Source: Arcobacteraceae bacterium (GTDB lineage: Bacteria > Campylobacterota > Campylobacteria > Campylobacterales > Arcobacteraceae). From it: DNA of 44,618 nucleotides. Below, one piece after another: positions 1-44,618 of this stretch. The position numbers and the translations under genes are program-made. The stretch covers positions 1 to 44,618 of the forward strand of contig JAQUAG010000019.1 in the NCBI GenBank assembly GCA_028687375.1, given 5' to 3'. Below the pieces are notes generated by a model. It was given only the letters and a program-made list of their open reading frames with translations. It ran no database searches and had not been told where the DNA came from. Each line of letters opens with the position of its first letter. The stretch's first letter is position 1.

Positions 1-249
1 AGAATTGATGGTCTGATATATAAAAATGCTATAAGTATTCCACAAACTTCACTTCTTCAAGATGCAACAGGAACATTTGTTTATATAGCAAAAGATAACC
101 AAGCTGTAAGAACACCAGTTAAAATAGGAAATATCGTAAAAGATACTTATATTGTAGATAGTGGATTACATGAGGGTGATCTTGTTATTACAAATAATTT
201 AACTAAATTAAAACCTAGTTCCGACATTACCTTAATCGCAAAGAAATAA
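1..249 (+). CDS. RND efflux periplasmic adaptor (membrane fusion protein), C-terminal end only
   Basis: The first 249 bases are open in frame 1 and encode the last 82 residues of a protein whose start lies outside the window. The segment contains a VPQTSLL-like stretch (here SIPQTSLLQD), a FVYIAKDNQAV strand and the closing G-LHEGDLVITNN element. These are typical of the membrane-proximal domain of AcrA/MexA-family adaptors, which link the inner-membrane RND pump to the outer-membrane channel. The stop codon ends one base before the ATG of the pump gene at 251, so the two are surely co-transcribed. The family call rests on this tail plus its neighbours. Substrate specificity cannot be read from it. 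Confidence 0.85.
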   Translation, partial: RIDGLIYKNAISIPQTSLLQDATGTFVYIAKDNQAVRTPVKIGNIVKDTYIVDSGLHEGDLVITNNLTKLKPSSDITLIAKK

Positions 250-250
250 A

Positions 251-3200
251 ATGTTTTCAGAATTTTTTATTAAAAGACCCATTTTTGCAACAGTTTTATC
301 AGCAATCATTATTATTGCAGGAATTATATCAATCAAAGGTTTACCTATTGAGGAGTATCCAGAAGTTATTCCACCACAAGTTAGTGTGATGGCAACATAT
401 AGTGGTGCAAATGCTGAAACCATATCTAAAACTATAGCTGCCCCTCTTGAACAACAAATTAGTGGTGTAGAAAATATGATGTATATGTCCTCTACTTCAT
501 CATCAGATGGAACACTCACTCTTGATATATATTTTAAAATAGGTACAGATGTAGATAAAGCTGCAATTAATGTAAATAATCGTGTTCAAATGGCTTTAAG
601 TAGTTTACCAGCAGAAGTTCAAACTCAAGGTGTGACTGTAACAAAACAATCTTCAAATCTTTTACTTATGATTTCGTTGTTATCTCCTAAAAATAGTTAT
701 GATGAATTATCTATGGCCAATTATGCTACAGTAAATATTGTTGATAAATTAAAAAGAGTTACAGGTGTTGGAAATATAACACTATTTAGTGATAAAGAAT
801 ACTCTATGAGAATATGGTTAAAGCCAGATCAATTAGTAAAATATAATCTTACACCAACAGATGTACTTGATGCTATATCAGAACAAAATTCACAATTTTC
901 AATAGGTCGTTTGAATGAAACTCCATCAAATAATTCTCAAGCATATACATATACAATTACAACGCAAGGACGACTTGATAAAATTAGTGATTTTGAAAAT
1001 ATAATTTTAAAATCTAATACAGATGGTTCATCTTTAAAATTAAAAAATGTTGCTAGAGTAGAGTTAGGTTCTAATACATATAGTGGACACACAATACAAA
1101 ATTCTCAAGCGGTAGTTCCTATTGGAATAAATCTACAATCAGGTGCAAATGCTTTAGAAACGGCTAAATTAATCAAAGAAGAGATGAAAGAGATAAGTCT
1201 TTCTTTCCCAAATGATATAACATATAATATCCCTTATGATACAACTTCATTTATACAAATTTCAATAAATGAAGTAATAAAAACATTTATTGAAGCACTT
1301 TTATTGGTAATTATTATTGTATATCTTTTTTTACAAAATATAAGAGCTACTATTATTCCAATTATTGCTATTCCCATATCAATTATTGGTACATTTGCGG
1401 GAATGTATTTGTTAGGATATTCAATCAATCTTTTAACTTTATTTGGATTGGTTCTTGCTGTTGGAATAGTTGTTGATGATGCTATTATTGTTATTGAAAA
1501 TGTTGAAAGAATTTTACATTCAAATAAAGATATTACTGTAAAAGATGCAACAATTAAAGCTATGAAAGAGGTAACTGCACCCGTAATTGCTATAGTATTA
1601 GTACTGTGCTCAATTTTTATTCCTGTATCATTTATGGGAGGTTTTACTGGAGCTATGTATCAACAATTTGCTATAACTATTGTTATTTCTGTTGTTATTT
1701 CTGGATTTGTAGCCTTAACTTTAACACCTGCTTTATGTGCAATATTTCTAAAAAAAGTTGAACCAAAACCATTTTGGTTTGTTAAAAAATTCAATGATTT
1801 TTTTGATACAACAACTAATTGGTTTATGAAAGGAGTAAATTTAGTATTAAGACATAGAGTTATTAGTTTTATTGTATTTTTTAGTTTAATTGGAATAACC
1901 TATCAATTATTTCAAAAAGTACCATCTAGCTTAGTTCCTTTGGAAGATAAAGGTTATCTTATAGCTTCAGGTTCTTTGCCTCCTGCTTCAACCTTACAAA
2001 GAGCTATAAATGTAGGTCAAGAGATGAGTGATATTACTAAAAATATTCCTGAAATTGAAAATTCAATTGTAATCTCTGGATATGATATGTTTGGTGGAGG
2101 TAATGGTATAACAGCCTTTTTTACTTTAAAACCTTGGAGTGAGCGTTTAGAAAAAGGACAATCAGCTGATTCAATTAGTGAGACGTTGAATGATCTATTT
2201 TATAATATAGCAGATGCTACTATATTTACTTTAAGTGCACCTCCAATTGATGGTTTAAGTAATTCAAGTGGATTTGAAATGTATCTACAAGATAAGTCGG
2301 GTGGAGATTTAAAATCCTTAAATAATGTAGTCAATCAAATCGTAGAAAAAGCATCTAGTCGTCCTGAATTATCAATGGTTAGAAGTAGTTTAGATATATC
2401 TATTCCTCAATATCATATAACTGTAGATAAGGAAAAAGCTAAAGCTTTAGGTGTAACAATTAATGAAATTTACAAAACGCTTCAAATGATGCTAAGTTCA
2501 TACTATGTGAATGATTTTAATTTATTTGGAAGAACTTATAAAGTCAATCTTCAAGCAGAAGCAAATTTAAGAGAAAAACCTGAGGACTTAAATGCAATTT
2601 TTGTTAAATCAGAATCTGGAAAATTTATTCCAATAGGTAGCTTAGTAACAATACAAAGAACTGTAGGTTCAAATACTTTAGATAGATTTAACGGATTACC
2701 TTCTGCAAAAATTGATGGGGAAGCTTCTTTGGGATATTCATCAGGAGATGCATTAAAAGCTATTGAAGAAGTAGTTAAAGAAGTTGCACCACAAGGATAT
2801 GGAATTGCATGGGCAGGTACTTCTTATCAAGAAAAAGAGATTAAGGGGAGCGGTTTACAGATTTTTTTACTAGGATTAGTATTTATCTTTTTAATTTTAG
2901 CTGCACAATATGAACGATGGTTAGTGCCATTAGCAGTGATTACAATCGTTCCTTTTGCTGTATTTGGTGCAATTTTAGCAGTGTATGTCAGAGGTTTAGG
3001 AAATGATATTTATTTTCAAATTGGTCTATTAATACTTATTGGACTTTCAGCAAAAAATGCAATTTTAATAGTAGAGTTTGCAATGCAAGCACAAGAAAAA
3101 GGTAAATCCATTTTAGAAGCTACTACTGAAGCTGCAAGATTAAGATTTCGCCCTATTGTTATGACTTCATTGGCTTTTACAATTGGTGTTTTACCTTTAG

Positions 3201-3361
3201 CTATTAGTTCAGGTGCTGGTGCTGGAAGTCGTCATGCAATAGGTACAGGTATTATTGGTGGAATGATTGTAGCTACAACAATTGCTTTATTTTTTATGCC
3301 ACTATTTTATAGTTTGTTAGCACAGCTTAATGCAAAATTTACAAAGAGAGAAAAGAAATGA
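251..3361 (+). CDS. RND multidrug efflux pump, inner-membrane subunit (HAE1/AcrB family)
   Basis: This 1036-residue protein has the normal AcrB/MexB length and layout. It has an N-terminal membrane helix (FFIKRPIFATVLSAI), two large periplasmic loops and two blocks of membrane helices. The proton-relay residues are present: Asp409-Asp410 in VGIVVDDAIIVIENVER (AcrB D407/D408) and Lys935 in GLSAKNAILIVEFA (AcrB K940). By family knowledge it is a proton antiporter that moves hydrophobic drugs, bile salts or solvents from the periplasm into the TolC channel. It lies between the adaptor and the outer-membrane factor, and its stop overlaps the next start by 4 bases (ATGA). The actual substrates are unknown. 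Confidence 0.96.
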   Translation: MFSEFFIKRPIFATVLSAIIIIAGIISIKGLPIEEYPEVIPPQVSVMATYSGANAETISKTIAAPLEQQISGVENMMYMSSTSSSDGTLTLDIYFKIGTDVDKAAINVNNRVQMALSSLPAEVQTQGVTVTKQSSNLLLMISLLSPKNSYDELSMANYATVNIVDKLKRVTGVGNITLFSDKEYSMRIWLKPDQLVKYNLTPTDVLDAISEQNSQFSIGRLNETPSNNSQAYTYTITTQGRLDKISDFENIILKSNTDGSSLKLKNVARVELGSNTYSGHTIQNSQAVVPIGINLQSGANALETAKLIKEEMKEISLSFPNDITYNIPYDTTSFIQISINEVIKTFIEALLLVIIIVYLFLQNIRATIIPIIAIPISIIGTFAGMYLLGYSINLLTLFGLVLAVGIVVDDAIIVIENVERILHSNKDITVKDATIKAMKEVTAPVIAIVLVLCSIFIPVSFMGGFTGAMYQQFAITIVISVVISGFVALTLTPALCAIFLKKVEPKPFWFVKKFNDFFDTTTNWFMKGVNLVLRHRVISFIVFFSLIGITYQLFQKVPSSLVPLEDKGYLIASGSLPPASTLQRAINVGQEMSDITKNIPEIENSIVISGYDMFGGGNGITAFFTLKPWSERLEKGQSADSISETLNDLFYNIADATIFTLSAPPIDGLSNSSGFEMYLQDKSGGDLKSLNNVVNQIVEKASSRPELSMVRSSLDISIPQYHITVDKEKAKALGVTINEIYKTLQMMLSSYYVNDFNLFGRTYKVNLQAEANLREKPEDLNAIFVKSESGKFIPIGSLVTIQRTVGSNTLDRFNGLPSAKIDGEASLGYSSGDALKAIEEVVKEVAPQGYGIAWAGTSYQEKEIKGSGLQIFLLGLVFIFLILAAQYERWLVPLAVITIVPFAVFGAILAVYVRGLGNDIYFQIGLLILIGLSAKNAILIVEFAMQAQEKGKSILEATTEAARLRFRPIVMTSLAFTIGVLPLAISSGAGAGSRHAIGTGIIGGMIVATTIALFFMPLFYSLLAQLNAKFTKREKK

Positions 3362-4779
3362 AGTTTAAAATTTATTCGATTTTTTTGATAGCTTTAATTT
3401 TAAATGGCTGTTCTTCGGCAAATAATTTCGTTGTTCCAAAAATTGAACTTCCTTTAGAATACAATACTACTATTGATAGTAAAAATAGTGTTATTGAAGA
3501 AAAGTGGTGGGAAAATTATCAAGATGAGAAACTATCTTCATTAATAGAAGAATCTTTAAAAAATAATTACGATTTACAAACTGCAATGGTAAATATTTCT
3601 CTAAATAGAGCTTCATTATCATCAAGTCAATCAGATCGTTATCCAACTCTTGAAGTGCAAGGTTCAACAAGTAAAATAAAAACAAGTGCAAATGTTTTTG
3701 AATCAACAACTCAAAATAAGTACAATAATTACTCATTAAGTGCTGTTTTAAGTTATGAAATAGACTTTTGGGGAAAATATAAAAATGCAGAAAACTCCGC
3801 AAAGGCATCTTTACTTGCATCTTACGCTGCACGGGATACGGTTAAACTTTCCCTTATTGCTAGTGTAATAGATAATTATTTTTTGCTTATTAGTTTAAAT
3901 GAACAACTGAATATTATTAATCAAATTATTTTAACAAAAGAGGAAGGATTAAAAAGGTATCAAACTCAATACAATATAGGTTTAATATCAAAAATAGATA
4001 TTTATCAAGAAAAAGGATCTTTATCAAACATAAATATTGAAAAAAATTCAATTGAACAAGCTATATCTTTACAAAAAAGTACCTTAGCTCTTTTAGTTGG
4101 AAAAACACCAAAAGAGATTGATGAATTTTATCAAGAAGTTTTTCAAGAAAAATTACCGAAAGATATTGTTATTCCCCTAAATTTACCTTCTGAATTACTT
4201 AATAGCCGTCCAGATATTAAACAAGCAGAAGAAAATTTGAGAGCTTCTAATTATAATATTGCTGTAGCAAAAGCGATGTATTTTCCTAATATAAGCCTTA
4301 CGGGACTTGTAGGTTTTGAAAGTATGAATTTAAATAATTTATTTCAATCAGGTGCAGTTAAAAACAGTATAGGTGGTAGTTTAGTTGCACCTATTTTAAA
4401 TACGGGAAAAATATCTGCAAATGTAAAGACCGCAAAAGCGAACAGTAAAATGGCTGAAATATATTATAAAAAGACTGTACAACAAGCATTCCAAGAAGTT
4501 TATGACATATTAAATAAAAGAAATACAGTTCTTGAAGATATAGAAAATCAAAAATTATTTTGCACAAACACATCAGAAATATTTAGGATAACTCAAAATC
4601 AGTATAAACAAGGGTATGTAGATTACATTACTTTACAAAATGCAAAACTCAATTATCTTTCGAGTCAAACGAATTTAATTAAATTAAACCAATCGCTATT
4701 AAGTTCTACTGTATCACTTTATAAAGCTTTAGGTGGTGGATGGAATAAAGAGTATCTAAAAAAAATTGAAAAACTTTAA
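3358..4779 (+). CDS. Outer-membrane factor lipoprotein of the RND efflux system (TolC/OprM/NodT family)
   Basis: This 473-residue protein starts with a lipoprotein signal, a hydrophobic stretch ending in LILNGC with the lipidated cysteine at residue 18. Two OEP-type repeats follow, with the expected landmarks: WWENYQDEKLSSLIEESLKNN near the start, YEIDFWGKYKN in the first half, SRPDIKQAEENLRASN and FPNISLTG in the second half, and a C-terminal YKALGGGW. It should trimerise into the outer-membrane exit duct for the pump encoded just upstream. Its ATG overlaps the pump stop codon, consistent with translational coupling. Confidence 0.95.
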   Translation: MKFKIYSIFLIALILNGCSSANNFVVPKIELPLEYNTTIDSKNSVIEEKWWENYQDEKLSSLIEESLKNNYDLQTAMVNISLNRASLSSSQSDRYPTLEVQGSTSKIKTSANVFESTTQNKYNNYSLSAVLSYEIDFWGKYKNAENSAKASLLASYAARDTVKLSLIASVIDNYFLLISLNEQLNIINQIILTKEEGLKRYQTQYNIGLISKIDIYQEKGSLSNINIEKNSIEQAISLQKSTLALLVGKTPKEIDEFYQEVFQEKLPKDIVIPLNLPSELLNSRPDIKQAEENLRASNYNIAVAKAMYFPNISLTGLVGFESMNLNNLFQSGAVKNSIGGSLVAPILNTGKISANVKTAKANSKMAEIYYKKTVQQAFQEVYDILNKRNTVLEDIENQKLFCTNTSEIFRITQNQYKQGYVDYITLQNAKLNYLSSQTNLIKLNQSLLSSTVSLYKALGGGWNKEYLKKIEKL

Positions 4780-4792
4780 ACCATAATAGCCA

Positions 4793-4810
4793 ATATTTTA
4801 GTTAAAATAT
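4793..4810. promoter_or_regulatory. Perfect palindrome between the efflux genes and the TetR gene (possible operator)
   Basis: An 8-base arm ATATTTTA is followed by GT and its exact complement TAAAATAT, 14 bases after the outer-membrane factor stop and 26 bases before the regulator ATG. A TATAAT follows at 4818-4823. TetR-family repressors bind such palindromes, so autoregulation is possible. However, in DNA this AT-rich a palindrome of this size can arise by chance. Confidence 0.25.
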
Positions 4811-4835
4811 CTCAAAATATAATGCGGGACAATAA

Positions 4836-5432
4836 ATGCCAAAAATAGTTAATTCTAATGAAAAGATTGATTTTATATGTGAAAAAGCGTATGAAGAATT
4901 TATAAACAATGGAGTAAACAACTTTTCTTTAAACAAATTTATTGAATCTTTAAATATGTCAAAAGGGCAATTTTATCATTACTTCAAAACAAAAGAGGAA
5001 CTCATTTTTGAAGTGATTGATAGAAAAAGTGAAAAATTTTTTGTTGATACGGAAAGAGAAATAAATGAGGCACAAACATTTTCTGAGAAACTGTTAGCTC
5101 TTTTTTCTTTTTACTTAGTTTTATCTGCTCCTGAAAACAAACCTTTTGATAAATTAATGAAAGATACTTTTTATATGTATTTAAATATAGAAAATGAATT
5201 TATAAAACAAAAAAATGCCCAGTGTTACGATTATTTGTTCAGTGCTACAAATGAAATATTTGATGAAATGATTGCAAAAGAATTTTTGAATGAAAATGCT
5301 AAAAAATTTATTCCAAGTTTGATAGCAACTGCTGATGGTATGTATCTACAATCTATGATTTTGGAAAATTATGATTTACAGAAAAATTTAATTGATTATA
5401 TTAAAATGTTAGATGATTTATTACAAAAATAA
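4836..5432 (+). CDS. TetR/AcrR family transcriptional regulator, likely regulator of the efflux operon
   Basis: The protein has 198 residues, the usual size for the family. The N-terminal helix-turn-helix is clear at roughly residues 28-58, with the signature NMSKGQFYHYFKTKEELIFE. The rest is an all-helical ligand-binding/dimerisation domain with no recognisable ligand signature. TetR repressors commonly control neighbouring RND pumps and are released by pump substrates. Here the gene follows the efflux operon on the same strand after 56 bases, instead of lying divergent upstream. A GGGAC at 4826-4830 can serve as the ribosome binding site. That it controls this pump is inferred only from position. 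Confidence 0.9.
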   Translation: MPKIVNSNEKIDFICEKAYEEFINNGVNNFSLNKFIESLNMSKGQFYHYFKTKEELIFEVIDRKSEKFFVDTEREINEAQTFSEKLLALFSFYLVLSAPENKPFDKLMKDTFYMYLNIENEFIKQKNAQCYDYLFSATNEIFDEMIAKEFLNENAKKFIPSLIATADGMYLQSMILENYDLQKNLIDYIKMLDDLLQK

Positions 5433-5434
5433 AC

Positions 5435-5461
5435 AAAGAAAGATTTATTTTATCTTTCTTT
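5435..5461. terminator. Bidirectional terminator hairpin
   Basis: A perfect 10-base inverted repeat (AAAGAAAGAT and ATCTTTCTTT) with a 7-base loop lies 3 bases after the TetR gene stop and overlaps the stop codon of the convergent MATE remnant. The arms are A-rich on one side and T-rich on the other, which would give a U-rich end in either direction. Confidence 0.55.
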
Positions 5462-6019
5462 ATAACTTAGTTTTTCTGGACTAAACCTTCTATACAAAAT
5501 CACAGCTATTATAAAAGTAACAAATTCAGCCATTGGTATTGCCATAAATATTCCATCTAAATCAAAGAAAAATGGCAGAGTAAATATAAAAAATACTGGC
5601 AAAATAAAACTTCTTGATATTGCAATAATCATTGAAGCCAAAGGCTTATGAATTGCTGTTAAATAAGAAGAAATCACAAGATTAAAACCATCAAAAAGAA
5701 AAATTATCCATATATATGTAGCAAATTTTAGAACTATCTCTTTTGTTTTATAATTATTATCCTCTAAAAAAATATTTGCAAGGGTATTGGGTGTAAATAT
5801 AATTAATAATATCATTACAACACCCACCAAACCAGTAGTTATAAAAGCTAATTTTAAAAACTCTTCTATTCTTTTATTCTTTTTTGCACCAAAATTTTTA
5901 CTAATAATTGGTTGTAAAGAATCACTTATTCCAAAACTTATCATTAATCCAATGAATAAAAGATATTCCACTACCGCAAATCCTGCAAGTCCCTCTACAC
6001 CCAAATTTTTTATTATCAC
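5450..6019 (-). pseudogene. MATE-family efflux transporter remnant, C-terminal half only
   Basis: The open frame gives 189 residues that resemble the second half of a MATE (NorM/DinF-like) drug/cation antiporter. It has about five to six hydrophobic helices, GISDSLQPIISKNFGAKK near the start, and later LPFFFDLDGIFMAIPMAEF and a YRRF end. Whole MATE proteins are about 440-460 residues, so the N-terminal bundle is missing. An in-frame TAA lies nine codons before the apparent GTG start at 6019, and the 232 bases upstream hold no matching coding sequence. No good ribosome binding site precedes the GTG. I read this as a decayed gene; expression as a half-transporter is possible but less likely. 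It converges on the TetR gene. Confidence 0.65.
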
Positions 6020-6079
6020 ATAATTTTTTACACAATCTTTCTTTTATAAACTGATGGTCTAATTATACTTATGAATACT

Positions 6080-6124
6080 TTATTCTAAATAAACTAGTGG
6101 TTTATTTAATATAATTTAGAATAA
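6080..6124. repeat. Nested inverted repeats upstream of the MATE remnant
   Basis: Outer arms of 11 bases (TTATTCTAAAT at 6080-6090, ATTTAGAATAA at 6114-6124) are perfect complements. They enclose, and overlap by four bases on the left, a second perfect pair (AAATAAAC at 6087-6094, GTTTATTT at 6100-6107). On the minus strand they lie just upstream of a TATAAT at 6062-6067, where a repressor or activator could bind. The rest of the 232-base gap (6020-6251) shows nothing else except a possible promoter for the gene at 6252. Confidence 0.4.
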
Positions 6125-6206
6125 TTTTTATGAAAATAATTATTTTGTAATACAATAAGCATATCGTGGCATTTCATTTTTTACCATGAACTATAAGAAT
6201 TTTGGC

Positions 6207-6212
6207 TAAAAT
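6207..6212 (+). promoter_or_regulatory. Possible -10 box for the FtsH-like gene
   Basis: TAAAAT follows TTTTGGC, 39 bases before the ATG at 6252, with AAAAAGGGA as the ribosome binding site. The box fits the family's relaxed sigma70 pattern, which lacks a -35 element. Confidence 0.35.
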
Positions 6213-6251
6213 ACTTCTCTAAAAGTTGATATATAATAAAAAAGGGACACA

Positions 6252-7715
6252 ATGTTTCAAAAACTTGATAGCAATAACAACAATGATAAAAATCTTCGTT
6301 TTATGATGATAAGTGCTTCGGTACTTATCGGTCTTTTTATCTACACAAGCATCAAAAGTGACAATGTCATGCAAAATGGGAGCTATTTTGTTGGGATAAT
6401 ATTTTTAATAATTTTAATGGTTTTGGCTTTTTATTTGAATAAATACAAAGAGAAAGTAAGAGCTATGATACCTGCTAATAAGTTTCAAGTAGAACTAGAT
6501 AAAGCCAAAGATGAACCACAAAAAGAGATGGTAACACAAACTGTTCAAAGTTCGCAGATTGAGCCAATAGTTTCACATATAAAATTCAGTGATATTGCTG
6601 GGATTGAGTCTATTAAGGAAGAGTTGGAAGAGATTGTTGATTTTTTAAATAATCCTAAAAAATATACCTCTTTTGGTGTAACTTTACCAAAAGGTGTACT
6701 TTTAGTTGGACCTCCAGGGGTTGGAAAGACACTTATTGCACGAGCGGTTGCAGGAGAAGCTGATGTCCCATTTTTTTACCAAAGTGGAGCTAGTTTTGTC
6801 CATATCTATGTAGGGATGGGAGCTGTTAGAGTGAAAGAGCTTTTTCAAAAGGCAAAATCTATGGCACCAGCTATTATTTTTATAGATGAGATTGATGCTG
6901 TTGGAAAAAGTAGAAGTGGTGGAAGTAACGATGAGAGAGAAGCTACATTAAATGAACTTTTGACTCAAATGGATGGATTTGATGGGCAAAATGGAGTTAT
7001 TGTTATCGCCGCTACCAATAAAATTGAGGTGCTTGATGAGGCACTTTTACGAGCTGGGCGATTTGATAGAAGGGTTTTCTTATCATTACCATCATTAGCA
7101 GATAGGGTAAAAATACTTAAACTCTATACGAAAAATAAAAATATTGTTTTTGATGTTGAAAAACTAGCTCTTGAGACAAGTGGATTTAATAGTGCAGCAC
7201 TAGCTACACTTATCAATGAAGCTCTTTTAAATATGATAAAAAGAGGTGATATCTCGTTAATGGATGAAGATATAAATAGTGCAAAACAAAAAGTACAATT
7301 TGGGAAAAAACAGCTCAATATCTTATGTGAAACACAAAAAGATGTACTAGCAACTTATCAAGCATCTAAAGCTTTTATCATACAAAAAAAAGTAACTCTT
7401 TTTGATGATGGGATAAGTGATGAGATGTGTGAGTATCCAAGCAAAAGTGATTTGATAGCTAAAATAAAAGGATATCTTGCTGGAAGTGTTGGGGTTGAGA
7501 TGATTAAAAAAGAATCTTATGCAGTTTTCCCAAATGAGCTATTAGCGGCAAAAGAGATAGCAAATGATATGGTTGAAAAATATGGGATGGGTGAAGAGAG
7601 TAGTGCTATTTTAGAAGAGGCAAAAGGAGAATTAAGAATAACAATAGCATCAAATATTGACGAGATAGAGAGATTAAAAGCTATGATGATTAAGGATGAA
7701 GTGATTGTTTTTTAG
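6252..7715 (+). CDS. FtsH-like membrane AAA ATPase with degenerate M41 protease domain
   Basis: The 487-residue protein has two N-terminal membrane helices (about 18-34 and 44-62) with only a short loop between them. A complete FtsH-type AAA module follows: Walker A GPPGVGKT (153-160), pore loop FVHIYVG (182-188), Walker B IIFIDE (208-213), and a second region of homology ending in LLRAGRFDRR. The C-terminal part aligns with the M41 peptidase, down to the family's MVEKYGMGEES. However, the zinc motif HEAGH is replaced by YQASK (369-373), and the distal acidic ligand region reads FPNELLAAKEIA. All metal ligands seem lost, so it should hydrolyse ATP and remodel membrane proteins without cleaving them. 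It overlaps bioV. A frameshift is unlikely because the frame is intact throughout. Confidence 0.9.
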   Translation: MFQKLDSNNNNDKNLRFMMISASVLIGLFIYTSIKSDNVMQNGSYFVGIIFLIILMVLAFYLNKYKEKVRAMIPANKFQVELDKAKDEPQKEMVTQTVQSSQIEPIVSHIKFSDIAGIESIKEELEEIVDFLNNPKKYTSFGVTLPKGVLLVGPPGVGKTLIARAVAGEADVPFFYQSGASFVHIYVGMGAVRVKELFQKAKSMAPAIIFIDEIDAVGKSRSGGSNDEREATLNELLTQMDGFDGQNGVIVIAATNKIEVLDEALLRAGRFDRRVFLSLPSLADRVKILKLYTKNKNIVFDVEKLALETSGFNSAALATLINEALLNMIKRGDISLMDEDINSAKQKVQFGKKQLNILCETQKDVLATYQASKAFIIQKKVTLFDDGISDEMCEYPSKSDLIAKIKGYLAGSVGVEMIKKESYAVFPNELLAAKEIANDMVEKYGMGEESSAILEEAKGELRITIASNIDEIERLKAMMIKDEVIVF

Positions 7716-8238
7716 TGGATTTTCTTTAATTGGTGAGGGTGAGGTTTTTTCTGATTATCGTATAGAGAATGATGTTACAGTTGGAGCTTTTAGTTATGGT
7801 TGTATTAAGCTAGTTGAAAATATTTTAAATGGTACTTACGAGAGTGAATATTTCAAAAAAAGAATAGATAAAATTCAACTCTTTTCCCCTGCTTTTTTTA
7901 ATGATAAAGATGAAAAGTTTAAACGATTACAGTTGATGTTTTTCAAAAAAGATAGTGAGAATTATTGTGATAATTTTTTGAAAAATTGTGGCTTTACACA
8001 AAATGATAAAGAAAAATATTTTAAAATGGGAACTTTTGAAGAGTTACAAGAATTACTTTATTATTTTTGGAATGATGAGAAAATGGAGAATCTTAAAAAG
8101 AAAAATATTGTGATAGAAACCTATCTTGGAGAGAATGATAAAATCATCAATTCAAAAGAGGCTTTAGAGTTTTTTAGAAAGTATGGCGATGTGTATTTTA
8201 TAAAAGAAGCAAATCACAATCTATCACTTTATAAGTGA
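7705..8238 (+). CDS. bioV: Pimeloyl-ACP methyl ester esterase BioV (biotin synthesis)
   Basis: The small 177-residue alpha/beta-hydrolase-like protein begins MFFSGFSL and resembles the BioV esterases of Helicobacter and related bacteria. BioV removes the methyl ester from pimeloyl-ACP, ending the BioC/Fab route that makes the biotin side chain. A nucleophile elbow GAFSYG places the serine at residue 30. Plausible partners are Asp145 (GENDKI) and His171 (ANHNL), which gives a complete triad. The TTG start at 7705 lies inside the last codons of the FtsH-like gene, an 11-base overlap that suggests translational coupling. No other biotin gene is in the window. A generic small esterase is the alternative. 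Confidence 0.72.
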   Translation: MFFSGFSLIGEGEVFSDYRIENDVTVGAFSYGCIKLVENILNGTYESEYFKKRIDKIQLFSPAFFNDKDEKFKRLQLMFFKKDSENYCDNFLKNCGFTQNDKEKYFKMGTFEELQELLYYFWNDEKMENLKKKNIVIETYLGENDKIINSKEALEFFRKYGDVYFIKEANHNLSLYK

Positions 8239-8242
8239 TGGA

Positions 8243-9568
8243 TTAGATTTTTACAACTTGATTTCGTCCGCTATTTTTTGCTTGATACAAAGCAATATCA
8301 ACTCTTTTTAAAAGTTCAGCTTTTGTATCACTTATCATAAACTCTGTTACCCCAAAACTAACAGTAACTGGTTCTTTTAGATTAGGTGCAAGAGTTGAAG
8401 CTTCAATATGTTTTCTTAGCTGTTCGATTTTTGTAAAAGCTTCACTGATTGGAGTTTCTGCTAAAAGTATCATAAATTCTTCACCACCCCATCTAGCTAG
8501 TATGTCTGTATCTCTTAAATATGTTTTAACAATAGTTGAGATGTTTTTTAACACTTCATCACCAATATCATGCCCATAGGTATCATTAACATTTTTAAAA
8601 TGGTCAATATCAAACATAGCAATCGAAAAGAGATGGCTATATCTTAATGAACGGCTTATTTCAGTTTTTATAAAACTATTAAAATATTGTCTATTATAAA
8701 TTTGAGTTAGAGAATCGTGATTTGCTTGATATTGAAGTAGATCAGATTCTGATTTTAACGAAGTGATATCACTTAGTGAAAGGATGAAATGGGTTCCATT
8801 GTATTCATAAATATTTACATTTAATTTGAAAATAGAAATAATCCCTGCAAAGTTTTTCATTTTTACAAAAATATCACTATTTGTAGTATGGTCAATATTC
8901 GCAAGACAACACATATCATTTAAATTTTCTGAAAAATAATAACCATCCTCTTTTATAAAAATATTACAAATTGAACCAATCTCTTTTTTCAAATCATCTA
9001 AAGAATTCAATCCTAAAAAGTCTAAAAATCTTTTATTGATAGTGTGTATTCCATCAATATTAGATACAGCTATCAAACTCTCTTGTGAATCCAAAATAGA
9101 ATGAAGTTCAAATGTTTGTTCTTTTACTTTTTGAATAAGTTCACTATTAAAGATTTCTAATTTTTTTCTAAGGACTCTCCCTTCTGATACTTTTGCAACT
9201 GTTTTCATCAACTTTTTTAAATCAATTGGTTTGAGGGTATAGCCGTTTACTCCAAGATCAATAGACTCTTGTAAGAAGTGAACTTCAGTATGGGCTGTTG
9301 TAATAGTAATAGGAAAAGTATTGTCTCTTTCTCTAATTTTTTTAATTAAAGTAATTCCATCCATTTTTGGCATATTAATATCAGTAACAATGATGTCAAA
9401 ATCTCCATCTGCATCAAAAAGTTCAAGAGCTTCAACTCCATTGTTTGCACATACAACTTTTTTACAAACGCTACTTAAAACATCCGCTGTTATTTTTTGA
9501 ATATCAAGTTCATCTTCAACATAGAGAACTTGAATACTTTTTAAAAGTTCTATCTCTTCTTTTGTCAT
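8243..9568 (-). CDS. Response regulator diguanylate cyclase (REC-PAS-GGDEF)
   Basis: The 441-residue protein has an N-terminal receiver domain (about 10-125) with the phosphoacceptor Asp63 in IIVTDINMP and the acidic pocket VEDE. A PAS-like region follows (about 150-275), then a GGDEF domain. The active-site loop is GGEEF at 361-365, a functional variant, and an RDTD sequence five residues upstream matches the inhibitory c-di-GMP site. By family knowledge it makes c-di-GMP when its receiver is phosphorylated. It is the last gene of a minus-strand operon. Its ATG overlaps the kdsB stop by 4 bases, and the histidine kinase at the operon head is the obvious phosphodonor, although that pairing is inferred. 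It converges on bioV with 4 bases between the stops. Confidence 0.94.
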   Translation of the reverse strand: MTKEEIELLKSIQVLYVEDELDIQKITADVLSSVCKKVVCANNGVEALELFDADGDFDIIVTDINMPKMDGITLIKKIRERDNTFPITITTAHTEVHFLQESIDLGVNGYTLKPIDLKKLMKTVAKVSEGRVLRKKLEIFNSELIQKVKEQTFELHSILDSQESLIAVSNIDGIHTINKRFLDFLGLNSLDDLKKEIGSICNIFIKEDGYYFSENLNDMCCLANIDHTTNSDIFVKMKNFAGIISIFKLNVNIYEYNGTHFILSLSDITSLKSESDLLQYQANHDSLTQIYNRQYFNSFIKTEISRSLRYSHLFSIAMFDIDHFKNVNDTYGHDIGDEVLKNISTIVKTYLRDTDILARWGGEEFMILLAETPISEAFTKIEQLRKHIEASTLAPNLKEPVTVSFGVTEFMISDTKAELLKRVDIALYQAKNSGRNQVVKI

Positions 9569-10293
9569 TTATTCTCCTCGTTTCCAAAAAGTAAAAGTGC
9601 ATTTTCTAAATCTTCTTTGGTATCAATCCCAAAACTTTTAGAGGTTACTTTTACCATAGCTATTTTTTTCCCACAAGAAATTGCACGAAGTTGCTCTAGT
9701 TTTTCAATATTCTCCAAGTTTGAAGGAAGAAATTGGCAAAATTGATTAAGGCTTTTTTTTGTAAATCCATAAATTCCAAGATGTCCAAAATAGTTTACAT
9801 TTGTGTAATGATCTCTATTGTATGGAATTTTACTTCTTGAAAAATAAATGGCATTCTCATCACTATCTACGATAACTTTTACATGGTTTGGATCATCTGC
9901 TAATTCACTATTTATCTCTTTATAAAGGCTAACCATCGTAAAATCTTCTTGTGAACTTTTTACTCTATCTATAACTGCTTTTACAACTTCAGGTTCTATA
10001 AATGGTTCATCTGCTTGTACATTAATGACTATATCATTATCTTTTAAACCTAAAATATTAGAAGCTTCATTGATTCTATCTGTTCCACTTTGATGAGCTT
10101 CGCTTGTCATTACTGCTTTTATATTATATTTTTTTGCTAACTCTACAACTTCTAAAGAGTCTGTAGCTATCACTACATCATCAAGTGTTTCCACTCTTTT
10201 AGCAGTTCGTATCACCATTGGAAGTCCTAATATATCTGCTAATATTTTATTTTCAAATCGACTACTTTTGAGTCTTGCTGGTATAATTATCAT
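9565..10293 (-). CDS. kdsB: 3-deoxy-manno-octulosonate cytidylyltransferase (CMP-KDO synthetase)
   Basis: KdsB activates KDO with CTP to CMP-KDO, the donor for the inner core of lipopolysaccharide, in the cytoplasm. The 242-residue length fits the family (E. coli 248). Signature segments are the N-terminal IIIPARLKSSRFENKIL nucleotide-binding loop, VVIATDSLEV, MTSEAHQSGTDRINEA, NVQADEPFIEPEVV and YFSRSKIPYNRD. The ATG overlaps the kinase stop by 4 bases, and its own stop overlaps the start of the REC-GGDEF gene. A housekeeping lipopolysaccharide enzyme is thus embedded between the two halves of a signalling pair. Confidence 0.97.
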   Translation of the reverse strand: MIIIPARLKSSRFENKILADILGLPMVIRTAKRVETLDDVVIATDSLEVVELAKKYNIKAVMTSEAHQSGTDRINEASNILGLKDNDIVINVQADEPFIEPEVVKAVIDRVKSSQEDFTMVSLYKEINSELADDPNHVKVIVDSDENAIYFSRSKIPYNRDHYTNVNYFGHLGIYGFTKKSLNQFCQFLPSNLENIEKLEQLRAISCGKKIAMVKVTSKSFGIDTKEDLENALLLFGNEENK

Positions 10294-11747
10294 TCTTCTA
10301 ATGCTCCTATTGGTAGAGATATTCTAAACATAACCCATTCATCATCAAAATTTTCAACTTCTATTTTCCCTTTGAGGTGAAGTTCTATAATGATTTTACA
10401 AGTATAAAGACTAAGTCCTACACCATTTCTTTCATCTTTTGTACTAAAATATGGGGTGAAAATTTTATCAATGATATCAAGTGGTATTTGTCCTCCATTA
10501 TTTGAAACTTCACAAATAATTTGGTTATTCTTTTCAAAAGTTTTAATTTTTATTATCCCTTTTGTTTTTTTAACCACTTGCTCTTTTGCATTTATTAAAA
10601 TGCTTGAAAGAGCAGAAGCTAGCTCTTTAGGATAGGTTCTAAAAGTTCTTGATTCTTCATGATCTTCTTTGACAAACTCTTTTTCATAGAGATCTGAAAT
10701 TTGGATAGCATCAAGGAAAATATCCCTGATGTTTCTTTTTTTCTTACTCCCTTTAAGCTCTGTTACTGATTGGAAATTATTGATAATATTTGACAATTTT
10801 TCTGTACTTTGGGAGATACTTTCCAATCTCCCTTTTACATATTCTTTATCAAAATTTTCATTGAAATCAAGTTCAAATGCTAAACCTTGAGCTTCAAGTG
10901 AGATGATATTTAAAGGTTGTCGCCATTCATGGGCTACTGTTCTCATTGTTTCTGTCATAATAGAGAGTTTTTCCTCTTCATCAACCAGTTTTTCTTGTAA
11001 AATATCTTTATTTTTTTGAAATGATATTTCACTTGTCATATCCATCATAACAGCATCATGTCCTACAATATCACCATATTTATTTTTGACAGATTTACAA
11101 GTGATATAGACATGAACACCTTCACCATCTGCTTTATTTATGACAATATTTCCGCTCCAAGTTTTCCCTCTTTTAATTGTTTCAACGAAATCAATAATAG
11201 TCTCTTTAGGTGTTTGACTACTAATTAGTTTTGCATACGAAGAGTAAACAAGCTTCTCATAGCTAAAGCCAGAAAGTTTATAAAATGCATCACTAGCTTT
11301 CGTAACATTTCCATCTTTATCTATATGAAATTGGATAATAAACTGATTGATAAGTTGTTTTTCAGCGATATCAACTGTAATATCATTTGCATTGATAACA
11401 AGCATTTTTTTATTTGTCATCCGTTTGATATAAATATCAAGATAGACTATTACATTGTCTTTTCTAAGACAACCTAGAGTCATTCTATTTCTATATTCAT
11501 TTACTTCATTTTCTGCTAAAAGTTTTAAAAATAGGTCTTTCATCTTTGGAAGCACAAGCTGTAAAAGGCTCATCGAGAGGAGTTCTGTTTCAGTGTAACC
11601 AAAAATAGGTGAAAATGCTTTATTGATATACTTAAAGTTTGATTCTAAATCAATGAGTCCAATCCCATTCCACGAACCATTAATCATCTCTTTTAAGATA
11701 TTGTTTTGATTTTTTATAGCATCAGAATTATTTAAACTATTTGGCAC
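10290..11747 (-). CDS. Cytoplasmic PAS-PAS sensor histidine kinase
   Basis: The 485-residue protein has no membrane helix. Two PAS domains (about 15-125 and 130-240) precede a HisKA-like helix with the phosphoacceptor His273 in TVAHEWRQPLN. The HATPase domain follows, with an N box around SSILINAKEQV, G1 NNGGQIPLDIIDK, an F box FTPYFSTKDE and G2 NGVGLSLYTCK. The HEWRQPL type of H box is common among kinases of this phylum. The start is a GTG at 11747 preceded by AAAGGTG. It heads the kinase-kdsB-REC/GGDEF operon, so it probably phosphorylates the downstream receiver. The PAS ligand is unknown; I see no haem- or flavin-binding signature I would trust. Confidence 0.92.
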   Translation of the reverse strand: MPNSLNNSDAIKNQNNILKEMINGSWNGIGLIDLESNFKYINKAFSPIFGYTETELLSMSLLQLVLPKMKDLFLKLLAENEVNEYRNRMTLGCLRKDNVIVYLDIYIKRMTNKKMLVINANDITVDIAEKQLINQFIIQFHIDKDGNVTKASDAFYKLSGFSYEKLVYSSYAKLISSQTPKETIIDFVETIKRGKTWSGNIVINKADGEGVHVYITCKSVKNKYGDIVGHDAVMMDMTSEISFQKNKDILQEKLVDEEEKLSIMTETMRTVAHEWRQPLNIISLEAQGLAFELDFNENFDKEYVKGRLESISQSTEKLSNIINNFQSVTELKGSKKKRNIRDIFLDAIQISDLYEKEFVKEDHEESRTFRTYPKELASALSSILINAKEQVVKKTKGIIKIKTFEKNNQIICEVSNNGGQIPLDIIDKIFTPYFSTKDERNGVGLSLYTCKIIIELHLKGKIEVENFDDEWVMFRISLPIGALEE

Positions 11748-11779
11748 TATTCACCTTTATTGTATTTTGCTAGTTGAAG

Positions 11780-11785
11780 ATTTTA
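11780..11785 (-). promoter_or_regulatory. Possible extended -10 box for the kinase-kdsB operon
   Basis: On the minus strand TGTTAAAAT (TGn plus TAAAAT) stands 32 bases before the GTG at 11747, in the 126-base divergent gap shared with polA. Confidence 0.35.
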
Positions 11786-11873
11786 ACATAATAAGCTTAA
11801 AAAATAAAATGATAAAAAGGGTATTCTAACAGAATATTTGATACTATTAAAAAATATTAACAAAGGGAAAAGA

Positions 11874-14582
11874 TTGAAAACACTTACTATTATTGACACT
11901 TTTGGATTTTTATTTCGAAGCTATTTTGCGTTGCCACCTCTTAAATCAAAAAGTGGATTTCCAACAGGGATGATTACTGGATTTATGAATTTTATAGCTG
12001 GTATTGGGAAAGATTTTCAGACTGATTATCTTATTTTTGCCCTTGATAGCAAAGGGGATAGTTTTAGAAAAGAGATTTACAATGAGTACAAAGCTCATCG
12101 TCCTGAAGCTCCTGAAGATTTAAGAAAACAACTCCCTGTTGTGATAGATTTGATAGAAAAGATGGGATTTATAAGTGCTTCAAAAGTGGGATATGAGGCT
12201 GATGATATTATCGCTTCACTTTGCTTGGATGCGAAAAAAAATAATATAAAAGTACAAATAGTAAGTCACGATAAAGATTTATACCAACTTATCGATGAGA
12301 CAACTTTTATGTTTGACCCAATTAATAGAAAAAAAGTAACAAACAATGAGTGTTTTACAAAGTATGGTGTTCATGCTTCGCAATTTGTGGACTACCAATC
12401 GCTTTTGGGTGATAGTGCCGATAATGTCCCTGGTGTAAAAGGGGTTGGTGCAAAAACAGCAATGAGTTTGATAAGTGAATTTGGAACGATTGAAAATCTT
12501 TATGAAAATATAGACAAAGTGGAAAAACCAAGATGGAAAAGTTTACTTTTAGAAAATAAGGAGATGGCGTTTATTAGTAAACAGCTTGTGACTTTGCATC
12601 CTGAATGTATCACTTTTGATGAATTTTCTTGTCTTTTGGAAGATATGGTTTTACCTTTAGAAAATCCTATTTTAAAAGTTGCCGATACTTTACGAGAATA
12701 CGATATGCACAATATCATTGCAAAAGTGCAAAAAGATGGGACAAGTTATAAAACTATTATTCCAAAGGATTATGTAGAAAAAGAGGAAGTTGTTTTAAAA
12801 GTTGATAAAAATATTAAATATGAACTTTTATGTGATGAGAAAGAGCTTTTAAATATTATAAATAGTATCCCAAAAGAGAGCATCGTAGCTTTTGATACCG
12901 AAACAACTGGACTTGATAGTTTAAGTGAAAAGATAGTTGGGTTTTCATTTTGTTATGATGAAAAACACTCTTATTATGTCCCGATTGGACATTTTTATTT
13001 GGGTGTTGGGGAGCAGGTGAGTTTTGATGTAGCAAAAAAAGCTATCGAGATATTAAGCCATCATAAACTTGTGGTGCATAATTTTAAATATGACTATGAG
13101 ATAATCAAACAAAATTTTGGTATCGAACTTGAACTATTTGCCGATACGATGATTATGTCGTGGTTGGTTGAAAGTGATAAACCAGTTGGACTTGATAAAT
13201 TAGCACTCAAATATTTTTCCCATGAGATGATAGCTTTTAAAGATGTGGTGAAAAGGGGGGAAGACTTTTCAAATGTAGAGCTAAGTGAAGCTTGTAAATA
13301 TGCTGCTGAAGATGCTTATATTTGTTTTATTTTGTTTCAAAAGTTTAATCTTCTTTTCCAAAATGAGCCTGAACTTATCAAAATATCACAAGAGTTAGAG
13401 TTCCCATTTATAAAAGTGCTAAGTTATATGCAAGAAAATGGGATAAAAATAGATATTGTAAAACTTGAAGAGCTCAAAAAAGTAAATAAAATCTATCTTG
13501 ATAAACTCACCAATGAGATATATGAACAAAGTGGAATGACCTTTAATATCAACTCTCCAAAACAATTAGGAGAGGTGCTTTTTACACATCTTAAACTTCC
13601 AACTGCTAAAAAAACTCAAACAGGATTTAGTACAAATGAGCAAGTTTTGGAAGGTCTAAAAGATGCTCATATTGTGGTATCGAAACTTCTTGATTATAGA
13701 GAAGCTTTTAAGCTTCAAAGTACTTATATTGAGCCACTTTTGGAACTAGGAGCTAGTAAAGAAGATAATAGAATCCATACCTCATTTTTACAAACAGGAA
13801 CAGCAACTGGGCGACTTAGCAGTAAAAATCCAAATCTTCAAAATATTCCAGTACGAAGTGAAGCAGGTAGAGAGATACGAAAAGCGTTTATAGCTGAGGG
13901 TGGACATAAACTTGTCAGTGTCGATTACTCTCAAATTGAACTACGACTCCTTGCCCATTTTAGTAAAGATAAGGCACTGTGTGAAGCCTTTTTTGATGGA
14001 GCAGATATTCATCTTAGAACGGCGATTCATATCTTTGGGGAAAGTGAAGCGGAACAAAAAAGAAATATCGCAAAATCTATCAACTTTGGACTTTTATATG
14101 GAATGGGTGCAAAAAAACTTGGCGACACTTTAGGGATTAGTGCAAAAGAGGCGAAAAGTTATATTGATAAATATTTTGAAAGTTTTACCGATATCAAAAA
14201 GTTTTTAACAAGCATAGAAGATGAAGCGATGGAAAAAGGATATATCACAACTTTGATAGGTCGAAAAAGAAAATTTGACTTTAAAAACGCTACTCCTATG
14301 CTAAAAGCTGCATATTTACGAGAAGCTGTAAATGCAGTATTTCAAGGAAGTGCCGCTGATTTAATCAAACTCTCCATGGTTGAAATCTTCAAAAAATACA
14401 AAAATAACAAAGATATGAAGATGCTTTTACAAATCCACGATGAACTTATCTTTGAGATAAAAGATGAGCAAGTTTTTGAGATAACAAAAGATATCAAGAC
14501 TATTATGGAAGATATTTATAAAATAGGAGTTCCTCTAAAAGTAAGTGTAAATATTGGGGATACTTGGGGAGATTTGAAGTGA
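11874..14582 (+). CDS. polA: DNA polymerase I with 5'-3' exonuclease, proofreading and polymerase domains
   Basis: PolA removes RNA primers, fills gaps and takes part in excision repair. From the TTG at 11874 the protein has 902 residues. I prefer this start because AAAGGG lies 6 bases upstream and the product begins MKTLTIIDTFGFLFR; an in-frame TTG at 11838 would add 12 residues. Domains in order are the 5' nuclease (1 to about 290), a DEDD proofreading exonuclease with Asp341 and Glu343 in AFDTETTGLD plus later YDYEI and AAEDA, and the family A polymerase. The polymerase has motif A VDYSQIELRLL (Asp684), motif B KSINFGLLYG and motif C QIHDELIFE (Asp856). All catalytic residues look intact, including those for proofreading. 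It is monocistronic and divergent from the kinase operon. Confidence 0.97.
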   Translation: MKTLTIIDTFGFLFRSYFALPPLKSKSGFPTGMITGFMNFIAGIGKDFQTDYLIFALDSKGDSFRKEIYNEYKAHRPEAPEDLRKQLPVVIDLIEKMGFISASKVGYEADDIIASLCLDAKKNNIKVQIVSHDKDLYQLIDETTFMFDPINRKKVTNNECFTKYGVHASQFVDYQSLLGDSADNVPGVKGVGAKTAMSLISEFGTIENLYENIDKVEKPRWKSLLLENKEMAFISKQLVTLHPECITFDEFSCLLEDMVLPLENPILKVADTLREYDMHNIIAKVQKDGTSYKTIIPKDYVEKEEVVLKVDKNIKYELLCDEKELLNIINSIPKESIVAFDTETTGLDSLSEKIVGFSFCYDEKHSYYVPIGHFYLGVGEQVSFDVAKKAIEILSHHKLVVHNFKYDYEIIKQNFGIELELFADTMIMSWLVESDKPVGLDKLALKYFSHEMIAFKDVVKRGEDFSNVELSEACKYAAEDAYICFILFQKFNLLFQNEPELIKISQELEFPFIKVLSYMQENGIKIDIVKLEELKKVNKIYLDKLTNEIYEQSGMTFNINSPKQLGEVLFTHLKLPTAKKTQTGFSTNEQVLEGLKDAHIVVSKLLDYREAFKLQSTYIEPLLELGASKEDNRIHTSFLQTGTATGRLSSKNPNLQNIPVRSEAGREIRKAFIAEGGHKLVSVDYSQIELRLLAHFSKDKALCEAFFDGADIHLRTAIHIFGESEAEQKRNIAKSINFGLLYGMGAKKLGDTLGISAKEAKSYIDKYFESFTDIKKFLTSIEDEAMEKGYITTLIGRKRKFDFKNATPMLKAAYLREAVNAVFQGSAADLIKLSMVEIFKKYKNNKDMKMLLQIHDELIFEIKDEQVFEITKDIKTIMEDIYKIGVPLKVSVNIGDTWGDLK

Positions 14583-14595
14583 TTATTTAATCACT
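14578..14595. terminator. Hairpin spanning the convergent stop codons of polA and the lipoprotein gene
   Basis: AGTGATTA and its exact complement TAATCACT are separated by TT, and the hairpin contains both stop codons. It is placed as a shared terminator would be, but no T-run follows on either side and the loop is very short, so its activity is uncertain. Confidence 0.35.
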
Positions 14596-15356
14596 GCTAA
14601 TTCATATTTTGATTTAACATTATATTTTTGATAGAGGGATATTGTTGGATTTCCTTCTATTTCGTAGGGGAAATTATGATATCCAATTGTATATATCATT
14701 CCAACCCCTAGAAAACCAAGTCCATATATTGCTATAACAGCTCCTACACTTGCTACATCTAAAACTGTTGCAATAGGGGTAAGAAGTTTTCTCGTTTCTT
14801 CATCATTTTCATATGCTCCATCATAATATATATAGAGGTCTTTATAATTTTTATTAAATTTTTCAGGTTTGATTTGTTTTGTTAAGTTTGCATCGAGAAG
14901 GTATCTTTTCCCAAATAGTTTTTCTTGTTTTGTATAAAGAAATTTTTTATGGAATTTTAATAAATTTTTATTATGGGGAACTCTTATTTCTTTTTTTGTA
15001 AATCCAGTATTAAAAAACCAATTTTCAGTATCTATTGGTAAATATTTCTCTGTTTCATAAGAAATAGTATAGCCTCCTTCAATCTTCATGTGACTTTTGA
15101 TTTCAAATGAATCAAATCTTGCAGTAATATTTAAATCCTTTCTATAAGATGATGTTAAAATATCTTTTAATTCAGGTGATATATCAATTAAATAATTGTA
15201 TTTATTTGAGATGGCAAGTATTTGATGATTATTTATAATTCCAAAATGTTCAATCTCTTCAAAATAGTGTTTGTGTTGATTGACGACACCTGTAAAACAA
15301 CCACTAAAGGAAAGAGAGATTAGTAAAAATAATAAGATTTTAAAATATTTAACCAT
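14583..15356 (-). CDS. Putative lipoprotein of unknown function
   Basis: I do not recognise a family. The 257-residue product opens with a lipoprotein signal (KILLFLLISLSFSGC, cysteine at residue 20). A polar region of about 165 residues rich in lysine, tyrosine and phenylalanine follows, then a hydrophobic glycine-rich stretch near the C-terminus (VGAVIAIYGLGFLGVGMIY), and a short polar end. The late hydrophobic segment is long enough to cross a membrane, which is unusual for an otherwise soluble lipoprotein. The ATG at 15356 is the natural start, directly before the signal peptide. It converges on polA with adjacent stops. The 223-base gap on its other side (15357-15579) shows no gene. Confidence 0.75.
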   Translation of the reverse strand: MVKYFKILLFLLISLSFSGCFTGVVNQHKHYFEEIEHFGIINNHQILAISNKYNYLIDISPELKDILTSSYRKDLNITARFDSFEIKSHMKIEGGYTISYETEKYLPIDTENWFFNTGFTKKEIRVPHNKNLLKFHKKFLYTKQEKLFGKRYLLDANLTKQIKPEKFNKNYKDLYIYYDGAYENDEETRKLLTPIATVLDVASVGAVIAIYGLGFLGVGMIYTIGYHNFPYEIEGNPTISLYQKYNVKSKYELAVIK

Positions 15357-15579
15357 AGGAAATTATCTTATAGTGGACAGAAAAAACTGATATGAAATTT
15401 GAACTAAAAGATTTAATATCACAATATATTTTCACTTTCGTATAAAAGGTTAAAAGTAGTATTGTAGCACTTGGATTATTAAAGATTTGGTCTATTTCGT
15501 ATGAATTATGAAATTTAGATTTAGTAATTGTTTTGTAATACGATGATACTACACTTCGTAAAAATAAGTGGAGTAGTGT

Positions 15580-17286
15580 ATGATAGATGTTGAAAAAGAG
15601 ATACAAAAAAAATTTCCAAAGTTAGATACTAAGTTGCCTATCTTTAAAAAGTCGATTTTTAAGATGGCAAAAAAGTTGATTCATGAAGATAAAATCAATA
15701 CTTTTTTGGAAGACAATAGCGAACTCAATGGTTTTGAATTTGTCGATGCAACGCTAGATTATTTTGGATTTGATTTTAGTTTTAGAAGTAGTGAAATTGA
15801 AAATATCCCCTCAACTGGAAAAGTAGTAATCATAGCAAATCATCCACTTGGTGCATTAGATGCTCTTTGTTTACTCAAACTTGTAAGTAAGGTGCGAAAA
15901 GATGTCAAAATAGTTGCAAATGATTTCTTAGCAGGAATTAAAAATCTTGATTCACTTCTTATAAAAGTTGATAATTTTAAATCAAAACAAAATAAAGAAA
16001 ATATACTCAAAATTTATAAAGCTTTAGAAAAAGAGGAAGCACTTATAGTTTTTCCAGCTGGTGAAGTAAGTAGAATTACACCAAGTGGTGTGAAAGATGG
16101 AAAATGGCATAGTGGATTTTTGAAATTTGCTAAAAAAACAAAAAGTCCAATTTTACCTATTTTGGTTGATGGGAAAAACTCAAAAACTTTTTATACAGTA
16201 TCTCTTTTAAATAAAACATTTTCAACAATTTTACTTTCCGATGAGATGTTTAAACAACAAAATAAAATTGTAAATCTTAAAATTGGTGGTTTGATAGAAT
16301 ATGAAAATATATTGTTGCCTCATGTTTCTGTAGATGCATTGCCAAAAATGTACAAAAAACATCTTTATGGACTTCAAAAAAATAAAAATCAACTTTTCAA
16401 AACTTCAAATGGTATAGCTCAAGGTGAAGATAGAAAAAGTATCAAAAAAGAACTCAAAAATAGTGAACTTTTAGGTTCTACAAACGATGGAAAGAAAATT
16501 TATTTGTATAGTTATGTCACTGATGGTGTAGTTTTAAAAGAGATAGGAAGATTAAGAGAGATTAGTTTTAGAAAAGTTCACGAGGGTGTAAATAAAAAAA
16601 GAGATTTAGATAAATATGATAAGTACTATCAACATATAATTCTTTGGGATGAAGAGGAACTTGAAATTGTTGGAGCTTATAGAATTGGTGTTGCTTTTGA
16701 TATTTATGAAGAGTATGAATTTGATGGCTTTTATGCAAATACACTTTTTAGATTTCAAAAAGATTTCCTACCATTTATGGAAAATTCAATAGAGCTTGGA
16801 AGAAGTTTCGTACAACCAAAATATTGGGGAACACGAGCGTTAGATTATCTTTGGTATGGAATAGGGGCATATTTAAAAAACAATCCACAAATAAAATATA
16901 TGTATGGACCAGTAAGTCTTAGTGGAAGTTTTCCTCAGTATGCAAAAGAGCTTATGGTTGATTTTTATGGAAATTATTTTAAAGGGGATAAAAAAATTAT
17001 AGAAGCTAAAAATCCATTTTATTATGAAACAAAAGATATAGCTTTGGAGAATAATTTTTCATTTAATGATTATGGAAGTGATTTTAAAATTTTAAAAGAT
17101 AAACTTAAAAATATGGACTTAAGTGTTCCTACCTTATTTAAACAATATAGTGAACTTTGTGAAGATGGTGGAGTGAAATTTTATGGATTTAATATTGACC
17201 CTGATTTTAAAGATTGTGTCGATGGATTTATTGTGGTCGAGATAGCTAAAATTAAAGAGAGTAAAAAAGAGAGATATATGAAATAA
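15580..17286 (+). CDS. olsF: Bifunctional acyltransferase, OlsF-type ornithine lipid synthase candidate
   Basis: The 568-residue protein fuses two acyltransferase domains. The N-terminal half is PlsC-like, with IIANHPLGALDAL (His88, with Asp six residues on, giving HX5D instead of the usual HX4D) and the FPAGEVSR block (158-165). The C-terminal half (about 300-540) resembles the GNAT-like OlsB/hemolysin-type N-acyltransferases, with YRIG, ELGRSFVQPKYWGTRALDYLW and YMYGPVSLSGSFP. This order matches OlsF, in which the C-terminal domain N-acylates ornithine and the N-terminal domain O-acylates the resulting lyso-lipid. Ornithine lipids are phosphorus-free membrane lipids. The amino acid substrate cannot be proved from sequence, so another aminolipid is possible. 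Confidence 0.75.
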   Translation: MIDVEKEIQKKFPKLDTKLPIFKKSIFKMAKKLIHEDKINTFLEDNSELNGFEFVDATLDYFGFDFSFRSSEIENIPSTGKVVIIANHPLGALDALCLLKLVSKVRKDVKIVANDFLAGIKNLDSLLIKVDNFKSKQNKENILKIYKALEKEEALIVFPAGEVSRITPSGVKDGKWHSGFLKFAKKTKSPILPILVDGKNSKTFYTVSLLNKTFSTILLSDEMFKQQNKIVNLKIGGLIEYENILLPHVSVDALPKMYKKHLYGLQKNKNQLFKTSNGIAQGEDRKSIKKELKNSELLGSTNDGKKIYLYSYVTDGVVLKEIGRLREISFRKVHEGVNKKRDLDKYDKYYQHIILWDEEELEIVGAYRIGVAFDIYEEYEFDGFYANTLFRFQKDFLPFMENSIELGRSFVQPKYWGTRALDYLWYGIGAYLKNNPQIKYMYGPVSLSGSFPQYAKELMVDFYGNYFKGDKKIIEAKNPFYYETKDIALENNFSFNDYGSDFKILKDKLKNMDLSVPTLFKQYSELCEDGGVKFYGFNIDPDFKDCVDGFIVVEIAKIKESKKERYMK

Positions 17287-17331
17287 TCTTAAATCTTTTA
17301 AAAACTCAACTACTTTAACCTAAAATATTGT

Positions 17332-17337
17332 TATAAT
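17332..17337 (+). promoter_or_regulatory. Probable sigma70 -10 box for the haem-motif kinase gene
   Basis: TATAAT preceded by AAATATTGT and followed by TTGCAA lies 28 bases before the GTG at 17366. It matches the TATAAT boxes without a -35 element seen before argH and leuC in this window. Confidence 0.5.
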
Positions 17338-17365
17338 TTGCAATAAAAGTATCTTAGGGGTGGCT

Positions 17366-19303
17366 GTGTTTAAAAAGTTTTCATATATATTTGTTGTTTT
17401 TGCAATTTTCTTTTTTGTTTTAATCTATTTTTTTTATCAGAAGTCTAATGATGTTATTATTAAAAATAGTGAGAAAAGTATCGAAGAATTACTTTTAAAT
17501 TACAATTCTATAAGAGACTATGTAAGTAGTTATCAAAAAGAAGAGGTGTATAAATTACAAGATAATGGTATTTTATCACATGATTATTTTAGTCCTGTAT
17601 TGTTGTCTTCAACATTTTCAGCAAAGATGGTAAACAATATTTATAATAAAAAAAGATTAGAAAAAGGGCTTGATCCAATAGAGATAAAATTTGCAAGTAC
17701 ACATCCAAGAAACCCAGCCAATTTAGCAACCCCACTTGAAGCAAAATTATTAAAACAATTTAATAATAATGAAATTACAAAATATTCAAAAAAGATTATA
17801 AAAGATGGAAAACCATACTTAGTCTATGCAGTTGCTACAAAAAGGACAACACCAACTTGTATGAAGTGCCATAGTGATCCTAAAAATGCCCCACAAGGTC
17901 TTGTTGCTATGTATGGAAATAAAAATGGATTTTGGGAAAAACAAGGAGATATGAGAGCTGTTTTAATGACAACTTATCCACTTAGTGAAGAGATAGAATC
18001 TGTCAATAAAACGCTTTATTGGACTTATCTAGCAACTTTCTTGGTATTTGGTATTTTACTTCTTATTGTATATAAATTTATGCAAAAGATTGAGATTAAA
18101 AATTTAAAACTAGAAGCTTTAAATAACTCTTTAGATAAGGTAGTTCAAAAACGAATTGCTGAACTTAATATTGAAAAGAATCATCTCAAACATATCCTTG
18201 ATACAAATCCAAATATGATAATTGTCACAAATGGGATAGTAATAGAAAGTGCAAATAAAAGTTTTTTCAAATTTTTTGGATATGAAAATATTGAAGAATT
18301 TAAAAAAATGCATAAATGTATCTGTGAGTATTTTGAAACAATTGATGGTAAAAAGGTAGAGAAAAATTTTACAATTGATGGATTAAATTGGATTAATTAT
18401 ATTATGGGAAGAAATGAAAGTGTTCATACTATTGAGCTTTTTAAAGAGAAGAAAAAATATTATTTCAATCTTAGTTCCGTTTATCTCAATGAAGAAATTT
18501 TATTATTAACTCTACAAGATATAACATCTTCAAAAGATAAAGAAAGAGTGATAATCCAACAGTCAAAAATGGCTTCAATGGGTGAGATGCTAGCTAATAT
18601 TGCCCATCAATGGAGACAACCACTTTCATTGATATCAACACTTTCTACTGGTGTTACAATGCAAAAAGAGTATGGAATACTTACAGATGAAAAATTACTT
18701 GAAGCGATGGATAAGATAAATGCATCAACTCAATTCTTATCTGGTACAATAGAAGACTTTACAAACTTTTTTCAAGCAGATAAACATCAAAAATATTTTA
18801 AATCTTCTGAAATGATTAAACGATCTCTAAAACTTTTAAATGCATCATTTAGAAATCAACCATTTATTATTCAACAAGAGATATTAGAAAATGATATTTA
18901 TGGATTTGAAGGTGAACTTGTCCAAGTTATTTTAAATATTTTAAATAATGCTTGTGAAATTCTTATTGAAAAAGAGATTGTGGTAAAAATTATTAAAATC
19001 AAAGTGTATAAGAAAGAGGATAGTGTTTTTATCTCTATTCAAGATAATGGAGGGGGAATCCCAGCTGATATTAAAGATAAAGTATTTGAACCATATTTTA
19101 CAACAAAGCATAAATCACAAGGGACAGGAATAGGACTTTATACTTCATACGAACTCATCCATTTACATATGGATGGTAATATTATAGTTGATAATGAACA
19201 ATTCAGTTACGGAAATAAAGAGTATATTGGTGCTAATTTTAAAATCATAATACCTCAAAAACCTGTCTTATTGCAGGAAAATAAGGTAGATAATGGGAAA
19301 TAG
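17366..19303 (+). CDS. Membrane sensor histidine kinase with Tll0287-like (DUF3365) domain and CxxCH haem motif
   Basis: From the GTG at 17366 (AGGGG 5 bases upstream) the protein has 645 residues; an in-frame GTG at 17360 is an alternative. Layout: a membrane helix (about 5-26), an extracytoplasmic domain (about 27-210), a second helix (about 215-236), a coiled linker, a PAS-like region (about 275-385), then the kinase core. The sensor domain ends in PTCMKCHSDP, a c-type haem site with Cys165, Cys168 and His169, as in DUF3365 proteins. The H box is NIAHQWRQPLS with His414, and the ATPase boxes GGGIPADIKDKVFEPYFTTK and GTGIGLYTSYE follow. It is therefore a candidate redox or gas sensor. No response regulator is adjacent; the gene overlaps tcdA by 11 bases. 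Confidence 0.9.
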   Translation: MFKKFSYIFVVFAIFFFVLIYFFYQKSNDVIIKNSEKSIEELLLNYNSIRDYVSSYQKEEVYKLQDNGILSHDYFSPVLLSSTFSAKMVNNIYNKKRLEKGLDPIEIKFASTHPRNPANLATPLEAKLLKQFNNNEITKYSKKIIKDGKPYLVYAVATKRTTPTCMKCHSDPKNAPQGLVAMYGNKNGFWEKQGDMRAVLMTTYPLSEEIESVNKTLYWTYLATFLVFGILLLIVYKFMQKIEIKNLKLEALNNSLDKVVQKRIAELNIEKNHLKHILDTNPNMIIVTNGIVIESANKSFFKFFGYENIEEFKKMHKCICEYFETIDGKKVEKNFTIDGLNWINYIMGRNESVHTIELFKEKKKYYFNLSSVYLNEEILLLTLQDITSSKDKERVIIQQSKMASMGEMLANIAHQWRQPLSLISTLSTGVTMQKEYGILTDEKLLEAMDKINASTQFLSGTIEDFTNFFQADKHQKYFKSSEMIKRSLKLLNASFRNQPFIIQQEILENDIYGFEGELVQVILNILNNACEILIEKEIVVKIIKIKVYKKEDSVFISIQDNGGGIPADIKDKVFEPYFTTKHKSQGTGIGLYTSYELIHLHMDGNIIVDNEQFSYGNKEYIGANFKIIIPQKPVLLQENKVDNGK

Positions 19304-19937
19304 ATTTGAAAGGTGTCAAATGCTTTTTGGTGAGAATTTTTCCAAAATTCAAAGAGCTAAGATTCTCATTTTAGGTGTTGGTGGTGTTGGTGGGCATGCA
19401 CTTGATTGTTTGTATCGTAGTGGAGTGAGTGATATTACGATTGTAGATTTTGATAGATATGATATTACAAATCAAAATAGACAAATTGGAAGTGATGCTG
19501 TGGGTGTTTATAAAGTAGAACATCTCCAAACACGCTATACTGGAATAAAAGTTATAAATCAAAAAATTGATATAGAATGGGTACACAATACAGATTTAAA
19601 TGAGTATGATTTGATTTTAGATGCAATTGATGATATAAAACCGAAAGTGGAACTTATTAAAAAGTATTATAAAAAGATGATATCTTCAGGTGGAAGTGCA
19701 AAGAAAACTGACCCAACAAAGATAGAGTATATCTCACTTTGGAAAACTACAAATGATCCATTCTTACGAAAAATACGAACAATGCTTAAAAAAGATAGAT
19801 TTGATAAAAATTTTAAAGTGATATTTAGTAGTGAAGTTCCAAAAGTTGTTCCTAAAGGCTCTTTTGTAGGAGTTACAGGTGCTTTTGGACTTACTATGTG
19901 TAGTCTTGCAATTGATAAGATTATAAAAGAAAAATAA
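19293..19937 (+). CDS. tcdA: tRNA threonylcarbamoyladenosine dehydratase (ThiF/E1-like)
   Basis: TcdA (CsdL) uses ATP to close the threonylcarbamoyl group of t6A37 into cyclic ct6A in tRNAs that read ANN codons. The 214-residue protein starts RFERCQMLFGENF and carries the adenylating Rossmann loop ILGVGGVGGHALDCLYRSG. The acidic and arginine signature IVDFDRYDITNQNRQ and the later DAIDDIKPKVELI also match. It is shorter than E. coli TcdA (about 268 residues), missing the C-terminal extension, which is usual in short family members. It starts within the last 11 bases of the kinase gene. A different ThiF-family activity cannot be excluded. Confidence 0.87.
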   Translation: MGNRFERCQMLFGENFSKIQRAKILILGVGGVGGHALDCLYRSGVSDITIVDFDRYDITNQNRQIGSDAVGVYKVEHLQTRYTGIKVINQKIDIEWVHNTDLNEYDLILDAIDDIKPKVELIKKYYKKMISSGGSAKKTDPTKIEYISLWKTTNDPFLRKIRTMLKKDRFDKNFKVIFSSEVPKVVPKGSFVGVTGAFGLTMCSLAIDKIIKEK

Positions 19938-20330
19938 TTATTTTAGAGTTTGAAGATACCTATCAAGAATAATTTTAGCGGCGATACTATCAATTCTTCC
20001 ATCTCTTTTGTGTTTTATCTCACCTTTTGTAAGCTCTTCTGCTTCTATTGAGCTCATATTTTCTTCTTGAAAAATTATTTTTTTATCAAATTTCAAAAGC
20101 CCTACAAAATGTTTTATACGATTTTGCATATCGACACTTGCACTTGGAAAGCCAACAATAAGAGTATCAACTTCCCACTCTTGTAGAAAACTATCTACAT
20201 CTCTTGCTGCTTGGTCTCTATTTTTTCGCAAAATTGCACTTTGTGGTGATGTTATCCCAAGTCCAACTGAGATAGCAACACCAATTCGCTTCAATCCAAT
20301 ATCAATTGAAGCATATTTTTGATTAGGCAT
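19938..20330 (-). CDS. ruvX: RuvX/YqgF family, putative Holliday junction resolvase / pre-16S rRNA nuclease
   Basis: From the ATG at 20330 the product is 130 residues and begins MPNQKYASIDIGLKRIGVAIS, the RNase H-fold strand with the catalytic aspartate. LIVGFPSASVD and a late DRGRIDSIAAKIIL-like end (here DGRIDSIAAKIILDRYL) give the other acidic residues of the active site. Family members process the 5' end of pre-16S rRNA and were first proposed as Holliday junction resolvases. An upstream TTG at 20357 would add 9 residues; I prefer the ATG because it leaves a shorter overlap with the HDOD gene (8 bases) and matches the family N-terminus. It is probably translated from the HDOD transcript. 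Confidence 0.9.
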   Translation of the reverse strand: MPNQKYASIDIGLKRIGVAISVGLGITSPQSAILRKNRDQAARDVDSFLQEWEVDTLIVGFPSASVDMQNRIKHFVGLLKFDKKIIFQEENMSSIEAEELTKGEIKHKRDGRIDSIAAKIILDRYLQTLK

Positions 20331-21144
20331 CCAATAATCTATCTTCGATAATCTCAATAGCTTTTTCTAAACTTTTAACATCTAGTTTAAAATTTTTAGC
20401 CATCTCTATTGATTGTTCAACAGCTTTGCTACTAAGTGGCTCTACTGGATTACATAAAACTTTTATAACACTCAATATTTGTGCTTGTTTCAGATACTTT
20501 GGATTACATTTAGAGATATCATTAACTGCTCGGATAACTTCTATAAGATCCTCATTGAGTTTCCATTGTTCAAATATCGAAGCTGTAACTTCTGCTGATG
20601 TCATAGTGAAAAATTGTTTTTCTATATCGCTTATTTTAGTACAATCTTTTTTAATAGCTTCAAAGAAAGAGGTTGTTACTTTGTATTCTTTTGCTAAATC
20701 TGATAATACAAATTGACCAGTTTCTTGTAGAAAAACAGCTAAAAGAAGCTCTTCTTTTAGTTTATAGTCCCAGGCACCTACCCATTTATTTAAAATATTT
20801 GATGACATATTTGCTAAATCCATAAACTGATCAGATGTCATTCCATAAGCATCAAGGTTTGTATTGAGAGTACTTTTTACAGCACTACCAAACGCTATAG
20901 AAAGGGTAAAATTTACCCCTATAAGTTCAACTGCTTTTTTGGTTGTTTCAACTTTATGTCTAAATCCAAACATAGCAGAATTTGCAACTTTGAGAAGTGT
21001 AGCCATAATCAATGGATCTTTTTCTAAAATTGTAAGTAATTCATTTATATCTTGAACATCTTTTCTTTTGAAATTTTGTAAATCTATAACAGTTTTTGGC
21101 AATGGTGGTAAAGCATCTATTTTTTTCGATATGTAATTAATCAT
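20323..21144 (-). CDS. HDOD domain signalling protein
   Basis: The 273-residue protein consists mostly of one HDOD domain (about residues 8-205), recognisable from LPPLPKTVIDL, LLTILEKDPLIMATLLKVANSAMFGF, VETTKKAVELIGVN and LLAVFLQETGQFVLSDL. HDOD domains resemble HD phosphohydrolases but lack the metal-binding His-Asp residues, and act as non-catalytic regulators in motility, biofilm or c-di-GMP networks. The C-terminal 65 residues form a helical tail. It precedes ruvX, with overlapping ends, and diverges from argH. Its specific role is unknown. Confidence 0.9.
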   Translation of the reverse strand: MINYISKKIDALPPLPKTVIDLQNFKRKDVQDINELLTILEKDPLIMATLLKVANSAMFGFRHKVETTKKAVELIGVNFTLSIAFGSAVKSTLNTNLDAYGMTSDQFMDLANMSSNILNKWVGAWDYKLKEELLLAVFLQETGQFVLSDLAKEYKVTTSFFEAIKKDCTKISDIEKQFFTMTSAEVTASIFEQWKLNEDLIEVIRAVNDISKCNPKYLKQAQILSVIKVLCNPVEPLSSKAVEQSIEMAKNFKLDVKSLEKAIEIIEDRLLDA

Positions 21145-21243
21145 TTATTATTCCAAATTTTAAGATAAGGGTTGTGTTAAAACATCCTTGTTAATAGTTT
21201 TCAATAATATACTAAAATCGCTTAAATTAAAACTCTATTGTGT

Positions 21244-21249
21244 TATAAT
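21244..21249 (+). promoter_or_regulatory. Probable sigma70 -10 box for argH
   Basis: TATAAT after CTATTGTGT lies 32 bases upstream of the GTG start at 21281. This position argues against translation from the longer open frame that begins at 21188, since those codons would precede the transcript start. Confidence 0.55.
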
Positions 21250-21280
21250 TTTTATAAATTTATACTCTATAGGATGCAAT

Positions 21281-22663
21281 GTGCCAAATAAACAAATATT
21301 AAAGAATACAAATGCTGAAATTTTAAACCAATTTAATGCCTCACTTTTTTTTGATAAAAAACTTTATCGTCAAGATATAAAAGGAAGCATTGCTCATAGT
21401 AAAATGTTAGCTTTACAAGGAATTATCTCTATTGATGACCAAGAAAAAATAGAAATTGGACTTTTACAAATAAAAGAGGAGATAGAATCTGGAGAATTTA
21501 CTTGGAAAATTGAAGATGAAGATATTCATATGGCTATTGAAAATAGACTGAGCCAAATAATTGGAGCACCTGCTGGAAGACTTCATACTGCAAGAAGTAG
21601 AAATGACCAAGTAGCAACAGATTTTACACTTTATGTGCAAGATAAAACTTTAGATATTAAAGTAAAACTAAAAAAACTTATTGAAGTTTTGGTTGATATT
21701 GCGTCAAATCACACTGAAACTTTAATCCCAGGGATGACACATCTACAACATGCACAACCTATAAACTTTGGGTTTCATATGTTAGCGTATGCAAATATGT
21801 TTAAAAGAGATTTTGAAAGATTTGCAAGTAGTTATGAAAGAAATAATTATTCACCACTTGGAAGTGCAGCACTTGCTGGAACTCCACATAATATTGATAG
21901 ATTTAAAACAGCTGAACTTCTTGGATTTGCTGCACCTTCAAACTGTGCATTAGATAGTAGTAGTAATAGAGATTTTGCATTAGAGATTTTATTTAATATT
22001 GCAACTTCTATGATGCATATTAGTCGTATCTCTGAAGAGCTTATCTTATGGTCAAGTTATGAATTTGGATTTGTTAAAATGAGTGATGAATATGCAACAA
22101 CAAGTTCTATTATGCCACAAAAGAAAAATCCAGATGTTCCAGAACTATTGCGTGGGAAAACAGGAAGAGTGTATGGAAATCTTATTGGTCTTTTAACTGT
22201 TATGAAAGGACTTCCCCTTGCATACAACAAAGATACACAAGAGGATAAAGAGGGTGTTTTTGATAGTGTTGAAACGATGGAAATTAGCTTAGATATTTTA
22301 ACAGCTGTAATGGATACTCTCATCATTAACACAACTAATATGGAAAAAGCTTGTAAAATAGGGCATTTAACAGCAACTGATTTAGCTGATTATTTGGTGC
22401 AAAAACAAAATATCCCATTTAGAACTGCTTACTATATCACAAAAGATGTAGTTGCACATGCAAATAGATTAGGAAAAGATGTAAGTGAACTTAATATTGA
22501 TGAGCTTAGAGCTTCAAGTGAAGAGTTACAAAATGTTTCAGAAGAGATTATTACTTATTTGGATTTACGAAATTCTATGAATGCTAGAAATAGTTATGGT
22601 GGAACAAGTACAAATGAAACTAATAATCAAATAAAAATATTTAAAGATTGGCTTAAAAATTAG
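21281..22663 (+). CDS. argH: Argininosuccinate lyase
   Basis: ArgH splits argininosuccinate into arginine and fumarate, the last step of arginine synthesis. From the GTG at 21281 (AGGA 6 bases upstream) the protein has 460 residues, the usual length. The reading frame opens 31 codons earlier, but that extension is hydrophobic, overlaps the promoter and is not family sequence. Key segments are [35 protein letters not shown] (here [12 protein letters not shown]), [12 protein letters not shown] and the fumarase-superfamily signature [14 protein letters not shown] with its catalytic serine. thrS follows after 53 bases. Confidence 0.97.
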
Positions 22664-22682
22664 TTCCTTAAGCTAAATGTGA

Positions 22683-22688
22683 TAGAAT
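22683..22688 (+). promoter_or_regulatory. Possible extended -10 box for thrS-infC
   Basis: TGATAGAAT (TGn plus TAGAAT) in the 53-base gap after argH lies 28 bases before the TTG start of thrS. Confidence 0.4.
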
Positions 22689-22716
22689 AAAAGAAAAATT
22701 TTAATAAAGGATTTTA

Positions 22717-24525
22717 TTGGACTGTATAGGTATTAAGAAGGACGATGTGATATATGACCTTCAAACTGCTAAAGCCTTGAATATTCAAGGGGAAGAAATC
22801 GTAGCATCGAATAGTAAAGATGCATTGGAAATATTAAGACACTCAACTGCACACTTAATGGCTCAAGCTATTAAAGAACTCCATCCTGAAGCTCAATTTT
22901 TTGTTGGACCTGTTGTTGATGAAGGGTTTTACTATGATTTTAAAGTTTCAAAAGCAATAACTGATGAAGATTTAAAAACGATAGAAAAAAAGATGAAAGA
23001 TATTGCTGGTAAAAAATTACCAATTGAAAGATTTGAGATTTCAAGAGAAGAATTTGCTACAAAATTTGCAAATGACCCTTTAAAACAAATGGTTTTAAAA
23101 AATATCAAAGATGATATTTTAACTGTTTATAAACAAGGTGATTTTGAAGATTTATGTAGAGGTCCACACTTAGAAAATACAAGAACAATAAGAAACTTTA
23201 AACTTTTAAGAGTTGCTGGTGCTTATCTTGGTGGTGACGAAAAAAATGAGATGATTACTAGAATTTATGGTATCTCGTTTTTTGAAAAAGAGGATCTTAC
23301 AAACTACATCACTATGATGGAAGAAGCTAAAAAAAGAGATCATAGAAAACTTGGAACTGAACTGAAACTCTTTACATTTAGTGATGATGTAGGGGCTGGT
23401 CTTCCTCTTTGGCTTCCAAATGGAGCAAGATTAAGAGGTAAACTAGAACAACTTTTATACAAAGCTCATAGAAAAAGAGGATATCAACCTGTTCGTGGTC
23501 CTGAAATTTTAAAAGCTGAGGCTTGGGTAAAATCTGGTCACTATGCAAACTACAAAGAAAATATGTACTTTACTCAAATTGAAGGGCAAGAATATGGGAT
23601 AAAACCTATGAACTGTGTAGGGCATATTCAAATCTTTAAAGATGATTTAGTTTCATATAAAGATTTACCTTTAAAATATTTTGAATATGGTGTAGTTCAT
23701 AGACATGAGATGAGTGGAACAATGCATGGACTATTTAGAGTTAGAGAATTTACACAAGATGATGCACATATTTTTTGTATGCCAACTCAGGTAAAATCTG
23801 TGATTATGGAAGTTTTAGAGTTCGTTGAGAGTTTAATGAAACTATTTGATTTCCAATATGAGATGATGGTTTCAACAAGACCTGAAAAAGCTATCGGTGA
23901 TGATGCATTTTGGGAAGCTACAACTCAAGGAATAAAAGATGCACTTGATGAAAATAACTACTCTTATGGAATTGATGAGGGTGGTGGAGCATTTTATGGA
24001 CCAAAAATTGATATCAAAATCCTTGATGCGATTGGAAGAAAATGGCAATGTGGAACTATCCAAGTTGATATGAATTTACCTGAGAGATTTGATATTCACT
24101 ATACTACAAGTGAAGATACAAAAGAGCGACCAGTGATGATTCATAGAGCAATTTTGGGAAGCTTCGAGCGATTTATTGGAATCTTAACAGAACATTGTGC
24201 TGGAGAATTTCCATTTAGTATAGCACCTACTGAAGTTGCTATCATCCCTATTAGTGATAGCAATTTGGCTTACGCTAAAGAGATAGCAGCTGATTTAAGA
24301 GAGCTTGATATTGATAGTGAAATATTTGATAAAAATGATAGCTTAAATAAAAAAATCAGAAATGCAGAAAAAGGAAGAGTTCCTATGATTTTAGTTTTGG
24401 GTGAAGCTGAGATGGAAAATCAAATGGTAGCATTAAGAGATAGAAGAAAAAGAGAACGAAGTGAAATCTCTAGAGCAGACTTTTTAGAGATGGTAAAAAA
24501 TAAAAAACAAGAGGACAAAATTTGA
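22717..24525 (+). CDS. thrS: Threonyl-tRNA synthetase
   Basis: ThrS charges tRNA-Thr and edits mischarged serine. The 602-residue protein has a short, poorly conserved TGS-like start (1 to about 45). The editing domain follows, with [21 protein letters not shown] and the class II catalytic core. The core shows the zinc cysteine in [11 protein letters not shown], motif 2 [40 protein letters not shown] and motif 3 [16 protein letters not shown]. The C-terminal anticodon-binding domain starts near [13 protein letters not shown]. Translation begins at a TTG with TAAAGG upstream; no ATG near the start would preserve the N-terminus. Its stop overlaps infC by 4 bases (TTGA). Confidence 0.97.
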
Positions 24526-25052
24526 ATTTAAAACCAAAAAAAACAGATGATACATTGATGAACGAAGATATAAGATTTGCAGAGGTAAGATGTAATGGTG
24601 ATGATGGAACATCTTATGGGATAATCAGTTCAAAAGAAGCTTTGAAACTTGCTGATGAGCAAGGGTTAGACTTAGTTTGTATTGCACCATCTGCAACACC
24701 ACCAGTTGTAAAGATTATGGATTATAGTAAATTTAAATATCAACTTGAAAAAAAGAAAAAAGAAGCTAAGAAAAATCAAAAAATCATCGTAACTAAAGAG
24801 ATTAAATTATCTGTAAAAATCGCTGCAAATGATGTTAGCTATAAAGTGAAACATGCAAGAGAATTTATCGAAGAGGGAAATCATGTTAAATTTAGAGTTT
24901 TCCTAAAAGGGAGAGAGATGTCAAATCCAAAAGCTGGAGAAGATGTACTTAATGGTATCTGGCCGATGCTTGAAGATATTGGGTTGAAAGATCAAGACCC
25001 AAAACTTGAAGGAAGATATGTAAATATGCTTGTTGTTCCTAAAAAGAAATAA
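24522..25052 (+). CDS. infC: Translation initiation factor IF-3
   Basis: IF-3 binds the 30S subunit, prevents premature joining of 50S and checks start codons. The 176-residue protein has the N-domain ([48 protein letters not shown]), a lysine-rich linker ([11 protein letters not shown]) and the C-domain ([42 protein letters not shown]). The start is a TTG overlapping the thrS stop, with GAGGAC upstream. E. coli infC uses AUU and is regulated by it; TTG is a milder rare start. A promoter of its own is not visible, so it is probably read from the thrS transcript. Confidence 0.97.
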
Positions 25053-25071
25053 TCTTTTTGGGAATGTGAGA

Positions 25072-25094
25072 TTTTAGTAGATTATCTACTAAAA
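25072..25094. terminator. Bidirectional terminator hairpin between infC and the GGDEF gene
   Basis: Perfect 10-base arms TTTTAGTAGA and TCTACTAAAA enclose a TTA loop, 20 bases after the infC stop. The right arm holds the stop codon of the convergent cyclase gene. The A/T ends give U-rich tails in both directions. Confidence 0.55.
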
Positions 25095-26228
25095 CTTTAT
25101 TTGATTTTTACCGGCATCTTTTGCTTTGTAAAGTAAAAGATCCGCTTTCTTAAGGGCAATTTCTAGAGAAGTATCCTCTTGCTCAATCTTTGAAATTCCC
25201 ATACTGATAGTATATTGTATTTTTTCATTTGTTTTTAAAATAAGTACATTTGTTTCTATAATATTTCTTATTTTTTCAGCTATTTTAATCCCATTTTCTA
25301 GTGAAGTATGTGGTAAAACTATAACAAATTCTTCTCCGCCAAATCTTACACATACATCACTACTTCTTGTTGATTGTTTTAAAAGCTGAGCAATATTATA
25401 AATAACATCATCACCAATACTATGTCCATAAGTGTCGTTAATAGTTTTAAAGTTATCAATATCTAATATAATAATAGATAGTTCAGCTTTCTCTTTTTTT
25501 GAGTTGAAAAGTAATATATCAGCCATTTCATTAAAATATCTACGATTAAAAAGACCAGTCATCGAATCTTTATGCACTTGTTCTAAAAGATGTTTTTGCA
25601 TATCTTCTAAAATCTTTGTCCTTTCAATTATTCGAGTTTCTACACTTTGAGTGATACTCTCTTTCTCTTTAAGACTTTTTTGTGTTGTTAAAATACTAAG
25701 TGCGCTAAGATAACTACTAAGTGAAATAAACTCTTTATCTTCAGGTGAAAATTCTAGCAATTTACCATCATCATTTTTTTTATTTATTAGTTGTAAAATA
25801 CCAATTACTTCCCCACTATAAAAATTAACAAGTGGTGCAGTAAGTATAGATTTTGTTTTATAATTAAATTTTTTATCAAATTCTTTAGCAGATTTAAAAT
25901 CAAAAACAGTTTCATCATAGATATCATCAATCATAATAACTTGTTTAGTTATAAAAGATTCTACGGCAATAGTATTCGTATTTGGTTCTATTTTAAACTT
26001 GAAATCTTTTAATGGTTCTTGCATTTTATAGATAGTTTCATACGAAAATGAATCATTTTGAAAAATATAAAATTTTAATGAATCTTCTTCTTTTAAATAG
26101 ATTGTCCCAGCATCGGAAGATGTAATATGCTTGAGATAATTTAAGATTTTATGAAGAAGAATTTCTAAATCATTTGATTCAAATTTTGTCATATCTTCTA
26201 TTGGGATTAAATCACTATCTTTGAGCAT
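25089..26228 (-). CDS. GAF-GGDEF diguanylate cyclase
   Basis: The 379-residue soluble protein has an N-terminal GAF domain (about 15-170, with SSDAGTIYLKEEDSLKFYIFQNDS and TAPLVNFYSGEVIGILQLINK), a helical linker, and a GGDEF domain from about 215 to the end. The active loop is GGEEF at 297-301, and RSSD five residues upstream fits the inhibitory c-di-GMP site, so a functional feedback-controlled cyclase is expected. The GAF ligand is unknown. It lies 84 bases downstream of the DUF4395 gene on the same strand and may share its transcript. It converges on infC. Confidence 0.94.
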   Translation of the reverse strand: MLKDSDLIPIEDMTKFESNDLEILLHKILNYLKHITSSDAGTIYLKEEDSLKFYIFQNDSFSYETIYKMQEPLKDFKFKIEPNTNTIAVESFITKQVIMIDDIYDETVFDFKSAKEFDKKFNYKTKSILTAPLVNFYSGEVIGILQLINKKNDDGKLLEFSPEDKEFISLSSYLSALSILTTQKSLKEKESITQSVETRIIERTKILEDMQKHLLEQVHKDSMTGLFNRRYFNEMADILLFNSKKEKAELSIIILDIDNFKTINDTYGHSIGDDVIYNIAQLLKQSTRSSDVCVRFGGEEFVIVLPHTSLENGIKIAEKIRNIIETNVLILKTNEKIQYTISMGISKIEQEDTSLEIALKKADLLLYKAKDAGKNQIKF

Positions 26229-26312
26229 ATTTTACCTTTTTAGTTTTAATGTGAAAATATTATACAACTTTTCAAGTAAAATAGGAGGTATTATTGAAAA
26301 TATTTTGAAATT

Positions 26313-27026
26313 TTATTTACCATTACCACACTTTCCAGCAGCGCATTTCATGGTACTTATTGGTATAGGATTTGTAATTTCTTGTGTTTGCTTGATTGTA
26401 GTTTCATTTGAGAAGATAAAACTGTAAGTGATGGCAATAATAATTAAAATAAAAATAACTACAATACTTTTTTGTATAGATGAAAATTTTTGAATTTCAT
26501 CTCTTTCTCTAATTTGGCAAACGCCACCAGGACAAAGTTTTGGATTTTCTTTGTATATGATATTAAAAAGTTTACATCCTATACAAATGCCAAAAGTTGC
26601 TTCGCTAAATAAAAGTAAAAGACAAAGGATACAAATAAAGATTTTTATTGGTGTCATAATATTAAATACAACTATCAATAGAAACATTATAATAGATAGA
26701 TAAAGTCCAATAAACCAAGCCCATCTTTTTTGTGGAGCTGCTACATATTCTGGGATTTGATTTTGGATAAACATTCTACCCAATAATAAACTTGGTGAAA
26801 ATTTTGGATTTATAAAAATTCGTATTATAAAATCTATCATAAAAATAGTGACAAATATTTTTGTAAAAGTAAAATTATGTAGTACATAAGCATTTGTAAA
26901 AGAGATAAAACCAAATAAAAATAAAATCCCAGCACCTGCCCTTGCTTCTCTTTCATTTAAAACTCTAATATCATAACCCTCTACAACTTCACCGAAATAT
27001 ATTTGATTTGTTTGTTTGTTTTTCAT
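26313..27026 (-). CDS. DUF4395 family membrane protein with cysteine-rich C-terminal tail
   Basis: The 237-residue protein contains the DUF4395 domain, recognised from VLNEREARAGAGILF, FINPKFSPSLLLGR and the cysteine block FGICIGCKLFN. There are about four membrane helices in the first 160 residues. A cytoplasmic-type stretch with NPKLCPGGVC follows, then a fifth helix (about 187-206), and the protein ends in CAAGKCGNGK. Nothing certain is known of the domain's function. The three cysteine clusters (CIGC, CPGGVC, CAAGKC) suggest thiol chemistry or metal binding at the membrane, but that is inference. It is divergent from the GMC dehydrogenase pair and upstream of the GAF-GGDEF gene. Confidence 0.8.
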   Translation of the reverse strand: MKNKQTNQIYFGEVVEGYDIRVLNEREARAGAGILFLFGFISFTNAYVLHNFTFTKIFVTIFMIDFIIRIFINPKFSPSLLLGRMFIQNQIPEYVAAPQKRWAWFIGLYLSIIMFLLIVVFNIMTPIKIFICILCLLLLFSEATFGICIGCKLFNIIYKENPKLCPGGVCQIRERDEIQKFSSIQKSIVVIFILIIIAITYSFIFSNETTIKQTQEITNPIPISTMKCAAGKCGNGK

Positions 27027-27122
27027 TGATTCTCTTTTAAGATTTATTGACTAGAATTTTAGGATATTTAGTTCATTTGTAACTTAAATGTTATTATTAA
27101 AAAAGATTATAGAAGGATGTTT

Positions 27123-27593
27123 GTGGGAAGAAGAAATTTTATAGCTTTAGCTCTTTTGCTTTTAACTATTCCACTAACAAAAGATACTGCTACAAATAGT
27201 TGGGAAATTATAAAATCGATACTTGAACATATATTTCCAAAATATAAAAATTTTATTGGAGCAAAGGAATTTCAGTTAACCCAATTTTTACACGTAGTAA
27301 GCTCAGATAAATATTTTAAAAAAGAAGATTTAAAAGTATTAGTTGATGGAAGCAAAAAAATTTATATTTTAAAAAATGAATTTACCTCTTTAGATAGTAA
27401 CCAAAAAGAAAAAATTTTGCGAGAATTTGAACAACAAGAATTTGGACAAAAATGGCTTTCAATGGTGATGAATTATGGAATTGAAGGGATGTTTAGTGAT
27501 CCTATTTATGGTGGAAATAAAAGTGAGTTAGGTTGGAAATCGATTGGGCATAATTCTGGCTTGCCACGACCAAAGGTTAAATATGGAGTTTGA
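27123..27593 (+). CDS. Small subunit of a GMC dehydrogenase (gluconate 2-dehydrogenase subunit 3 family)
   Basis: From the GTG at 27123 the product is 156 residues; AGAAGG lies 6 bases upstream. An ATG at 27117 would touch that ribosome binding site and is less likely. The N-terminus (GRRNFIALALLLLTIP) has a twin-arginine-like pair before a hydrophobic stretch, as in family members exported by the Tat system. The C-terminal part, GIEGMFSDPIYGGNK and GWKSIGHNSGLPRP, is the hallmark of the gluconate 2-dehydrogenase subunit 3 family. Such subunits escort the FAD subunit encoded next. The last 11 bases overlap that gene. Confidence 0.82.
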   Translation: MGRRNFIALALLLLTIPLTKDTATNSWEIIKSILEHIFPKYKNFIGAKEFQLTQFLHVVSSDKYFKKEDLKVLVDGSKKIYILKNEFTSLDSNQKEKILREFEQQEFGQKWLSMVMNYGIEGMFSDPIYGGNKSELGWKSIGHNSGLPRPKVKYGV

Positions 27594-29181
27594 TATTTGC
27601 ATTATAGGTAGTGGAGCTGGAGCTGGACCCATTGCTTATGAACTTTCACTTGCTGGGAAAAAAGTTGTTGTTTTAGAAAAAGGGGAATCTTTTCAAAGGG
27701 AAGATTTTTCTAAAGATGAGATAGCCTATTGTAGACGAGATGTAGTTACCCCAAGTCTTGATGATGAGTATCATATTATTGAGGAGTTCACAGAAAAAGG
27801 TTGGGAAAATGCCACCACAAAAGAGCTAAATTGGAGCTTTTGGAATGGGAATATTGTAGGAGGTGCTTCTAATTTTATGAGTGGATTTTTTCATAAATTT
27901 GAACCAACTGACTTTATTTTAAAAACAACTTTTGGTACGATTGAAGGGGCAAATATTGAAGATTGGTGTGTTTCATATGAGGAATTTGCACCCTATTATG
28001 AGAAAGTAAAAGAGATTGTTGGAGTTTCTTCCAATACAAAAGAACATCCTATTAGTGAACTTTTAGATAATAAATCAAAAGAGTTTGGTATCTCAACACA
28101 AAAGGTATCAAGAGCAATTTTAAGTGAAAATAAAAATGGACGAGATGGGTGTTATTACTCAAATTATTGTGGAAGTTATGGTTGCAGTAGTGGAGCAAAA
28201 GGGAGTTCAAGAGAAGCACTTTTAACTCCAGCTTTAGAAAGTGGAAATGTAACGATTTTGCCTAATATGTTTGTTAAAAGGCTCAATAGTCAAAATAATA
28301 AAGTCACAGAAGCTATTGTTTACAATAAAAAAACTTTTAAAGAGGAGATTATAAAAGCTAAAATCTTTGTAGTAGCTTGCGGAGCGATTGAAAGTAGTAG
28401 ATTGCTTTTAAATTCTACCTCAAAAGAGTATCCAAATGGATTAGCAAATAGTAGCGGAGAAGTTGGGAAAAATCTAGTTTTTAGTGGTGGAGGAGTTGTC
28501 ACTTGTGATTTAGATGAAACGATTTTGGAAAAAAACAAACTTTTTACGCAAGGTTTTTTTATAAATCGCGCATTCAAAGATTGGTATAGATTAGAGAATC
28601 AAAAAGGTGGAATGGTTGAATTGATTTTTGAACATGCAAATCCTATACGAAAAGCAATTGGGCAAAAATGGGGAGATGATGGAAAGCTTGTTTGGGGAGA
28701 AGAATTTTATAAAAAGTTAGAGATAAAATTTACAAAAACAAAACAACTTAACTGTGAAATATTTACCGATTGGTTGCCAAATGATGATTGTTTTGTTTCC
28801 ATTGATAAAAATCATAAAGACAAATATGGTGTTAATGTTGCCAAAATAAGAGTTGGTTCACATCCACAAAATCAAAAAGTAGGGGAGGCATTAGCTAAAA
28901 AAACGATAGAGTTTTTGAATTTTTTGGGTGGTACAAATATTCAAAGTGATCTCTCTCCCTATCCTCCACAAAATCTTCAAGCTGGTGGTTGTAGATTTGG
29001 GAATGACCCAAAAACATCAGTTTTAGATAAAAATTGCAAAGCTTGGGATGTGGAAAATTTATATGTAACTGATGGAAGTTTTATCCCTACAGGTGGAAGT
29101 GTTCCCTATACTTATACTATTTATGCAAATAGTTTTAGGGTCGCTGAAGCTATAAAAAACGATAAAGCTTTTTTCATTTAG
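27583..29181 (+). CDS. GMC-family FAD-dependent oxidoreductase (membrane dehydrogenase large subunit)
   Basis: The protein has 532 residues from the ATG at 27583 (AAAGG 6 bases upstream); an in-frame start at 27544 would add 13 residues inside the preceding gene. It begins with the FAD-binding Rossmann loop CIIGSGAGAGPIAYELSLAGKKVVVLEKG. Further on are WNGNIVGGASNFMSGFF, VVACGAIESSRLLLNS and the C-terminal LYVTDGSFIPTGGSVPYTYTIYANSFRVAEAI with the catalytic-side residues of GMC dehydrogenases. Relatives oxidise gluconate, sorbitol, fructose or other alcohols and pass electrons to a cytochrome c subunit. No cytochrome gene is adjacent here, and the substrate is unknown. Confidence 0.9.
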   Translation: MEFDICIIGSGAGAGPIAYELSLAGKKVVVLEKGESFQREDFSKDEIAYCRRDVVTPSLDDEYHIIEEFTEKGWENATTKELNWSFWNGNIVGGASNFMSGFFHKFEPTDFILKTTFGTIEGANIEDWCVSYEEFAPYYEKVKEIVGVSSNTKEHPISELLDNKSKEFGISTQKVSRAILSENKNGRDGCYYSNYCGSYGCSSGAKGSSREALLTPALESGNVTILPNMFVKRLNSQNNKVTEAIVYNKKTFKEEIIKAKIFVVACGAIESSRLLLNSTSKEYPNGLANSSGEVGKNLVFSGGGVVTCDLDETILEKNKLFTQGFFINRAFKDWYRLENQKGGMVELIFEHANPIRKAIGQKWGDDGKLVWGEEFYKKLEIKFTKTKQLNCEIFTDWLPNDDCFVSIDKNHKDKYGVNVAKIRVGSHPQNQKVGEALAKKTIEFLNFLGGTNIQSDLSPYPPQNLQAGGCRFGNDPKTSVLDKNCKAWDVENLYVTDGSFIPTGGSVPYTYTIYANSFRVAEAIKNDKAFFI

Positions 29182-29192
29182 GTAAGATTTGT

Positions 29193-29198
29193 TATAAT
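29193..29198 (+). promoter_or_regulatory. Probable sigma70 -10 box for leuC-mobA
   Basis: TATAAT inside GATTTGTTATAATCCGCG lies 39 bases before the leuC ATG. The T-rich run just upstream and the absence of a -35 box fit the promoters of this phylum. Confidence 0.6.
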
Positions 29199-29236
29199 CC
29201 GCGAATTATATAAAAACACAATGAAAAGAAGAGAAT

Positions 29237-30520
29237 ATGGGTCAAACAATAACAGAAAAAATTTTTAGTGAACATGTTGGGGAAAAAGTATTTGCAGGGC
29301 AAATTGTAAGAAGTCCAATAGATATGGTAATAGGAAATGACATCACAACTCCTATTTCAATCCACGCATTTGAAGAGAGTGGTGCGCAAAATTTAGCAAA
29401 TCCAGATGGATTTTGTATCGTACTTGATCACTTTATTCCAGCAAAAGATATAGCATCAGCAAATCAAGCAAGAATCTCAAGAGATTTTGCAGTAAAACAC
29501 AATCTTAAAAACTTTTTTGATGAAAAAGATATGGGGATTGAACATGCACTTTTACCTGAAAAAGGGCTAGTGATTCCTGGTGATGTTATCATTGGTGCAG
29601 ATAGTCACACTTGTACACATGGAGCTTTAGGTGCATTTTCAACAGGTATGGGAAGTACAGATTTAGCTTTTGCTATGGTAACTGGTGGAAACTGGTTTAA
29701 AGTGCCTGAATCTATCAAAGTTGTATTTAGTGGGAAGCCAAAAGAGTTTGTAACTGGAAAAGATTTAATCCTTAAAATTATAAGAATGATTGGGGTGGAT
29801 GGTGCTTTATATAAAACTTTAGAGTTCACTGGAGATACAATTCCTTATTTAACTATGGATGATAGATTTGCACTTTGTAATATGGCTATTGAAGCAGGGG
29901 CAAAGTCTGGAATAGTAGCGTATGATGATGTGACAAAAGAGTTTTTAGAACAAAGAGCAGAAGCTAATGGAGGTTTACGAAGTGAGCCAAAAATTCATTA
30001 TAGTGATGCAGATGCTGTTTATTGTCAAGTTTTAGAGATTGATGTAGCAAATCTTGAACCAGTGATTGCTTATCCGTTTTTACCAGAAAATGGACACTCT
30101 ATGAGTCAAGCAGTAGCTGATAATATCAGAGTTGACCAAGTTTTTATAGGAAGCTGTACAAACGGAAGGTTGAGCGACCTAAAAGTTGCATCAGAGATGT
30201 TAAACGGGAAAAAAGTGGCTCAACATGTAAGGATGATAGTAACTCCAGGTACTCAAAAAATCCTTAGAGAAGCTACAAAATTAGGATACATCGATATCTT
30301 AGTTGATGCAGGGGCAGTTGTATCAAATCCAACTTGTGGAGCTTGTTTAGGTGGATATATGGGGATTTTAGGTGATGATGAAGTTTGTATCTCTACAACA
30401 AACAGAAACTTTGTAGGAAGAATGGGAAGCAGAACTTCAAAAGTTTACTTATCAAATAGTGCAGTTGCAGCAGCAAGTGCAATTAGCGGATATATTACAG
30501 ACCCAACAACAATTAAATAA
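29237..30520 (+). CDS. leuC: 3-isopropylmalate dehydratase large subunit
   Basis: LeuC carries the [4Fe-4S] cluster that isomerises 2- to 3-isopropylmalate in leucine synthesis, together with the small subunit LeuD. The 427-residue length fits the shorter HacA/LeuC class (E. coli 466). Cluster cysteines are Cys307 in FIGSCTNGR and Cys367/Cys370 in NPTCGACLGG. Other landmarks are GADSHTCTHGALGAFSTGMGSTDLA and the C-terminal NRNFVGRMGS. GAAGAGA precedes the ATG. leuD is not in this window; mobA starts at the last base of the stop codon. A homoaconitase-type activity is the alternative for this class. Confidence 0.93.
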   Translation: MGQTITEKIFSEHVGEKVFAGQIVRSPIDMVIGNDITTPISIHAFEESGAQNLANPDGFCIVLDHFIPAKDIASANQARISRDFAVKHNLKNFFDEKDMGIEHALLPEKGLVIPGDVIIGADSHTCTHGALGAFSTGMGSTDLAFAMVTGGNWFKVPESIKVVFSGKPKEFVTGKDLILKIIRMIGVDGALYKTLEFTGDTIPYLTMDDRFALCNMAIEAGAKSGIVAYDDVTKEFLEQRAEANGGLRSEPKIHYSDADAVYCQVLEIDVANLEPVIAYPFLPENGHSMSQAVADNIRVDQVFIGSCTNGRLSDLKVASEMLNGKKVAQHVRMIVTPGTQKILREATKLGYIDILVDAGAVVSNPTCGACLGGYMGILGDDEVCISTTNRNFVGRMGSRTSKVYLSNSAVAAASAISGYITDPTTIK

Positions 30521-31083
30521 TGGTACAAAATATCCCTTGCGTTATCTTAAGCGGTGGGAAAAGTAGTCGAATGGGGGAGGATAAATCTCTTCTCCCTTTT
30601 CAAAATGAAAAAACTCTTATAGAATTTCAATATAAAAAACTTTCACAAATTTTTCAAAGTGTTTATATCTCAAGTAAAATAGACAAATTTGATTTTCCAT
30701 GTAATATTATTTATGATAAAAATGAGATTTATTCTCCAATGGTGGCAATAAAATCTATTTTACAAAATTTAGATGATGAAAAAGTTTTTATTATTACTGT
30801 TGATGTACCTCTTTTAAAAGAGGAAACTATTTTAGAACTTATAAATAGTTCTTTTAAAGATAAATTTGATGTAACAATTTGTGCTGATAATAGTAAAACT
30901 CATAATCTTATTGGGGTATTTCGTAAAGCTATTTTACCAATGATTGATAGTATGTTAGAAGAGGATAACCATAAAATAAATATGTTACTTACGCAAAAAT
31001 TGAAACTTCAAACAATATTTTTTAAAGATGAAGCTCAATTTTTAAATATCAATACAAAAGATGATTATTTAGCTTTTTTATAA
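30520..31083 (+). CDS. mobA: Molybdenum cofactor guanylyltransferase
   Basis: MobA adds GMP to molybdopterin to make the guanine dinucleotide cofactor used by formate dehydrogenase, nitrate reductase and similar enzymes. The 187-residue protein has the nucleotide-binding start CVILSGGKSSRMGEDKSLLPF and a mid-protein FIITVDVPLLKEETI strand holding the metal-binding Asp. Its ATG shares one base with the leuC TAA (TAATG), so the two are coupled although functionally unrelated. It converges on a membrane protein gene with one base between the stops. Confidence 0.93.
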   Translation: MVQNIPCVILSGGKSSRMGEDKSLLPFQNEKTLIEFQYKKLSQIFQSVYISSKIDKFDFPCNIIYDKNEIYSPMVAIKSILQNLDDEKVFIITVDVPLLKEETILELINSSFKDKFDVTICADNSKTHNLIGVFRKAILPMIDSMLEEDNHKINMLLTQKLKLQTIFFKDEAQFLNINTKDDYLAFL

Positions 31084-31084
31084 T

Positions 31085-31954
31085 TTACTCTTCCTCTATA
31101 CAACTACTTTGTTTGATAGTTTTATAAAACCATCCAAGACCCACAAACATCATAGTAGTACCAATGATGAGATAAAATGCAGATAGTAAATTGGCTGGAT
31201 TATCAGAAAGTGCTATTTTAAAAACAACTAAGAGTGTTTCAATTGAAAGGGCGATAATGATAGAGATTAAGAATTTCCCTAAAACTTTATATTGTTTATC
31301 TTCATCATGATCTAAAGATTGAAATAAAACCTCATGTTCAAAAATCTGTTTAGCCAAATCAAATATCGCTAATCCTAATGTAACAGCTATTATTGCTTTA
31401 AATATATTGTGCATAAGATTTACATCTGTTGGTGTAAAAAAAAGAAGTTCTCCAAAGATATAGATGCCATACCCTATAAGTAAAATTGATATTAAAGCTA
31501 AAATCCCAGAACCTAAAAAGTAAACTGCTCTTTTAAATTTATCATGAAATTGATTAAATTCAATTAGTTTTAGTTCTTCTAGTAGGGAGATAAGATTGAT
31601 ATCATAAACATAATATTTGTTATCTTTGAAATGAACCAAAGAGATACTCGCTTTTCCAGTTCTATAGTGTATATATGGATTTGAGATATAGATATTGTCA
31701 TTGAGTTGCATTTTAGAAAAATAATGACTCTTATCTCCACCGATATTATCATTTTCTTCCCTTTGTCTACAAATGATAGGGGTGATCTGTTTGAAATTTT
31801 CATCAACGGCATAAATAAGTTGAATAAAGCTATGTTGTTTTAAAATATGAGAAGCACTCTGCACGGGATCTTTTTGATAGCCATTTACAAGACTATATAA
31901 ATAATGATCTACTGTTAGTTTATGCTTTTTGTAAATATTAATCACTTGTTTCAT
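31085..31954 (-). CDS. Membrane protein with N-terminal PDC-like sensory domain
   Basis: The ATG at 31954 follows GGAGAAAAAG and gives 289 residues; a TTG four codons earlier is less likely. Residues 1 to about 145 look like a PDC/Cache-type sensory fold (KHKLTVDHYLYSLV, IQLIYAVDENFKQITPII, YISNPYIHYRTGKASISLVH). Four hydrophobic helices follow (about 145-175, 190-210, 225-250 and 258-280). There is no kinase, cyclase or methyl-accepting output domain. Unlike normal PDC sensors, no helix precedes the sensory part, so it would stay in the cytoplasm unless the topology is unusual. The function is unknown. Confidence 0.75.
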   Translation of the reverse strand: MKQVINIYKKHKLTVDHYLYSLVNGYQKDPVQSASHILKQHSFIQLIYAVDENFKQITPIICRQREENDNIGGDKSHYFSKMQLNDNIYISNPYIHYRTGKASISLVHFKDNKYYVYDINLISLLEELKLIEFNQFHDKFKRAVYFLGSGILALISILLIGYGIYIFGELLFFTPTDVNLMHNIFKAIIAVTLGLAIFDLAKQIFEHEVLFQSLDHDEDKQYKVLGKFLISIIIALSIETLLVVFKIALSDNPANLLSAFYLIIGTTMMFVGLGWFYKTIKQSSCIEEE

Positions 31955-32072
31955 CTTTTTCTCCAAAGTTAAATTGTAAATTTATAATAGTTACTTGACG
32001 ATTGTAACACTAATATACTGTTAATTTATTAATTGAGTATAATATTAATTGAATTTAAAATATTGTTGAGTA

Positions 32073-32408
32073 TTATTGAGCCATTTTAAAAATTTGATGG
32101 AGAGTAAGTCTGATACCACTATATCTCATAACTTTAGCCACTTTTTTCCAATAGACTTCTTCATAGCAGGGTGTTGGACATTTTCTACATCTTGGTTTCT
32201 CGTCGTATTGGCAGTTTTGAACTCTTTGGAGTGAATATTGAAAAGTATCAAAACAATTATTACAAAGGTTGATGTCTTCATAAAAATCTTGATTTTGATA
32301 GGTGTGTTTAATGTTGAAAGGGAATGACTCTTGATGATTGTGTTTACAAAAATATTCAAAATAAGTTTTGAGCGTAGTGATTTCTATTGTATATTTTTCT
32401 AATGTCAT
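32073..32408 (-). CDS. YgbA_NO family protein (nitrous oxide-stimulated promoter family)
   Basis: The 111-residue protein matches the YgbA_NO domain. It has an N-terminal helix with TYFEYFCKHNH, then a cysteine-rich core LCNNCF...NCQYDEKPRCRKCPTPCY, and the closing KVMRYSGIRLTL (the family's VMRYSGPRM element). The family name comes from induction by nitrogen oxides; the conserved cysteines suggest metal or Fe-S binding. In other bacteria ygbA is linked to recovery from nitrosative stress. Here it stands alone between the PDC-protein gene and aat, with no visible NO regulator site. Confidence 0.85.
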   Translation of the reverse strand: MTLEKYTIEITTLKTYFEYFCKHNHQESFPFNIKHTYQNQDFYEDINLCNNCFDTFQYSLQRVQNCQYDEKPRCRKCPTPCYEEVYWKKVAKVMRYSGIRLTLHQIFKMAQ

Positions 32409-32476
32409 AGTGAAATTTTAATTAAAAATAGAATAGTATTAGTTGATTTTAGTCAAGGAAAAAGTGAGAAATAATT

Positions 32477-33145
32477 ATGATGATACGAGAATTAAATCCA
32501 TATAGTCTAAGTTTTCCAAACCCACGGTTTGCATCAGATGAAGGGTTAGTGGCTTTTGGTGGAGATTTATCAAAAAATCGACTTTTAACAGCATATAGAA
32601 GTGGCATTTTCCCATGGTATAACAAAGAAGATCCAATCCTTTGGTGGTCACCAAATCCTAGAATGGTACTTTTTTTAGAAGATTTTAAAATTTCAAAGAG
32701 TTTAGCAAAAATGATAAAAAAGGGAATTTTTGAAGTACGATTTGATACTAATTTTAGAGGAGTTATTGAAAATTGTAAAAAAGTACAAAGAAATTATACT
32801 GAACATACTTGGATACAAGATGAGATAATTGAAGCATACTGTGAACTTTTTGAAGCTGGAATTGCACACTCTTTTGAAGCATATGTTGATGGAGAACTTT
32901 TAGGTGGTGGTTATGGCTTGGTGATGGGGGATGTTTTTTGTGGGGAAAGTATGTTTTCATACAAAAATGATGCTTCCAAAGTAGCATTGAGCGGATTAGT
33001 TGAAAGATTAACCAAGAAAGATTTTAAGATGATAGATTGTCAAGTTCCTAGCGAGCATCTTGAAAGTTTAGGGGCAAAAATAATTACAAGAGATAATTTT
33101 TTAGATATTTTAAAAAATGCGTTAGAAAATCCAAAAGAGTTTTAA
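32477..33145 (+). CDS. aat: Leucyl/phenylalanyl-tRNA-protein transferase
   Basis: Aat moves leucine or phenylalanine from tRNA to proteins with an N-terminal Arg or Lys, marking them for ClpS/ClpAP degradation in the N-degron pathway. The 222-residue protein shows SFPNPRFASDEGLVAFGGDL, the GIFPWYNKEDPILWWSPNPRMVL signature, YTEHTWIQDEIIEAY, GGGYGLVMGDVFCGESMFS and DCQVPSEHLESLGA. Two ATGs are adjacent (32477 and 32480), and either could be used. It lies 68 bases from the divergent YgbA_NO gene and converges on rnpB. Confidence 0.96.
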   Translation: MMIRELNPYSLSFPNPRFASDEGLVAFGGDLSKNRLLTAYRSGIFPWYNKEDPILWWSPNPRMVLFLEDFKISKSLAKMIKKGIFEVRFDTNFRGVIENCKKVQRNYTEHTWIQDEIIEAYCELFEAGIAHSFEAYVDGELLGGGYGLVMGDVFCGESMFSYKNDASKVALSGLVERLTKKDFKMIDCQVPSEHLESLGAKIITRDNFLDILKNALENPKEF

Positions 33146-33160
33146 ATTTGAAAAGAAAAA

Positions 33161-33489
33161 AGGTACAACGTAAGCCGCGTTTTGTCGTGGATAATAATTT
33201 ATCTAGTTTTTAAATCACTTTAAAAATCTTGCGAAAACAAAAAGATGTGAAGCTTATACCAATGTTTTCTTGCTTTAGGTTGGGTTTACATAACTATCTT
33301 GATTGCTCAAAATATTGGTGGGCTCTTACCCCGCCGTTTCACCTTTACCAGAGCTCTAACCAAGAGATGGAAGTATACTTTCTGTTGCACTATCCCTTAG
33401 ATTACTCTAGCCATCCGTTAGATGGAACCTTGCTTCACTAAAGCCCAGACTTTCCTCTTGATAAAATCAAGCTATTATCAGTTGTACCT
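33161..33489 (-). ncRNA. rnpB: RNase P RNA (M1 RNA, class A)
   Basis: This is the catalytic RNA that trims the 5' leader of pre-tRNAs. Read on the minus strand it opens with AGGTACAAC and closes with GTTGTACCT, which pair as helix P1. Conserved blocks follow in order: GAGGAAAGTCTGGGCT (CR-I, near 33441-33456), AAGGTGAAACGGCGGGGTAA continuing into GAGCCCACC (CR-IV, near 33322-33350), and ACAAAACGCGGCTTAC (CR-V, near 33171-33186). The length of about 329 nt fits. A T-rich run after P1 on the minus strand (33146-33160) can end transcription. Short open frames within it are not genes. It follows lolA on the same strand and faces aat. Confidence 0.96.
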
Positions 33490-33497
33490 TTTGTGGT

Positions 33498-33503
33498 ATC
33501 ATA
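33498..33503 (-). promoter_or_regulatory. Probable -10 box of rnpB
   Basis: TATGAT on the minus strand, in GGTTATGATACC, lies 8 bases before the first base of helix P1, as expected for an RNA whose 5' end is close to the transcription start. The rest of the promoter would overlap the lolA stop region. Confidence 0.45.
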
Positions 33504-33515
33504 ACCAAAAAAGTA

Positions 33516-34031
33516 TTATTTTTTTATAATATCATAATTTTTTGGTATTGTAAATAAGAAAATATTATCAGATAAGGTTACATCTCTTTGAAAATTTGTA
33601 AATAATATCACTACTTTGTTATCAAGTTCATCTTTGTAGCTTATTGATTTTAGAATATTATTTTCAATCATTATCGAATATTTAGTATCTTCAAGTCTAT
33701 TTTCATATATATTTTGTGAAACTTTTTTTGAGTTATTTATGATTTTCACTATATTCAGTTCATCATTTAAAGTTGATGTTATAGCTTGTTCAAGTTCAGG
33801 TTCATCGATGATAACTTGATTTTTATTGATATAGACATTTTTAACTATAGGTATTTTATAGCTCCATAAAATTTTATCATTGCCTTTTATTTTGAGTTCA
33901 CCTTGATATACAATTTCATTTCCTGATCTATTTTTTACAATTTGTTTAAAACTTGTATGAAGTGTTTTGAAATCCAAAATATTTCCAAATAGTACATTGG
34001 CAAGAAAGAAGCTTATAATTAATACTTTCAT
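33516..34031 (-). CDS. lolA: Outer-membrane lipoprotein carrier protein LolA (divergent type)
   Basis: LolA takes lipoproteins released by the LolCDE transporter and carries them across the periplasm. The 171-residue protein has a signal peptide (MKVLIISFFLANVLFG). Features of the LolA/LolB half-barrel follow: LHTSFKQIVKNRSGNEIVYQGELKIKG, DKILWSYKIP, KNQVIIDEPELEQA and the C-terminal FTNFQRDVTLSDNIFLFTIP. Identity to E. coli LolA is clearly low, as is usual in this phylum, but fold motifs and position (divergent from secA) agree. A good AAAGGAT precedes the ATG. Confidence 0.87.
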   Translation of the reverse strand: MKVLIISFFLANVLFGNILDFKTLHTSFKQIVKNRSGNEIVYQGELKIKGNDKILWSYKIPIVKNVYINKNQVIIDEPELEQAITSTLNDELNIVKIINNSKKVSQNIYENRLEDTKYSIMIENNILKSISYKDELDNKVVILFTNFQRDVTLSDNIFLFTIPKNYDIIKK

Positions 34032-34045
34032 AATTATCCTTTAGT

Positions 34046-34051
34046 TATAAT
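34046..34051 (+). promoter_or_regulatory. Probable -10 box of secA
   Basis: TATAAT in TTTAGTTATAATCGAG lies in the 55-base gap between divergent lolA and secA, 35 bases before the secA ATG. Confidence 0.5.
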
Positions 34052-34086
34052 CGAGCCAATTATATATGAAAAAGGATTAAAATTAT

Positions 34087-36693
34087 ATGCTAGCTATTTT
34101 AGGAAAATTATTCGGTACAAAAAACGATAAAGAGATTAAAAAATATCAAAAAAGAGTTGAAGCTATAAATGCACTAGAATCAAAATATAGTGCCATGAGT
34201 GATGAAGAGATCCAAACGAGTATCGATGAAATTAAAGAAAAACTACAAATGGAGAGCACTACAACAAATGAAGTTTTAAATGATGTTTTTGCTATCACAA
34301 GAGAGGCTAGTAAAAGAGTCCTTGGGATGAGACACTATGATGTACAGCTCATTGGTGGACTAGTTCTTAATGATGGAAGAATTGCAGAGATGAAAACTGG
34401 TGAGGGGAAAACGCTTGTTGCTACTTTACCTGTTATTTTAAATGCTCTTAGTGGAAAAGGTGTTCATGTTGTAACTGTAAATGATTACCTAGCAAGCAGG
34501 GATGCAAAAGAGTTGGAAAAACTTTATAACTTTTTGGGACTTAGCGTTGGAATTGTGACAAATGCCCTCAAAAATGATATGGAGAGAAAAGAACAATATG
34601 GTTGTGATATCACTTATGGTACAAACAATGAGTATGGATTTGATTATCTAAGAGACAATATGGTTTATGATGTAAATGAGAAAGTTCAAAGAGGACATCA
34701 CTATGTTATCGTTGATGAAATAGATTCTATTTTGATTGATGAAGCGAGAACTCCACTTATCATTAGTGGTCCAACAAAACGAAAAGCAAGTGATTATGTA
34801 AAATCAAACGAAATAGCTTTAGTTTTAGAAAAAGGTGAAAAAATTGAGCCTAAAAGACCAGATGAACAACCAGTTATCACTGGTGATTTTTATGTAGATG
34901 AAAAAAATAAAGTTATTATGATAAATGATAGTGGAATCACAAAAGCTGAAGAGATGTATGGTGTTGAAAATATGTATGCTTTGGACAATGCAGGGCTTTC
35001 ACATCAACTTGATCAAGCTTTAAAAGCAAATTATATTTTCCAAAAAGATGTTGATTATGTAGTACAAAATAATGAAGTTATCATCGTTGATGAGTTTACT
35101 GGAAGACTAAGTGAAGGGAGAAGATTTAGTGATGGATTGCATCAAGCTCTTGAAGCAAAAGAAGGTGTAAAAATCCAAGATGAATCACAAACTTTAGCTG
35201 ATATCACTTTTCAAAATTATTTTAGAATGTATACAACACTGGCAGGTATGACAGGAACTGCGCAAACTGAAGCTACTGAATTTGCAGAGATTTATAACCT
35301 TGATGTTGTAAGTATCCCTACAAATGTACCTGTGCAAAGAGTTGATAAAAATGATTTAATTTTCAAAAGTGAAAGGGAAAAATTTGATGCAATTTGCTTA
35401 AAAATCAAAGAGTATAGTGATAGAGGGCAACCTGTTCTTGTTGGAACTACTTCGATTGAAAAGAGTGAATATCTTCATAATCTTTTAAAAGAGAAAAAAA
35501 TAGCTCACACTGTTTTAAATGCAAAACAACACGAGAAAGAGGGAAAAATCGTAGAAAATGCTGGTATTAAAGGAGCTGTTACAATTGCTACAAATATGGC
35601 TGGTAGAGGAGTTGATATTAAACTTCCAAAAGAATGTTTAGAACTTGGTGGTTTGGCAATTATTGCAACTGAAAGACACGAAAGTAGAAGGATTGATAAT
35701 CAGCTTAGAGGACGAAGTGGACGACAAGGGGATATTGGTGAATCACAATTTTATCTAAGCCTTGAAGATAATCTTTTACGAATATTTGGAAGTGATAAGA
35801 TTGCAAATATTATGACAAGACTTGGTATTGAAGAGGGTGAACATATAGAATCTGGTATGGTTACAAGAGCTGTAGAAAATGCTCAAAAAAAAGTTGAATC
35901 TATGCACTTTGAAAGTAGAAAACATCTTTTAGAGTATGATGATGTAGCCAATGAGCAAAGAAAAGTTATCTATAAATTTAGAAATGATTTGTTAAGTAAA
36001 GAGTATGACATTGACTCAAAAATCAAAGAAAATATCGCTGAATATGTAACAAATCTTATGCAACATGCAGAGTTTTTAAGTACATCGGCGATGATGGATG
36101 ATTTTAACTATGAGCATATTGTTTTAAAATTGCAAGAGGAACTTGGTGTTCATATCACAAAAGAGGAGATCAGTGATAATGATAAACAGCTTGTGAGTCA
36201 AAAACTTTTAGCACTTGTTCAGTCAAAATATGATGAAAAAATGTCAATGGCGGCAGATGAACAAAGACAAGAGATAGAAAAAATCCTTTATCTTCAAATC
36301 CTTGATAGTTCTTGGAGAGACCATCTTTATACGATGGATACACTTAAAACTGGTATCGGACTTAGAGGATACAATCAAAAAGACCCACTTGTTGAGTATA
36401 AAAAAGAGAGCTACAATATGTTTATTGAGCTTATTGCTTCTATTAAATTAGAGATTGTTAAAATTTTATTTACAGTAAGACTCAGAGATGAAGAGGCTGA
36501 AAGAAGAGAAATTGAAGCTTTAAAAGCAAAAATGGAACAATCAAACGAAGCACTTTTTACAAATAAAGAGGAGCAAGCTGAGGTTGTAGCAAAAAAAATA
36601 GCGAGAAATGAAGCTTGCCCTTGTGGAAGTGGAAAAAAATACAAACAATGCTGTGGTGTAAGTGGTCCTAAAAAAGGTCTTTTAGCGAAATAA
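34087..36693 (+). CDS. secA: Preprotein translocase ATPase SecA
   Basis: SecA drives preproteins through SecYEG with ATP at the inner membrane. The 868-residue protein has every domain: Walker A MKTGEGKT in the first nucleotide-binding fold, [16 protein letters not shown], the DEAD-like [20 protein letters not shown], the preprotein-crosslinking region, [12 protein letters not shown] and [11 protein letters not shown] of the second fold, [21 protein letters not shown] of the scaffold, and a C-terminal zinc site [14 protein letters not shown] that binds SecB or ribosomes. It stands alone between lolA and the cbpA control region. Confidence 0.98.
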
Positions 36694-36705
36694 GAGAATT
36701 AACAA

Positions 36706-36732
36706 TTAGCACTCTGTATTGACAAGTGCTAA
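36706..36732 (+). promoter_or_regulatory. CIRCE element (HrcA operator) upstream of cbpA
   Basis: TTAGCACTC, 9 bases, then AAGTGCTAA matches the consensus TTAGCACTC-N9-GAGTGCTAA at 17 of 18 positions. HrcA binds CIRCE to repress chaperone genes until heat shock. The site begins 13 bases after the secA stop and 141 bases before the J-domain protein start. hrcA itself is not in this window. Confidence 0.87.
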
Positions 36733-36747
36733 TATATCAAGTATAAT
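36719..36747 (+). promoter_or_regulatory. Consensus sigma70 promoter overlapping CIRCE (cbpA-prmC operon)
   Basis: TTGACA (36719-36724), exactly 17 bases, and TATAAT (36742-36747) form a perfect sigma70 promoter. The -35 box lies inside the CIRCE spacer and touches its right arm, so bound HrcA would block RNA polymerase. The expected transcript start is near 36754, giving a leader of about 119 bases. Confidence 0.75.
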
Positions 36748-36750
36748 TTC

Positions 36751-36785
36751 AAAAGTTGGTGGGTATTCCATCAACTTTTTATAAT
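36751..36785 (+). terminator. Hairpin with T-rich tail (secA terminator or 5' leader stem)
   Basis: AAAAGTTGGTGG (36751-36762) pairs with CCATCAACTTTT (36768-36779) through 12 positions, one a G-T wobble, around a GTATT loop; TTATAAT follows. It fits an intrinsic terminator for secA transcripts. The predicted start of the cbpA transcript falls within its left arm. The rest of the 179-base gap (36786-36872) holds only leader sequence and the cbpA ribosome binding site AAAGGA. Confidence 0.55.
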
Positions 36786-36872
36786 TTATAGAGATTTTAA
36801 TTAAAAGAAAAAAGATAATTATGGGACACATTGCTTTAGCAATTTGGAACATACCAAGAAAGGATAATAATA

Positions 36873-37751
36873 ATGGCAAAAAGTTTATACGAAACACTCG
36901 GTGTTAGTGAAAGTGCAACACAAGCTGAGATCAAAAAAGCATACAGAAGTTTAGCGAAAAAATACCATCCAGATATCAATAAAACTCCAGAAGCTGAGGA
37001 GAAATTTAAAGAGATAAACGGTGCTTATGAAGTGCTTGGTGATGAGGAGAAAAAAGCTCAGTATGACCAATATGGGGATAGTATGTTTGGTGGACAAAAT
37101 TTCCACGATTTTGCACGAGGTCAAGGAAGTGGTGTTGATATCAATGATATTTTACGAAATATGTTTGGTGGCGGAAGAGGAGGATTCTCTAGTGGAGGAT
37201 TTGGAGGCGCTGGTTTTGGAGGAGGATTTGGCGGTGGATATGAGCCAGATTTGGATATCGAAGCGAGTTTAACGGTTGATTTTAAAACGGCAGTGGTTGG
37301 TGGGAAAAAAAGTATCACTTTAAATGGTGAAAGTTTTGATATTAAAATACCACAAGGGATTGCAAACGGTCAAAAAATAAGAGCCAAAGAGAAAGGGAAA
37401 AGAGCGCAAGGATATCCAAGGGGAGATTTGATTCTTACAATTAATGTAACTGAAGATGATAATTATAAAAGAGAAGGGGATGACCTGTACCTAAAAGTTG
37501 ATGTTCCTCTTTATGCTGCATTGTTTGGTAGTAAAGTTGAAGTGGAAACACTTTATAAAACAGTAACATTAAAAATCCCAGAAAATACAAAACAAAATCA
37601 AAAAATGAGACTAAAAGATTTGGGTGTTTTAAATCGAAAAACAAAAGAGATGGGAAGTTTATATGTGACTATCAATGTGGTTTTACCAAAACTAGATACT
37701 CTTCCAAGTGATTTAGTTGACCTTATGAGAGAAAAATTACCTCAAAACTAA
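36873..37751 (+). CDS. cbpA: DnaJ-like co-chaperone CbpA
   Basis: CbpA-type proteins stimulate DnaK ATPase and deliver clients. The 292-residue protein has an N-terminal J domain (1-70) with HPD at residues 32-34 in [18 protein letters not shown] glycine/phenylalanine-rich linker follows (about 70-125: [20 protein letters not shown]), then the two C-terminal substrate-binding domains ([19 protein letters not shown] onward). The cysteine-rich zinc domain of true DnaJ is absent, which defines the CbpA class. The CIRCE promoter upstream predicts heat-shock control by HrcA. The stop shares a base with the prmC ATG (TAATG). In Helicobacter the homologous gene is tied to hspR; no hspR is found here. 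Confidence 0.93.
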
Positions 37752-38587
37752 TGACTTATGAACAAATAATTAAAAAGTATGCTCCACTTTTAAGAGAAGT
37801 TACACATATTCCAAGCAAGGAAGTGGAGATACTACTCCTTTTCCTTTTGGAAAAGAATCCAATTTGGCTCCATCTAAACTACAAAAATGAGTGTAGTTGT
37901 GAAGAAGCTTTAGCAAAACTTGTCAAAAAAAGAGCTACAGATTTTCCAATAGAGTATTTAACCAATCGTGCTAGTTTTTATGGTGAAAGTTTTATAGTTA
38001 AAGAAAATGTCTTAATTCCTAGACCTGAAACAGAGATTTTAGTTGAGAAAGCAGAATCTGTTTTAAAAGAGATAGAAAATCCAAAAGTTCTTGAGATTGG
38101 TGTAGGAAGTGGGATAATCTCTGTGATGTTAGCTACACTTATCCCAAATATCAAAATTATGGCAGTAGATATTAATGATGATGCCCTAAATTTAGCTACA
38201 CTAAATGCAAAAAAATTTGGTGTAGAAGATAAGATAACATTTTTAAAAAGTGATTTATTTGAAAATATTGCAGATGAACAATTTGATATGTGTATCTCAA
38301 ATCCTCCTTATATAAAAAATGATTTTAAGTTGCCTAAAAATGTAACTTATGAGCCTAAAAATGCCCTTTTTGGTGGAGTTGAGGGGGATGAGTTACTTAA
38401 AAAAATTGTTGATGATACAGTGGAGAGAAAAATTAAATATTTGTACTGCGAGATGGGATTTGACCAAAAAGTAAGATTAGAAAGATATATCAAAGAATAT
38501 AAACCAAAAAGCTGTGAGTTTTATAAAGATTATGAGAAACTTGATCGTGGTTTTTGTGTAGAGTTTAATATAAGCAAAGTGGAGTAA
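37751..38587 (+). CDS. prmC: Release factor glutamine methyltransferase
   Basis: PrmC methylates the glutamine of the GGQ loop in release factors RF1 and RF2, which speeds peptide release. The 278-residue protein has the N-terminal helical domain, IEYLTNRASFYGESFIV and VLIPRPETEILVE. The SAM-binding loop is VLEIGVGSGIISVMLA, and the catalytic SNPPYIK has NPPY at 184-187. It starts on the last base of the cbpA stop and so may be heat-induced with it. An MlaF-like ATPase gene follows after 4 bases. Confidence 0.95.
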   Translation: MTYEQIIKKYAPLLREVTHIPSKEVEILLLFLLEKNPIWLHLNYKNECSCEEALAKLVKKRATDFPIEYLTNRASFYGESFIVKENVLIPRPETEILVEKAESVLKEIENPKVLEIGVGSGIISVMLATLIPNIKIMAVDINDDALNLATLNAKKFGVEDKITFLKSDLFENIADEQFDMCISNPPYIKNDFKLPKNVTYEPKNALFGGVEGDELLKKIVDDTVERKIKYLYCEMGFDQKVRLERYIKEYKPKSCEFYKDYEKLDRGFCVEFNISKVE

Positions 38588-38591
38588 TAGA

Positions 38592-39350
38592 GTGAGTGAT
38601 AGTATCATAAAACTAAGAAATCTTAAAAAAGTTTTTGGAACAAAAGAGATACTAAAAGATGTTAATCTTGATATTAAAACTGGCAAATGTACTGCTATTT
38701 TTGGTCTTTCAGGTGGTGGAAAATCAACTATCATCAAACATATTGTTGGACTTTTAAAACCTACAGATGGTGAGATACTTTATAATGATATTGATATTGG
38801 AAAATTAGAGGAAAAAGAGCTTCGAGAGGTGCGAAAAGATATCGGATTTTTGTTTCAAAGTGGAGCTTTATTTGATAGTATGAATGTTTTTGAAAATGTT
38901 GCATTTCCCCTTAGAGAACATACAAAGTTGGATGAAAAAACGATACAACAAGAGGTAATGGATAAACTTACGATTGTTGGACTTGATGCTTCAAGGGTAG
39001 CATTTCTGAATCCTGATGAACTAAGTGGTGGGATGAGAAAAAGGGTTGGACTTGCACGTACTATCATCTTAAATCCTAAAGTTTTACTTTATGACGAACC
39101 AACAAGTGGGCTTGACCCAATTACAAGTGATGTTATCTCTCAAATGATTATAAATCTTCAAAAAGAGACACATACAACATCTATTTTAATAAGTCATGAT
39201 ATAAATGAAACTTTCAAAACAGCAGATTATTTTGCGATGTTGTATGAGGGAGTTATTGTTGAGTATGGAGATTTGGAACATTTTAAAAACTCAAAACTTG
39301 AAATTGTACAAAAATTCCTTAATGGTGATAGCTCTGGAGTGTTTAATTGA
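38592..39350 (+). CDS. mlaF: ABC transporter ATPase, MlaF-like (phospholipid/retrograde lipid transport)
   Basis: The 252-residue ATPase has Walker A GLSGGGKST, a Q-loop in FLFQSGALFDSMNVFENVAFPLREH, signature LSGGMRKRVGLAR, Walker B VLLYDEPTSGLDP and the switch histidine ISHDINE. The QSGALFDSMTV-type Q-loop and PLREHT are diagnostic of the MlaF/Ttg2A group. Its partners MlaE (permease) and MlaD (MCE protein) keep outer-membrane lipid asymmetry. Those genes are not adjacent. In Campylobacter the related ATPase is known as IamA; the match is from memory. The start is GTG with GGAG upstream, and the stop overlaps the next gene by 4 bases (TTGA). Confidence 0.85.
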   Translation: MSDSIIKLRNLKKVFGTKEILKDVNLDIKTGKCTAIFGLSGGGKSTIIKHIVGLLKPTDGEILYNDIDIGKLEEKELREVRKDIGFLFQSGALFDSMNVFENVAFPLREHTKLDEKTIQQEVMDKLTIVGLDASRVAFLNPDELSGGMRKRVGLARTIILNPKVLLYDEPTSGLDPITSDVISQMIINLQKETHTTSILISHDINETFKTADYFAMLYEGVIVEYGDLEHFKNSKLEIVQKFLNGDSSGVFN

Positions 39351-40069
39351 CACTTCTTTATCAACCACAAGATGGGTATTGTTATAATAGTGATACTTTA
39401 GCCCTTTTTAATTTCATCAAAGAAAATCTTAAAATTTTTAAAAATAATCAGGGGGAACTTCTTGATATTGGAAGTGGAAGTGGAATTTTAGGGATTTTAT
39501 TGGCTAAAAACTATCCGAAGTTACAACTTAACTGTGCTGAAATTCAAGAAGAGTTTATTTTTTTAACGAAAAAAAATACTCAAACAAATAAGATAGAAGC
39601 AACGATTTTTGAAGGAAATTTTGAAACTATTGAGTTTGGTAAGTTATTTGATATGGTCGTTTCAAATCCCCCATTTTATCCCTCTTCTGTAATTCAAAGT
39701 GACAATAAAAACCTAAAAAAAGCACGATACAACGATAGTTTGCCACTTGAAGTTTTGATAGAAAAATCTTCAAAATTATTAAAAGAAAATGGAAAGTTTT
39801 TCTTTTGTTATGATGTTAAGCTTCTTGATGATATTATCTTTTTTTGTAAAAAGTATAAGATTAACATTGAATCTTTACAGTTTTTACATCCTAAAATTGA
39901 TAGGAAAAGTAGCTTGGTTATGGTTTATGGGCGAAGAAATTCTAAATCATTATTAACAATTTTACCCCCACTTATTATGTTTGATGGTGAAAAATTTACA
40001 CAAGAGATGGAAGAGATTTATAAGATGTGCAATACCTATAGTATAAAAGTGGATACAAAACAGTTATGA
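39347..40069 (+). CDS. N6-adenine-type methyltransferase, TrmN6/YfiC-like
   Basis: The 240-residue protein carries the SAM motif LLDIGSGSGILGILLAKNYP and the N6-methyltransferase motif VVSNPPFYPSS (NPPFY). It begins with the YQPQDGYCYNSDTLALFNFI substrate-side sequence typical of TrmN6, which methylates A37 of tRNA1-Val. The length fits (E. coli 245). A TTG start overlaps the upstream ATPase stop. Specificity within this methyltransferase group is hard to assign, so another RNA or protein target is possible. Confidence 0.8.
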   Translation: MTLLYQPQDGYCYNSDTLALFNFIKENLKIFKNNQGELLDIGSGSGILGILLAKNYPKLQLNCAEIQEEFIFLTKKNTQTNKIEATIFEGNFETIEFGKLFDMVVSNPPFYPSSVIQSDNKNLKKARYNDSLPLEVLIEKSSKLLKENGKFFFCYDVKLLDDIIFFCKKYKINIESLQFLHPKIDRKSSLVMVYGRRNSKSLLTILPPLIMFDGEKFTQEMEEIYKMCNTYSIKVDTKQL

Positions 40070-40440
40070 TTTTAGAACATAAAGATTTCCCATATAAATT
40101 TGATGCAACTGTATGTAGCACTTGTGCTGGAAATTGTTGTATTGGAGAGAGTGGAGTTATTTGGATAACAATAGATGAGATTGAAAAATTAGCTACCCAC
40201 CTTAATATTTCTGTTAAAGAGGTATTTGATAACTATTTAATAAAATATGATTATAAATTTTCTATCAAAGAGAAAAAATTAGATGAAAATAATTACGCTT
40301 GCATATTTTTCGATTTAACAAAAAAACAATGTTCAATCTACGAAGCAAGACCATCTCAATGTAGAACTTTCCCTTTTTGGGATCATTTTAAAAATAATAT
40401 AGAAGAGGTAAAACAAGAATGTCCAGCTATACTAGAATAA
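40066..40440 (+). CDS. YkgJ family zinc/iron-chelating cysteine cluster protein
   Basis: The 124-residue protein has the cluster CSTCAGNCCIGESG near the start, then CIFFDLTKKQCSIYEARPSQCRTFPFW, matching the CxxCxxxCC plus C-x-IYExRPxxCRxFPFW pattern of the YkgJ (UPF0153) family. Its cysteines probably bind a metal; the function is not settled. It overlaps the methyltransferase stop by 4 bases and the following TPR gene by 22. Confidence 0.9.
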   Translation: MILEHKDFPYKFDATVCSTCAGNCCIGESGVIWITIDEIEKLATHLNISVKEVFDNYLIKYDYKFSIKEKKLDENNYACIFFDLTKKQCSIYEARPSQCRTFPFWDHFKNNIEEVKQECPAILE

Positions 40441-41693
40441 TTTTTTCACTGTATTTTATCTCTATGACCCATCTTTTAGGAGATATTCTAAGTACAACAA
40501 AAGAGGATGTTTTCACCCTTGTTGGACTTGATAGGGAACTTAATAGTGACTTTGCAAGTAGTGCTATTATATATGAGAAGTTATTTGAAGAGACAAAAGA
40601 TAGTGATTACCTAAAAAAAGCTATAGAGTCATATTTTGCAAATAAAGATTTTACTAAAGTAGTGACTCTTTCAAAAGATAATTTTGAGAAGTTTTCAGAT
40701 ATAAAAGAATATTTGATGTATAAATATCTCCTTTCAACTGTCATTCTTAAAAAATATGATGAAGCTTTGGTTATTGCAAAAGAGTTAGAAAAATATCAAT
40801 CACCACAAAATAGTGGACTTCTTGGAGATTTGTATTATATTGTAGGTCAATATGATAAAAGTTTAGAAAATTATGAATTTGGGTATAAAGCACTTGGAAC
40901 GCCAAATCTTGTTTTAGCAATTGCTAATTTACTTCATACAAAATTGAATAATACATCTCAAGCAATTGATTATCTTAAATCTTACGGCGAAGCTCATGGT
41001 TGTGATAAAAAAGTATGTTTAAAGTTGCTTGAATACTATCAAGTACAAAATAATCTTGATGGTATGGTATCTGTTATGGAGACGATGTATGCAGAACATA
41101 AGAAAGAGCATACGAAAGAAAAATTAGCAAAATTTGAGTTGATGTTGGGTGAACTATATTTACAACAAAATAAACAAAAAGGGATAGATTTTTTAGCTAA
41201 AACGGGAAATAATAATTTAGTTTTAGCCTCTTTGTATGAAAAAGATAAATTATATGATAAAGCCTTAGAACTTTTAGAAAAAACATATCAAATGACAGCA
41301 GATGATACTATTTTAGGTCGTATTGCTATGATTGATTTTACAATAGCAAAAGATAAAAAGCTTGTGATAAAAGATGTTTTAAATAAATTTGAATTAGCTT
41401 TAAAAGAGAAATCAAATCCTGAGTATGAAAATTTTTATGGCTATTTACTGATTGATTATGATTTGGATGTAAAAAAAGGGTTAGAGTTAGTTAAAAAAGC
41501 ATATGAAGCAAATCCACAAAATATTGCTTTTGAAGATTCTATTGCTTGGGGATATTTCAAAAATAATGAATGTACTTTGGCTTGGCAATATATGAGTGAA
41601 GTTGTACAAAAAGTGGGACTTGATGATGAAGAGATAAAACTTCACTATGATGAAATTAAAGAATGTATGGAAGGGAAAAAAGAAGAAAAATGA
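40419..41693 (+). CDS. Tetratricopeptide repeat protein, probably exported
   Basis: The 424-residue protein starts with a hydrophobic stretch ([15 protein letters not shown]) that looks like a signal peptide or anchor. The remainder is helical repeats of TPR type, for example [63 protein letters not shown] and [30 protein letters not shown] arrays mediate protein contacts, often in envelope assembly, but no partner is evident. It overlaps its neighbours on both sides. Similar YkgJ-TPR-trpC order occurs, as I recall, in Campylobacter jejuni. Confidence 0.85.
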
Positions 41694-42478
41694 TACTTGA
41701 TGAGATAATAAAAAAAACAAGAGAAGATGTAGAAAAGAGAAAAGTTGATTATAGTATTGATTGGTTGGGGAGAAGTTTGGCTTACAATCCATATCCACCA
41801 AGAGATGTACGAAAGTTACTTACTTCTACAAAAGAGGAACCTATACGAATTATTGCTGAAGTTAAAAAAGCGAGTCCTAGTAAAGGGGTGATACGAGAAG
41901 ATTTTGACCCAATAGCTATTGCTATGGAATATAGTAAAAATGGAGCAAATTGTCTCTCAGTACTTACTGAACCACATTTTTTTCAAGGAAATCTAGAATA
42001 TCTTACAGGAATTAGAAGATATGTAAGTACACCACTTTTACGAAAAGATTTTATTATTGATGAGTATCAACTTCTTGAAGCTCTTGTGTATGGAGCTGAT
42101 TTTGTATTGCTAATTGCAAAAGCACTTAGTACAAAAGAGTTGCAATATCTTTACGATAGAGCTTTACAACTTGGACTTGATGTTTTAGTTGAAATTCATG
42201 ATAAGGAAGATTTGACAAAAGCTATGAAGTGTGGAGCACATATCATTGGGATAAATCATAGAAATCTTCAAACTTTTGAGATGGATATGGAACTTTGTGA
42301 TAAGCTTATCCCTATGATTCCAAATGGTAAAATCATAGTTGCTGAAAGTGGAGTGAATGATAGAGAAACAATTCTAAGATTAAGTTCAATTGGTGCAGAT
42401 GCTTTTCTTATTGGGGAGCATTTTATGCGACAAGATAACATTGGTGCTGAACTTCAAAAACTAAAATATGGAAAATAA
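41690..42478 (+). CDS. trpC: Indole-3-glycerol phosphate synthase
   Basis: TrpC closes the indole ring from carboxyphenylamino-deoxyribulose phosphate in tryptophan synthesis. From the ATG at 41690 the product is 262 residues ([18 protein letters not shown]), the normal N-terminus; an in-frame ATG at 41663 lies inside the TPR gene and adds nine family-foreign residues. Barrel signatures are [59 protein letters not shown] and VAESGV. It is separate from other trp genes and overlaps the TPR stop by 4 bases (ATGA). Confidence 0.96.
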
Positions 42479-42998
42479 TTTAGTCTCAATAGACGACCTT
42501 AAAAGCTTATATTTCAAAGATGAAAATAAGCTTTTTTCTCAAAAAATACAAAAACAAGATTTTCATATCAAATCAACGACAGAGATACTTTCAAATATTA
42601 CAAAAAATGGCTCATTTCAAAAAGTAAATGAAACCTATAAATTAGGGCTTATTCTTAAAAAAATTCTTTTGCAATCACATCTCAATTGGATAACTTATGT
42701 TTATTATAAAAACAAAAAATTGATAATTGGGACAAATAGTCATATTGGTCAAAGTGAGCTTAATATGCAAAAATACATTTTAGTAGAAAATTTAAAAAGG
42801 GTTGAAAGATATCAAGATATTGAGAGTGTAAGTATCTTTAGAGATGAAAATATCTCTAAGTCCAATCAAAAATGGGAAGATAAAACTTGCATAACCACTG
42901 AAAAAAGTTATGGAATATTTGATAATTATCTACAAGATGAAAAATTATACGAAATTATTGAAAGAATTAAGAAAAAAATAAAAAATGTTAAATCATAA
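42468..42998 (+). CDS. Conserved hypothetical protein, weak resemblance to DUF721/DciA-like proteins
   Basis: The function is not recognised. The 176-residue product is lysine-rich and has no signal peptide or membrane segment. The centre (about 65-115) reads [34 protein letters not shown] followed by [16 protein letters not shown], a strand-strand-helix pattern that recalls the C-terminal module of DUF721 proteins, some of which (DciA) load the replicative helicase. This likeness is weak. It overlaps trpC by 11 bases and ends the long operon that starts with cbpA. Confidence 0.7.
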
Positions 42999-43021
42999 TG
43001 ATTATTAAAGATTTTTTGAGC

Positions 43022-43027
43022 TAGAAT
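43022..43027 (+). promoter_or_regulatory. Possible -10 box for the chemotaxis receptor gene
   Basis: TAGAAT preceded by TTTTTTGAGC lies 26 bases before the ATG at 43054, with AGGAG as the ribosome binding site. Confidence 0.3.
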
Positions 43028-43053
43028 ATAGGAATAAAAAAATAGGAGTGAAG

Positions 43054-44618
43054 ATGGAAGGGTTTAAAAGAAATACATCGTTAGTAAGTGAGATAAACAA
43101 GTACTTAGCGTATGTTGTTGGTGCTATGCTAGTTATTGGTACGATTTATGTGAAATTTATGCTAGGCAATGCTATGGATAAATCAGATGAAAGTTTAGCC
43201 ATAGATTTACAAAATAGAATTTTAAGTTCAGAAGAAAATAAAAAAAGTGTAGCTTTAGGTATAGCTGTGACTATTGCTTCAAATAGTGAAGTTGTGAAAT
43301 CTTTAGAGTTAAATGATAGAGCTTATGCCCTTGATGCATTAAATAATCTTGGGAAAAGTTTTAAAAATGGTACACCATATAAAAATGTAAAAATTCACAT
43401 CCATACAAAAGATGTAAAATCATTTGTAAGAGATTGGAAACCTGAGAAATTTGGTGATGATTTGAGTGGATTTAGAGCAAGTATCGTACAAGTAAAAGAG
43501 ACAAAAAAACCAGTAACTGTGGTTGAAGTAGGTGTTACAGGACTTGTTCTTAGGGGAATTGCACCAATATTTAATAAATCTGGTGAGTATGTTGGTTCTG
43601 TTGAAGCAATTATGGGATTTAATTCAATTGTAAAAGAATATAAAAAAGAGAAAATGGATCTTATTGTACTTATGGATGATAAATTAGCAGTTGGAGATAA
43701 ATTTAAAGATGTTCCAAAAATATTTAATTATTATATCTCTCAAGAAGCAACAGATGAAAAGTTTAAAACAGCTGTGAGTGGATTTAGTGCTGAAGAGTTA
43801 TCAAAAGAAGGTTTTTTAGAAACATCTGATTTCTTTATAGTTACAGCCCCTATAAAAGATTTAAGTGGAAAAACAATAGGAAAATATGTTGTAGGACTTG
43901 ATAGAGAAGTTGCTGATGGTGCAGTAAATGCAATATCGTCACTTGTGATGCAAATATCGTTATTTGGCGTATTAATTCTTGCTATTATGTTTGTTATGAT
44001 TTCTGTAATTGCTAAAAAAACAATAGCAAATTCATTGGAAATATTTACTCATAAATTTAATGATTTTGTAGATTTCTTATCTTATCGAACAAATAAATAT
44101 GTTCCTGCTCAAATTGTTGTAAAAGATGAATTTGGTGAACTAATTAATCACTTAAATGATATTGCTATTATCCAAGATGCAAAACTAAAAGAAGATATGA
44201 AAGTAATTGGTGAGATAGTACTTGTTACTGATAAAGTAGAGCAAGGTATCTATCAATGTAGAATTCATGCTAGTTCAAAAAATCCAATGGTAGAAACATT
44301 AAGAAAAACAGTAAATAGTATGATTGAAGCTATGGATAGTAATATGACAGCTTTAAAATCTACCCTCGAACAATACACAAATAACGATTTCACAAAATTA
44401 GTTTCTATTGACCCAAAACTAAAATCAGATATGCTCGCTGTTATGCAAAGTGTAAATAAACTAGGTGAGGCACTTAGAACAAACGCAAAATTAAATCTTT
44501 CAAACGGTGAGACATTGAATCATAACGCAATTACCATGAGTGAGAGTGTAAATAATGTAGCAGCAAAGGCAAATCAACAAGCAGCTTCTTTAGAAGAAAC
44601 AGCAGCAGCATTAGAAGA
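43054..44618 (+). CDS. Methyl-accepting chemotaxis protein with periplasmic Cache domain, truncated by the window edge
   Basis: The frame is open from the ATG (AGGAG upstream) to the window end, 521 full codons. A first membrane helix (about 18-38) is followed by a periplasmic domain of about 255 residues resembling dCache_3-type sensors (NVKIHIHTKDVKSFVRDWKP, GLVLRGIAPIFNKSGEYVGSVEAIMGF). Next come a second helix (about 297-320), a HAMP-like linker (VKDEFGELINHLND), a coiled region, and the beginning of the signalling domain with a methylation-type helix (ANQQAASLEETAAALEE). It would control CheA kinase in response to a small molecule; the ligand is unknown. The cytoplasmic hairpin tip lies outside. 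Confidence 0.93.
   Translation, partial: MEGFKRNTSLVSEINKYLAYVVGAMLVIGTIYVKFMLGNAMDKSDESLAIDLQNRILSSEENKKSVALGIAVTIASNSEVVKSLELNDRAYALDALNNLGKSFKNGTPYKNVKIHIHTKDVKSFVRDWKPEKFGDDLSGFRASIVQVKETKKPVTVVEVGVTGLVLRGIAPIFNKSGEYVGSVEAIMGFNSIVKEYKKEKMDLIVLMDDKLAVGDKFKDVPKIFNYYISQEATDEKFKTAVSGFSAEELSKEGFLETSDFFIVTAPIKDLSGKTIGKYVVGLDREVADGAVNAISSLVMQISLFGVLILAIMFVMISVIAKKTIANSLEIFTHKFNDFVDFLSYRTNKYVPAQIVVKDEFGELINHLNDIAIIQDAKLKEDMKVIGEIVLVTDKVEQGIYQCRIHASSKNPMVETLRKTVNSMIEAMDSNMTALKSTLEQYTNNDFTKLVSIDPKLKSDMLAVMQSVNKLGEALRTNAKLNLSNGETLNHNAITMSESVNNVAAKANQQAASLEETAAALE

Follow-up and report, generated by a model that had tools for sequence, protein, structure and literature searches.

Results

The cbpA locus and its neighborhood

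The analyzed window (the whole stretch of DNA, 44,618 nucleotides) carries secA followed on the same strand by cbpA and prmC, and the interval between secA and cbpA holds a CIRCE operator, a sigma-70 promoter, an inverted repeat and a conserved leader element (Table 1). The operator lies 12 bases 3' of the secA stop and 140 bases 5' of the cbpA start. A zinc-finger domain was not found in CbpA by Pfam, as in CbpA-type co-chaperones, and a separate dnaJ with a zinc-finger domain is encoded elsewhere in the genome.

Table 1. Features of the secA-cbpA-prmC region and CIRCE places of the genome (positions are those of the window unless a locus handle is given)
Feature	Position	Strand	Sequence	Remarks
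secA	34087..36693	+		upstream gene
CIRCE, whole	36706-36732		TTAGCACTCTGTATTGACAAGTGCTAA	1 mismatch in 18 arm positions
CIRCE left arm	36706..36714	.	TTAGCACTC	perfect
CIRCE spacer	36715..36723	.	TGTATTGAC	contains -35 bases 1-5
CIRCE right arm	36724..36732	.	AAGTGCTAA	one mismatch, G to A (final base of TTGACA)
-35 box	36719..36724	+	TTGACA	TTGAC kept in 8/8 cbpA CIRCE sites
-10 box	36742..36747	+	TATAAT	17 bases from -35
Inverted repeat, putative 5'-end hairpin of cbpA mRNA	36751..36779	+		terminator-like; resembles hsp20 leaders of relatives
Conserved leader element	36822..36860, core 36827-36847	+	CACATTGCTTTAGCAATTTGG	hairpin ATTGC-TTTA-GCAAT or short uORF
cbpA	36873..37751	+		J-domain (PF00226) and DnaJ C-terminal domain (PF01556)
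prmC, release-factor glutamine methyltransferase	37751..38587	+		start codon overlaps cbpA stop by one base
MlaF-like ABC ATPase	38592..39350	+		217 bits vs. family cut-off of 441; operon membership possible
Methyltransferase, TrmN-like	39347..40069	+		below family cut-off; operon membership possible
Divergent HrcA gene	L032:4782-5567			N-terminal part fits TIGR00331, whole length NF003033
CIRCE at clpB				0 mismatches; gene product by Pfam
CIRCE at groESL				1 mismatch; gene product by Pfam
CIRCE at htpG				1 mismatch; gene product by Pfam
CIRCE at hrcA, two sites				1 and 2 mismatches
CIRCE at cbpA				1 mismatch
CIRCE-like repeat at dnaJ	L035:4619-4645			between recR and dnaJ; 3 mismatches; begins with TTGACA

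With up to 3 mismatches allowed, a search of the window with the pattern TTAGCACTC-N9-GAGTGCTAA returned the cbpA site as its sole match; none of 100 shuffled controls gave a CIRCE like it, and at the base composition of the window the number expected by chance per 2.54 Mb, with no more than one mismatch, is 0.001 sites. The promoter pattern TTGACA-N17-TATAAT with 0 or 1 mismatch also occurs at a single place in the window, 36719-36747. Two elements of a preliminary description of this DNA, the agreement with CIRCE at 17 of 18 arm positions upstream of cbpA and the 17-base distance between TTGACA and TATAAT, were thereby confirmed. Its placement of the -35 box inside the CIRCE spacer is correct for TTGAC and incorrect for the final A, with which the right arm begins; this A is also the only deviation of the site from the CIRCE consensus. 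The operator overlaps the -35 box of a chaperone gene (J-domain product), and we consider the site at 36706-36732 a convincing candidate HrcA operator over a strong cbpA promoter.

Judging from the position of the -10 box, the cbpA transcript would start at about 36753-36755. A clear 5'-end hairpin is predicted in five of the eight cbpA leaders that follow a CIRCE promoter (not in G004, G019 and G068), and the leader of the window as a whole is not unusually stable (z -1.5). The conserved element CACATTGCTTTAGCAATTTGG, located near the ribosome site, was found once in this genome when up to 3 mismatches were allowed. It is common to the cbpA loci of G001, G003, G005, G019 and, by eye, G068; the pattern also matches G034 with 1 mismatch. 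In G003 the reading frame of the element is broken and the pairing ATTGC-NNNN-GCAAT is kept; the candidate upstream frame in the window, MGHIALAIW, overlaps the cbpA start. A known RNA family was rejected for 36600-37000, where the best Rfam match reached 21.3 bits vs. a gathering score of 60.

Besides the leader hairpin, the scan of the + strand as far as 43300 gave only one weak terminator-like site (42079-42097, in trpC), and, given this scarcity of terminators and the overlap of prmC with cbpA, prmC and perhaps the genes that follow would share the cbpA promoter. Co-regulation of prmC with cbpA is likely; for the genes beyond prmC we infer it as a possibility, and a promoter-like match within prmC (10/12, 38091-38118) could serve further downstream genes. 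The operon proposed in the preliminary description thus stands as likely for prmC, on account of the one-base overlap, and as an inference for genes further down. The tRNA genes that it had included are not there (ARAGORN finds none in the window); a tRNA-methyltransferase-like gene was probably meant.

HrcA and the CIRCE regulon of this genome

The hrcA gene of this genome heads an hrcA-grpE-dnaK operon (grpE and dnaK identified by Pfam) with two CIRCE sites in front. The match of its product to TIGR00331 (E 6e-24) covers the first ~100 residues and falls below the curated cut-off, and the match to the HrcA family model NF003033 (E 7e-68, residues 2-259) reaches 229 bits vs. a cut-off of 248. 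The Pfam HrcA model, PF01628, has no match in this genome nor in any other of the 60 genomes searched; for this genome we interpret the negative as a failure of the model on the divergent HrcA of this group. The absence of HrcA that PF01628 would imply is thus rejected for this genome, where the NCBIfam models and the operon context reveal it, and presence/absence surveys relying on Pfam only would be misleading, as they would wrongly score this genome as lacking HrcA.

The preliminary description had named the lack of hrcA as fatal to its reading and suggested a search for other CIRCE copies; hrcA is present on the evidence just given, and a search of the whole genome that tolerated up to 3 mismatches gave seven CIRCE places (Table 1), assigned to genes from the surrounding ORFs with products confirmed by Pfam. 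Base composition predicts 0.6 sites by chance in the genome at this threshold, so the assignment to dnaJ is uncertain; a similar site occurs in G005, and weak HrcA control of dnaJ is possible. The groESL promoter, TTGACA-17-TATAAT, is as perfect as that of cbpA, and those of hrcA and clpB combine TTGACA with TACAAT, which makes a strong promoter usual at these CIRCE genes; at the CIRCE sites of htpG and dnaJ no TTGACA/TATAAT-type promoter was seen. The cbpA promoter, previously termed exceptionally strong, was therefore overrated in this respect. It is distinguished by the place of the operator and not by promoter strength: CIRCE follows the -10 box at groESL, at the hrcA-proximal site and at clpB, where, as reported for C. 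jejuni, the start would be covered, and lies over the -35 box at cbpA. Membership of cbpA in the HrcA regulon, as proposed earlier, is supported by the presence of hrcA and by the retention of CIRCE at cbpA in 8 of 14 loci without an adjacent hspR, described below.

HspR and the operators of cbpA across the family

No hspR was detected in this genome (99.67% complete, 51 contigs) with either MerR_1 or an HspR profile built from ten relatives. Of the 150 genomes searched with the same profile, this one included, 134 gave a match, and the 16 misses comprise seven of the eight genomes of this genus, all four of genus g7, two of the three of g13 and three from other families. The gene that follows cbpA in relatives is HspR according to NF047375, with a score above the cut-off (one tested). 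At the cbpA of this genome the best match to the HAIR-like operator TTGATTGACNNNGACTCAA has 6 mismatches. In a scan of 60 whole genomes, this one gave no HAIR match with fewer than two mismatches, its single match at up to 2 mismatches lies away from cbpA, and hspR-bearing family members have HAIR matches at cbpA.

The comparison covered up to 260 bases upstream of cbpA at 45 loci. These came from 44 of the 91 family genomes of the HspR search, namely from every one of the 13 that gave no HspR match and from 31 of the 78 with one; G002 was counted twice, and its second, probably foreign copy sits among the hspR loci. Removal of the G066 locus (1 base upstream) left 44 loci with at least 120 bases upstream. 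In all 30 loci where hspR follows cbpA, the HAIR-like TTGATTGACNNNGACTCAA is present with at most 1 mismatch, and CIRCE at up to 2 mismatches is present in none. The 14 loci where hspR does not follow cbpA have no HAIR; eight of them have a CIRCE that holds the -35 box (6/8 in this genus, 2/2 in g13, 0/4 in g7), and six have neither operator (the four of g7, plus G001 and G002). Genus g7 (L150, L151, L159, L160) represents a different outcome of HspR loss, all four genomes being without an HspR match and with a cbpA that has neither HAIR nor CIRCE.

With CIRCE in place of HAIR in eight of the 14 loci where hspR does not follow, control of cbpA appears to have been handed over from HspR to HrcA in a few lineages. 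TTGAC stands in the middle of the operator both in the HAIR promoters of relatives and in CIRCE at cbpA, and either repressor would therefore cover the cbpA -35 box. CIRCE at cbpA is not indispensable, as it is missing in two of the eight genomes of the genus. In G001, the closest relative by SecA (96%), the CIRCE promoter is missing, the leader element is retained and a long inverted repeat, ATTGCGAGGAACGAAGCAATCC, follows secA in the promoter's place (L187, L169); in G002, cbpA lies directly behind secA with no CIRCE and no evident promoter.

The genus forms one clade in the SecA tree (100/99), and its grouping with g11 and G019, the latter represented by one fragment of 507 aa, received 81/64. 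The CbpA copies in the secA-prmC position also form one clade (98/90), near g11. No more than a few evolutionary events, perhaps one or two, lie behind the eight cbpA CIRCE sites, and the locus counts are therefore not independent. A single origin of the HspR-less state in this genus (g1) and g13 is compatible with the tree and unsupported by it (21/59, with 12 of 51 rows left out: long branches, other families, g7 and G002b). Acquisition of a foreign cbpA by horizontal transfer left no sign, the CbpA and SecA trees both placing the genus near g11 with modest support.

The role of G002 as an intermediate with both copies was also considered, as its hspR is found on a small contig beside a second cbpA, and was rejected: this HAIR-cbpA-hspR copy groups with other families (82/65, 91/99), which, together with a 7% contamination of the assembly, makes it probably foreign. 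Two small contigs of G002, C212 and C151 (L162, L293), which carry the HAIR-cbpA-hspR set and three hsp20 matches in a row, are probably contamination.

Origin of the CIRCE promoter

How CIRCE came to occupy this place was considered in terms of two scenarios. To the first, a stepwise replacement, we give slightly less than an even chance: a HAIR promoter would have gained CIRCE around its existing -35 box while hspR decayed, and the likeness to hsp20 promoters described below would be convergent, because an operator that covers the -35 box must carry TTGAC in its spacer. The central TTGAC of the relatives' HAIR promoters fits this course of events, as does the CbpA tree, in which the single clade of the genus near g11 agrees with the SecA tree. 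On the other hand, cbpA was relocated among genera (between secA and prmC in g1, after prmC in G017, near ftsZ in G019), so that its promoter need not have stayed in place, and none of the 44 loci has both HAIR and CIRCE at the thresholds used, G015 having HAIR plus an upstream CIRCE-like repeat with 3 mismatches. In G017 (L124) a cbpA-hspR pair lies directly 3' of prmC; in this genus cbpA lies directly 5' of prmC. The change of repressor thus went along with a rearrangement at this locus.

The second scenario, capture of the promoter from an hsp20 gene with CIRCE already over the -35 box, is attractive as a hypothesis and possible, and we rate it as less likely than not. Among the examined sites, CIRCE over the -35 box was found solely at hsp20 and cbpA: TTGAC occupies the -35 place in the spacer at 8 of 8 cbpA sites and 11 of 24 hsp20 sites, against 0 of the 46 others, these counts referring to sites with 3 mismatches or fewer within the examined loci rather than to a census of genomes, with groES and clpB over-represented because L001-L030 are the best CIRCE match per genome. 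The 46 include the cbpA locus of G015 (L133, labelled dnaJ) and a recR row that reads the dnaJ site on its opposite strand; the 24 include second upstream sites and divergent hsp20 genes, with repeated loci counted once and three sites from other families or order-mates (L276, L277 twice, L284 without -35).

Evidence from the leaders is divided. In a search of 99 kb with a model of hsp20 leaders that excludes CIRCE and the promoter hexamers, the cbpA leader of the window (36748-36782) was the second-best match (21 bits, E 0.034), and those of G006 and G003 ranked fourth and sixth; yet the best match (42049-42079, minus strand in trpC, 22.1 bits) is evidently due to chance, and the leaders of G005, G007, G004, G019 and G068 were not recovered with an E threshold of 10. 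In a shuffle test, the resemblance to hsp20 leaders was equalled by 0 of 400 shuffles for G000 and 2 for G003, but by 16 for G005, 15 for G006, 40 for G007, 213 for G004, 115 for G019 and 7 for G068. Three leaders, those of G004, G019 and G068, obtain a higher score with the old cbpA leaders of HAIR type, and these three, despite their cbpA CIRCE, have weak folds (-1.4 to -3.6 kcal/mol vs. -8.2 to -16.2 in the other five). In favor of capture, a close hsp20 exists within the genus in G002 alone; those of G000, G003 and G006 are distant (29-33% identity), and G001, G004, G005 and G007 have none. A 5'-end hairpin is also present at the hsp20 of G017 (genus g11, nearby and HspR-bearing), although with a different sequence.

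The hsp20 leaders of HspR-bearing relatives carry the repeat CTTGATA-N7-TATCAAG at the presumed transcript start. In an alignment of 11 such leaders 98.7% of the cells are paired, five of the seven pairs are invariant and one shows a C-G to G-C exchange in 3 sequences. The repeat resembles the HAIR consensus CTTGAGT-N7-ACTCAAG and may therefore serve as a second operator and not as an RNA structure. Inspection of the hsp20 loci L260-L268, L272 and L279 gave CIRCE over the -35 box in most of them, with the repeat in the CTTGATA-N7-TATCAAG or the GTTGATA form. Double control of hsp20 by HrcA and HspR is thus possible in these relatives.

That the hairpin at 36751-36779 is instead the secA terminator, with cbpA expressed mainly by read-through and CIRCE of little effect, is very unlikely: the hairpin is terminator-like and located after secA, and the arrangement in G002 noted above would suit this view, but a perfect promoter lies 5' of the hairpin, six of the eight genomes of the genus retain CIRCE, and by eye no such hairpin follows secA in G002 or G004, the inverted repeat of G001 being a different and long one.

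Discussion

The earlier interpretation of this locus, HrcA control of cbpA, stands, and the comparison across the family supports a larger story, a change of repressor on cbpA. We assign a probability of roughly 80% to the reading that this genome has an HrcA-repressed sigma-70 promoter of cbpA, taken over from ancestral HspR/HAIR control. An HrcA dimer bound to CIRCE would mask the -35 box and exclude RNA polymerase at normal temperature, and inactivation of HrcA by heat or unfolded protein would free the strong promoter for production of CbpA and PrmC. In the ancestor, the comparison suggests, a cbpA-hspR pair would have been controlled by HspR via HAIR with the -35 box likewise covered; in this genus and in two g13 genomes hspR and HAIR would then have been lost and CIRCE established at the same place. 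With CIRCE in the place of HAIR, HrcA would now serve the major chaperone genes, cbpA included. Without HspR, the CbpA-HspR feedback reported in H. pylori could not operate, and control would be left to HrcA and, by analogy with other systems, to its helper GroEL.

We thus describe a lineage in which HrcA is the sole repressor found and cbpA bears the HrcA operator in the position that HAIR would take relative to the promoter, a tree-mapped example of a bacterial target gene that changes its repressor without being replaced itself. A full handover of the regulon between unrelated repressors, with hspR lost and cbpA placed under HrcA by capture of an hsp20 promoter, is a proposition that we regard as rather doubtful; if true, the major chaperone genes would be left to a single repressor and the CbpA-HspR feedback loop would be gone. 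Heat-shock regulons of epsilon-proteobacteria have reportedly been studied by Permina and Gelfand in 2003. Among the open-access papers listed in literature searches, none was found to report CIRCE at cbpA or a phylum member lacking HspR.

Comparison with known systems

In the two well-studied members of the phylum, HspR is described as the master heat-shock repressor and HrcA as its partner (in passages of PMC6843607 and PMC7464140). Passages of the C. jejuni study (PMC7464140) report that HspR on its own is enough for repression of Pcbp and PclpB and that HrcA binds Pgro and Phrc over their start sites; for H. pylori, cbpA is reported to head the hspR operon (in passages of PMC6843607 and PMC7074700). 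The present system shares with CIRCE/HrcA of C. jejuni and H. pylori the operator consensus, the repressor family, the hrcA-grpE-dnaK operon and the predicted steric block of the core promoter. In contrast to C. jejuni, where, in the account of PMC7464140 cited above, HrcA lies over starts and cbpA and clpB belong to HspR, CIRCE here covers the -35 box of cbpA and is also found before clpB and htpG, and HspR was not found.

A parallel to the HspR/HAIR-controlled cbpA-hspR operons of Helicobacter, Campylobacter and relatives is seen in the target, cbpA, and in an operator placed over the -35 box of a strong promoter; the differences are another repressor with another operator, the absence of hspR, and prmC as the gene after cbpA. 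The preliminary description was right to call cbpA an unusual CIRCE target, linked to HspR in Helicobacter, and the reason seen here is that HspR was not found in this genome.

Finally, the cbpA promoter resembles the hsp20 promoters of the family (G016, G020 and others) in having TTGAC within the CIRCE spacer, a TATAAT-like box 17-18 bases further on, and an inverted repeat where the transcript presumably begins. It differs in that those promoters drive a small heat-shock protein (PF00011) and in that their repeat, CTTGATA-N7-TATCAAG, has the look of a HAIR variant, the present genome having no detected HspR to read such a repeat.
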